Shown piece after piece: positions 1 through 64,000 of a stretch of 64,000 bases of DNA. Under the pieces are notes generated by a model that saw nothing but the letters and a program-made list of their open reading frames with translations, made no database searches and was not told the origin of the DNA. Position 1 is the first letter of the stretch, and every line of letters begins with the position of its first letter. The DNA is taken from positions 1 to 64,000 of the forward strand of contig JAQGDQ010000876.1 in the NCBI GenBank assembly GCA_030141605.1, in the 5' to 3' direction. The position numbers and the translations under genes are program-made. The stretch comes from Tubiluchus corallicola. Taxonomy: Eukaryota; Priapulida; Priapulimorpha; Priapulimorphida; Tubiluchidae.

Positions 1-236
1 CAATTATTATTTCTACTTTGAAACAAGTTTTTTTTATATCACTCTGCTATTACAATTGATTAAAGAACCCAATTTTTAAGTATGTAATGAGAAGTAATCC
101 TTCGGCTGTGCACTACAAAAGAACTGGACTTATTTTCTTCTGTCCTGATTTTATAATTGTACCACTTTCTTACTAAAAGCAGAGATGAGATTTTTAGCAT
201 TACTGTTAGTTGCTGTCCATAATCGTTTACGTTAAG

Positions 237-565
237 TTGTTGTTGGCATCCTTCTGTCTCGGAAGACAATGGAGCTGCAGCGTCGACTGTGGCTGAGCAG
301 TCCGATCCTTGAACCACTGGAGTGGCCTCTCCAGGGCGCACGCCTGGGCAAGGTGTATGGAGACCCTGAGTTGCCCAGACAACAGGAACCCCCTCTCTTC
401 CTCCCTGGTGTAGTCCAAAGGAAAGCGGAGCGATACGTTTGGCACCAGGTTGGCTGCAGGAGCTGCCGGAGTCAGTGAGCATGCTGCAGTGGTCCTCCTT
501 CGGGGCTCCACTCCTGATTTGGAAGCTTTACTCCTCTACACATGGCCGTTGGATCACTTGACCGC
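237..565 (-). mobile_element. SINE copy 1 (5S-SINE family body, 5' truncated)
   Basis: Reverse-complement copy of the repeat body found at 8229 and 23040. It lies between direct repeats TTACGTTAAG at 227-236 and 566-575, a clean 10-bp target-site duplication typical of LINE-mediated insertion. The 5S-like head is missing. Open frames inside it are by-products of the repeat, not a gene. Confidence 0.85.
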
Positions 566-679
566 TTACGTTAAGTAGGCTCCCTCATATCCCAGCTTAC
601 CAAGTACTGAATTGTATCAGAAAATTGGTATGTTACTACAATGTGTGACGTTTATGTTTAATATTGCAATTTTTCTTAG

Positions 680-3600
680 CAGGCTCAAAGAAATGACAGA
701 GTAGTTTCACCTCAGACTCCTCAGACTGGTGTGGAAATTCCAGGTATCAATACTGTTAACTCTCTGTCTATCTAGAAAAAAATTAAGCATTTTTTGGCAC
801 TTAACCTTCATGTTTAGTATAGGAAAACATCTTCCTAAATTCAAGCTTGACACACTATTATATTTGTTACAGTACATGAAACATAAAACAAAAATAAAAA
901 TAAAAATTTTCTCTCAAAATATATTTGTGAGAACTTATTCTTTATTAGAAATAAATTAACTTGGATGCTTACCTTTCTATTTATTAAGAACTTTATAAAA
1001 ATTCCAGTGATTAAAAATATATAATTGTTTTTTTTACTTCCAGTCAAGTTTATTAAGTTTTTTTTTAAACTTCATACCTGGTCTTACTCTTATGACTGAT
1101 GTTGCCTATCTTAGCATTGATTGTATTGCACCTAGTACAGTAGTTTGCAAGGTATCATACCTTACGTCTCGTGTCCTGTGTTCGGTCTCTTAAATGCCCA
1201 ACCCATTTTTGGTATTTGAATACTGTTCACAGTCTTTTTTTGCATCATTATTTGTGTTGCATCATCAGCTTGGTCTGAACCAATAGCTAAAAACATGAAT
1301 AACATGAAATTTGCACAAATAATCAATGCAATTGGTTTTTCAAAAAAAAACAGTTACGTACACATGTGGTCTGTTACTCACGATGTTGCATGGCAGAAAT
1401 CTGCTTCTATTTCTTCTCATTTACTTCTCTTATTGCTTCTCTAGTTACTCAGTTCCAAAGTTGTCATAGTTCTTACAGTTAACTCCTGCTTCACTGTGTC
1501 TTACTACATTATTTAAATGTCCCATTATTGATTGATCCTCTTCTTTTAAACTCAGTCTATTGACTATGTAAGTGGGATTATTCACAGGGCGTATTAACCA
1601 ATAGGCTAACTAGGCTACTACATGCCGAAGTTTGAGGTGCGTCACATTTTAGGCGCTCAATTTTAAAAAATTCTTATTCTCCTCGGGAAAATTTGTCTAT
1701 TCATTGTTCATATTCATGTAAAAAAAGCATTGTATAACACACCACAGACAGTTACAGAGGCCAATTGCTATATAAGTGTCACATGACAAAGTATGAGGTA
1801 CTACACAAACAGCTGGCTGCCCAACCTGCTTCTATATAAGCCCTGATTATACACACGTAATTAACAATAACCATATAGAAACTGGGTTAATAGTATTACT
1901 AATACACCACAAGTAATTGTTTAATCTGTTCACTTTATAATCAATCATGAATTCACAATACAGTTAGGGAGGACAGATCTATCAGCCTAGCGTGTTGTGA
2001 AGTCTTGATACGCCTCTGATCATTCATGTTGTAATATATACGCTCATACCAAAGTTGCATTCCCATATCAATGTTAGTTTATTCTGCAAAAATACAAATT
2101 TTCTGTAGTCTACAATTACTGAAATAAGTGCTACAGATTACTACGTTACACTATTGTCCAATATTGAGTCGAGAAAAAGCCAGAATGTCAGTAAAAGGTA
2201 GCAGTATAATTATAAGTCAAATTTTAAATGTAACAGAGACGTGTGTACATAACAAGTTCCACCTATACAATGTCAGAGTAGAAAAAGTAGTCTAGCTTGT
2301 TGAACTACAGTCTAATACATTGTGGCTTCTAATGCATATACTATTTTGGGAAGGGGTAATGGACCAGAACATTTGTACCTGCAGCACATGTATAGACACT
2401 TCTTCGTATGATATCTGATCTTCAGATGGTTAAAGAAATGTTACACTTTAATATTTTTTCAGCAGATGCTGAGGATCCAGATATTTATGTTGAACCTAAC
2501 TTAGACGACAACAACCTTCCCGATGATAGTGACGACTATCTTGATATGACAGGCGCAGCTATTTCAAAGCTAAGCAGGACAGAAGAAGACCTGCAAAAAG
2601 GTACATTTGAGTGGTTGATTTAATGGCTGATGTATTTTTTCTTATTTGACACAATAACAACTTGACGTGCAATTCATAATCAAGTTCAAATGTGTTACAA
2701 TCAGGCCCTATTTCAGGGGGTGGGGGGGGGGGAGTGGGGATACTTCCCCGGGGCCTCACCTTCCATGTAACTTACAATATGCTGTTAATGAGAACGTGGC
2801 CACTATCATTCATGCTCTGTACATTACATCATAGTCAGACTTCTAATTGTTTACCTGGATATAAGTTTATTTATTTCCACTCTGCATCTAACAGTTATAA
2901 TAAAAATACAGATAATTTCACGGAAGTAAATGTAAATATAAATGCAATATTATCCAGAAATTACAAAAGAGATTCTTATGCAGCATATACGTGTGCAAAT
3001 TACATTACAGAGTAATTTTGATGCATACAGTTTGAGCCTAAAAGCATAGCTTGACAGTCCAAACTGTACGTCGAAATCTTAAAGAAGTGATTAATAATTG
3101 AAATAATGATAATATATATATAAAAGTGTGGGGGGAATGGTGAATGAAAGATGAAATGGAGCGAGAACTAAGAAAAACTGTGATCATGATTATAAAGTGT
3201 TCAGTAACCTGTTGAACATCATCACGTTTTATTAAGATTACTGTGGAAAAAGAATACAGGTGATTACCATTATCAAACTGTGTTACTCTCAATACTTTTG
3301 AAATATTTCTTTTCTGATGGTTTTTTTAAAAGTTGAAAGGGAGTGAGTACATTTTGAATTGCGGCTTAGTCTATTCCATAGGACTGATACATAAAGATGG
3401 ATAGTTAATTTTGTATGTTTGGTGCGTTTACGAGCACAATGATTCGGCTAAACTTTACAGTTCCCCACACAGAAGAAATTTGTTTGTGAAGTGGGTTAGG
3501 GTCAGGGTTGGGGTTAGGGTCTGGGTTGGGGTTAGGGTCTGGGTTGGGGTTAGGAGTGGGCTATTTAAATTGTGTAGGAATTCTAAACTCCGTCCAGTGA

Positions 3601-6600
3601 GTACTATGTATTAATTTACGTATTAAGCTTATTTGTTAAAATTCACTGGCAAGCAAACTTCATAATAGTTACCTTTGTTGAAATTATAGAATCGCAACGA
3701 TTTTTGGAAGGTGGAAACCCTTGGTCACCAAGGAAAGAGCAAATATCTATCATAGATGGTTTGAAAAATGGTAATTATCCTTTAATACAGACTATAACGT
3801 ATGTATATTAAAACATTTCTATGTATGCTAATTACTACGCATGATCTTTTACATAATTTTACATAAAACTATGTTTGCGCTTCAGTGCATTATCCTCTTG
3901 TTGTTACAGCATTGATTCTAATAATCTCTTTCTTTCTATGTGATTTGTTTGATAAGGGATTTAATGACTTAATGATTTTGATCATCTTTCTCGTCTTTGT
4001 AATCATCTGCCTGTATTGCTGCCAGTGAAATGTTTGATGGTAGCCTTTGTGTGTTTTTACTGCATTTAGTGCTTTTTACAGTGTTGAATATAGCTGAGTG
4101 GTCATGGTGCATGCTTAGTTTTTAAAGTTAAGTAAAACCATGCCTGGTTAATAAATGGATGGGTGCCCACCATCCGTGAAAAAGCTTTTGAGAAGCTTCA
4201 TCTAAACTTTCAGCTATTTACTTTTTTGAGAAAGTTTGTACTCACATCTGAATGATAAAATATCTCTGTGTGATCAAATGTCTTATTTTAGAAGATGTTC
4301 CAGATGGTTAGATTCTGGTCCTCCTCCAACTGTCTGCATTAAGGAGGCCTTGTTGTAAAGTGCTGGCTGGTTTTAAAAAAAGTGTGTCGTTCAAAAGACA
4401 AAATAATTAATAATTATCGTCTTTTGACTAACGATTGTGTAAAAACAGATGACAAGGCTTGTGCTTTGATAGTAAGAAATGGGTTTGATTGCAGGAGATC
4501 TTACAAGTGAAGAGGCAAAAGCAAGAATGGAAGCATTGAAGAACGATTCTGCTGCCAACATTCTGCAAACTGTATGTCGCTCAATAATTGTGTCAGTTTT
4601 GAACGTTAATAAATAAACTATATGTAAAGTGTGCCACACACTTACTTTTTAAGTGTGATAACAAGTTTGTTTGTTTGTTTGTCTGTCTGCTGATAAGTGC
4701 TCGGGATGGGTAATAAATTATGTTGCTGGTTTTCAAATTATTATTAAAATTTAACAAATATGTGTGTTCTGTTTTTAAGTTCAAGCACAGTAAGTTTGAT
4801 AATATATTGCTTTTCAAAATTATGTGCAAAAAAATTCCTATTTTGCTAACTATGTAGGTAAGTAACTATGCAGCCCGTGTATATGTCTTTGGGATCATTT
4901 TCTTTTATAACTTAATTGATCATTTTAGGAAAACCGAAATCAATTACAGAAGCAGTTTAAAGACAAGCCAGCTGACACACTAACCATAGAAAAGGTAATG
5001 ATTATACTTATGTAGTAACAGTAGTTTTAATTGTTCTTCAAACATGTTTTAAACTGAACAAAACGCTGCTGTCCCTGTCGGAATCCATTGTGTTGCTGGC
5101 TATGTCAATTTTTACATTTCTATAGTTCACGTTACTTCATACAGATACCATCACATCTTTCTCCTTCTTTCTATTCTCTATTAACCTTTCTTTCTACTCC
5201 TTTACTGCTCTTTTCTATTACACTCAGTCCACATTCATTTGGGGTACTCTAAACAAGTAATTACTTCTTGAGTACCCCACGGGTCATTTGTGGCTTGGCA
5301 TCTTGTGTACATAATAGTAAATATGTTATTAAATACTTTTATGTACAATGCTGTAATGATCGTTGTGGATATATTTAATAAATAAATAAAAATAAATAAA
5401 TAAGAGTGTGATATCTTGCCTTTCGCGTATTAGCATCTGTTTGCCTTTTTTCTCAGCAGTGGCGATTATGGCTGCAAGTTCTGCAGCATCAGCAACAGCA
5501 ACAGAAACTGGTTGAAACAATAATACCATTTTTTTAAAGTTTGTAAATATACGGCAATTGTATGATTATAAGTTACTGTAACAGTTCTATTTTGTCAATT
5601 TTAAATTTGTTTCTGAAATGTTTTTATGTAAAAAAATTGGCTTAATTGCTTTTCAGATGCCACCGATCGTACAGGATCGGCCTCAAATACCTCCAAAATC
5701 TCCTTTGTTTAATCGAGAGAGTTCTCCGAGTAATCGGGGCGCTAAGGTAAGATGAACAATCTAAATAACTAGATGTAACTTACATAAATTGATCTTTTTC
5801 TGTAAATAGTTTTGTGTAGGTTATTGTATTTTCTTTTTGTGAATTCTATTTACTGTTTCATGCAGCCGTTGCAAAAGAAGTCTTTTATTTCTTATTATAC
5901 ATGCCAAATGCATGTTACTTAAAATGGAAACTTTATTTTCAGCAAACTCCCGTGACAGTTGGTAACGGAATATCACCTTACCAATCAACAAAGTTACATG
6001 TAATGCCACCACGACCATCTCCAAGTACGTAAAGTCATCTCTTGTTAATATTCTGTACCGTGTTAGAGTAAGGTAGTTTTTGTAAAGTCATCTCCTGTTA
6101 CTATTCTGTACTGTGTTAGAGTAAGGTAGTTTTTGTAAAGTCATCTCCTGTTACTATTCTGTACTGTGTTAGAGTAAGGTAGTTTTTGTAAAGTCATCTC
6201 CTGTTACTATTCTGTACTGTGTTAGAGTAAGGTAGGTTTTGTAAAGTCATCTCTTGTTACTATTCTGTACTGTGTTAGAGTAAGGTAGTTTTTGTGAAAG
6301 TTGAAGTTTTAAAATTATGGCTAAACCATAGTGAAACCATTTAAAAAATAGTAATTTACAAATTCAGAACCAAATTTCAAGACTCCTATATATCTGATGC
6401 ACACATTTTCTTCTTAATTACTGTTTAATAAGTCGACTACAAGCAACCCTCGTTAAATGGACTAATTGGGTGGGTGGGTGGTCCGGTTTAGCCGATTGTC
6501 CGATTTATCCGATATGCCTATATATGGTCTATATTATACAGGAATGATCACCTTAATAAGGCCTATATACATTGCACTATATACTATACTGTATATTACT

Positions 6601-7082
6601 TTAAAACAGTTAACCTGTGAGGATAAAGAAATTATTATACAGTTGGTAGGCCGTGTTGTGTTTAGCGCTCCGGCTCGGACGGAAATTTGTCAGTTTCCTT
6701 TACCACGGATGACGTCCGTCTTATCCGATATCCGGGCTAACAGGGTCCGGTTTAACGAGGGTCGACTGTACTTAGTTATCAGTTATACCTGAAGACCTGT
6801 CATAGCAAAAGAGGTTAGTTCTTCTTTGTTGCAGCTTTTCAGCGTGCATAGTGTTTATTGTTAGCATAAATAACGTTTAATGCAAGTATATATCTTCTAT
6901 GGCTTGTTTGGAAATAATTGTTGTTGTGATGTTCATTGATTACTCACTTCAGTGTGAATGTTGCAGGAAAAGCGCTCAAAGGACAAGCTAAGCAGAGGCC
7001 GCCAAGCTTTGAAGCACCCAAACCTCCGCAGAATGACTCGCCCAGGTCTCCGCCTCCGCTTCCGCCAAGAAAAAGATATTAA
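680..7082 (+). CDS. Proline-rich tyrosine-motif adaptor-like protein, C-terminal part (possibly BCAP/BANK/DOF family)
   Basis: Eight exons read in one continuous frame to a TAA at 7080-7082: 680-743, 2463-2600, 3690-3770, 4495-4571, 4929-4994, 5657-5746, 5943-6024 and 6967-7082. That is 714 nt, or 237 residues plus stop, with all junction phases matching. The first visible exon begins in phase, so the gene starts left of the window. The protein has an acidic stretch with tyrosine motifs (DIYVEP, then DDYLDM, a YxxM of the kind bound by PI3K p85 SH2 domains). A charged helical stretch follows (GDLTSEEAKARMEALK), then proline-rich tracts ending in PPPLPPRKRY, an SH3-ligand type motif. This organisation resembles the tails of cytoplasmic PI3K adaptors (PIK3AP1/BCAP, BANK1, fly Dof). 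The DBB domain that would prove it is not in the window, so the family name is inference; the exon structure is well supported. Confidence 0.6.
1425..1520 (-). repeat. Inverted copy of the 63695-63765 segment
   Basis: TTGCTTCTCTAGTTACTCAG ... CACTGTGTCTTACTACATTATTTAA is the reverse of 63695-63785, so the minisatellite's seed sequence is part of a dispersed repeat. Confidence 0.8.
2692..2765. mobile_element. Fragment of the CAGGGCCTATTTCAG element
   Basis: AGGCCCTATTTCAGGG followed by a G-run, AGTGGGGATACTTCCCC and GGGGCCTCACC matches in reverse the end of the 16767-17554 element. It sits in an intron of the adaptor-like gene, just after an exon. Confidence 0.6.
3490..3558 (+). repeat. Interstitial telomere-like (GGGTTAG/GGGTTGG) array
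   Basis: Variants of GGGTTAGGGT and CTGGGTTGGG repeat in tandem for about 65 bp, in an intron of the adaptor-like gene. It may be a healed break or simple expansion. Confidence 0.75.
4086..4165 (+). repeat. Degenerate 5S-like fragment
   Basis: Contains AAGTTAAGTAAAACCATGCCTGGTTAATAAATGGATGGGTGCCC, shown here only by its key blocks: AAGTTAAG, GCCTGGTTA and GGATGGGTG in 5S order and spacing. Probably an old 5S-SINE remnant. Confidence 0.45.
6029..6297 (+). repeat. 53-bp minisatellite abutting a splice donor
   Basis: Five copies of a 53-bp unit (GTAAAGTCATCTCYTGTTA ... GTTAGAGTAAGGTAG), starting four bases after the exon ending at 6024. Copies begin near 6031, 6084, 6137, 6190 and 6243, with few differences. 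Confidence 0.92.
6439..6770. mobile_element. pogo/Tigger-like MITE (CCCTCGTTAA family), copy A
   Basis: Inverted termini AACCCTCGTTAA and TTTAACGAGGGTCGACTGTA. The internal GTCCGGTTTAGCCGATTGTCC and the 3' TTATCCGATATCCGGGC match copies at 24572 and 56618. TA-type insertion is likely but not proven. Confidence 0.8.
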
Positions 7083-7135
7083 ATGTGAGAGGAAAAGCAT
7101 TCTAGAGAAGAAGATGTTATTTTTAAAAACTTGTA

Positions 7136-7141
7136 AATAAA
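7136..7141 (+). terminator. Possible polyadenylation signal of the adaptor-like gene
   Basis: An AATAAA lies 54 nt past the stop codon. Further AATAAA hexamers occur near 7808 and 8061, so a longer 3' UTR is equally possible. Confidence 0.35.
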
Positions 7142-8216
7142 TAAGTGACAGTATTATGCACATTTACGTCTATCACATTCTGAATAGAAATTTAGTTATT
7201 TCAAATGTGCAAAGTATGAAAATAGAACACAATCACGTTTAGCAGCAGGGATAGTTATATCACACTCTAAAAAACAAATTTTTTGGTTACTAGCTTGTAA
7301 TGTAACCTTACAAACAGTTCTGTTTCGCCGTGAAGCCAGTGACATTTTCATTCTTGTTCATGCAGTAAGTTATTAACCAGTTTCTCCATTTGGATAAGAA
7401 CTTTTGTACAACATCATTAATGTTGGAACTACCAATAATTACTAAAATTTGAAAGAAAACATTATTAATGGCTTGTCAGTTTGGCATTCATGTTTGAAAC
7501 CTTCATTCTGCAGTTCGTTGCCTAGCAAAATAACGTCTCAGGTTCGCGCAACACTTTCACGAAAAAGTGGAAGTTACTCCATGGAACTACACATTTTTTA
7601 TAATAGCTATGCAAACTTGTATATAGTTCATTTCACTGTATAGCTCACTATGCTAGGTACTTAACAATTTCTTGTTTAAATTGTGATTTATTGTTGGCAC
7701 AGAATAGGTTTTGTGAGTGATTTTTATACGTATAAAATTTAAATTTTGAAGATATTTGCAAAATGTTTTTAACTTGTGTCTGTTTTTGTGAGATACTTGA
7801 TAGATGATAATAAAGTTCTATTTCTAACCAGGCGATGGACTATTGCCTTTTTTAACAATGTCAATTCTGATTTATCTAACCTCAATATTATTGTTATCAT
7901 CAATGGCAAAGTAATAGTAAAGATTATAATACAGAATTATCGTATGTTGCCAAGTTTATACTATTGTAGATGAATATAGCCAAGCATGTGAAGTGTTTAC
8001 TGTTTGCTGCAATTTGTGTCTCAGTTTTGGGAACTTGCAATTGCAATTAAATGTCTGTATTAATAAAAATTAAATTGTAAAAATAAGATTTTGTAAAAAG
8101 TTTGTCTGCATCATCAAATCACTTTACGTTTTACATAGTACTTTTGCTCATGGCACAGTTTGAAGATATGCACATAAATTGTACAATCCCTTGCAGCTTG
8201 TATATGTGTAGAATAT
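7142..8216. other. Intergenic / 3' UTR stretch of the adaptor-like gene
   Basis: No coding frame or RNA gene seen. AT-rich sequence with several AATAAA hexamers, compatible with a long 3' UTR. Confidence 0.4.
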
Positions 8217-8228
8217 ACTGATTGTTCA

Positions 8229-8585
8229 CACTGTATATCGACACTAGGCGAAGGAGCTGTACAAGCAGCCAACAGCTAGAGGGCGGAGGAGGTCAAGTGA
8301 CCCAACGGCCATGTGTAGAGGAGTAAACCTTCCAAATCAGGAGTGGAGCCCCGAAGGAGGACCAGTGCAGCATGCTCACTGACTCCGGCAGCTCCTGCAG
8401 CCAAACGTATCGCTCCGCTTTCCTTTGGACGACACCAGGGAGGAAGAGAGGGGGTTCCCGTTGTCTGGGCAACTCAGGATCTCCATACACCTTGCCCAGG
8501 CGTGCGCCCTGGAGACGTTCAAGGATCGGACTCTCTTGGCGCACATTCCATTGTCTTCCGAGACAGAAGGATGCCAACAACAACA
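8229..8585 (+). mobile_element. SINE copy 2 (5S-SINE family body, 5' truncated)
   Basis: Closely matches the copy at 23040-23400 and the reverse of 237-565. The 12-bp target-site duplication ACTGATTGTTCA is at 8217-8228 and 8586-8597. It lacks the 5S-derived head and ends in a short CAA-rich tail. Confidence 0.88.
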
Positions 8586-8597
8586 ACTGATTGTTCA

Positions 8598-10161
8598 TTA
8601 TTGATGTTTGTTAAATTCTTTGACTTCTGTGGCATAAATAGCAGGGCTTCTCTGTGGAGTAGCTAAGTGGGTGGGCAGAAGGTGTAGTTTGCCCTCTGCG
8701 ACACTGGTCAAGTACACTGAAAAAATGGACAGTAGACAGGCACAACGCCTGACGTAATCTTCCATGAAAATACTGATCATGTTCCTTCCCGTGTTAACAT
8801 ACGAAGAAGCATCTGAGTGGGTGTATTGTAGTTTTTCAAGCGTGCATGGAACCCATGGGAAAGTACAAAGCAAATTTATTTCTTCCCAAACAATTTTTTT
8901 AGTAATACTTATTATTTTATCAGTTTATCTCCACATCTGCAAGTCTGCAAGGTAACCATGGTAAATTTTCTCAAGTGCCGCTCTGGGCACCACAATCTCT
9001 AGCTATGCCACTGGGACTTCAACTGTTGGTGCCTTAGTGCTGCCTACAATGCTCGACATGATAATTACAGTAATGGGTTATATTTGCATGACTTGCATGC
9101 TTCTTGTTTCTGCATTCATATAGAGTTGTAACATCAGATCATTTGCAGTTCATCGGACTTCTCTGTTTTAAGGCGCTGGCTATCATGTATGGATAAAATG
9201 CTTGGAATATTTTATGAAAATGTTTTTAGATAAATAAAAATATATTGATTTTACTAATATGTTACAATTTCTGTTATTCTTCTGTTTCACTATAAGATGT
9301 AGCTATAAGCAAGTAGCATTGTTACAAGATTTTGCCAGAACAAAATAGTGCTGGTTAAATGTTGTGAAATCCGTTTTGGATGCAGAATGACACTGAATGA
9401 ATCACTTTACTTGCAGGAATATTATCAGTATAACAAGGAATATAAAGTGCATGTTTCATATTATTTTAGTCTGGGAGAACTATCTAATGTGCACCTCTAA
9501 AAGAACACACTTTTTCAGCCGTTTGTGCTACTTGTCATGATACCGGCAGAGGTCTGTATTCAGTAAGGCCTATGGACTTAAACAAATCACGTACAGAGGG
9601 CAGATTAATTAAGACAACATAATTAGCACATTCATAGGGCTCTAGGCCCAACTCAGCCAAAAAATAGTGTATGAAAAAATTACAAACCCTCATGGAAAAC
9701 TTGAGCACACACGGTTCGCCCTGATGGGTGTGGGGGGGGATAACTCTAGAAAAAAATCACAGGCTTCCATGTGACATTTGCACATGACGACGAAATTTGT
9801 TAACTGCAAGATCGAAGTCAAGATATTCCATATTGCCAATCTTATGTTTTGCTCAGCAGTAACGGTGGAAAAGTGATACAGTGTATTGTATCTTTGCACT
9901 TAAATTATTTGAGTGCCTGCTATTTAGTAGAGTGGATATTGCGGAAGCACAGAATTACTGTGTCATTCTGTTACCTATTATTTTTTTAAGTTTTACTACT
10001 TTCAGGAGTGATACCTGATTAGGTCGTCTGTTTTGCTGTTGTACTTGTGTCATGGATATGGTTATGACGCTGCACAATCACTCTCTTATTGTACGCTAGT
10101 GAAAAGTTGCAGTGTTTTTAATACTTAACCTTCTGAAGTTGTGAAGTAAATATCCTTCGTT
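8598..10161. other. Intergenic region upstream of BLOC1S2
   Basis: Short frames only, none with recognisable protein content. A G-run and CCCTGATGGGTGTG near 9720 stand out slightly. The BLOC1S2 promoter is presumably in the last few hundred bases, but no clear element is visible. Confidence 0.4.
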
Positions 10162-13100
10162 ATGCAAGAGCAGCAAAAAATAGCACCCCGTGAAAAAGGT
10201 ACACTACCAGATCTGTTATTATTACTATTACTAGGCTTTTTAATGTAGTTTTCTTGCAAAAAATCTTAGTACACCTAATCATAATTCAATTATGAGTAAC
10301 TAAAAGCATACCTGGAGGTCTTACCTGCATCTTGCTACCCAAGTACTTTGAGTTTGACAGCTTCACCAGACTAATTTTAGTTTACCCACCCTCGGTTTGT
10401 TACTTTTTTTATCCACTAATCTTGATAATGTTGTTACAAATTTCTACACTGCAATGTTTGCTTAAGTGGCATGTGTTTACGATAACTATAATATTTGGTA
10501 ATGATCGTACCTATTTCTCACTATTGCAAGACAAAAGCATTCATTATTTACGCCATTTTGCCTTGTACAATTCTAAAAAATGTTTACGTGAATACATTTG
10601 TCTCACAACGTAGTAACATTTAGAAGAGACATGGCAACTGGCCAGAAGCTGAAGAGTAGTAAATTTTTGTTTAATGGCGGCAGCGTATTCTGGCAAAAGC
10701 TTATAGATTGATTTTCAAAAAGCGGTTTAAATTAATCTAAATAATTGCCCACGTCGACTGTAGGCAGTGTGTGTGTATCGTGTTTTGTCACCTACGTGTC
10801 ACTGTATCTAGCCAAGAAAATCAAAATGGATGAAGCAGTAGTTGCTAAATCTGGCACAGGGATAGATTGGGATAAGATATAAACTGGCCCAGGAAGCCCA
10901 TTTCTTTTTGTTTCATAAGGTCAGAGGTCAATCAAAGTCAAACATTGTTAATAAATTTTTTTGTAATGATTTCCTGTGAGATTGTGAAGGCATAGATCGT
11001 TTGCACCTCTAATATCAAAGTTTTTTTAAACTGTTACAGGCTCACTAAACCCACAATTCATATTTTATTTGTTTTTACTTTTAGAATTTTAAATTGTGTT
11101 ATTTTTAATGTAATCTTTTATTTAATTAGATGAGGGTAAACTGGATGACATAGATCCAGACAGAATAGCAATGCCTCCAAGTCAATCAGCTGAAGTGCAA
11201 AGCTTGTGTAAAATAATGTTTAGTAAACTATCGGAGTATCTACAAGGTGATTTAGCAGGTACTTGAAATTGTTTTATTTTTATTTATTATGTACTGTAAT
11301 GAAACTCAATATAATGCCAAATCCTAGTCAAGACATGGTTAATTATGGTGTTAGCACACAGCATTTAAAGGAGCAGCAGTACTCCTCTTCCAATTTTTGA
11401 GCTAGGGCTACAATAGGACTGGGTCGGGGTCGAAGTTTTGAGCAAAAGCCAAAACCGAGGGGGTCGGGAATATCATGAAAAGTCTCAACGAGACACATCC
11501 AATGGTGTAAGACTCGTTAAGTTTGTTTGACTCTGGACCTCGGGGTTACAGGTTAAAGATGAGAATGTCCGGTTTTAGCGTTGAAGTGTTTGTGAACCAT
11601 CGAGAAAAAATATTCATCTGACATGCCATGAGAATGCTTAAGTAAGTTTCTAGCTCTTTGGAAAAGAAAGAACTGGGTTACAAAGGCAGTGTAATGTTTT
11701 TCTGAAGGAACTTAAAACCGGATGATTGTGTAAATAAAGAATGCTCTAAAATATTGAAAACTACAATAGCTTTTTTTAAATCAAAGCTTAGATTAAGTAA
11801 TAATTACCTCGGATACTCAAATTTTGTTAAACTTTCAAAGCTACGCGCGGCTCAGTGAATCTACTAAGACTGGCAGCAGCGCCTTTTTGTCACGTTCACG
11901 TGGCCGACAAATACAAGGCGGTACCTTGATAACCGTGATCATGAACTGCAGTGTCAGTCTCTGACGTTATATGATGTAGAGCCCATTTTCAATGACACCG
12001 TGCATTTAACTGTAGCACTTACGCAAACGAAGATGCCTGCCATTGCACAAACTGTGGTTAGTTTTCGACGGTAGCAATAGCTGTGTTCGGTTGCCGTTAA
12101 TTAACTTTCTAAGCTAATTATTCAAATATAAGAAAGAATTGCTAACTTTAATAGGCAAGAACATGGTTGTTTTGCGCAGTAAATTAAAATGAGATTGAGT
12201 CTAAACAATCGTCCGGTTTTACTTTAAGCACTTCAATAATCAGTAGTAGGGCTTATACGGTGTTGTAACGGTCGACAAAGTTTTAATTTTGGTGGTTCAC
12301 TTTTATCGATTGCTGTGTCCTGGTGCAATTCTTAGATTGAGAAGGTGATATTGTGCTAGCTTTCCGTGACTTTAACTATGCAACCAGCTGTGTATGAAAG
12401 ACAGTAACACGTATTTAATAAATGTGTTCTTTACGTTTTTAGTGACAGCCGAGGACTACAGGTTATTGGAGCAAATGAACATAGTGACAAAGGACAAGTA
12501 TGGTGAAATGACTCGGTCAGCTAAGCAGGTTGCGGCGTCTCTATATCAACTGAATGAGAAATGTATGTATGGCTAGTGTCATGCCGCTGGGGGTTTATTT
12601 TTCGAATCGGGCCCACTGGGACGCACGGGGGGGCGAAAAACCTTCAAAAATGGCCATTTTTCGGTCGTTTTTTTGCAAAACTTATACGTCTGAGATCTGA
12701 AGAATGAGAAGGGGCCATGGGTGGTGCTGGCTATGGATAGATAGCCCGTGCAGTGGAGGGTGTCATAGGCATATTTAGAATTCGCGACGGCGTCCCGTAA
12801 CGGTCGTTTTCCCGGACCCAACTCACAATTTTTTCGGAATTTTGGCCAAACATCATCTGGATAAAACGTTCTAGCAGCGCCTGGTGGGACTCTCGGAAGG
12901 TGATATATAGCTCTTTAGAAAGAGGAAGAACAGGGCTGCACGATGGTGTGGGCTATATTTTAGGGCACGTCGGCCAAAAGGAGTACTGACGTGTTAATTA
13001 GATGTTCTATTTTTGGCAATTTTCGCTTGGAAAACTGCTGACGCAAAGCCATTGTTCTGACGTCATCCATTATACTCTGCCTATAACCTTATAACTTTAA

Positions 13101-15135
13101 TTCAGTAAAAGCTACTTAGGTAAGTAAACAAACACTAGGTAGGATGTTCGCACATTTTTGATTATAAGTGGATTTATAAGCAAAATTTTTTGCGGGGCCT
13201 TTGCTAGTGGCAAATATTAATGCACAACACCATTCTAAAAGATTACGTGGTTTTCATGTTACTGTTATCATTATTGTTACAGTTACTGTTATTTTGTTAT
13301 CTTAATGTATTTGTACCATAAAAACAATTTGGATTTGTCATAGTGAAAAAATTGTAATTGTAGATAAAGCCTTGAAGCCTTATTTGGAGCAAATTGATCA
13401 ACTTGATGCTGCCGTTACAGAACTTGAGCACACCGCATATCAGCTGGATGCGTATTCTAAACGACTAGGTAATTTTCAATAATAGGTGATTCATACAGGT
13501 GTAATTATTATCCAGTTTCCTGTCCTAATCTGTTGATTTTCCAGACAATGATGCATCACAGCAATAGATTCTTTTCCAGAAACTGCATTCATGGCAATAC
13601 ATCATTTTGCTGAAATTCCCTTCTCTGTTTTAAAATCGACCGGTGTGATGCCGATCGAATTATGATAATAGCAAGCAGTTTTTTTTTAAACTGCCTTCGA
13701 GGTTTAAGCATTAAAAGCCATTATGGAGATGAAAATAGGTCTTGTTTGAAACGTGGACCCCACTGCGTACATATAAGGAATCTCACAAAATCATAATCGC
13801 AGCAGACTTTCCAGTGATGAAGCATCTGTTAATGTCATTCAGAAGTCCAATTAACATGCAGTTTTTTTGCAAAAGGCAACAACGAAACTCTCCAAAAATG
13901 CCATATTAAAATGGTGGTATAGTAGGCACCGCTTAGTAGACTCACTTTGGGAAGTGTTTTGACCCAATTAACAGACTGATTCAATTAGCCGATGGACGTA
14001 GCCCATTACTACCGTCACCACCATAGAAGTATGAGTCATCGCTCGTCACTTTAGCATGCATTGCAAAGGCTCTAAATGAATTTTAGAAACGATTTAATAT
14101 CAAAATTCCAATGTGCAATTACTTAAGAAAACTAATTTATATAAGTGAATTAATAAAAGAGGAAAATAAAGAATTGCACAAACTGATTATTACCACAAAA
14201 AATTACAAAAATTCATGCAAGGTCAGTGGCTTCATTTCTTCACGAGGAAGCTGGTGTATGAACTTCTTATAATGATAAAAATGTTGAAAATCTGTTGCTG
14301 TTTGTTGTACATAGTCACGCAAAACACCTAGTCACCTAGTGCTTGAGCTGCAGTTGGTGATGACCTTGTATCCCCTGTGAAAAGCAGCGGGAACTTCAAA
14401 AACAAAAGGCTGGGCAAGTGATTAAATGTTTAGCTTCCAGAAACAATAAGGTTAACTCCAGTGGACAAGCGGGTGACAGATTCGAAGTAAAACCGCTAGG
14501 CTAGTATATTAGCGCATGACAAACGTACTTATAAACAAAGCTGTACCTAACATGACTGTTTCTATGCATATTATAGGGCACAAAATCAATGCAAAGATGA
14601 CATAAAAGTAGTGAAAGCTCTATGATCACACACAAGTGTCTTATTTTAAGTGCGTAAAGCAAAAATATTGTGTCAGTTGTGCTGAATTATTTGAGTAAAT
14701 TGCCGACAATTTTACATGTTTTTATATACATTTGAATAGGAGCGGCCAATACCAGACGTTTTTGAGTCAATTAGACAACTGATTCTATTAACCATGAGTC
14801 TAATAAACAGCACCTACTATATTATAAAGTTTTTTAAATTCTTCAAAATAAGAAAATTATCTGTTTTGTAAACAACCCACTAAATAATAATGATATTATT
14901 TTTGTCTGTGGACATTATAGTGTGATAGGATTTTTTGGCTACTGAGATAATAAACAGTTCTGTGTCGACCTGTTCCAATTATACCTGCAACTTGGTGTCA
15001 CGATGTCGTACGTCTTTGTGCATCTACCTGTAGTCCTATAGGTTTCCTCATCCATTCCATGATTAATTAGTAAATTATGAATTAATTATGAAAATCTATG
15101 AATATGTATTCAAGTTAATTATGAAGTTTGTTTGT

Positions 15136-15166
<31 letters not shown>

Positions 15167-15447
15167 AAGTCGGCTTTTGGGTCAACAGTTAACATTAGCT
15201 CAAAGAGCTATTACCGCCGACTGTAAATAACAACCTACAGCTACATAACAGAGACTATTATTACCCCACTTTTATCCTAAATACCATGTGTCAGGCAGGG
15301 CAACAGCAGCTGCCATTTTTAAAGTCTTTGGTATAACCCGGCCGCTGGTTCGAACTCACGACCTGCCAGACGGAAAGCAGACGCATTACCACTAGACTAA
15401 ACCATCTGGTCTTTACAGAAGCAAAGTTCAAGCAGTTGGAAAAGTGA
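10162..15447 (+). CDS. BLOC1S2: BLOC-1 subunit 2 (biogenesis of lysosome-related organelles complex 1)
   Basis: Five exons give 420 nt (139 residues plus stop), close to the usual length of about 142: 10162-10198, 11130-11258, 12443-12562, 13364-13468 and 15419-15447. Recognisable family blocks appear in order: [56 protein letters not shown] and the C-terminal EAKFKQLEK. It is a small, almost wholly coiled-coil protein. BLOC-1 and the related BORC complex act in cargo sorting from endosomes and in lysosome positioning. Exon 1 (start [12 protein letters not shown]) is the weakest part: it was chosen because its donor is in the right phase and no other nearby ATG offers that. The last exon encodes only nine residues plus stop, and a tRNA-derived SINE lies immediately before its acceptor. 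Exons 2-5 are confident. Confidence 0.9.
11392..12240. repeat. Dispersed repeat shared with 42645-42980 (long copy)
   Basis: Both its left end (TTTTGAGCTAG ... GGGTCGGGGTCG) and its right ~210 bp (12030-12240, from GCCTGCCATTGCACAAACTG to AATCGTCCGG) recur at 42645-42980. There the middle ~500 bp is missing. It is intronic in BLOC1S2; class unknown. Confidence 0.65.
12566..13205. mobile_element. Interspersed element (GGGCCTTTGCTAG family), copy 1
   Basis: The left half (12566-12850) matches 18780-19025 in reverse. The right half (12900-13205) matches 50880-51170. It starts only a few bases after the exon 3 donor of BLOC1S2 and ends GCGGGGCCTTTGCTAGT. Confidence 0.7.
13918..14821. mobile_element. 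TIR element (TATAGTAGGCACCGCTTAGTAG family)
   Basis: Termini TATAGTAGGCACCGCTTAG and AACAGCACCTACTATA, with subterminal GAGTC/GACTC and GTTTTGACCCAATTA-type blocks. A partial copy lies at about 49696-49960. It lies in BLOC1S2 intron 4. Confidence 0.72.
15139..15410 (-). mobile_element. tRNA-derived SINE inserted at the BLOC1S2 exon 5 acceptor
   Basis: Read on the minus strand, a tRNA-like head (A box GGTTTAGTCTAGTGG, B box GAGTTCGAACC) is followed by a ~200-bp body and an (ATT)n tail at 15139-15156. A matching copy lies at 57871-58140. GTCTTTA occurs on both sides (15134-15140 and 15409-15415), the likely target-site duplication. The insertion ends a few bases before the exon at 15419. Confidence 0.88.
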
Positions 15448-15927
15448 AAGTTGTAAAAACTGGAGCAGCAGAAGAAGTTGATAGTCATGATGGACTGGAA
15501 AAAGCAGAACACATTCTTCATTTCACAGAATGGACAGTTAGACGGTAGAGTCAAAGATGAGGATGTACATACAAGCGTGAAGACAATGTAAATACGAATG
15601 TAAATATTGAAATTAATTTTAATAATGATAATGACTTTAATCACTGTTAAACTGTCAAAAATTTAAAAGGAAATACAGAGCAATGATTCTCAACAAGTAC
15701 AACACTTTCTAATTTCCCACACCTACTGCAGCAGCCGTACCACAATCCTGGTACAGATTATGCAAAACAAGGCATCACTGATAAATCTTTAGAGCTGATG
15801 TCAACATAGTGCAATCTATTATTTTTCTTCCTACCATTTCCACTAACACATCCTTCTACCCTTCCTGTGTGATCTAACCTTTCACCCAGTTCTTTTTTTT
15901 GTTCACTCATCCATTCTTTTTTATCAG

Positions 15928-16139
15928 GTTCACATGACAGTGGGCTTATACAAGCCTTTGCTTCTCTAGCCCACTGAAGTACAATTATTCTTTTATGATA
16001 ACGATAGTGTATGAAACATAATAATTTATTACAGTTCACATGACAGTGGGCTTATACAAGCCTTTGCTTCTCTAGCCCACTGCAGTACAATTATTCTTTT
16101 ATGATAACGATAGTGTATGAAATATAACAATTTAATACA
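15928..16139. repeat. 106-bp tandem duplication
   Basis: GTTCACATGACAGTGGGC ... repeats at 15928 and 16034 with almost no changes. It lies downstream of BLOC1S2. Confidence 0.88.
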
Positions 16140-16766
16140 GTAGATGTAATAATTTTGATGTCACTGTGTGCTTAATGTCATTATATTGTACTGAATGTGA
16201 TAATAATAATAAATAAATAAAAAAATATTGTTTCTTGTTGAAAATGAACAAAGCAGGCATGAGGTTAAAATGTGATAAGATATTATGGTTATCCATAAAT
16301 GAGCAGTCTCCTAGTAATGAATTTACGAGAAACTTCTTTTCAGGAACAAATCATGAATAGGAGTTAACATAGTACAAGTTGAAATGTTCTTGATTCCAGT
16401 AAAGAGAATATATTATATAATTTATACATTGCAATAAATCACAACAGTCGTCATCGGTAAGATTTCTACGTTCATTATCCTACTATTAACATAACTAATA
16501 TCACTCGGATATTAGCGACTAACAAAAGCTTAATGACAATAGCATGTATAAACAAAAAAGTAAAACAATGAACTCTACCTACTGTGCAAGTAATCAAATG
16601 CATAGTTTTTAAGTGTCTTACAAGTTTATGTAATTAATGCAAATGCTTAAGCAGTTTTGCTCACCTGTTCATTACACGTATTACACGTAAGTTTGTGAGG
16701 TAGAGCTTCACAGTACTGCTAATGAATTACTTACTCAAAATGTTTATAGAAACTTGTACCCAGATG
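16140..16766. other. Convergent intergenic region between BLOC1S2 and KLHL2/3
   Basis: Nothing coding. AATAAA hexamers at 16203-16228 (+) could end BLOC1S2 transcripts. Confidence 0.4.
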
Positions 16767-17554
16767 CAGGGCCTATTTCAGCCTAAACGAGGCCCAGGGA
16801 AGTAGGGCGTGTGAGGCCCCCTCGGGCTGTTTCAGTATTTACTACGCTCTTTGCGGGCCTAAAAAGATATCTCAGTGCAACGCAAGATTTTAATATAACG
16901 ATTACAGAATACAATAGTTTAAAATTTCGCTTGTAAACTTTTAAAAAGCTTATCTATTTAAATCACAGACTTACTGTCTTACTCTGCCTTAATCTAATAT
17001 ATTTCATGATTAATTGCAGCAGGTGCAAACTTTTTAATTGTTCGTTGCATTTAATTTCAATGCAATGACGGAAGCTACAGAGCATAACATTGCGGGTTGA
17101 GCTAAGTCAGTTTCTAATGTAGTACAGTTTTCTCTTGCAATTAGGTTTAACAGACGTGCATTCAGGGCCTATTTCAGCCTGTGCCACCATGGTTGGCGCC
17201 CAGAACTGCTAAAACGCCAGAGAAGCATTTTTGAAGAGAAAATCTGGAGTTATACAGTTGTTAAAGGAAAGAACAATTGAAAGAAAAACTGCTTTATTCT
17301 CAAGACCAGTCCCAAATACTTGTCAAACAGCAATCGGGTAATCGTCCAGTGTTAGAAATTCCGAAATTGAAAACAGCTGAACATCGGCACTGAGACGCAC
17401 AAGGCAAACGGTGCGCGTGCGGCAAGAGAGAGGGAGAGAGGAGGCAGTATGTTCGCATAAACCAAAAAAAGTGTTACCTTGGCGCGAGGCCCCCCTGGAG
17501 GGTGAGGCCACGGGGAAGTATCCCCACTCCCCCCCCCTGCTGCAATAGGCCCTG
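16767..17554. mobile_element. hAT-type element with 8-bp duplication
   Basis: Ends are inverted repeats CAGGGCCTATTTCAG and CTGCAATAGGCCCTG, flanked by the exact 8-bp direct repeat CCCAGATG at 16759-16766 and 17555-17562. A second CAGGGCCTATTTCAGCC start lies inside at 17163, suggesting a nested or rearranged copy. No transposase is recognisable. A fragment of the same family, with the same G-rich end, lies at about 2692-2760. Confidence 0.85.
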
Positions 17555-17899
17555 CCCAGATGTCAAAAGCAACAACAGTTTTCCACATTTGGCAATGTTA
17601 TGGTAGAGAGTAGTTAGTGTAATGGAAGTACATTGAAAGAAAAGATGTCAGTTTATAACTAACATGTCTAACCTCTTCCATTTGCTTAATAGCTCACAAC
17701 TTTTTAATTGTTTGCGTCTTAGCTATACATAAACCAATAGTAACACCATTACCATAGTGCTCAGAAGCAGAATGTGAACTTTTTACTTCACCGAATGCTC
17801 TTGTATTTACCGGCAGAGCGAGTTATCATATCGTGGCTTTGCTGACATCACAGATTTAACACAGAAAAACCCACTTGTCAAACTTTTTGCGAGTGTGAT

Positions 17900-20800
17900 T
17901 CATAGACTAGTATTTGGTCTGTTAATGATTACAACTCCGGCATAACTTCGTCCTATACTCATACAAGACGGTAATAGTGACCACATGTCAGTTTTTGGAT
18001 TGTACACTTCTACTGAAGTAAGATTAGACGACCCGTCGTCACCGCCAACAACGTAAAGTAATCCGTCCACTGCTGCAACTCCTGAAATATAAAAACTCTA
18101 CAGTAAGACAGTAAGTGTGCTTGTATTATTAAATTTTCTTCTATAGTTATTTCAAAGGCTGGTGTGAACTCAAACTGTTGTATCAATCAATTCTTTTTGT
18201 AATTTAACATTCACATTGACCAAATACTTAGAACTACATATTGAAAACGAATTTGCAACAATTATTTCAACTTTGTTTATATTCACAAAAGATTCAAGAT
18301 TGAATTCTTTCGGACTTTATTTACTCAAAAGTGTATTTTCATAACAGTACGTCCGACAGTACTACAATTCTCCATCTGCGAGACCTTGATAAATGAGAAC
18401 AATGGCAGAGTGATCACAGTCATGCTTGGCTGTAAAGTTAAGCAATACAGAGCTTGACTAATAAACGGATAGGTGATTTCATCTGCCTGCTACTCTGTAC
18501 AGTTTTCAACTATTTTTCTTATTGAAATAAATGTAATTGTTGAATTAACAATCTTAAGATGAAATTTCTGCAATTAATCTCAATTAGATGTTTATAAAGG
18601 AATTATTTCTACTGCACGCGGTATGAGAGAGCATTGCCATTCACTTATTAATTAAACAACATTTCCATTTTAGAAATCTCTGCAACTTGCAAATGAGTTA
18701 AACAATCTTAGAAACTAGCAAATGCCCCGTCAAAAATTTTGCGTATAAATACACTCATACGGCTGTTTGACCAAAATTTCGAAAAAATCACGAGTTGGGT
18801 CCGGGAAAACGACCGTTACGGGACGCCGTCGCGAATTCTAAATATGCCTATGACACCCACCGCTGCACGGGCTATCTATCTATAGCCAGCACCACCCAAG
18901 GCCCGTTCTCCAGATCTCAGACGTATAACTTTTGCAAAAAACGGCCATTTTTGGAGGTTTTTCGCCTCCCGTTCCTCGCGGTGGGCCCGATTCGAAAAAT
19001 AAACCCCCAATGGCAAGACACTAGATCGAGACCTTTCGTTTGATGTGTAGATCGCCGCAAATGGTGCCGTCATCGGAGCTGTAGCCTCGAATCTCATATA
19101 TAAATATATAACATACCAGTAGAATTAATATATACGATAGCACAGTAAAAGATATTTGCCATACTTATAAAAATCTCAATGCTTTTATTCAACGCATTAC
19201 AGAAGCCCGTCGAATTTAAATGATTGATTACCTGCATTTCTCCGACACATTGACATATCAGCTACTTGCATCCATGAATTGGTCTCACAATTGTAACACT
19301 CCACCGTTTTTCTCACCAGAGGGCCATCGTGCCCGCCGACGGCATACAACAAATTGTTTAATACTCCAACACCTACGCAAAGCAATAGAGCTAGAAATAT
19401 CTTCATAGTAGTAAAAATGCTTGGGTAATTAATTCACTTTGGATGTTCTTGGTAGGGGGAAGGGGTAGCGTTAGGATGGGTATCCTTGATTCTTAAAAAG
19501 CAGAGAAAATTAGAAACATGATTAGGTACACGATATTTAACTTATATGGTCAACCTTTGGTATAAGATACTCGCTTATAAGACATTCGCTTATAAGGAAC
19601 CACACAGTCAACCTCGGGTATAAGGTACTCGCTTATAAGGGACATTCGCTTATAAGGAACCACACAGTCAACCTCGGGTTTAAGATACTCGCTTATAAGG
19701 GACCACCAATACGGGTCCCGATTTTTCGTAACGTTTTTCCTATGTAAAAATCTTCGTATATAAGGTACTCGAATATAAGGGACTTTCGCTTATAAGGGAT
19801 GATATCTTCAGGTCCCGCGTAATAGAATCCCAAGAAAATTACCTTGCATATAAGGGATCCTATGATCAAAGCGAAATTGATCGATTTTTAACCACAATTT
19901 TTCCAAAACTCGGCCTTCGAACAACTCGGTTACCGTGGTCACATACATCTCAAATCACTGAAGGAGCTTCCTACATACCGTTTGCACTGAATGTGTAGCA
20001 ATAATCCATAAAAATATGGGTAAAAGTGCAGAAAAGTACAGGCCTAGATGCACCCTCAGTGTGACTCAACTTCGGCTATAAGGGGCGTTTTTTTTCTGGT
20101 CCCGAGGTGTCCCTTATATCCGAGGTTTACTGTACTCAGTTTAATAAAGAGAACTACGGGGAAATTTCAGTGCAATTAAAATGTTTATTCGCTGAAGATG
20201 CTGAATCTTGCTTACCTGCGCCACTCCTCCTTGCTGACATTTCAGCTACAGGTGACCAGGTATCACTTTCTGAACTATACAGCTCAACACTAGAAAGACA
20301 TTGTCTAGAAACGCCATCGTAGCCTCCTACAGCATAGAGACGACCTGAAAAACGTGCGAGAACATGTTTCTGAGTACTTTGCATACATTATCGGGTTCTC
20401 CTCTAAGCACAATTATTTAAGTGAAGCTGCTTTGTTTACGTTTCCAAAGGATTTTTATCAAAAAGAAATCACAATATGGCAGTCTGTTCTTGGCTAAGAG
20501 AGAAGTTGTTGTTGTTTTGTCTCAGTTAAACCATTTATTTGTCAAGAGTAGTAGAGCCATGATATAAAACTGCGAGAGACTACTACTTCATGATGCCCAA
20601 TCTCAAAAAATTCATGTTTGAGTAGCTTTATTACGTTTTATCTGTAAGAAAAATCAGAACAAAATGTAACGAACTAATTTGAGCCAAAAAGGAAACAAAG
20701 AAATTAATAATAAAGTGAGACTGAATAAACTTACATCATGGCTCTACTACTCTTGACAAATAAATGGTTTAACTGAGATAAAACAACAACAACAACAACT

Positions 20801-23800
20801 TTCTTAGCCAAGAACAACAACAACAACAACGACTCTCTTAGCCAAGAACAGACTGCCAACTAGGCAGGTAAACTAGCTCTGTCAATAGAGCATGACAAAA
20901 AGAAGCCAAGTCAAGACATACATACGAATGCAGTAAAAAAAGAACAGTATAGGGGGTTTACAGAATGAAAGAACACTGAAGTACAACCTAAAATCCTTCA
21001 CAACATGGTTTGATGCTTTTCATAATCTGGCTATAGCACATGTCTGTTTTAGCTGCATTAATGAATTTGGCACAATGTTCACAGCTTCATATAAGTCAAA
21101 AGATTTTGAAGAAAAAAAATTATAACATGCACGAAATAGACTTACGCCAAGAACAGTCTGGTTCGCAATAATTTTAACAATTTGCATTTTCTAACGTGTA
21201 ACCAGTGAATGCGGTGGGTAGGCACAAAGCTAAAGTACCAATAACTTTTGACCATCAGCCTTATACTACATTGTACATGCATGTAGCGAAACATCGGTAA
21301 GGTTTATTGCCGCAGAATTTCAATAATTTCCAATTCTTACCATTGATGACTCCTACGCCAACACTGCTTCTACGTGTGCTCATAGGAGACACCGCTTTCC
21401 ATTCGCCCACATGAGGATCATAGCACTCCACTGAATTTAACCCTTTCAAATTAATTAATAATTAATAATAGCAAATTGCTTGTCTTCTATTTAAAACAGA
21501 ATCTTAATATAGGTTTTACACGTCAAATGTAGACATAGGGATTTCGAATGTGTTTTGGTAACTCAAATGTGACTTAGGTAAGTCAAATGTAGATGCGGTA
21601 CTTTGAATAAAACGGTAATTAACTCATTTAAGTGCAAATTACAAAAAGATAAAACCAAATTAAAATTATATTTTATGGTCATGGTGCTATCGGCAGCATC
21701 AATTTTTATTATATTTAATTAATTTGCAACTATTTGTATGGACGTTAATACATTTTTCAAATATAAAGAAAATGTTTATTTGATAAGAACACTTAAAAGT
21801 GTTGTACATAAATAAGTTAACAATTATACAATTATTAATATATACACCAATTCTACATTTTATTTGTCAACGTTTTACAAAAAATGTCGGCAGAAAAGAA
21901 TAAATCGGTTCCCACTTCCCAATGAACAGTGAATCACTAATTAGTTTTTTAAGTAATGCATTAGCACTGCATTAATGAATTAGTTTCTCTCAAGAAACAT
22001 TGTTTATTTTAAGAATGTATTGTTTTCTCTAACAGTTCCAATGGTATGTAAAGTTTGCAGAATATTAGTGAACCTATAACGTTGTTATTTTAACTTAAGA
22101 GCAATTATTAAATTGAAATTAAAGAAGATTAAATTTAACATCCTTAAACTTTACCACCTATCCACATTTGAGATACCAATGTCACATTTGACTTGACATG
22201 TGTCTACATTTGACTTACCAAAAACGCTTAAGATTTCTTGAAAACCATTGTTAACACATTTGAACTACCTAAGTCTACATTTGAGTTACCAAGACACATT
22301 TGAATTACCTAAATCTACATTTGAGTTAACGCACATCTACATTTGACATGTAAAACCTATAGTTAATAACAACTTCAAGAAGAAAGTTAACACCTAAATT
22401 CCATAGCAATGAAACACTCAGCAGACATGATACGACCTGCTCACTACGGGTGAGCATTGTGCAGACATGACACGACCTGCTCACTAGGGGTGAGCATTCT
22501 CTACCAGAAAGCGAATTCGAATCTGGATTTGATTTTGTTCTGCAGTAAAACCGCCATTAGTTTGTTAAAAATTTTGCACAGAAACTGCAGCTAAATTGCA
22601 CTAATTTCATGCTGTTTCAAACATTTTAATGATGAAGAACGTATGTGGCCCAAATGCTGAATTATTCGAATCTGTAATTTTAGGTTCGAATTCGATTTTA
22701 GGTTCAATGCTCAACCCTACTCCTTACCATGATTAAAAACTGAAGGACATCACAGAACAACACAGTATTTTTGCATTTTTTGTCATTTCTTTTAGGAAAC
22801 TGTACATCTTAAACAAAAAGTACTTCACGTTAATAAGTCAAATTAACAAAAAAGTAATTTTCCTGAATGACAAACTTGTGACATACTACAGCACCATCAT
22901 GGTAAGTACTACGGCCAAATCACGCTGAAAACACCGGTTCTCATCTGATCACCGAAGTTAAGCAACGTAGAGCCTGGTTAGTGCTTGGATGGGTGACCGC
23001 CTAGGAATCCCAGGTGCTGTAGGTTTGCGGGATGCCCACACTGTATCTTGACACTAGGCGGAGGAGCTGCACAAGCAGCCAACGGCTAGAGGGCGGAGGA
23101 GGTCAAGTGACCGAACGGCCATGTGTAGAGGAGTAAACCTTCCAAATCAGGAGTGGAGCCCCGAAAGAGGACCAGTGCAGCATGCTCACTGGCTCCGGCA
23201 GCTCCTGCAGACAACCTGGTGCCAAACGTATAGTTTCACTTTCCTTTGGACTACATCAGGGAGGAAGAGAGGGGGTTCCTGTTGTCTGGGCAACTCAGGA
23301 TCTCCATACACCTTACCCAGGCGTGCGCCCTGGAGACGTTCAAGGATCGGACTCTCTTTGCGCACATTCCATTGTCTTCCGAGACAGAAGGATGCCAACA
23401 ACATCATGGTAAATGTCAGACAACACAAGAGATGAGGGAGTCAGAACAGCAGCTAAAATGTTTTGTAAACATGTCATTAACCCGACATCACATCAGTACC
23501 AAATACTCGTTCTTATCAATCTAATCCAGACACTCACCTGTAGAGCCATCAAAGCCACCCACGGCATAAATGAGACCATTCAAAACAGCTGCACCTAATG
23601 TACTACGCCTTGCGTCCATACTTTGCAGGGAGATCCACTGATCCTTCTGAGGATTGTACGTGTCGACAGACCGCACTCGCAAGTTACCGTTGAATCCTCC
23701 GACTGCATAAACCATTCCATTTAACACTGCCACACCTGTAAACACGCAAAGATGAAAAGCCGACTCTAAATATACTTCTCAGTATAGACATAGACATTTT

Positions 23801-26800
23801 ATTTTTCTCCAATTTGTGTCACAAATTTCCATTTTACGAAAAAAAAACTTTGTCTGTGGAGATGGGGCAAGGAAAGACCGTAGGTCATCTAGTCACTCAC
23901 CCCTTATAATTTAATATTGATGACAGAAAAAAGAATTGATGACACAGGATGCAATTAAACTAATCAAAAATAAAGCAATAACAAAAGCAAAATTATAAAA
24001 ACAAACATAACAACAATAGCATAAGTGAAAAAAAATGATAATAAATGAAGATGATGAATAAGTATCACAATAATTAGTTACGAATTAAATAAAATGATAA
24101 TAATGTACAGTTGTTTACAAAATTCTCGACAACAAAAAATAATGTGAATATGATTATATAACAGAAAAAAAGAAACATAAAAGCAAAGCAGAGCTGCTAA
24201 TTTATGTCACCGTCCAAAATTAATTGCTAATTGGGTATAGTGCATACACAAAAAATGTGTTTTAGCAGTTTTTTTACAAAATAATTTTTATAAACAAACA
24301 CTGGTAAAGTGAAATGACGATGAAATTAATCAACACTCTTGACACGACACCATCTGTATAGTTCTTAATTACGTTATTTTTAATATATGAAGTTGCAATC
24401 CAGAGAAATTAAACATCGCTTAAAAAGTTCATAGATCATAACTGCGATTCAGAATGCAGTATAGAAACGTGGTCTTTAAGATTAATCATAAGCGCTAAAT
24501 TCCTCTTGACTTACTTATCTGATCCCACCATTCGTCTTTCACTGATTTGTGGCAACATTTTTCCTTCATAATACAGTCGACCCTCGTTAAACCGGACCCC
24601 ATTAGCCCGGATATCGGATAAGATGGACGTCATCCGTGTAAAGGAAATTGACCGATTTCTGTCCGAGCGCTAAACACAACACGGCCTACCAACTGTACAA
24701 TAATTTCTTTATCCTCACAGGTTAAGTATTTTACAGTATAGTATATAGTGCAATGTATATAGGCCTTATTAAGGTGATTATTCCTGTATAATATAGACCA
24801 TATATAGGCATATCGGATAAATTGGACAATCGGCTAAACCGGACACCCCCCAATTAGTCCAGTTTAACGAGGGTTGCCTGTAATTGCATTTGTATTCTGC
24901 ATACTGTTAGTAATGGAGTCTGACTGTGTTGAGCCAAAATAAATAAAACCCAGTAGTTTATGTCAAATGTAAATTAGCCTAAGGAGACACTAACGTATGT
25001 TGAATTAGTAAGGATATGTGAGAATCCAAGATGTTGCAATAAGATCTTATACATTGTTGTACAACTGACCTCCAAGTTCTTTGGAATCAGCACATTTGGA
25101 TCTTCAGGGAATGAATTACATAAAGGCTCTTTCACATAAACAACTAGGTTTATTGATTGTGGCTTGTCGTGATTAAGTAATCCGTGACAGATGCCAACTA
25201 ACCGATTATTTACTGCACATCGTAATATTAACAAAATAAAGCGTTAATTAAATGAAATGCTTAATCTTCTCTGCACTTTCCAACCTGTTTGTTGAGCTGC
25301 CTGAGCATTGTATAAGCTACTTAGCATTGATAATCTCATACTCTTCAGACGTCTCATCTTGTTAAGCTGCCTGAGCATTGTATAAGCTACTTAGCATTGA
25401 TAATCTCATACTCTTCAGATGTCTCAGCGAGTTTATATAAAAGTTGCGTGACCAGTTCATTTACTTGTCACCTGTTGAAGGTGAGATATATTGCAATCAG
25501 GTTTTTAGCCTTAGTAAAAGTACAAAACTACGAGTGTCATCAAATATGATTAAGTACAGTTGCTTAAATGATGAAGCAATTAGACAGACTTGGAGTAAAA
25601 ACTAAACTAGAACTACTGACCGGCTCTGCACCTGCGTGTTTGCATATCAGACACCTGATACCAACGTTCTTGCTGGAAGTCGTAACATTCAACTGACTTT
25701 ATGGCTTTTGGTGCTTGTCCACCAATTACTAGCATAACCTGTTGAAAAACAAATACGGTCTAATATCATATAAACTCTAAACTGTTATAATGAAACAGAC
25801 CTTCCTTAACTCACTGCTATCAATGTTGGGAAAAAAGTCGCAGTAAATTAAATTGTAACCTACAAGTTAATCATTAAGTTTCCCAAGTTTTTATTTTCCC
25901 AAAAACATTTAAGTTGACTGTCTCCTACCTTTGCTTGTCAGGTTATTTGTTGATGTTTATTAGCAAAACCGACAAAATTCAACATAAAAAAATTCACATA
26001 ACTAAATCTATTACCGACAAAATTCAACATAAAAATTCACGCAACTAAATCTATTACCGACAAAATTCAACATAAAAATTCACGCAACTAAATCTATTAC
26101 CGACAAAATTCAACATAAAAATTCACGTAACTAATCTATTACCGACAAAATTCAACATAAAAATTCACGTAACTAAATCTATTACCGACAAAATTCAACA
26201 TAAAAATTCACGCAACTAAATCTATTACCGACAAAATTCAACATAAAAATTCACGCAACTAAATCTATTACCGACAAAATTCAACATAAAAATTCACGCA
26301 ACTAAATCTATTACAGCGAATATTCAGATAATCGCAAAATGCTTATTAGTTTATACATCAATTGTACAAACCTTAGGTAATCCGACTGGTGTACGAGGTT
26401 TAGTTCTTGGTGTTCTGAACATAGTTTTCTGCTCACCTCGAAGCAAGTGAAATTTCATGGCTTCTATAAGGAAGTCTTTGCAAACGGCATTACTACGTAT
26501 TAATGGTTCGTCCTCCACTGTCTGAACAAGATATTCCTGTAGTGATTAAATAACAACTTGTAAAAGATTTAATTAAGAATAACAAAAATTGCAAACTTGA
26601 TTAACTCAAACCATGTGACAAATTGAGAAGAAACTCAAGCTTTTGCAAAGTTGTATGTAGAGAAGACAAGATAAAAACTGTGTGGAAGTTGGAATTGTAC
26701 ATTATAATTAGGTGCTGCCATCTATGTGCTAATCCTGTTACATTCTACCAGCTGACTTACCCCCAGTATAATTGTATGGTCCAGTGAATGCATATTCACT

Positions 26801-29800
26801 GGTTCTCTCCCTATTTTAAAGTAATGGTTGTTGTGAAGCCTGTGCAAGTCTGCCTAGGTCAAGTCCTATACCTGTATATACTGACTGGTTTTGCTTTCTA
26901 GTCACTCTCACTCTCATTCTCAGTGTTCAGTCATGCTACTCATGTGTCTGTAGTTTAATAAACACTTCTGCTTTGTGCAGTGCAAATATGTATTACAGAT
27001 ATTTTATTCTTGTTCATACTTCTGTGCCTAAACTCAATCATAACAAAGTGAGTGAACAACAACTTCAAAAATGACTTTCACAAACTGTCTGCTACACAAT
27101 TTTAAATTTACAACTAGACAGTTTTAAGATTCAGAAAACAGAAGATTTAGTAAAAAGCCGCCAAAAATTGATCTTTCTCTATTTTTTTCATAATCATGCA
27201 TTTCGCTGTATAATGTATATCGCATACAAGAGTCAAGTATTAAACAAAACCTTTTACATAAAGGCTTTTGTAACTCCAACAAACATTGAAATTTTTTAAA
27301 GCCTTATTAAGATTACACAAAGAATTCATAGTTATTATTAAACAAAAGAACTTATAAATTAATAACTTACGTTTTTCTGGTGAATTTCGAACACGTGCAT
27401 TGCGCTAAAGATCGCCATGTTTCATGTCTTTGGCGCGAGTGAGCGAGAATGACGTACGAGGTACAGAAAGTGTCTTTGGTTACCGATGTTTGCTTAGCGA
27501 TCTTTGGTGACCGCGTGACTGGTCATTCATAGGTCATTTGTCTTGCACAACGAAAAATGGCGGTTCTTCAAAATTAACAACGAAGTGATAAAAAATCAAA
27601 AGAAACAAAGTTTTACAGTCAGCTTAGAACAGGGGTGTGCAAATTGCGACCCGCGGGCCACTTGCCCGGGAAGAGATTTGTCAACCTAATGAAAGTGCGG
27701 AGAGGGTGATTAATTGAGTGTATCCAGCTGAAGTCCCTGCCACGATCCCAAAGATAGTGCAGGTAGTTTTTTCTACTAGATCGGATGCCATTAACCATTA
27801 CAAGACGGTTGTAGCTTAATAACAATGTACTACACAGACTGTGTGATACACATTACTAATATGCATTGCAATGAAATTACCACTATCTGTCCTCAAAGTA
27901 GAAATATATGGTTTGTAATATAAATTTTAATAACTTCTAAAATAGTTTCTTTAGTGTAGTAGCAATGATGTACGCAGGTCGGATGCAAAAAAATCATTAT
28001 TAGGCCTTTCTGTACTTGGCTGCTTGATCAAACTGCCTGTGGCCCACAGGAATTGCGGGAAAGTTTAATGTGGCCCGGCTAGTCACATAATTTGCACACC
28101 CCTGGCTTAGAATAAAACAAATTGAATATTTGTAATGAGAGTAGGATTTTAAGTTGCAAAAGTTTATATTACAGTTTGACTTTAAGAAATATAGAAAGCA
28201 TAACTAGTAGACATGATTTTCCAGTAGAAATAGGAAGATATTAGTCAAGAATTAGAACCAGGAAAGAGAAGAGATGAAAAAATTCACTGACACAGCAAGA
28301 AATACCAACCTGTGCAAATTGAGATTAACTTGTCAAATACTCTGGATTTAAAAATAAAAAACAAAAAATCTTATGCGTTACAAACAAACAATCTAACCTG
28401 TGATAAAAGTGGCAACCTGACATGCTCCATCAATTGAGCAACAAATTGACTTCTAAAGCTGATATCATGTTTAATCCACGTTATCACTGCTTCAAAAACC
28501 TATATCCAAAAATACATGTACCTATTATACAATCATGAAAAGTACCGTATTTATTCGAGTATAACGCGCACACCCCTAATTTTCGATTAAAAATCAGTAT
28601 CAAATTTTGTTTCACTTTCTCTCGGCTCAGACCATGCATTGTAAGTGACAAATGTTATTGAACACGTGCCGCCATGATAAAAATCATTTATTGACAACGT
28701 AAAGTAAACTATGAACACAATACCGAAATAAAATTTACAATATTTATTTAAAATCCTTCAAAGTCCGATTCATCATCAGATACACCAAAGAGTTGTTCCC
28801 ATTCTTCTTGAGTCAATTTATCATCAGTGTCCCAGTTGGGAGGAACTTCTGTTTCTTCAGTTTCTTCACTTTCTTCTGAGTCTGAATCCCACAGCAGGTC
28901 AGATGACGCATCCGATTATTGAATATTATTGATTATTTCCTTAGCTACGCCTCGCCTCTGCAGTGAGTGTTGCTCATGAGCCATTGAGAATTATTTATTT
29001 TAGATCGTCCACGCAAGTGCTTTGGATACTGCTACTAAAAATAGACCATAGGCGTTTTGTGGGTCGAGAGATGTGGCTGCATTCAATGTTTTGCGATTGT
29101 GGTCAGCGATATCTTCGACTAATGAGTCACTGCACAAATAATATATTGATACATTTAAGCACATCTCCCCAGCCCTGATTTATAACGCGTACCTAAACTT
29201 TGAGTTCTTTTTTAGGTAGAAAATTTGCGCGTTATACTCGAATAAATACGGTAATATTTAAATATCTACAGTGAACTGAATGTGTGCAAGTCTCCTTTTA
29301 ATATAATAATCATTACTATCTAATACATTTCATTTGATTCACAGATCCAGTGTGTACACGTAAAATGCCCATTTACAAAAAGTAATAAATTCCTATAAAG
29401 AGCCACAATACTTCATGAGCAATTTAAAATCCATTAGTGTTTCTCTCTAATGAAAAAAATCAAAATGCAAAGCAGCTAATATAAAAAAACCTATAACAAA
29501 ATGCGAGTGAAAATATCATTAGTTTTGTCACAAATAGTCAGCTGTTTTAGAAAAATCATAAGAACGTGGAGTAATTATAATGGCATTAAACTGCAGTAAA
29601 TAACTAATTAAACTTTAGAATTTGAAATAAGGCAAAGGTATAATAGATCTCTTATTGTAGATTTAAATTTGTAGAACAAGGAAAATGATGCAAATGTTTA
29701 TTCCACTATACCAGCAATGGAGAGTCAACTTTATTTATTTCGAAAATAAGCAAAGTAAACATTTTACAGAAACAGAATTTCTCTGAATACCTACCCTTTC

Positions 29801-32800
29801 CTCAGATGGTACCGTCAGTTGATCACTGCTGATAAGTAGATCCACATCTTCTATTGGCAATGACAAGAATTCTTCACATTGAACAACTTCACTGAAATGC
29901 TGTTCAGTATACTGGTGAGCATATTGCAGCAGTTCTGTACACGCGTGCAGATCTGCAAATGATTTGATTCCCAGACAGTTTGATGGATGTAGCTGAATTT
30001 TTAAAAAATCACAACAAGCGTCGCGCACCTCTATCAACTGCAGCAGATTGGCAGCCGGCAAAAGAATCTGAAAGAGCAGAAAAACACAGACATTAGCAAA
30101 CACGGACAATTATCTAAATTACTGTAATAATAATGCAGTGCGCATGAGTTAAGCACTGCACTTTAGGTAGAAACAGTACTGTCGCTCACACAGTACGTGT
30201 TGTCAGTTGCACACGTGTCAGAGATAAGGTGCTGCACTTTAGTGCCAAATACCAAAAATTAGATTCTATGAAGCTGAGCCTATATATTTAACTATATAAA
30301 ATGATTGCCCGTATCATTGGTTGTAACAATTTCACGTATCTTAGGATATCGGCGTATTTTAGTTTAAAAGCGATTCACTTCTGCAACTAACGAGATCAAT
30401 CGTATTCCATCGCTTACTTTTCAATTTCAATGTTGTAAATAAATGCACAAACCTGCACATTTTCCTCTGTGACTTGTATTTCAGCAGTGTAGACAAATTC
30501 TATAAGTAATACTAAAGCATGTGGATCAATTCCCTGCAACACTATCCTTCCCGCTTTGCTCTCACTAAGGTCACTGTTGAACATTGCATAAAAGTACGGA
30601 CTACAGGAGGACAGTACAGCCTTGTGAGCTTCAACCTCAGTATTGTCAACAACCAGCGTTATATCACATAGTCGCTTTTGTCTACAACAATAAATGTTAT
30701 TTTATAAAGCCATCTCAACGTGTGCCAATAGTAAAAAAGGGATTCAAAGAGGGAATTAATCGTGTGATTAGTGATTACGCACTTGTAATCAACTACCAAT
30801 TCAACAATTTTCCATGGCTATCAGTCTTCCAGACTGTGTAACGAAAAAGGAAATCATATCGCGTGAGGATCACACTGTTTCGTAATTCTATAGGTTTTAC
30901 ACGTCAAATGTAGACACAGGAAAGTTCAAATGTGACTTAGGCAAGTCAAATGTAGACATAGGAATTTCGAATGTATTTTGGTAACTCAAATGTGACTTAA
31001 GTAAGTCAAATGTAGACACAGGAATTTTGAATGTGTTTTGGTAACTCAAATGTGACTTAAGTAAGTCAAATGTAGACACAGGAATTTTGAATGTGTTTTG
31101 GTAACTCAAATGTGACTTAGGTACGTCAAATGTAGACATAGGACATTTGACTTGAAATGTGTCTACATTTGACTTACCAAAAGCGCTTAAGATTTGTTGA
31201 AAACCATTGTTAACACATTTGAACTACCTAAGTCTACATTTAAGTTACCAAGACACATTTGAATTACCTAAGTCTACATTTGAGTTAACGTAGGTCTACA
31301 TTTGACATGTAACACCTATAGTATAGAAGTCACGAAAAGTTTAAAAAAATCCCACATTATGTATTACACCTAAACTCTGTGAAGAACAAAATCAGTGAAT
31401 TTCACTTTGAAATTAAACATCGCCTATGTGCCATCTTGCTGTGAACAGAATTCACATTTTGAGATCTATATGTGTAACTGCAATATGCATAACGACACTT
31501 ATTTATTGGAAGGTGCTGCCCTCTACGAGCAGCGCGGAGAGGAAAGGACAGGAGAACAATGATGGTCGCGCTTTTATTTACAACAATGTTTTTTATCGTT
31601 ATTGTGTTATAGTTAATAACAGTGTTTAGTTATAACCAAATTTGTACCTTGAGAAATTTTAAATCTTGATGAAGAGCCAACGATGTAAGTTACATGAATT
31701 TAAATAATTTAATTAAGTTTATGAATTCAATCTGTGAAATTTGAGAAAGTACTTTTACCAATAGGTTGTCATCTTCTTAATTATTAAGCTTCTGTTTATC
31801 ATTCTATTTATTTTTCTTACTTGTTAATGTTCTCTTTATTATTCTCTTTAGAATAAACGACTTTGGAACATGAATGAAATAGTGAAGGCTTTCTGTACAT
31901 AACAATACGAGACTCAAACATTTAAACTTGGGCACCAACAACTGTAGCCATAACGACTGGTTAACAGTTAGGTGCCGTTCACACTGCATCCGGATGCTAC
32001 TGCGTTTACACGTGCAGAACAGCTGGGCAAAAAAATCAATAGGAATAGCTGCAGAAAAAGAACAATGCATACGCAGGCTACATAAACAGGTACATTGAAA
32101 ACAATATAAACGATCTTATCTATTCCGCTCCCTCTCCCCAATCCCATCGGGATGGCAGGTAAACGCCACTTTAAGAATTGTAAAGAAATTAGTATAATAC
32201 GGTTTTTTACCTTAATTTATCATATTACTAATACTAAAGACTACTGTACAAATTTTAAACACTAAGCGGATCGTAAACTTCATACTTGCGTAAAATATTT
32301 AAAACTTCAAAAGCCTTTCTGGAATGTTCCAGATTGTGGTATGGTGGCACGTCTCTCCGATCTCTCTGCATATGTTCTGCAAAAGAAATAAACTACATAT
32401 TTACAGGGTTCTAGCGTAGCATAAAAAATATTAAAGATTGCAGGTTAACACATTAAGAAACCTCTAATCCTCCAAACTATGCATGTATGTATATAGCATT
32501 GTTCATGTACAGAAAAGCCAGTATAGCCAGTAAGCCATTAGGCATAATATTTTGCATTTAGTTTAACTCATACACAGTCATACCTCGGTTTTCGAACATC
32601 TCAGTACTCGTACAAATCGGTTTTCGACCAGAAAATTCGAGTTGAAATTGTCTCTGCTCTCGCCCAGAATTTCGGTACTCGACCAACCGCCAAGCACGTG
32701 ATGGTTCGCCAAAAGCATGTGCGGCGAGCCGAGCGTAACCGACTGCGCCCGAGTGCAGTCACACACGTGTTTCTGCTCTTGCTTATGTATACCATCACAC

Positions 32801-33283
32801 TGCTATCATCACGCAAGGTTTTTTCATGCAGGAATAATTATGTTTTTCTTTCTAAGGAATTCTATTAAGTTTTTCTCATCAATTATATCACATCTGCTGT
32901 TTGAATAAGCATTTTTGCATTATTATATTTCGTTTTAGTAATACGTTACAGTTCATTTGGTGCTTGAGAACGGATTATTTGCTTTTACATTATTTCTTAT
33001 GGGAATAAATGATTTGGTACACAACCAAATCGGTTTTCAAACACTTTTTAGGAACGAATTATGGTCGAAAACCGAGGTATGACTGTAGAATTGTTCATGA
33101 ACAGAAAAGCCAGTATAGCCAGTAAGCCATTAGGCATCATATTTTGTATTTAGTTTTGCTTAAAAATCCACACAATGTTATAATTACACACTAAGCGGGA
33201 AGAAATGATTTGAAAAAATTAGCAAAAATTTCCAGAAGAATTTCCTCACCATTCAACAGTCTCATGCAGCTTCTTTGAGCCAT
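17900..33283 (-). CDS. KLHL2/3: Kelch-like protein 2/3 orthologue, BTB-BACK-Kelch CUL3 adaptor, complete
   Basis: Twelve minus-strand exons, in coding order: 33283-33250, 32376-32286, 30681-30453, 30067-29795, 28499-28398, 26536-26372, 25738-25621, 23735-23538, 21442-21341, 20344-20216, 19372-19232 and 18081-17900. They total 1764 nt, 587 residues plus stop, which is the length I recall for vertebrate KLHL3. Residues ~46-150 are the BTB domain ([26 protein letters not shown]). Residues ~155-255 are BACK ([28 protein letters not shown]-type ISW region). From ~300 come six kelch blades, with repeated YAVGGxxG and RRS/RRN motifs, ending in [15 protein letters not shown]2/3 proteins recruit substrates (WNK kinases in mammals) to the CUL3 ubiquitin ligase. 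Blade boundaries coincide with phase-1 introns after GAG/TG codons, so several kelch exons are phase-symmetric. The start is the ATG of [14 protein letters not shown]2 versus KLHL3 cannot be separated; this may be the pre-duplication gene. Confidence 0.96.
18398..18478 (+). repeat. Degenerate 5S-like fragment
   Basis: Holds the ordered 5S-like blocks AAAGTTAAGCAA, GAGCTTGACTA and CGGATAGGTGA. It lies in a KLHL2/3 intron next to other repeats. Confidence 0.4.
18716..19140. mobile_element. Interspersed element (GGGCCTTTGCTAG family), copy 2, reverse
   Basis: Starts ACTAGCAAATGCCCCGTC, the inverted end of the family, and ends at the AGCCTCGAATCTC ... AATTAATATATACG segment shared in reverse with 50798-50875. 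It has a shared conserved core GTCCGGGAAAACGACCGTTAC. Confidence 0.68.
19546..20135. mobile_element. pogo-like TIR element with repeated 5' end
   Basis: The left end repeats a GTCAACCTYGGGTATAAG block about every 55-60 bp three times (19548-19690). The right end is CCTTATATCCGAGGTTTACTGTA, its inverted partner. Internal CTTATAAGGGA blocks recur. Confidence 0.7.
20475..20853. mobile_element. Fold-back element with ~85-110-bp inverted arms
   Basis: The left arm (GGCAGTCTGTTCTTGGCTAA ... CAAGAGTAGTAGAGCCATGAT) is repeated inverted at 20735-20853. Arms include (GTT)n/(AAC)n microsatellites, and the right arm carries an extra duplicated AGCCAAGAACAAC unit. The RNA would form a long hairpin in the KLHL2/3 intron. 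Confidence 0.75.
21510..22359. mobile_element. MITE with dense subterminal repeats, copy 1
   Basis: Ends TAGGTTTTACACGTCAAATG and CATGTAAAACCTA are inverted. The first and last ~100-200 bp are packed with CAAATGTAGAC / GTCTACATTTG and AAGTCAAATG motifs in opposite orientations. The middle is AT-rich and noncoding. Two more copies lie at 30891 and 54730. Confidence 0.85.
22484..22722. mobile_element. Short TIR element (TAGGGGTGAGCATT family)
   Basis: Left AGGGGTGAGCATT and right CAATGCTCAACCCTA are inverted, with internal GAATTCGAATC and GGTTCGAATTCG. A degenerate relative is visible near 35640-35850, ending GTTCAATGCTCACC. Confidence 0.6.
22906..23401 (+). mobile_element. Full-length 5S rRNA-derived SINE (SINE3-type)
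   Basis: The first ~120 bases (22908-23027) align by eye to animal 5S rRNA: TACGGCCA at the start, TCATCTGATCACCGAAGTTAAGC, then GCCTGGTTAGTGCTTGGATGGGTGACCGC and GGTGCTGTAGG at the end. This preserves the internal RNA polymerase III control regions. A ~370-bp family-specific body follows. The 11-bp target-site duplication CATCATGGTAA lies at 22895-22905 and 23402-23412. It sits in a KLHL2/3 intron, antisense to that gene. Confidence 0.92.
24572..24882. mobile_element. pogo/Tigger-like MITE (CCCTCGTTAA family), copy B
   Basis: Begins TACAGTCGACCCTCGTTAAA and ends TTTAACGAGGGTTGCCTGTA. It is the reverse orientation of copy A internally. Confidence 0.82.
25292..25431. repeat. 70-bp tandem duplication
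   Basis: Two near-identical copies (AGCTGCCTGAGCATTG ... CTCTTCAGA) at 25292 and 25362, in a KLHL2/3 intron. Confidence 0.88.
25970..26315. repeat. ~43-bp minisatellite
   Basis: About eight copies of ATTACCGACAAAATTCAACA ... CACGCAACTAAATCT. They sit 57 bp past the minus-strand donor of the KLHL2/3 exon ending at 26372. No spacers or cas context; not a CRISPR. Confidence 0.92.
27371..27418 (-). CDS. Candidate alternative first coding exon of KLHL2/3 (BTB-less isoform)
   Basis: On the minus strand an ATG at 27418 opens a 16-codon frame ([16 protein letters not shown]) that ends exactly at a consensus donor, AAC|GTAAGT. The next acceptor is at 26536, and both sides are phase 0, so the exon would join in frame to [10 protein letters not shown], just before the kelch domain. 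An in-frame TGA two codons upstream makes this ATG a genuine start. The sequence around it (27400-27570) is unusually rich in CpG compared with its surroundings. A product starting here would have the kelch propeller without BTB or most of BACK. This is inference; no transcript evidence is available. Confidence 0.5.
27400..27570 (-). promoter_or_regulatory. CpG-rich block, candidate internal promoter of KLHL2/3
   Basis: This intronic segment holds many CpG dinucleotides, while the flanking intron has few. It includes a TGACGT half-site, GGCGCGAG and CACGTG-like sequence. It lies immediately upstream (minus strand) of the candidate alternative first exon. No TATA box is evident. The promoter role is inferred from composition and position only. 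Confidence 0.35.
27630..28104. mobile_element. hAT-Charlie-like MITE, copy 1
   Basis: Termini CAGGGGTGTGCAAATTGCG and TAATTTGCACACCCCTG, with the 8-bp duplication GCTTAGAA at 27622-27629 and 28105-28112. The subterminal CCCGCGGGCC and GGCCCGGCTAG resemble Charlie-type hAT ends. Non-autonomous. Confidence 0.92.
28543..29253. mobile_element. TIR element (TACCGTATTTATTCGAG family)
   Basis: Perfect ends TACCGTATTTATTCGAGTAT and ATACTCGAATAAATACGGTA, with further inverted match (AACGCGCA / TGCGCGTT). It carries a remnant of a coding tail on the minus strand and lies in a KLHL2/3 intron. Confidence 0.88.
28748..28911 (-). pseudogene. Transposase C-terminal remnant inside the TACCGTATTT element
   Basis: A minus-strand frame of about 54 codons ends at TAA 28748. 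It is very acidic ([13 protein letters not shown]), then [20 protein letters not shown] and a terminal SDFEGF. An acidic tail ending in FEGF-type residues is common at the C-terminus of pogo-group DDE transposases; that family assignment is inference. The upstream part is missing. Confidence 0.5.
30891..31318. mobile_element. MITE with dense subterminal repeats, copy 2 (short)
   Basis: Same termini as 21510-22359, but with the AT-rich core deleted and the left subterminal unit (~60 bp) repeated three to four times. This makes an apparent open frame of repeated [14 protein letters not shown] units that is not a gene. Confidence 0.82.
32575..33085. mobile_element. pogo-like MITE (CAGTCATACCTCGG family) between duplicated flanks
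   Basis: Termini CAGTCATACCTCGGTTTTCG and CGAAAACCGAGGTATGACTG are long inverted repeats. The flanks 32498-32562 and 33091-33154 are themselves ~63-bp near-identical direct copies (AGAAAAGCCAGTATAGCC...). It lies in KLHL2/3 intron 1. Confidence 0.82.
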
Positions 33284-33409
33284 ATTCAGGAAAATTCCCG
33301 GGTTCATAAAAACTGTATGATTTCAAGACACCTAATACCATCAGCCATTGCTCCTAATGTGACCTGAAAAGAGAAAAGGTTCTTTAAATATTAGTTAGTT
33401 CTGTATCAA

Positions 33410-33698
33410 AAAATAAAAGAAGAAACTTGGATAAGAAAAATAAAAAGACACTGTTTAAGATGGATTGGACATATGCTTAGACTACCTGATGATATTCCAG
33501 TGATGATAGCTCTTCAACAAGCCATAGAACCAGCTAAAAAAACCTGCAGGAGGACAAATGTTAACATATTTAGATTTTGCACAGAAAGATTTAAACACTT
33601 CAGCATTGATGCTTAGAAATAAATGTACTTGGGGCACTGCGGCGAGCAGGGAGTTCTGGCATAGGGAGGTGAGCAGAATCATGTCCCTGGACGTGTGA
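33410..33698 (+). pseudogene. LINE ORF2 C-terminal remnant, frameshifted
   Basis: Plus strand reads WIRKIKRHCLRWIGHMLRLPDD, then after a frameshift near 33538 PAGGQMLTYLDFAQKDLNTS and a terminal REFWHREVSRIMSLDV stop. Same ORF2 tail layout as 47576-47925, from a different and more decayed family. It lies just upstream of the KLHL2/3 start. Confidence 0.7.
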
Positions 33699-36600
33699 TT
33701 CATTGGACGACGAATCAGTATGTGGGTGAAAGTGCAAGCGTTGATTACACGGCAAGTGAGATTAATGTGGGTTGACATGACATAATCAGGACAAACCATC
33801 ATGACACTGAAATTGTGAAGAAGTATTTGAGCAATATGAAAAATTTATAAGGTTGAGACTATTACTGCTACCTACTAGACAAAAAATGTGAAATTGAAAA
33901 ACAGGTACTCGTATCAGTGACTACTAATAGTTTAGAAAACAAGTCGATTATATTACACTTTGTTGAAAATTGTTGAAATAATAACAACATTCGTCATATA
34001 ATATTCAGTTAATATTCAATTTATCATTCAACATAGATGCATCACTAGCGGTGCCACCATAGTCATCGAAAACTTTGAGTGCACCTAATAACTAAGGTCT
34101 ATGCACAATCGACACCAATCACAGCTAGTTGGACAAACATCATATTCCTGCAGCAAAGAGTGGTTGCAGATGAGACGACTTTGAACTTTCAGTCTTTGAT
34201 ATTAATTGGAGACTGTTTGTCAGTGCAGGAGCTTCACTGGAACAGCTGGAAATCGTTAAAAAGCCCACAAATTAAAACGATGTGTGATTAAGATCTGGGC
34301 TGTTACTGTTATATCATGCACAACACTAGCTGGAACATGGCCTTGCATGACACCTTGTGTATTACAGTACCACATCATACCTCGCCTCTGTGCTACAGTG
34401 GTACACCTTGAGACGGTACGCGGTGAGCCAGTACAAGGCGAGGCAGCACACACCTGCCACCTAGTACAATGTTGCAATGTGGAGAGTGTGTGGAGGAAAA
34501 TGTAATGTTCCACGTAGTGTTAGCCTGTTTGGCTATATTTCTTGCGTTTAGTTTCATCAGAAAAATTTTCCCAAAAGCGAATATATTTATCCAAGCTTAG
34601 TTCCAGTTCGGCGTCAGTGCACTATCCGAGCTTAGGGCCGATGTTATATATAGCTTAAAAGGTGACATAGTATTAACAGTGCGTCTTTATCCTTTTTGTA
34701 ACTTTATCCTTCAGTGCAAAGGTAACATCTACAAACACCATAGTAATTTTTATGACTACTTAGTAGAAATGAAGCAAGAAATTACCATTAAACGTTACGT
34801 AAAAACCAAAATATCAAAATCTTCAATCAAATTCCCATTCATTCAACCAAGCCAAGGATTCTCCTCATTGCCTAAGCGATACGATGCGCCATCTACTGTG
34901 CGTAAAAAGTGAATCCAGAACACATAACCATACACGATGGATGTGTGTACCAATACTGTATTAAGTTCACTGATGGGTAACTTTCACTGCTTTGTGCATA
35001 ATTACAATGATAAGAAAAAAGGAGGAAAACGCTATATTCAGTGTTCCAGGAAAAATAAGGAAGAGCAGCGAAGGAGACCATGTAGGTCACCAACTCAACT
35101 ACTTTGATCTTTCGAAAAAAGTTTGTATTGGTACTTTTAATGAGAAGGCACTACACAGTTATACAGTGCCTGTTAATAAACAAAAAATGTACATGGAATT
35201 TGCACAAAAGGGCATGAAAGAATGTAAATTCTATAGAGTTCAACAGAGCTCTCATTGTTGCTGCAAGAATATAATGTCTGGTAGGAATGAGAGTCAAATG
35301 TTTGAATTCGATTTGAACCAATTTTTTTGATTTCAATTTGCTTCATACCTAAAACTATCAATTAGAATAATTCACCTGTTCAACTACATGTCGTTTATTA
35401 TTAAGCGTTCCAAATAGCGTCAATCAGTACATTTTATAGCTCAATCACATTTAGCTGTGACCTGAATTGCCATACCCAAGCTTCTCATTCCCATAGTGCT
35501 TTGTGACTGCCTCTATCAGGTACCTGCCATACAAGGTTCGTGATGCTAGCTTTTACACTTATGGAGTTATTGACAAGACCCCATTTTAATAATTTTTTCC
35601 TTTGCCAAGCCCCTCCCCCAAATGCCCGCTTTTCAAATGTGCAATAACATGGGCTCCTAGTTGAGCACTAAGTAGAGCCACAAAGCCATTCACCCTAATT
35701 TTGACATTTTAGGTTCAGCTAATAATTCCTGTTGTTTCAATCGTTTTAATGATAAAGAACCTATGTGATTAAACTGCTGACCTATACGGATCTATAGTTT
35801 TAGTTTTGAATTGAATTCAAACTAAAAAACTCGTTCAATGCTCACCAATAGAGAATTCAGCAATAGCAAAATTATGATTTAAGACAAAAATCAAGTCAGC
35901 AAGATTTTTCACAGTTAGCACTTGAAGTTTTGGTCATATTGCAGAATGTTAAGTTTGTGACTTTATAACAGTCTAGTTTTTCGCTAAAAATTGCACAACA
36001 CAATTTTCGAGATTATGTTGAATTTCTGGATCTTTGTTTCGCTTTTGTAAACGAGACAAACTTTCAGCAAGGATCATGACAGTAGTTGTAAAAATTGCCA
36101 GCTAGAGTTTGGGTATTTCATTATTCTTTCTTTTTGGTGGAAATTAATATCCAACAAGAAATTACATGGATAAACAGATATTTTCTTAGGTACTATAACA
36201 GTGTACAAAATTATAAATTTTTGTTGCTGTGGTCAATTGCAATAGTTGCGAAAATTACAGGTGCGCATTAGATCAGACGGTGAACGTGGTGGCTGGTGGA
36301 CAATAGTTATGTGAGGTTGGTAAGCATTGCTGATGATTTAACTTTCACTGCCAATGGTTGACATTTATACACAATCAGTATAGACAGAAGGTCTATTTTC
36401 AAAATCATAGTAAGTGACAATTATGTCTAAAAAGTTCTTTGTAGTGTTTGTTCTACAGGTGGCTGCTATAACTGACAGTACTGTGTTTTCTAGACGTATT
36501 TCCTTGACTTTTTTGCTGACCATCTACATGGTACGTGAAAGGTGTATATAGTGTAAGTGTGTCTGAAGTGTAAATGGGCAATGAGGTGACAAATATGCGG

Positions 36601-36784
36601 AAGGAAGTTTATTGAAGCTTTTGTGACATCGCATTAAGACAACAATTTCTAACATAACATCATATATACTCTTCTCAATGCAAAGGAGTAATAATCTCTG
36701 CATACAAGTTTCTATCTCTTCAGGCTTTTTCAACATCGAGTCAGCGTATCATCGGAATATGTAGTAATATAATATGTCTAAGGT
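33699..36784. other. Divergent intergenic region between KLHL2/3 and the hnRNP gene
   Basis: Frames of up to 112 codons occur (for example 34992-35330 +), but none has a recognisable domain or splice context. A degenerate TIR relative lies near 35640-35850. The KLHL2/3 promoter should lie near 33300-33800 but shows no clear motif. Confidence 0.4.
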
Positions 36785-37320
36785 TCATCAGTGTGATACC
36801 GATAAGTCACGAGAGGAAGCAGGAATCACGGAAGGCGTACTTCCAAAAATCTAAGTATCCGCTTTTTGCTTCCGGCGTTCGACGTCATTTTGTGAAATTG
36901 TGACAAACAAAAGCAACAAACATATAATTCTTAATTCACAGTTTCATTAACGGCTTTATTTGTCATTATTAAACAAAAGATAACAATTGCTTTGTTTTTA
37001 TTTGGACTGAAACTTCAAGATTACTGCTGCATTGTGAGTTTCAATTTTAAGCGGCTGTTTTTGTACATCATCACTCCAAGTTTAATCATAATCGGATTTT
37101 TTACTCACTTTTTAAAGCAAAAGCCAATTTTCTCGAGAAGTTGAGCATATTATAATATTTGAGAGAAATGCTAGAAGGTTTCAGAAATTATGATAAGTGC
37201 TTAGTGTAATTAGTATAATAAATTTAAAGTCGCGATCACTTCACGCTTGGGCGCGTTCATTTTGAACGAAAAATGGCGTCATGCAGTTACTGTGCAATCC
37301 GGTGCTTGAGTAATCTTACT
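36785..37320 (+). promoter_or_regulatory. Candidate promoter / 5' UTR region of the hnRNP H/F gene
   Basis: Two short CpG-containing blocks (36785-36900 and 37225-37320) stand out in AT-rich sequence upstream of the hnRNP start codon. The first carries CTTCCGG, an ETS-type site, next to GACGTCA, a CRE-type site. The second has GGGCGCG and GAACGAAAAATGGCG. The coding start at 37941 follows an acceptor-like sequence (tgtttag), so a noncoding first exon further upstream is likely. No donor was established. Confidence 0.3.
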
Positions 37321-37940
37321 TTTAGAGCAGACTCTATAAACCAAGTAAATTGCCTCGTAGCTACTATATGCTCCCAAGTTTGAAACTCAACAAAAGTTTG
37401 TAAATTAATTATTCACAAAGTAAATGTACACTGTGTGTAAATCATAAATGTAAATCCTGTGGTTTAAACTAAAACTATGTAACCACTTTGAGTTTGTTCA
37501 TAATTGACCTGCTGATTATTTTTTACTTTCTCGCAGTTAAATGAAATGCTAGATTAATGGAACTTATGAATGAACTGTAGAAATTTCGCAATGCATATCT
37601 TCTCAACCGCCTGCCTTCCTGTTATTTACCAGCTTACAAATGTGCCTGGAGCGATGTTCGTTTGGTGGGAGAGAAGAAATATATTTAATTTCTTTTACTT
37701 TTTCAATCAAGACATTTTATGTGAATATATTGTATGGTGATTTCAATATTTTTAATTGCATATTGAAATGCAATAAATATCGTTCAACAGTTTTTCCTTT
37801 AATATAGCTTGGTTAATACTGTATTAATAAATGTGTAATGATCTAATGAAGTGACAAAGGTCTTAGTTTGTGGTATGCAGTTTGAGCAGTAGTGTTTAAA
37901 TTTTGGTTTATTCTTTTGTTTAGGTTTCTTTTCCATCCTC

Positions 37941-40900
37941 ATGACAAAATACAATAACAGCAGTGGGGGTGCTAGTGGGGATGATGATGGTTATGTCATC
38001 AGAGCTCGAGGTTTACCCTGGACTTGTGATGCAGAGGAAGTAGTAGACTTTTTTAGAGGTGACATATTCATTTATATTTTCATTTAGTTTTGTTTGTTTA
38101 GTTTTCATTTAGTCAGTGTTTCCCGTTCAACTTTGTATTAATTTGAGTCCCGTTAAGACTTCAGGGGTGCGCAAATTGCGGCCCGCCGAGGGAATTTGTG
38201 CGGCCCACAAAGAGATTTGTCAACCTAATGAAACTGCGGCCTGGGCGATTAATTGAGTGCATCCAGCTGAAGTCCGTGCCACGATCCCAACGATAGTGCG
38301 GGTAGTTTTTTCTACTAGATCGGATGTCATTAACCCTTACAAGATGGTTGTAGCTTAATGTCGCTGTACTACACAGACTGTGTGATACACATTACTAATA
38401 TGCATTGTAATGAAATTACCACTATCTGTCCTGAAAGTAGAAATATATGGTTTGTAATATAAATTTTAATAACTTCTAAAATAGTTTCTTGAGTGCAGTA
38501 GTAATGATGTACCCAGGTCGGATGCAAAAAAAATCGTTATTATGCCTTTCTGTACTTGGCTCCTTGATCAAAAACTGTCTGTGGCCCGCAGGAATTGCGG
38601 GAAAGTTTAATGCGGCCCGGCTAGTCAGATAATTTGCACACCCCTGTGCTAAGTAATCCACCTGATGCATATTAATCACCTACAGTTTTGTTTTCGTTTT
38701 CGTATTGGTGAATGGTCCTTTAAGTTTATGTTTCAAGTTTAGAAAAATAGCAAGATAGAAGACATGCAAAGCACTTATTCAGGATTATTCTTGTCACTCA
38801 ATTAGAAAATATTGTGGCAGACACATCCTTATTTCCAGATAAACAGAAACATCGCATTTAGTTAAAAATGCTAAAAATGTCGAGTTTATATTGCATTTAC
38901 TTTTTCGTACAGAATTTGAATTCTCTAGCAGAACTGTCCATAAACTTGAGGTTAAAGTCTCATAGCTGACCTTCTTGCTAAGTCAAACCTGGAAAATTTC
39001 ATGCCCAAATGCAGAGTATGACATATCTAGTGCTGCCATAACAGTGGATGACAATGAAATTGAAGTTGCAACATGCGATTTGGCCATAAATAGTATTCTG
39101 GACGACTTGTGCCATATTACTGACAGTATTGAATATGTTAAAGTGTTCCCATATTGTTAGCATAGCAGTTTAATGTTAAGAAGTAATTCCCTTCATTAAT
39201 AGTTAATCAATTACAAACAATAAAATTTAAAATAGATTTACTGGCGTGCTGGCCTCCTTTAACATTCCGTACACTCCAAAAATGCAGGAAATGCAGTTTA
39301 CAGATTAGTTGACAGTACTAAATGACTAAGAAGGCTTAGTGTGATATCACTGGTACTGACATGTTCTTCAGGAACCTCGCCAAATCGCTTGTAGTCTAAT
39401 GCGTCAAGTTACGCTTACTGTCTATAAATGGTAAAAGACAGTGTAAAGGCCATGTGAAAACATCAAAATTTTGGACACTTTAAACATGCAGAATTCACCC
39501 TTTTTGTTGTCAAAATTGGCCTCAAAAAATGTTAAATGCAGGCAGTGCTTCAGTTTCTGAGACCCCACTGGGGAACAGAATTCCACCAGGCCTTCTAACA
39601 GCCTAGCTGCTGTGCCTGTGGGTCCCTGTAATTTTTAATCCGACCACTTTGAATGCAGATAATTGTTCACAGGATAAAGTTGCTTGCATCTTTATGGCAA
39701 GGATGATTTGACATATTGTATTAGTCAGTGCAGCAGGGTGTACAATTATTATGAAGTTGATACAGTTAATTAATGAAAATGTTTTGGCTTGAAAGCTTGA
39801 CTCACCTAAAAGGTGGGGCAATTTGGCCCGTTATTTTAGCAAAATACAGAGACACGTTTTATAATTTTTGTCATGTGATCGAGTTACTGTTGGCATGCTC
39901 AAAATTTGTCAAATACAAGAGGTGAAGGATCTTTCTCAGTTGTAAGATGTCTTAAAACTCATTAGCATAGCAGACTAGGAGATGCGTCTCCTAATACATA
40001 ATGCGTTTTAGTATTGATGAACCACACCCAAAAAAGTTTTAAGCTAGAAAAGCTGGCGGACGATTTTTTAGGGAAAAAAATATGAGACCTTGTGGGCCTA
40101 AGAAATGAACCATGAATTCTGAAATGCCAGACCATTTTAATGCTAAAAAAGAAAATTAATACAGATTCCTTGTCATATTTTCCAAAAATAAAAAATTGAA
40201 AGGTTTTTATCTTCTTGAAGTCAGTCTTTATTTTCCTACACATTACATTACACCATTGCTTTCATTATAACACTGTAATGTTGAGCCAGCCATGAAAGCC
40301 ATTAAATTAACGAGGAATTTTTACTTTATTTTAAATATGTTTTTGTTACAGATTCCCGTATAATCGGAGGCAAAAATGGTGTGCATTTCACTTTTACCAA
40401 AGAGGGACGACCAAGTGGCGAATGTTTCGTAGAATTTGACGGTGAAGATGATTATAATAATGCATTGAAGAAACATAATGCGCATATGGGTTCTAGATAT
40501 ATTGAAGGTACTTTACTGCAAACATTATTTAAAGTGTGAAATGCAGATACAAGAGTTAACTTTGTGTAGTGTGATGTGAGTTTACTTGCATTGAAGAAAC
40601 ATAATGCGCATATGGGTTCTAGATATATTGAAGGTACTTTACTGCAAACTTTATTTAATGTGTGAAATGCAGATACAAGAGTTCACTTTGTGTAGTGTAA
40701 TGTACGTTTACTATGTCCTACTTTTTATAATTTTTGGTCGGGTACGAAAACACACCATTCAGACACAAAGCGAGATCAGAGTTAGAAAAAGTACCTTTTT
40801 GATAAATCCTGAGCGGGAGGCCAATGGCTTTTCATTTGGGAAAAAGCAAGTTAAAAGAGGATTTATTGAATTGAAAATGTTGGATTTTTTCAAACTCAAT

Positions 40901-43900
40901 TTTTTTCACTTTTTAACATGAAGCTGTACATAACTTGTAGAAATCATTGAAGGTATAGATGAAGACGGTCCGAACGCCATCAAAATAGAAATCTCGTGTT
41001 TCTTTCCCATGATTTCTTTTTGCATAAAGTTTTTCATCAAAGTCAGTGTTCAGAAATGGTGACAGGTCATAATTTTGTTATGTAGCAAATTCTAGAGATT
41101 GGTTCTATGATCTTGTGCTGGAGATTAACATATAAAATAATCAACTTACTAGACATTCGGTGATGTGGTTCACCATTTTAGCTGAAAATGACTCTTCTTC
41201 AAAATCTGCAAAGTGTATGTTGAATAGTGTTGAATCATGTTGGAATAAATAATATCTTGATCGTAAACAACTTAAGAATAGTGTAAATATAAGAGATTGG
41301 ACTATAAACTCTTCACTTTACAAAATCAAGCGGGAATTCTCATCGTTTTTATAAAATAAATTATTCTAAACAAATGATGAACTGTTGTATGTATTAGAAC
41401 AAATAATTATGACAAATACAAAACTTTATTTTTGGCAAGCCTTTTGCATGTACATACACAATGCAAAATTGATTAATTTATGTACATTTCATATATGCAT
41501 TGTTTAACTATCTAAAAATATTACGGTTTATATTGCTAGATCATTTTTAAAGCATTGCACAAGCATGAGATGTTGCGTCAGGTTGTCAACCATTATGTAA
41601 TGGACTTATTGAAATGTAGCGTAGTTTATTCTTGTGGATCTATAGAAAATTTTTGCTATTTTTAGTATTTAAATCAAAGAGAAGTGAAATGGACTGGGTG
41701 GTAAAAAGAAGTGGTCCCTCCCAGGAAGCCACTGGAGATGCTTGTGTGCGCTTAAGAGGGCTTCCTTTCGGATGCACAAAGGAAGAAATAGCACAATTTT
41801 TTTCAGGTATGTACTAACAAAGCTGTTTATAGTGTCGAACTAAAATTATGTGACAGAAAACTTTTTTTAGAAAACAACTTCAGGGTTGATTATGATTTTT
41901 TCTTTTGCTTTGGTGCAACAAGATTATCATTTCTGCATTGTTAAGTCATCGTAAAATACACGTGTAAAATGTAAAGCTGTAGTTTAGTTTTTAGTCTGCA
42001 ATATTGGTGGTATCTTAGCTGTGTTCTACAACGATGGGAAAATGGATTTGCCATTTTTGTTCAATTTTTTAGTCTTAATTTTTTTTGAAAACCTGTAAAT
42101 TTTTTTAAATATTTATAATTTTTTGTGCTCATCATATTATTTTTGGAACTTTGGATTCACAAAACCATTTGTTTCTGCAAAACCAAAAGTGTCAGTGATA
42201 TTCTACAAAAATCTGTACTTCTAGTTTATTTGTTTTTTCTGCAAAATAGTAATTTTTCTGCTAATTGAAGGGAATTATTCTTGTCTGAAACGAAAAACTG
42301 TTTTATCCCTTGCTAAAAGGGTAGTTTTGCATTTTTTGCATCACTGTGCATTAAGAAGGCATTACCTGAGTTTTTTGATGTGATGCAATAAAGTCTAGTC
42401 ACAGAAATTTTTTAGTTGACAGTTTTGTTGTTCCTGTTTAGTGTAATCATGATGTAATTATTCTACTCACGTTCCTCATCAAAATGCATAGTTCAGATTG
42501 TTGCTTCACCACAGAATCTTCTTGATTTACCCCCGGTTTTCATTTATTCTTTATTATTTGTGCTACAGTCACAGACTCTCACAGGGCACACCCACAGGTC
42601 AAAGGTCATGATGTGGGTTGAGTTTCTTGTTTTTCGTTAGACTGAATTTTTGAGCTAGTAGGACACAGTAGGACTAGGTCGGGGTCGGAATTTTGTACGA
42701 GGCGGAATACGGTTATTTGTGTACGGGAAAAATTTTCGCTAAGGAGCAAAATGCAAATGTGCTTGGCGCGCAAGGGAAGCTGCCTGCCATTGCACAAACT
42801 GCGGTTAGTTTCTGATGTAAGCAATAGCTGTGTTCGGTTGCCGTTAATTAACTTTCTAAGCTAATTGTTCAAATATAAGGAACAATTGTTGACTTTTATA
42901 GGCAAGAAAATGTATATTTTGGACAGTAAATTAAAATGAGATTGAGTCTAAACAATCGTCCGGTCTTCTTTTAAGCGAGTACTAATTCCAGGCTGAATAC
43001 AGCAAATAATGCCTGGGTTCTTGCTCCCTGAACTTGCATGAGCAAAGACTGTTGGGGTGTTGTGTTCCATCACTATTACAGTTAACATACAAACATAGTT
43101 AATAGTAGGGAAAGCTGATCATTTAGTCAGAGCATCAGTAGTTTTGGATCTAAGTGTTCTGGGTTCAAATCCCAATGAAAGCTTTCTGCCGTAATCATTA
43201 GCGTTGAATTAAAATTGGCTTTAATGTGCTATGTTAAAATGTTATTGATAGTGAGGTAATTATTTTGCAACTTTCTGAAACTTGCTGATGACTGGGAAAG
43301 GAAAATAGTCATGCAGTCACGTCGTGTGCTTGATTACGAAGAAAAGCAACACGGGACTTGCTTGATAAGTAGATGGATAACTGGTGACGGGTCATATGTC
43401 AAAAAGTAGACGTGCTGATTTCACTAAAATGCAATTCCTAGGTGACCAAGCGGGGCAAATTCAGTAGAGGCAATAGTATGACCTTCAGAGCAGAATCTTA
43501 CTACAGTTTTTGACTGTGTCAAAGACATTCACTAGTTATTTTTAATTCAGTTCAATGTAAAATCTCCTGCATAAGAAACTGACACGGATATCTCTTTTCC
43601 AGAAATTATACCTAAAAAAGATCTATGTAAAAATGTTATGCTAGGCTTTATTGGAGCTATTGTAGTTGCTTATAAGTTTTCTGTGAGCTTTTGCATTTCA
43701 TTGTGTTAGTGCTAATTGTTCACGTAGCATGCAATTGTTCATTTTCCTCACATTAGATGATATGATCATAATTTCACTCACCTGCACAGCACGGTGATAA
43801 CCAGGGATGAGAATTTTCCGCGGATACGCGGAATTCCGAGCTTTTGGAAGACCAGTAGTGCCATTTTTGTAAATCGCGTAAATTCGTTGAGAAAATTTTT

Positions 43901-46900
43901 ACGGACCCAGTTCCTTATTTCACAAGCTGACCGCTAGATGGCAGGCCGTTACTTTGTTTACATCACGTACATCAGTGTAACCACGTGTAGATCTCTATGT
44001 ATAAAAATATAGAATCAATTGTGTGGAGTTATTTGAGTCAATTGCAGACAGTTTTTATATACTTTTGCATAGGAGCTGCCACTACTTAGGTGTTTTTGAG
44101 ACAATTAGGCATCATGTATCCTTGATAGTTGGGTATTTTAAATTATGCATGAAACAAGGTAATTGATATTTTAACTCCACTTAGAGGCTCTCTATGGTCA
44201 CAAAATTGCTATTTGTTGCTTCGCCTCCCTTGAACCCCCATGGGCCTACTCAGCCCCCAAACCCCCGGCCTGTTTCAGAGTTTTTTGCAATTTGTCATTC
44301 TCATCCCTGGATAAGAAAACAAATATTCAGTTTTGAATAAAATATTGCTGCTCATAAGAGCTGCGAATTTCCGTCTTGTGAAATGCGGCAGAATGGTGTA
44401 ACGTCATCGGCAGTCACTGAAACTTGAGAAGAGTAGTGGTCATCATAGTGGTCATCACGTTTTCATTCCATTTCTCCCGACTGTGTTACTTATATTTGTC
44501 AGACAACAGTGTTGATTGTGATTGTCACATTGTTTAAAACAGTGTTGATTGTGATTGTCACATTGTTTAAAACAGTGTTGATTGTGATTGTCACATTGTT
44601 TAATAGATCTGCTACTTTTGTTTGTAATTTAAATTTCTCTAAACATTGTTTCATCTGGGGTTCGCTGCAGGGTTGGAGATCGTACCAAATGGGATTACTT
44701 TACCGCTCGACTTCCAGGGGAGAACCACCGGGGATGCTTTCGTACAATTTGTCAATCCCACCGTAGCTGAAAAAGCCATGTCGAAGCACAAGGAGAGGAT
44801 TGGGCATAGGTGGGGGCGCCACAAAGCCGATTAGATACAGCCATTTCAATGGACTTTCATACTCTGTTGTCATTATAGTGTGCTGTGTGGTAGTTGTATG
44901 TGTTGGTGATGTGGCCACTGATAGTCACGGTGTACTGATGATGTGTTGCATGAGAAAAAAACAGGATGAAATTAGTTCCTCCCAAAGTTTTGGTAAAATG
45001 CTTGACCATTTTTTAATGTTGTCGTTGTTTTAATAGTGATGGGCGATTTTGAAATTTGTAATTCGATATCACGACTAATCTTTTGCGGCAATTTTCTAGC
45101 GTTTTAGTGATTTTTTTCAAACATTGCAGCATTGAAATAATACCCTATGAACTTCTTCGCGATTTTCGACGCTGTCTGCCATTTTCGTACGCGCAAACTA
45201 TTTTTATGGACGTGTACATTCATAACTATTCAATTACTATGTCAGACACTTCGCGTGAAAATCAGTGAAGACCCGTTTGCAACACTGTGGTTTGCAATTG
45301 CGCGCATTGTGTAAGGTGAGAAGTGCAAGGATTTCGTTTATTTGCGCTAAAACACTGCCTTTTAGTCTGTGTGTAACAAGTATATTTTGCTCTCGATTGA
45401 TCTTGATTAACTGAAATACTGTTCAATAGCAAATTATATTGATTTATACATAGTTGTAATCTCGATTGGTCTTGATTAACTGAATAGTTATAATCTCGAT
45501 TGGTCTTGATTAACTGAAATACTGTTCAATAGCCAATTGTATTGATTTATACATAGTTGTAATCTCTATTAATCGCCCATCACTGTGCTTTTATATACAG
45601 AAAGTAATGAAAAGTAGTAAAGAGATATTTAAGTAGAAACAATTTACTGTCAGGTAAGTTTATTTCACTCATTTGGTAAAGACAATAATTAGATTTTACT
45701 AATTCTGTTTACTATTTGAACATAGTAGATTTTGCTTCCATAACGTACTGTTTGTCACTGTTTTGTGACCAGAAAATTTAGAAAGTTGTTAGCTTTTTTT
45801 AACATGTTTGAAACCCAGATTCCCTAATTTTTTTACACTGTCTGCTGGTACCCCTTCACCCACCATGAGCAAAATAAAGAACCAACACTGATGTAATGTC
45901 ATGAATATTTTTATTATATATGTTATACGTATTGCTCCAATCAAGAGCACTTAATGAGAGTTCAATGAGATCGCTGCTGTTGCATCGCAGAAACTTTTTG
46001 AATTGCTGTTCAATTTTCGACAGACTTTACTCTCATGTCTCCGCAGATGTCAAGGCGGTTTGGGGCTTTTGTCTCGATTGTCACCATCACCGAAAAGCCT
46101 GCTTCACACAGGAAAAATTCACTGAAAGCTTTACAGTGGACAGGGGTCAAGACCTCAACCAATAACCATGAATTGTTGGCACAGTCAGTCAACAGAGATG
46201 TCTGAATCACCCACTGATTATTATATAACACGACTTTCTTAAAATTGTCTAAGAGTCTTCTCATGTGATGTTCGCTAGTACCCCAGGTTGGAAACCAAGG
46301 ATTTAAAGATATGTCTAATAAGCCGTACTTGAAAATGTTTGATGTTGGAAATGTTGTCACGGCGTGATATAAGAGTGCCGATGATTGCATCACTCATGGA
46401 TAAATTAACGTTGTGATACATCGTGGCAAAAGAGGAACTTTATCAGGTTACTGGAGTATAGGTAATTAGGTGTGCTCAGAGTATGGTGGAACCGTTGTGT
46501 GTGTGAATAGTATCAATCGCTTTCATCTTTCTATTGGATTGATGAGCACTGCTCGCGTTTTTTTCGTGAAATGTTTAGTGGTATAGTTTATTGATGATGG
46601 CTGTGTCTAAATTATTTGCTTTGGGCCATAGTCGTCCGTGGGAATGAAGCGGTGAACGGGCTGGCAACGGGTCATTGGTGATGCGATGGAAAGGCTGAGA
46701 GGGATGGTGGGTTGGTAAAACCAAAATGTTGGTTGGTATGGAGCATTTCAGTTACGCAAATTGTTGTACTTGCAGCAGATTTTTTTGTGTGAAACGTACC
46801 TGCAGTTTTTGCATACCTACTTATTCTTTATGCTATAATATTTAAAAAAAGAACGTCTTACTGCCTTTTGAACATATAAGTGCTACAGCTAAACGTTCTT

Positions 46901-49900
46901 TCAGGAACAAGAAACAAAAGCGCAGAATTATGAAAACAATAGAAGCATAAAGCAGTTACTTTTGTTTTTTTTCAACTCAGCGCTAATGTAAAAAGTGATT
47001 TAAATTTGGGCAAAATAAATTTTCTGTCGGAAACTGCGTAATTTCATGCAAAAATATCTTTGCTAAAGTATTTTTAAATCACACTGTTTTTGTAATTTAT
47101 CTGTTTTTAAAATAATAAACGCACCTGGAGTTCTTTCTTGCTGTGCAACAGGTATGTGGATTTAACTGCTTTTAGCAACTCTTACATTTTCTGGTGTTAT
47201 TTTCTTTGTTTATGGGCTTGAAAGATTTTATCAAGCTATTGAGCCAAAAAATAGGCTTTCATTGTGTATATATGGAAAAATATATATGAAAAATATATGT
47301 ATATGTGCATTGTTATCACTGTGCATTGTATCATGTGCATTGTTATCACTGAAAGTTTTATATCCTGCTGTCTAATTGGAAATAAAAAGTATCTATATCT
47401 GTTGTTATCAGTAGTGGTAGTAATATTTATTGACTGCCATAAATAAACTGTCTTGACAGTGCATAACAACGACAAGAGCATTAACAGAACTGGATGATTG
47501 TCCGGAATTTTCCCATTAATCTGCAGTAACAACGTGAACAATGACTACAAAAACATTTACGTAGTACCTTAGACTTTAGTCCTTCCCATGCATGGATGCA
47601 CATTGGGCAGACAGCATTTTCCACTGTGTTCTATCGGCAGCTTCTCTTTCGATGTTCTCCCAACGTCTGTTCATAGCCCGAAGGTCTTCTTTGAAAGATC
47701 TGCGCCACGTTGTTTTTGGCCGACCTCTTTTCCTTTTTCCACCAGGTGGTTGCCAGCGTAACGCTATTTTGGAGTGGCGCTGTTCTGGTAGGCGTAGAAT
47801 ATGTCCAGCCAATCTCAGCTTTCTCTCTGCGACTATTTCCTGCAACCGCCTTGACTGCACCTGCTGTAGGACTTCCACATTGGTAACATGGGAAATCAGT
47901 GTACGTAGTACGCAACATAGTTATTATTTTTAACTGTTAATATAATGCCACGCTTGTCGATATAATTAATAAGCCGAACTTATGCACGGTGGTAGTTGGC
48001 AAGACAGAAACTTGGCCGTATTAACAAGGTAAGTTCACATTCTTACTTACCTTAATATGTGTAAGTATTTGGGTGTGGTCGGGCACAAAACAACAGGGAG
48101 GAGGATGGGAGAGCTGGCAGGGATGTGCAGTTTGAAAGGGGAAAAGGTTGCATCGGTACAGGTGGGTGGGTGCTCACGGCTTATTTCTATTTTGTGTTAC
48201 TCACCCTTCACAATTAATCTTCATTGTTGGAACTTTGCCAGTTTTTTTAATTTTGTTCACTGTACTGATACTAAAAAGTAAGAAGTAGAGCATTAAAATG
48301 CTTAGAAGATTGAGCGAGATAATTTAAATATGTTATAGCTCACTTAGGTGTCAGAAAAACTCCTTTTTACATTTCTGTATTTAAAAAAGTCTGATAAAAT
48401 CGTCTGAATTTTTACCTGATTTTACGACGTTGAGGTTTGTACTAATTTTAACACTTTTTAACAGGTACATAGAGATTTTCAAAAGCAGCCTGGTAGAAGT
48501 GGAAAATGCTGTCGGTTTCGGAGGCGGAAAGATGAGGAGCCTCTTATCCGGTCTGAACAATTTGCGACCGGGACCATACGACAGACTGGGAGGAAGCGGA
48601 GGGGGTGGCGGACGTTTTGGTGGCGGAGGTGTAAGAGGAAACAGGTTTGGCGGTAAGTTTAGGTCAAGCACCCCTTTTTACTTTTGTATCCTAGACTAAG
48701 CTTATGTCTTAGCAGAGCAAAGTCAGTTCATATTTGTAATTAATTGACATTTTTAGATTTTTGCACGAAAATTATTAACACAGCAAGAAACTAGTCAATT
48801 TATTTATTTATTTATTTATTTATTTATTGATGCAATTATCAACAGTTATCTACACACTTTATGTAATTTGTTGGAGTTGTGTCATAAATAGTATATTGAG
48901 ATAAACAAACTTGAATTGAATTGAATTGTTATTTAACAATGTTAAAATTTCAATTTTTATCCCGTACATTGTACAACATTAGTTGAATATAAATTAACCT
49001 AAACGTTTTAGAATATTTGCCTTGTGCAATATCCTTGTTTAAAATTCACTTTAATCATTTTCTAGGATTTCTTTTCTAAGTCGTCTGTGCATCTTTTTCC
49101 GAATTGCAGTTTTCACCATTCACTGTTTTCACTAGGTGGACTAAGCTTTTACGATGACGACTTTGATTTTGGCGGAGGTGGCGGGGGAGGGGGCGGCGGT
49201 CGATACGGCGGACGTGGCAGTGGTGGCAGCGGCGGCGGTGGGGGCGGCGGTAGTGGCAGAATGGGAGGAAGTCGTTCGGGTCGAGGTAGCAGTTTTGGAG
49301 GTGGACGCGGAATGGCCAACACTCAATTTCCAGAATTTGTGAGTCAGACGGGTCATAGCGTTCACATGCGAGGCTTGCCATTTAAAGCTACACAACAGGA
49401 TGTCATACAGGTACAATGGTAGATCTTGTAATAATATTCTTTTATTTTAGTACTATATTTTGTACTCACATAGTTCTGTTGAAATAGTGAGCCAAACAAA
49501 TTAAAACCTATGTTAATGACAGAAGACTTCCTTTCTGGCAGTGAGAAAGGCTAAATTGTCAGAATCATTGTTAAGTACAAGTATGTCAAAATGTTTCGTA
49601 TTTTTCTTTAGACCAATTAAACTGACTAATTTGTGTTTTATACAGCAGGTAAACAAAATAACATGTATATAAATTAGATAAAGAAAATAATATGTATAGT
49701 AGTCGCCGCTTACTAGACTCACTTTGGGACCGACGTGTTTTGACCCAATTAACCGATTGAACCTATTAACCGATAGGTGTTGTATTACTGCTATAGAAGT
49801 ATGAGTCGTCAGTTTATTATGCACTGCAAAGGTTTTTAGTCAATTTTAGAAATGAAGTAATGCCTAAATTCCTTTGTGTAGTTAAAAATTAGGAAAAAAA

Positions 49901-52900
49901 TTTAAAATATTAATTTATATAAGTGAATTAACAATAAATTAAAAAGTGTACGGTTCTACATCACACAAGTGTGTTTATTTGCAAAAATTACAAAAATTCC
50001 TTCAAAGTCGGCTGCTTCTTTTTCTCGCGAAGAAGTTAGCTCACAAAGTTCTCGTAATTGTAAAAACGTTGAAAATCTGTTATTGTGCGTGACTAAAACA
50101 GTTCTGAATCGTGATATCTGGATATATATATCTCGTGACAGTCTTGAACTAGTAATTTGACTTCTTCTTCTTCTTCCCAGCTTTTCCCTATTCGGGGTCG
50201 CCGTTGTGAATGAGTCTTCTCCACGCATTCCTGTTGTTGACCATCTCTTCATTTATGTCTTCCCTTCCCACATGATCTTCACCGACTCTTCTTTTCAGGT
50301 GTCCATACCATCGCAATCTTGCGAGGCCTCCACTACTTTCACTGTTCCTCCAATATTACTATTTCTAATTTTATCTCTTCTTGTTATTCCCACCATCCAT
50401 CTCAACACCCTCATCTCCACCACATCTCACAAGTGTATATTTAAACAATGTAATTAACCTACTAAAGAGTAAACACTGCATTTTCAACCGCTTTTGCTCT
50501 CTCTCTCTTTTAAGATAGCAATTACTCACTGTACTGATTGTTACATATCTACGGTACACTTCACAGCTGCAGCTTGAGCTACTTTACGTCGTTTTTACCA
50601 GAATGTGGTGAAATGCCCTCTAATTTGCTAAATATCACTTTATCATGATACGCGGGTGCACGTTGGCGGTGTGCATATAATGAGAGAGATCACGACGCAT
50701 CGTTACAGGCCTAGAAAATGCAGCTGCAAGTTCGCATAAATATTGTTTTGAATTTGACACAATTGCTGTCATTACCTAGTGATAAACTGGTTTGGCTATT
50801 CGTATATATTAATTCTACTGGTATGGGCTTTATATATATATATGTATATATATAAAAGATTCGAGGCTACAGATATACGGCTCTTTAGAAAGAGGAAGAA
50901 CAGGGCTATACGATGATGTAGGACATATTTTAGGGCAGGTCCAACGAGTTAATTAGATGTTCCATTTTTGGCAATTTTCGCTTGGAAAACTGCTGACGCA
51001 AAGCCATTGTTCTGACGTCATCCATTATACTCTGTCTATAACTTTAATTCAGTAAAAGCTGCTGTTGGCTTTGCGTTATAAGTGAGGACTGTGTAGGATG
51101 TTTGCGTATTATTGATTATTATAAGTGTATTTATACGCAAAATGTTTTGCTGGGCCTTTGCTAGTCGTATATTAATTTTTATTTTTTACCACTAATTATT
51201 GTGTGTATTTATCTTGACTAGTGGTTTTCCCCTATTCCCGTGATGAATGTTGTTTTTGAACATGGTCCTGATGGCAGAGTAACGGGAAAAGCAGATGTGG
51301 ACTTTGGTACTCATGAAGATGCTGTCAAAGCCATGGCGAAGGATAAAGGCAACATGCGTATGCATTTCGTGTATTTTATTTTTAGTTAAAACTACACAAC
51401 TTTATTAAAACTTACTTTTCATAGTTAAAATCATGCCAAACGTTTCGTCAGACTAGTACCTTGATCATCAGTGGTAACTTTATTTTCAAACAATCAGCTA
51501 TTTGTTACTGTATCAGTTTCTTTTCTTCAGGTCTGCTTATTCATTACCTATTTGTCTTTTGTAAATACATAATTAGTGCATAATTTACTTTATCAATTTC
51601 TTTACTGGTCTGTTTATTCATTACCTATTTGGCTTCTGCTAAATAGCGAATTAATGCACAATTTGCTGTATCAATTTCTTTTCTACTGGTCTGCTTAATC
51701 ATTACCTATTTGTCTTTTTGTAAATACATAATTAATGCATAATTTGCTGTATCAATTTCTTTTCTACTGGTCTGCTTAATCATTACCTATTTGTCTTTTT
51801 GTAAATACATAATTAATGCATAATTTGCTGTATCAATTTCTTTTCTACTGGTCTGCTTAATCATTACCTATTTGTCTTTTTGTAAATACATAATTAGTGC
51901 ATAATTTGCTGTATCAATTTCTTTTCTACTGGTCTGCTTAATCATTACCTATTTGTCTTTTTGTAAATACATAATTAGTGCATAATTTACTGTATCAATT
52001 TCTTTTCTACTGGTCTGTTTAATCATTACCTATTTGTCTTTTTGTAAATACATAATTAATGCATAATTTGCTGTATCAATTTCTTTTCTACTGGTCTGCT
52101 TAATCATTACCTATTTGGCTTCTGCTAAATACATAATTAGTGCATAATGCTCTATACTGTAGGCTCTGCCTATATAATCTGGTTGAATGTTTGTAAAAAT
52201 TTTCCTCTGGTGATGACAGCAGTAGCTCTGTCGAAACGTTTGGCATGATTTTAACTATGCAAAGTAAAAGTTTTAATAAAGTTCTGTTGTTTTAGCTATT
52301 ATATTTTGTTATTACACTTGTAAGCAAATATTTTCACTGTTGCATATTTTTTAACCTTTTTCCACTTTTTACTTTCACCTGTAATCACATAAGCGCTGAG
52401 AGTGGTAAGAGACAAATGCATCTTTATCAAAATGAATAAATAATGTTTCTCACTAGTATCTGAAGCCGATAATTTCTTTGTGGTAACTTTTTGTTAAAAG
52501 AAAAACTACACTTATCATACTGCAGGGATGAGAATTTTCCAAGGATACGCGGAATTCCGTGTTTTTGGAAGACCAGTAGTGCCATTTTTGTAATTCGCAT
52601 AAATTCGTTGAGAAAATTTTTACGGACCCATTGCATTATTTCACAAGCTGACCGCTAGTTGTCAGGCCGTCACTTTGTTTACATCACGTACATCAGTGTA
52701 ACCACGTGTATATCTCTATGTATAAAAATATAGAATCAATTGTGCGGAGTTATTTGAGTCAATTGCAGACAGTTTTTATATACTTTTGCATAGGAGCGGC
52801 CAGTACTTAGGTGTTTTTGAGACAATTAGGTATCATGTATCCTTGATAGTTGGGTATTTTAAATTATGCATGAAACAAGGTAATTGATCTTTTAAGTCCA

Positions 52901-55900
52901 CTTGGAGGTTCTCTTGAACCCCCATGGCGGCTTTGCCCCTCAACCCCATTGGGGGTCTAAGCGGCCCCCAAACCCCCGGGCCATTTCAGAGTTTTTTGCA
53001 ATTTGTCATTCTCATTCCTGTATCACACTGAAAGTGTCTTTGAATCAGCATCAGTTTTTGATGTACAAAATTGAGCCGCTTTTCCTGATTGATCGCAAAA
53101 TAATTTTCAATCATATTCAATTACTATTCAATAAGATAGAACATTTTAGTTAATGAACAATGTAAAACATTGCAAAAGTTAATGAAAGAATATTTTTGTC
53201 TATCTCATTCATCCTCAGTAATTTTGCGCCGTTTATCGAATTTAAAAAGTTTAATAAAAAATTCGTTGTGATTTTCGTATGTGTTTACTTTGTTAATGTA
53301 GGCCGCATTACTCACTTGTGTTTTGATCACGTTTTTGTTTGGTTGCTTGGCAACGAAGTATGACAACGAAAATCTACACTACAGTGGAAGTAGTAGCTAT
53401 TGCTGTTTGAAATTGTGACTACTTGTAGCCAGCTATTATGCACTTGTTTTTAGTCAAGTTCGCTAGTATATTTACTTTAATTTCGTTCTTGTAATTTTTT
53501 CATTATTGCTTGTTTGCAGAGCACCGGTACATAGAGCTGTTTTTGAATTCTCAAGCATCGCCGCCTCGTAACATGGGGGGTGGTAATTTTAACCAACTTG
53601 GTAAGCTTGCGACAGTTTCTCATCATCTTCAATTGTTAATTTTACACATTTGTTTAACTAAACATTGTTTTAAAAACTGTCCATTTTTGCTCAATTATCT
53701 TTTATGGTGTCTTGCGTTGCTGAATCAACTCTGTTTTTATACACAAAATTATTTATGTCCAGTAATAAGCAAAAGTTTATGACAGGGGTGTGCAAACTGC
53801 AGCCCGCGGGCCACTTGCGGCCCGCCGAGAGATCTTGTGCGGCCCGCGAAGAGGTTTGTCAACGTAATGAAAGTGTGGCCCACGCGATCCAGCTGAAGTC
53901 CGCGCCAATATCGCAAAGATAGTGCGGGTAGTTTTTTCCTCTAGATCGGATGGCATTAACTCTTACAAGACCGTTGTCACTTAATGTCACTGTCGCTCAT
54001 GACGAAATATATGGTTTTTAATATAAATTTTAATAACTTCTAAAATAGTTTCTTGAGTGTAGTAGTGCAGTAGTAATGATGTGACAAATCAGATGCAAAA
54101 AAATCTTTTTTAGGCCCTACTGTAGTTGGCTCCTTGACCAAACTGCATATGGCCCACAGGAATTGCGGGAATGTTTAATGTGGCCCTGCTAGTCAGATAA
54201 TTTGCACACCCCTGGTTTATGAGATCAAAAAATAGTCATTCGATAGGCTATAGCTTAGCCCGAAATGTGTTTTTTTTTTACGTTTGTCCGAGCGATAAAG
54301 AATGGGATCGATTATGTTTGTTCAAATGATAATAAATACTTCTACCAGTGATATGATTATTTAAGATAAAAAATTGCAAATTACTTATCATGCGATTTAT
54401 TTACAGGTGGCGGCATGGGTGGTGGTATGGGCAGTCAAGGTAGCGTACATTTTGATTTTCAACCGTGAATCTCTAGTTTTGCAGCATACAATTGTAGCAA
54501 TTATAGGTGCTAGGTTTTTTATTGATTTGTGCAAGTTCTTTTACGAATCAACTTTTTATGATTAGTGTAGAATTTCTGCAAATATACCGCAAAATAATTT
54601 CAATTGTAAATGTTTTACATGGTATTATTAAATTTATTGTAATTTGGAGAGCTCTAACCTACCTTTTTATCAAGGAATACAGGTACACTGAACTAGCAGA
54701 GCCACCTCAGTCATTTTTTGGTGCATATATAGGTTTTACACGTCAAATGTAGACACAGGAAAGTTCAAATGTGACTTAGGTAAGTCAAATGTAGACATAG
54801 GAATTTCGAATGCGTTTTGATAACTCAAATGTGACTTAGGTAAGTCAAATGTAGATGCGGTACTTTGAATAAATCGGTAATTAACTCATTTAAGTGCAAA
54901 TTACGAAAAGATAAAACCAAATTAAAATTATATTTTATGGTCATGGTGCTATCGGCAGCATCAATTTTTATTATATTTAATTAATTTGCAACTATTTGTA
55001 TAGACGTTAATACATTATTCAAATGTAAAGAAAATGTTTATTTGATAAGAAAAAAAGTGTTGTACATAAATAAGTTAACAATTATACAATTATTAATGCA
55101 TACATCAATTCTACATTTTATTTGTCAATGTTTTACAAAAATGTTGGTAGAAAAGAATAAATTGGTTCCCACTTCCCAATCAACAGTGAACCACTAATTA
55201 GTTTTTTAAGCAATGCATTAGCCCTGCAGTAATGAATTAGTTTCTCTCAAGAAACATTGTTTATTATAAGAATGTATTATTTTCTCTAACAGTTCCAATG
55301 GTATGTAAAGTTACAGAATATTAGTGAACCTATAACGTTGTTATTTTAACTTGAGAGCAATTATTAAATTAAGATTAAAGGAGATTAAATTTAACATCCT
55401 TAAGCTTTACCACCTATCCACATTTGAGATACCAATGTCACATTTAACTTGACATGTGTCTACATTTGATTTAGCAAAAATGCTTAAGATTTCTTGAAAA
55501 CCATTGTTAACACATTAGAACTACCTAAGTCTACATTTGAGTTACCAAGACACATTTGAACTACCTAAGTCTACATTTGAGTTACCAAGACACATTTGAA
55601 TTACCTAAGTCTACATTTGAGTTAACGCAGGTCTACATTTGCCGTGTAAAACCTACATAATTAAACGTGCTCCGTCAGTCAGTATAATAGAGTTGAGTGA
55701 GAAGAAATCATCCAGAAGCAGTTTACTGATGACTCCCATCCAGTTACTAACTAAATTCATTATTGTTTCATTCTGTTAAGCACACGTTGTTGCAATTTAG
55801 CTAATTCTCTCATCCCAGCCTGTATTATGGTCTGGATGAGAAGTCACCTTATGTAATGATATTCATTTTTAGGTATGGGCGGTGGAATGGGTGGCGGTGG

Positions 55901-56448
55901 CAGTTTTGGAGGCGGCTTCGGAGGTGGTGGTAACATGGGAGGCGGCGGCGGCTACGGAGGAGGAGGATTTGGAGGAGGTAAGCACGGTTGCTTATTTTAT
56001 CAATGCAGCTTTAAGTGCAACGCACGTTTTATCACGTTTCATTGTTCTCGAAAATATTGTGATTGGGCTATTCAGCATTATTGCTGAAAGAGAGAGAAAT
56101 TCTACAGAAATGATTGAGGCATATTTAATGGTTCAGACTTTTGACTTTATAAAATCCAAAGTTTCCTGGTTCATTTCCAGGATGTAACTTGTTTTTTAGG
56201 TTCTGCATTTTTTTGTCATTCAAGTAAATTTGGCCTTGGATATTCAGTTATAGTATCAAGCAAGAAATGTATCTGATGACTGTCCCTGCCTGCTTACTTG
56301 CCGATAATGTTTTTATGTCTTTTTAGGTAATCAAGATGGCGGCTTTGGAATGGGCGGAGGTCCTGGTGGAATGGGCGGAGGCATGGGTGGAGGAGGCGGG
56401 ATGAACATGAGCATGGGAATGGGAGGATCAAATTTCTCATCGTTTTGA
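37941..56448 (+). CDS. HNRNPH/F: hnRNP H/F family RNA-binding protein, three quasi-RRMs, complete
   Basis: Eleven exons total 1494 nt (497 residues plus stop): 37941-38058, 40352-40507, 41666-41806, 44671-44809, 48465-48652, 49136-49410, 51222-51357, 53520-53600, 54407-54439, 55873-55977 and 56327-56448. qRRM1 (~19-98) has [10 protein letters not shown] and [10 protein letters not shown], then the linker [12 protein letters not shown]. qRRM2 (~118-197) has [25 protein letters not shown] and [17 protein letters not shown] glycine-rich stretch (~230-310) follows, then qRRM3 (~321-400) with [22 protein letters not shown] and [10 protein letters not shown]. The tail is GGGMGGG-rich and ends SNFSSF. 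Family members bind G-tracts (GGG) through qRRMs and regulate splicing and polyadenylation in the nucleus. Most introns are phase 1, and three glycine-rich tail exons (33, 105 and 122 nt) could be skipped or varied. The tail is richer in glycine and methionine than the human proteins. F, H and H3 cannot be separated. Confidence 0.96.
38162..38646. mobile_element. hAT-Charlie-like MITE, copy 2
   Basis: Nearly the same sequence as 27630-28104, with termini CAGGGGTGCGCAAATTGCGG and CACACCCCTG. It lies in intron 1 of the hnRNP gene. No exact duplication was seen. Confidence 0.88.
40461..40712 (+). repeat. HNRNPH/F: 126-bp tandem duplication covering the end of hnRNP exon 2
   Basis: 40461-40586 and 40587-40712 are near-identical. 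The unit includes the last 47 bp of exon 2 plus its donor and the first 79 bp of the intron. The second copy repeats the exon end and donor (GAAG|GTACTT) but has no good acceptor before it. Confidence 0.93.
42645..42980. repeat. Dispersed repeat shared with 11392-12240 (short copy)
   Basis: Deletion derivative of the 11392-12240 repeat, in an hnRNP intron. The two end segments are conserved and joined by a short unrelated stretch. Confidence 0.65.
43105..43400 (+). repeat. Possible composite SINE remnant: tRNA-like then 5S-like
   Basis: At 43112-43190 there is a tRNA-like stretch, with TTAGTCAGAGCA resembling an A box and GGGTTCAAATCCC a B box. About 150 bases later (43335-43395) come blocks AAAGCAACACGGGAC, TTGCTTGATAAGTAG and GGATAACTGGTGAC that resemble the 5S middle. 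It is degenerate and the linkage is tentative. Confidence 0.3.
43802..44309. mobile_element. TIR element (CAGGGATGAGAATTTTCC family), copy 1
   Basis: Termini CAGGGATGAGAATTTTCCGC and TTTGTCATTCTCATCCCTG. It contains a C-rich CCCCCATGGGC / CCCCCAAACCCCC stretch near the right end. Same family as 52523-53020. Confidence 0.8.
44509..44602. repeat. 33-bp tandem repeat, three copies
   Basis: GTGTTGATTGTGATTGTCAC ... starts at 44509, 44542 and 44575, just upstream of hnRNP exon 4. Confidence 0.9.
45035..45584. mobile_element. TIR element (AGTGATGGGCGATT family)
   Basis: Ends AGTGATGGGCGATTTT and AATCGCCCATCACT are inverted. The right third contains two to three tandem copies of a CTCGATTGRTCTTGATTAAC block. 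It lies in an hnRNP intron. Confidence 0.75.
46010..46140 (-). pseudogene. hAT transposase C-terminal (dimerisation region) remnant
   Basis: The minus frame reads [19 protein letters not shown] then [20 protein letters not shown]-x(3)-IKTK-x-RNRL-x-DLR is the conserved end of hAT transposases, including domesticated ZBED/SCAND3-like proteins. Upstream residues are decayed, so this is a dead fragment in an hnRNP intron. Confidence 0.65.
47576..47925 (-). pseudogene. LINE reverse-transcriptase ORF, C-terminal end
   Basis: A minus-strand frame reads [30 protein letters not shown], then [26 protein letters not shown] and a stop after SMHGKD. The GHxLRxP ... RGRPxxTWRR ... EDL order is the hallmark of non-LTR retrotransposon ORF2 C-termini. 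It is truncated at the 5' end, as is usual, and lies in an hnRNP intron in antisense. Confidence 0.85.
48798..48830. repeat. (TATT)n microsatellite
   Basis: About eight TTTA/TATT units in the hnRNP intron after exon 5. Confidence 0.9.
49696..49960. mobile_element. Partial copy of the 13918-14821 element
   Basis: GTATAGTAGTCGCCGCTTACTAGACTCACTTTGGG (key blocks only) and GTTTTGACCCAATTAACCG match the left end of 13918-14821, continuing through AGAAGTATGAGTCRTC and GCACTGCAAAGG. The right end is not evident. Confidence 0.6.
50161..50335 (-). pseudogene. LINE 3' end with ORF tail and GAA-rich tail
   Basis: The minus strand reads [19 protein letters not shown], later [16 protein letters not shown] then stop, followed at once by a (GAA)n tail. 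The [11 protein letters not shown] and WRRLI motifs are typical of LINE ORF2 tails. The region between is shortened relative to intact elements. Confidence 0.75.
50798..51170. mobile_element. Interspersed element (GGGCCTTTGCTAG family), copy 3
   Basis: Runs from the AATTCTACTGGTATG / GATTCGAGGCTACAG segment to GCTGGGCCTTTGCTAG, just upstream of hnRNP exon 7. It lacks the core present in the other copies. Confidence 0.68.
51387..52294. mobile_element. Inverted-repeat-flanked element with internal ~81-bp satellite
   Basis: Ends share ~85 bp in inverted orientation, including AACGTTTCG-type and AATCATGCC / GGCATGATT blocks and TTTAATAAAGTT. Between them are about eight tandem copies of an ~81-bp unit (CAATTTCTTTTCTACTGGTC ... 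AATTAATGCATAATTTG), 51505-52150. The element begins 30 nt after the exon 7 donor of the hnRNP gene. Confidence 0.75.
52523..53020. mobile_element. TIR element (CAGGGATGAGAATTTTCC family), copy 2
   Basis: Near-identical to 43802-44309, flanked by TATCATACTG (52513-52522) and TATCACACTG (53021-53030), a probable 10-bp duplication with one mismatch. It lies in an hnRNP intron. Confidence 0.82.
53783..54214. mobile_element. hAT-Charlie-like MITE, copy 3
   Basis: Same family as 27630-28104, with the exact 8-bp duplication GTTTATGA at 53775-53782 and 54215-54222. It lies in an hnRNP intron between exons 8 and 9, and lacks about 40 bp present in the other copies. Confidence 0.92.
54730..55655. mobile_element. 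MITE with dense subterminal repeats, copy 3
   Basis: Long version, nearly collinear with 21510-22359, lying in the hnRNP intron before exon 10. The right terminus is GTGTAAAACCTA. Confidence 0.85.
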
Positions 56449-56617
56449 AAGACTGTCACAGTGAAGATTCATCCACAGGCGCTCGCCTCACACGCGCAGA
56501 CATGCACTGTGTTAATGTGATTGCGTATTTCATTGTTTCAAAACCATTTGTAATCTCATAAAGTTTTCTAAATTCTTTATAACAAGGATAGTACGCATTT
56601 CATAAACAACCCCTATA

Positions 56618-57059
56618 TACAGTCAACCCTCATTAAACCGGACTAATTGGGGGTGGGGAGGTCCGGTTTAGCCGATTGTCCGATTTATCCGATATGCCTA
56701 TATATGGTCTATATTATACAGGAATAATCACCTTAATAAGGCCTATATACATTGTACTATATACTGTGCACTATATACTATACAGTATATTACTTTAAAA
56801 TAGTTAACCTGTGAGGATAAAGAAATTAGCAAGTGCTTTCGATGGGATAAGCACACTGAATTTTGGCGGGAATCGTAGCAGCCTGGGCGGCACAGCGAGC
56901 CGCTTCGGCCCGTCAACGGCTCGTAGTGAGTTGGTAGGCCGTGTTGTGTTTAGCGCTCCGGCTCGGTCGGAAATCGGTCAGTTTCCTTTACCACGGATGA
57001 CGTCCGTCTTATCCGATATCCGGGCTGACGGGGTCCGGTTTATCGAGAGTCGACTGTAA
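56618..57059. mobile_element. pogo/Tigger-like MITE (CCCTCGTTAA family), copy C with internal insert
   Basis: Same termini and flanks as copy A, 170 nt after the hnRNP stop codon. A ~110-bp GC-rich segment at about 56826-56935 replaces a few bases of the family consensus and is absent from copies A and B. Confidence 0.8.
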
Positions 57060-57165
57060 TAAAAAATTTTCCATTTTTTATTAGTAAAAATTATCATATA
57101 GTCGATATTTATTATATATATCATATATTATCATATTTCGTACATCAGTTCCTGAATGTTTGCTT

Positions 57166-57300
57166 CTTCTACTTCTTCTTCTTCCCAGCTTTTCCCTATT
57201 CGGGGTCACCGTTGTGAATGAGTCTTCTCCGCGCATTCCTGTTGTTGACCATCTCTTCATTTATGTCTTCCCTTCCCACATGATCGGAAGCCCTTCCTGA
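57166..57300 (-). pseudogene. Second copy of the LINE 3' end with GAA tail
   Basis: Nearly identical to 50161-50275 (same WRRLIHN region and tail), then diverges at the GGAAGCCCTTCCTGACC junction near 57287. It lies downstream of the hnRNP gene. Confidence 0.7.
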
Positions 57301-57870
57301 CCCTAACCCTCGCTATTTATCCGGGCTTGGGACCGGCACTGAGTTGGGCTGGCTTGCCCCCCCCCCCCAGTGGCTAGGTTTTGCTGAATGCTTGCTTATC
57401 AGGTCTTTATCAAGCCAGATTGAAAACATTCAGTTATTGTCCAAGCTTTACTTACTAAATCACTTAATGTTTGACAAGCTCCTGCAGTGTATTAGCACAC
57501 GCTATAGCCATTCGACTATTCATTAAAATCATTTGCTGTTAGTAATCGTTGATGTTTACTTGTATGTGACTGTTTAATCGAACTTAATGTGCGTATATGT
57601 GGAATAAGTAATTTGTATATAAATTTAAATTTACCAGTTGCATTGAAACTGAATCGTTCAGCAGTTTAGCTGACCAAGGAAAGATTTTTTTGTAAATAGT
57701 ATGATTTGATGTAGTTCTTACGTGTGCACTGAAACAATGAATGGTGTTGTAATAAATGAACATTGGAGACATAGCTAAAAACTTTCATTCTTATGGATTT
57801 GACTGAACCTAATGCTGTGTAAGCTTTTGCGGGGTTTAGAAAACAGCAAGTAATACAAAACATATTCGTC

Positions 57871-58140
57871 ACCAGACGGCTTAGTCTAGTAGTAGTGGTA
57901 ATGCGTCTGCTTTCCGTCTGGGAGGTCGTGAGTTAGAACCAGCGGCCGGGTCATACCAAAGACTTTAAAAATGGTACCCGCTGTTGCCCTGCCTGGCACA
58001 TGGTATTTAGGGTACAAGTGGGGTAATAATAGTCTCTGTTATGTAGTTGTAGGTTGTTATTTACAGTCGGCGATAATAGCTCTTTGAGCTAATGTTAATT
58101 GTTGACCCAATGGCCGACTTTAAATAAAGATTATTATTAT
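57871..58140 (+). mobile_element. tRNA-derived SINE, second copy
   Basis: Starts ACCAGACGGCTTAGTCTAG, has a B-box-like GAGTTAGAACC, and ends TAAATAAAGATTATTATTAT. The tail (ATT)n and body match the reverse complement of 15139-15410. No clear target-site duplication was found. Confidence 0.85.
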
Positions 58141-58771
58141 GTTAAAGCATTGAAGGAAGAGTCACGACGTGTATGTAAGGTATTCCACAAGCTACTTTTA
58201 TGAGTTAGTAGTCAAAGAAATTATGTACACCACCTATAATGAATACTCAGAAGAGAAACTGAATTTATAAAAAAAGTCAAAAATTTTAAAAGAAACGTAC
58301 AGTCGCCTTATCAACTCATTTCCTGCTAACACCAATTTAAAGTTATTTATTAAATAACAGCGTAAGATTATTACCAAGAAGGTTGTTAAAATAATGATGA
58401 TATTTTATACAGAAATAACGATTTTATTTTAATAATAAAATTTCTTATCTGAAAAATTAATAGCAAAAACTCTGTTTTCAATATAAATAACTGAGCAATG
58501 CTGTTTCGTTATTTGTGTAGAATTTGCAGTCTAGAGTTTTCTATTTTTCTTTTTTCTAGGCCGAATAAATTCATAGGGGTTATAGTAATGTTATGAGAAA
58601 AGTCAGTAAATACAACAAAATGCGAAAGTTTCTCTTATTGCATGTGAGGTAAAAATTAAAGATTGTGCACATTGCTAAATGTGTTATCAGCGCACGTGTA
58701 GTGCGTAATTTGTTTGGATTCATCATAAACCTTGAGTATCGAATATTGCCTGTCACTGCACATTATCTGCA

Positions 58772-61700
58772 ATGAATGACTTGCGACGTCATTTCGACAC
58801 GAATCCTCCGAAGAATGTGCTTGCATTTTGTTCAGAGGAAAATTTTGCTACTTACTCTGTCGTAACGTTTGAAGAAAAGCTAGCAAGAAAGTGTAGAGAG
58901 CTTGAAGGAGGACAGTGTGAGCCAAAGGACATTGTTGCAAGTATACCAGTTGTGAACAATAATAAACGTGGAAAATATTCAAAAGTAAAGAAACAACCTT
59001 CTCACGGGTGAGTTACAATAAGCTTTTATTTAAATTGCTTTTTGTTGTAGACAGTAGAGCAAGCTTTAAAATGAAAGGACAAGTCACTTAGTATGTTGGG
59101 TTTATTTTGTTGTTGTCACTCAAACTTAAACTGATATATAACTGAATCTGGAAAATATGGCAAAGAAATTTGCAGAAAAACTGTCTATAAAGCATAAAGT
59201 TAATTTATACTACGGTGCTACCTGCCATTCTATTGAAAATTAAGATGTAGCTGGTCGACTGTGTGACTTTTCATAAGTGCATCATGGCTTTTCATAAATG
59301 TGCGCTGCTCAGACTAATTTAGAATTCTGCAGCTTTTTTGATGTTCATGCAAAAAATATCACTAAATTGCTGTTTATTTTTTTTGTAAAAACTTGTTATA
59401 TGAGACGGAAGTTGACAGCATGCTGCTTTTCTTCAGTCGACAAATGACGTCATTGGTGGAAGAACGGGCACTCAAAACGGGAGAGCCCAATAGTGAAATA
59501 CTCGTGACTTTAAAGTAATTTTACTAATTACACGAAAGGACTATCACACTTTTATTACTAAATCCTTCTAACATTTTTTGCAAACATTGAAATAAACCTA
59601 ACTTCTCAGAAGGCTTGATCTTTCCTTTAAAATATGGCGTTTAAATGCTTAAAGTTTCCACTTTGTATAATTACAATTTTCCGTCTTATCTTCACTAGTT
59701 GCTCGAAATTACTGCTCTGCTGTTATTTATATTTTTTGGATTTTTAGCTGGCTTATGAAAACACCTTGCAAATTTTTTTCTCATTTTGAATACTTTTTGT
59801 TGATAAGTTAAACAATGGCAATGAAATCTTAGATTCGGATCTAATTTAATTTTTGATAGTAATAATAGTAATAGTAATTTTATTTTCCTCCATAAATTTA
59901 CCATGATTTGACAATAAAATACACAAAAATACAAACGAAAGGGTGGCGAAAAACCAAAGGTTATCGAGTCAACCACCCTTCTCAAAGGACAGTAAACAAA
60001 AGGACGCTAATGACAGCAGACACAACTATATTAAAAAGTACATAAACGTGCAGAAATACAAAAGCAAAAATACAACAACAGCAAAAAAAACAAAAACAAA
60101 AAACCATGACAAATTTATGAACTACTAAGCAACTCATTGAAAATACCTCACAATTATTTCTGAGTGAAATCATTATGTCCATTTTGCTGACTGTGTTGCC
60201 TGTATTATAAGAAGCATGTTCATTATTGTACATTATAGAAAGTGAGTTTGCACCTTATAAAAAAATTGTCTTTCAGCAAAAGTTACCACAAGAATGTACA
60301 TCTAATAGACAAAAAAATTGATTTATATGTAAGTTTCAAGAAGTGGCTTATTGTACTGTTTATTTAGTGAATACAGAGGTAAAGAAGTTATATGATAGTG
60401 TTGTTGTTTCACCTTATTTGCAAATGTGTAGATAAACTTGCTGTGTAATTGGATCATTCAATAATATTAGTTTGTATTACTTCTATCTATGGGCCCAGTC
60501 GTCTCTTGTTTTAGTTTGGAACTGTTAGGCAACCTTAAATGCCCTTGTGTAATATATTTACTTTCAGGTGCTAGAGTTCTTGCAAATTGACCCAGGCTAC
60601 ATGGCGTCCCCCCAATTTTTTAGAAAATGCCAAAATGGCACACAATAGCGGGCCAGCGCTCCATAAATGCGAACAGTATGAGCGTTTCGGTACAGTAGCC
60701 CAATAATATTTTTTATCATTAAAGTTTGTCACCGAGTTAAATTATTCTGACTGTTAATACGTGCCTGACCAGATGTGTTTACCTGAAAGTCAGGATGTAG
60801 TTAATTTGTTTGCATGTAATCTTTTCAGGAGGCAGGCAGGAACAGTTAACAAAGCAGCTCGTTGAGTAGCATTAGCATCTTTGCACAAAAGCTATAGCTT
60901 TAAGTTAAATGCCAGTTGGGATTAAATAAATCGTTTTTTTTTTGCACGCAAAATACTATGTGGGAATTCAAAATTATACGTTTTTTAAACAGTTAAGTTC
61001 CGCCATTATATACAGTCGGGCCCCCCTAATTTTTTTGGGGCACGACGCCCCTGCCCAGGCTTCATGGAATATTAGAGCTGCAGAGCTGTATCCAACTGAA
61101 CCTGTAGTACATTTGTAATAAGAAAAATTCCATTCCATATCCTGTTTGTAGCAGCCTGGCTAATTTTAATCATTTGCACTTTTAGCAAATCGGGACAAAC
61201 TCGACCGCAGAACAAATCCGGAGGCTCTTCTCTTCAATCTGTTACTCGTTTTCCACGCCAGTCAGAACTCACTGGAGAAGACATGAAGAATTATCTGAAT
61301 CTGTTAAAAACTTACGGCAATTACGCTCCTTCTGCCACAGCTGATGAGCTTGAACTAATGCAGTATCATCAATTCCGAGATCTTTCTGAGATTGTCCGCA
61401 AAGAACAGGAGGAATTCATAAAATTCTTGCATGGTGTCGCTAAGAAGTCTACAGATTATGAACATATTAACGAGCAAGCTAAAAGATACGTCCACGATTA
61501 CCTGACTATGCAGTGTAGATCTGTCGCAACATACAGCCAATTTTTCCTTGTGTACCAGGTAGTTTCTTTGTCAAATGCTGTACAAGAGCACCTGGTACAA
61601 GAGAGGATCCTACTGCAGTTGGGAAAAATTCCTAAAGTGTTTCTGCCAAATATGAATGCGCCAGTAAAACTGTCGTGTGAGTATGATGCGATTTCGAAAA

Positions 61701-63080
61701 AGTATCCTTGTGCTAGTAGACATGAGATGGCTTCTTCTCCTGCTGAGTGGGTAAAAGTTCCAGTAAGTAAAGATCCCAATGCTGTAAAACTAGCAAAGAA
61801 GCATAAAGCTGACATTGTTTTATCTTCGAGTAGCTTAAAAGCTTTAGCTGACAATCTCGCACCAAACTACAGTAATCCGTGGGAGATACCGGTGCTGGTG
61901 GTAGACCACGAATCTCCCGATGGGTTTAAACATAAAACTGTTTATGTAGATAAACCTTTTCCTCGTACGGCATTAACTACAAGAGACAAGAATCTTACAT
62001 TCCACAAGTTTTCACTGAAAGCTCAGGTTCTTAATCTCAAGCGTATCAAAGGTCCTAGTCGAATTTCAACTGCAGCAAGAAGAAGCAAAGATGGAGCGAG
62101 AAAGCGCGGACCGGCTGCGGATGTTGCGAAAGTCGAAAATAATGTACTAGATTTTGGAAGTGAATCCGAACAGGTGGAACCTGAGCTAATAACAACTGAA
62201 AAAGAGGTTAAAGAAGATGTGAATGCTAGAACTGTGAATCCTTGTGATAAAATAAATGCTGAAAGAATAGTGCAAGAAAGCGTATTACCCGCTTGTGAGA
62301 AAGTCAAAGACGTTGCTTATGAATTTATGGAGTGCAAGTCACCAAGAGAAACAAGGTCAGTGTTGTCTGAAATTCGTTCTCCAGATAGTCCAAAGTCAGA
62401 CATGGATAACTTGGTTATTGACATTGGGAGTGCTAGCGAGAGAGAAGGTAAAGCGATGGAAGTCGCACCTCAAAACAGAAGTAGGTTGAGGAAAGCTTCG
62501 GACGATGTGAAACGAAACCCCAAGGCACGAAAACCTTCTGACAAACCCGACACAGTCAACAGCACGCTAGATGAGATACTCAAGCTTCAGGAACAGATGT
62601 GGAAAGTAGGAGGAGAAAAAAACGAGAAATGGAAAGATTTATCTGGAGGCAAAATGCAACAGATGCTCAATCTCTCTCCTGAAAAAACAGGAAACATCAC
62701 TTCTACAGGTTTGTCCGTATTTTTGTTATTACTTTTTCTGCACGCTCCTGTGTTGAAAATCATTTTACCTTGGAAACTTCAATTTTGAGTTTGTGTAAGG
62801 CTTTCATGGAATCAGATCACAGAAGACCAGCTAATTCAAATTCCATGTATCATACACTTGCAACTAATTAGTGACTAAATCATGTAGAAGTATGTATGTA
62901 CAATTTATATGTATACTTTACAGAAAATTCTGAAGATTACGGGGAATATGCTCAACCAATGAATGACAATGTCACCTACAGTTTGTGGAAACTGGGTCGG
63001 TTAAAGATTCTGTTACGTTACTTGGTGCATGGTTCTCTAAGAAATAGTGATGGTAACCTTTCCCAGTATGTACATGTAAG
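58772..63080 (+). CDS. ICE2: Little elongation complex subunit 2 (NARG2), 5' part; gene runs off the right edge
   Basis: Three exons: 58772-59007, 61186-62708 and 62924-63080. They give about 638 residues, with an open phase-2 donor at 63080. Exon 1 starts MNDLRRHFDTNPPKN. Exon 2 carries the family's N-terminal block: FPRQSELTGEDMKNYLNLL, then EEFIKFLHGVAKKSTDYEHI and YVHDYLTMQCRSVATYSQF. A long basic and acidic disordered region follows (~350-560). Exon 3 opens the NARG2_C domain with YSLWKLGRLKILLRYLVHG. ICE2 with ICE1 and ELL forms the little elongation complex, which promotes RNA polymerase II transcription of snRNA genes. The rest of the C-terminal domain lies beyond 64000; no further exon was found in 63081-64000. 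An unspliced read past 62708 gives an artefactual hydrophobic tail. The start ATG is plausible, but an upstream exon is not excluded. Confidence 0.88.
59008..61185. other. ICE2 intron 1
   Basis: No exon found. The AT-rich stretch 59850-60110 ends in an A-rich region (AACAACAGCAAAAAAAACAA) and may be an old retroposon. 60600-61060 has loosely inverted C-rich ends (GGCGTCCCCCC and GGGGCACGACGCCCC), perhaps a decayed TIR element. Confidence 0.35.
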
Positions 63081-63227
63081 GTAAGATTCAGCTAAAAAAA
63101 CCATTATGCAGGTGTCTTAAAGTTTCGCAGCAGCATCTTTAAGTTGGGTTGTTATTGTCATGATGCAGTACAGTTAGTTGTATGATCTCCGTTTTAGTTT
63201 TTAGGTTACTTTGATACATATTTGCTC

Positions 63228-63694
63228 TTAACCCTTTCGTACCCATTGTATCCCGTGGGATACGAGAATATTTTCTGCCTTTAGAATTAATAAAATTCTA
63301 AAACTTACAGTTATTTGATCTGTTAATAGTTATTTTGATTTAAGCCAATAACAATAGACTAAAAATGGTGATAAAATGGCAAACTAGAAAATCTACATAG
63401 CATAAAAACTGTGCAAGGTACAGTACTTTAGAGACGACTTTGTACAGATCAGCATAGCGTGCATACTAAATGTCTTAAATACTTTAAAAAATTATCAACA
63501 GTTGCAAAATGAAGCACATTTTATGCTTCCATTGAATCCCAATGTATCCCGTGGGATACAGGCTATATTTAGCATGCGGGCACAGGTAGAAAACAATAAT
63601 TCTTATGTGTAAACAAGATGGACATACTGAACAAAAGTACCAAGCCAAAAAATTTTTTCTTATTAAAAAAATAATTTGGGACTGAAAGGGTTAA
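63228..63694. mobile_element. TTAA-type (piggyBac-like) MITE
   Basis: TTAA at both ends (63228-63231 and 63691-63694), with termini CCCTTTCGTACCC and GGGACTGAAAGGG inverted. A palindromic TGTATCCCGTGGGATAC occurs near the left end (63247) and again at 63543. TTAA targets and CCC-type ends are typical of piggyBac. It lies in an ICE2 intron. Confidence 0.78.
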
Positions 63695-63764
63695 ATAATG
63701 TAGTAAGACACAGTGAAGCAGGAGCTAACTGTAAGAACTATGACAACTTTGGAACTGAGTAACT

Positions 63765-64000
63765 AGAGAAGCAATATCTCTAGTAACAGAAGCAATATCT
63801 CTAGTAACAGAAGCAATATCTCTAGTAACAGAAGTAATATCTCTAGTAACAGAAGCAATATCTCTAGTAACAGAAGCAATATCTCTAGTAACAGAAGCAA
63901 TGTCTCTAGTAACAGAAGCAATATCTCTAGTAACAGAAGCAATATCTCTAGTAACAGAAGCAATGTCTCTAGTAACAGAAGCAATATCTCTAGTAACAGA
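63765..64000. repeat. 21-bp minisatellite running off the window
   Basis: At least eleven copies of AGAAGCAATATCTCTAGTAAC. The unique sequence before it (63695-63765) recurs inverted at about 1425-1520. The antisense leucine-rich frame is a repeat artefact. Confidence 0.92.

Follow-up and report, generated by a model that had tools for sequence, protein, structure and literature searches.

An antisense tRNA-derived SINE in the last 3' splice site region of BLOC1S2 in Tubiluchus corallicola and its probable effect on splicing

The BLOC1S2 gene and the SINE in its last intron

The window, the whole stretch of 64,000 nucleotides of Tubiluchus corallicola DNA analysed here, carries a BLOC1S2 gene on its plus strand. 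Based on a search of the assembly (343.5 Mb in 2344 contigs), PF10046 (BLOC1_2) matches two exons, both within the window, and this BLOC1S2 gene is the only one found in the assembly. The exon at 12443–12562, which ends in LNEK, lies between an acceptor AG ending at 12442 and a donor GT at 12563; it was located by its PF10046 match and by tblastn with the human protein as query. The exon at 13364–13468 (exon 4 of the initial annotation) ends in YSKRL, matches PF10046 with 41.9 bits, and meets its intron at CTAG/GTAATT. This intron, read directly from the sequence, spans 13469–15418 (1950 bp) and is followed by the last coding exon at 15419–15448, which encodes EAKFKQLEK and a stop codon. The joined peptide of these three exons aligns to PF10046 from position 18 to the final position, 96 of 96, with 96.6 bits, which places it in the BLOC1_2 domain, and it also matches chain H of PDB 9tqb, BLOC-1 subunit 2, with an E-value of 9.9e-14. 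A further coding exon lies upstream near 11168–11263, its ends being approximate. Elsewhere in the window, open frames on the minus strand at 19200–30700 resemble, by eye, an exon-split kelch/BTB gene, and a 5S rRNA gene is found at 22907–23025 (Rfam RF00001, 100.2 bits).

The last intron of BLOC1S2 ends in a tRNA-derived SINE of 271 bp at 15141–15411, antisense to the gene, whose limits were set by the assembly search and a 41-copy consensus. Its right end is 7 bases upstream of the last coding exon. On its own strand, the minus strand, the element ends in an (ATT)n 3' tail (15141–15157) and begins with a tRNA-like head, in which we assign TAGTCTAGTGG (15389–15399) to the A box and GAGTTCGAACC (15347–15357) to the B box by their consensus motifs; both boxes are present in this copy and in the family consensus. 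ARAGORN, run with the bacterial code, called no tRNA genes in the window. The central part (AAAGACTTTAAAAATGGTACCTGCTG...) may resemble the Meta domain of the MetaSINE superfamily; a literature text search with letters of that domain returned no paper.

When the region 15126–15447 was searched against the assembly, 40 places were scored among 1837 first-look candidates, the locus itself at 100% identity and the others at 93–96%. The family is probably larger than these 40 places, and the exact 16-base head GACTAAACCRTCTGGT occurs 400 times in the assembly, 195 times forward and 205 times in reverse. The element is thus an interspersed repeat and not a chance likeness. Furthermore, we compared 41 copies, namely 24 loci including the BLOC1S2 copy, 16 further scored places, and a second copy within the window at 57871–58140. 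All 41 end in CTGGT on the gene strand, with C as the next base in 28, and their (ATT)n tails vary in length. Collectively, the element is multicopy and interspersed, with uniform ends and a simple-repeat 3' tail, as in a tRNA-derived SINE, and the size of the family makes both of its ends secure. The initial annotation had placed a SINE inside a 3' splice site of BLOC1S2, and the insertion of an antisense SINE into that region is supported.

Measured against the 41-copy consensus, the BLOC1S2 copy has 11 differences in 254 positions (4.3%), the highest value of the set against a median of 1.6%, although this comparison is biased because the copies were selected by similarity to the BLOC1S2 copy. 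Three of its differences are CpG transitions, and its non-CpG divergence is 3.5%. The divergence from the family consensus indicates that the insertion is not fresh. Heads of the SINE also occur in tandem at C204:18132–18207 and C623:361786–362939, where spacings of 30 bases and of about 380 bases were seen, and one further locus (L027) has two heads in succession.

Flanks of the element and the GTCTTTA repeat

To the left of the SINE lies TTTGTTTGTCTTTA, ending at 15140, and to the right GTCTTTACAG at 15409–15418, directly followed by the exon. The pyrimidine-rich tract AAGTTTGTTTGTCTTTA at 15124–15140 is the old tract of the acceptor, now displaced. Its end is 278 bp upstream of the AG, in agreement with the initial estimate of about 275 bp, and whether or not a target-site duplication was formed, the native AG was never broken. 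The heptamer GTCTTTA, which occurs six times on the plus strand of the window and three times on the minus strand, stands on both sides of the element (15134–15140 and 15409–15415), and the initial annotation took it as a target-site duplication. The repeat itself is present as described. However, because GT is found in all 41 copies and C in 28 of them, the GT and probably the C of the right copy are family sequence, and only TTTA is independent.

We compared the flanks of each copy with swapped flanks in an anchored test of 43 copies, consisting of the 41 above and the copies at a V-ATPase and a C185 locus described below. Own-flank scores of at least 5 were reached by 6 of the 43 copies against 3.6 expected from swapped flanks, scores of at least 6 by two against 1.1, and scores of at least 7 by none against 0.3. 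Across several forms of the test the family-wide excess is at most slight, and the tests on 41 copies lie near the control. The four bases from the fourth to the seventh after CTGG are rich in A (46–61%) among the 41 copies, and possibly this is the signature of insertion instead of clear duplications.

Two readings of the flanks were weighed. The TTTA match may be due to chance in T-rich sequence, the right TTTACAG being simply the old end of the intron; the family origin of GT and C, together with own-flank matches that scarcely exceed the swapped control, speaks for such an insertion without duplication. Yet no copy among the 43 has a better flank match than the BLOC1S2 copy, which shares the top score; the chance of such a match per copy is about 2–3% depending on the form of the test (2.7% when anchored), and the V-ATPase copy matches directly at 10 of 13 bases at both of its ends. 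Target-primed reverse transcription of SINEs, moreover, usually leaves target-site duplications. Taken together, we regard a chance match as a serious possibility that falls short of probable, and it is compatible with the history proposed below. A short duplication, of TTTA or possibly of GTCTTTA through overlap with the end of the SINE, seems likely.

With a duplication, the ancestral empty site would be TTTGTTTGTCTTTACAG with a single TTTA, and without one it would be TTTGTTTGTCTTTATTTACAG. We searched the assembly for such a site: the flank 15412–15636 matched the BLOC1S2 locus alone, and the flank 14840–15140 matched its own locus and one 51-base stretch elsewhere (86%). Longer flanks could not be used since they are swamped by repeats at 15655–15960 and 14560–14825. 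The former is a multicopy repeat that closely follows the last exon, for the most part 93–96% identical to the listed copies; the latter is a second multicopy repeat, intronic, at about 77–82%.

Acceptor, branch point and comparable loci

To place the acceptor on a scale, we built a weight matrix over positions −20 to +3 from 34 acceptors of the assembly, 32 from five CCT genes and two from BLOC1S2. Three acceptors whose AG lies one base inside a codon were added by hand, one ambiguous acceptor was dropped before the count, and other chaperonin exons such as C29 were left out; such a model is small, and known CCT sequences were used in placing some of the exon starts. The left-out scores of the genuine set range from −1.45 to 12.56 bits with a median of 7.84, and position −3 is T in 18 and C in 16. 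The assembly also contains full-length intronless chaperonin genes on separate contigs alongside the intron-bearing CCT genes, which suggests that the animal DNA was sequenced together with that of prokaryotes.

On this scale the native CAG at 15416–15418 scores 4.34 bits, with six of the 34 genuine acceptors lower, so the present BLOC1S2 acceptor is weak, yet inside the range of the genuine acceptors of the assembly. Its pyrimidine fraction of 0.62 is ordinary in that 19 of the 34 are no higher, whereas only 7 of the 34 have a T fraction at or below its low value of 0.38. The next AG upstream stands at a distance of 23 nt; 12 of the 34 have theirs at 23 nt or less. Scored in the same way, the AG at 15418 ranks tenth among the 137 AGs between 13540 and 15700. 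The family-consensus sequence in the same place would score 4.73, which indicates that later changes in this copy have not improved the acceptor. The SINE head is no special tract either, given that 39% of random 13-mers put in its place score at least as high. Inside the element, an AG at 15293–15294 on the plus strand has risen from 0.91 bits in the family consensus to 5.2 in the BLOC1S2 copy through three changes, two of them at CpG sites, and now outscores the native AG.

The reconstructed acceptor before insertion was better placed. The left tract joined to CAG gives 6.75 bits (13 of 34 lower), a value reached by 2.7% of random 17-mers from the window and, among the left flanks of 40 other SINE copies, by 2; with TTTACAG kept it gives 7.31 bits (15 of 34 lower), and here 10% of random 13-mers do as well, as do 3 of the 40 flanks. 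The acceptor-like quality of the left flank on rejoining is suggestive and not decisive. Both the duplication and the no-duplication reading thus lead to a sound ancestral acceptor, at 6.75 and 7.31 bits, respectively. The initial proposal that the duplication rebuilt the acceptor is accordingly unnecessary: the AG was never lost, and the ancestor without a duplication is an equally good acceptor.

The same annotation had held that both tract and branch point must now come from the SINE. The AG is indeed adjoined by SINE sequence, together with TTTACAG, and judged by distance the SINE likely supplies the branch point as well. The candidate is GACTAAAC (15395–15402, plus strand) from the antisense head, with its putative branch A at −19 relative to the exon. 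A branch-point score from a hand-made weight table, based on the consensus motif, was uninformative and was rejected as evidence: the median of shuffled sequence equals that of genuine introns, and 68% of shuffled controls reach the score of this site.

We scanned the assembly for SINE heads that have YYYNCAG no more than 9 bases, or YYYNTAG no more than 12 bases, downstream. The scans gave 5 and 10 places, and the 15 reduce to 12 loci after three pairs are collapsed: C185 with its inverted copy (98.9%), C542 with C2210 (97.2% over 3.1 kb), and C689 with C1463 (97.0%). Coding-like sequence follows at three of the 12, namely BLOC1S2, a V-ATPase subunit a exon, and an open frame on C185. At the nine others, the open stretch after the AG is 7–24 codons in seven cases and at most 30 in two. 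Control heads, 20 plus-strand entries from the first 100 places listed, were compared by open-frame length only; their longest frames run from 5 to 61 codons, so frame length alone is weak evidence and only Pfam-supported cases are firm. We do not claim the number of loci as an enrichment, a few being expected by chance on a rough estimate from assumed intron numbers.

At the V-ATPase locus (regions of C542:10151 and C2210:127641), an antisense copy of the same SINE ends 14 nt before the exon on both contigs. The exon encodes 42 residues followed by GTAAG, matches PF01496 with 44.7 bits, and aligns to residues 170–211 in solved structures of V-type proton ATPase subunit a. Its acceptor, which keeps a run of seven T beside the AG, reaches 7.31 bits, more than 15 of the 34. 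The two versions differ at an AG that shortly precedes the branch candidate (ACTATACTAAAC versus ACTAGACTAAAC), and the flank match of 10 of 13 bases at both ends is seen in the C542 version. For a paralogous exon on C2082 (76% identical), the 3.1-kb locus gave no match to the SINE. The occurrence of the same SINE in the same orientation on two contigs indicates that the arrangement persists in a conserved gene.

At the C185 locus (C185:13401–14600, exon-like part 418–599), an antisense SINE directly precedes TTCTTACAG and an open frame of 85 codons with GTAAGT after 60, and the acceptor scores 5.11 bits. The inverted copy lies on the same contig at 30187, and no other copy of the frame was found in the assembly. 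The frame has no significant Pfam match, the best being RAWUL (E 0.22), under the cut-off. Candidate branch adenines fall at −19 in BLOC1S2 and at −26 and −23 at the V-ATPase and C185 loci. Conceivably, the antisense head is a portable, splice-compatible 3' end whose A-box region in reverse reading (GACTAAAC) provides a branch point at much the same distance each time, and its insertions before exons have been tolerated repeatedly; we consider this quite unlikely as a general account.

Proposed history and splicing outcome

Based on these observations, we consider it probable that the SINE retroposed in antisense orientation into the last BLOC1S2 intron, parting the pyrimidine tract from the CAG, that its head now supplies the branch point, and that the native AG is still mostly used. 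Insertion may have proceeded by target-primed reverse transcription that began at a nick following the T-rich strand (...GTCTTTA); such a start would account for the antisense direction of the SINE. The spliceosome would now rely on the branch-point candidate in the head and on the short tract TCTTTA, and exon 4 would still be joined to the native AG in most transcripts, yielding the conserved C-terminus. Given an acceptor that is weak yet inside the genuine range, we expect splicing to the native AG to be leaky, with retention or use of the AG at 15294 as by-products, and BLOC1S2 splicing probably still works, less well than before the SINE.

Simple skipping is no option for the last coding exon. 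Splicing failures would instead result in retention or in use of an AG inside the SINE, and either would cost the last nine conserved residues. The retention product ends RLGNFQ-stop, four extra codons after RL with EAKFKQLEK lost, as the initial annotation correctly read, and after a retained intron no further coding junction would follow on which surveillance could act. The AG at 15294 would open a stretch of about 33–35 residues before a stop. The next AG past the old tract, at 15169, would give RLVGFWVNS-stop, but it is an AAG, a type absent from the 34 genuine acceptors. The last exon still encodes the conserved end downstream of an element with 4.3% divergence (3.5% outside CpG sites), and because the insertion is not fresh, its cost seems to be tolerated.

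Two other outcomes have to be set against this one. The acceptor might be effectively dead, so that most transcripts retain or end in the intron, with a protein ending in RLGNFQ and with exon 5 left as a relic or as 3' UTR. Such an outcome would fit the weakness of the AG, the higher-scoring intron decoys at 14576 (8.45 bits), 13544 (6.35) and 14086 (6.32), and a loss limited to nine conserved residues, and a published account of human NF1 associates de novo Alu insertions in the AG or polypyrimidine tracts of introns with skipping of the exon that follows (4 of 14 Alu; PMC3219598). We nevertheless hold it to be unlikely: the score falls among those of real acceptors, the same arrangement stands at an internal V-ATPase subunit a exon, albeit with a longer T tract, and exon 5 keeps its conserved C-terminus, an argument of little power for 30 bases at 4% divergence. 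Alternatively, the acceptor inside the SINE might be used and part of the element exonized, in the manner described for long-tailed dog merle alleles (PMC7349775). The rise of the AG at 15294 above its consensus score and the open stretch that it would add before a stop point in this direction; against it stand the loss of the conserved protein end, the native AG downstream with nearly equal strength, and the ATA tail on the gene strand, which offers no pyrimidine tract, unlike the poly(T) of merle. Hence we think exonization very improbable, and mostly native splicing from a SINE-derived branch point remains our preferred reading.

The merle SINE, a SINE-Cf at the boundary of PMEL intron 10 and exon 11 with a reported splicing effect, is the closest precedent in the accounts consulted (PMC7349775). 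According to that account, it shares with the BLOC1S2 element its tRNA-derived nature, reverse orientation and position at a 3' splice site, as well as a native acceptor retained on the exon side, a simple-sequence tail upstream, and a cryptic acceptor inside the SINE; at BLOC1S2, similarly, an antisense element lies within the tract region with the AG and exon intact. In contrast, merle is described with a 15-bp target-site duplication rather than one of at most 4–7 bp, and with a poly(T) that can serve as pyrimidine tract and whose length controls splicing, where the BLOC1S2 tail reads ATA; moreover, the exon affected here is the last coding one (PMC7349775). The NF1 Alu insertions, as reported, likewise place a retroposon inside a 3' splice site, but in the patients the result is skipping of the exon that follows, whereas the BLOC1S2 exon is last and the insertion not fresh (PMC3219598). 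In primates, a novel MIR + AluSp exon is described in BLOC1S2 itself, with SINE sequence supplying splice signals including the branch point (PMC6822395); gene and source of signals are the same, although the event is unrelated to the SINE of the window.

Collectively, these precedents make the BLOC1S2 SINE a case of a known kind: an element at a 3' splice site, not fresh, that spared the native AG of a gene seen at one locus of the assembly. With the merle and human Alu cases already known, it alone changes no general view. Together with the two further loci of the same arrangement, it raises the question of whether an antisense SINE head may act as a stand-in branch point and tract in natural genes.
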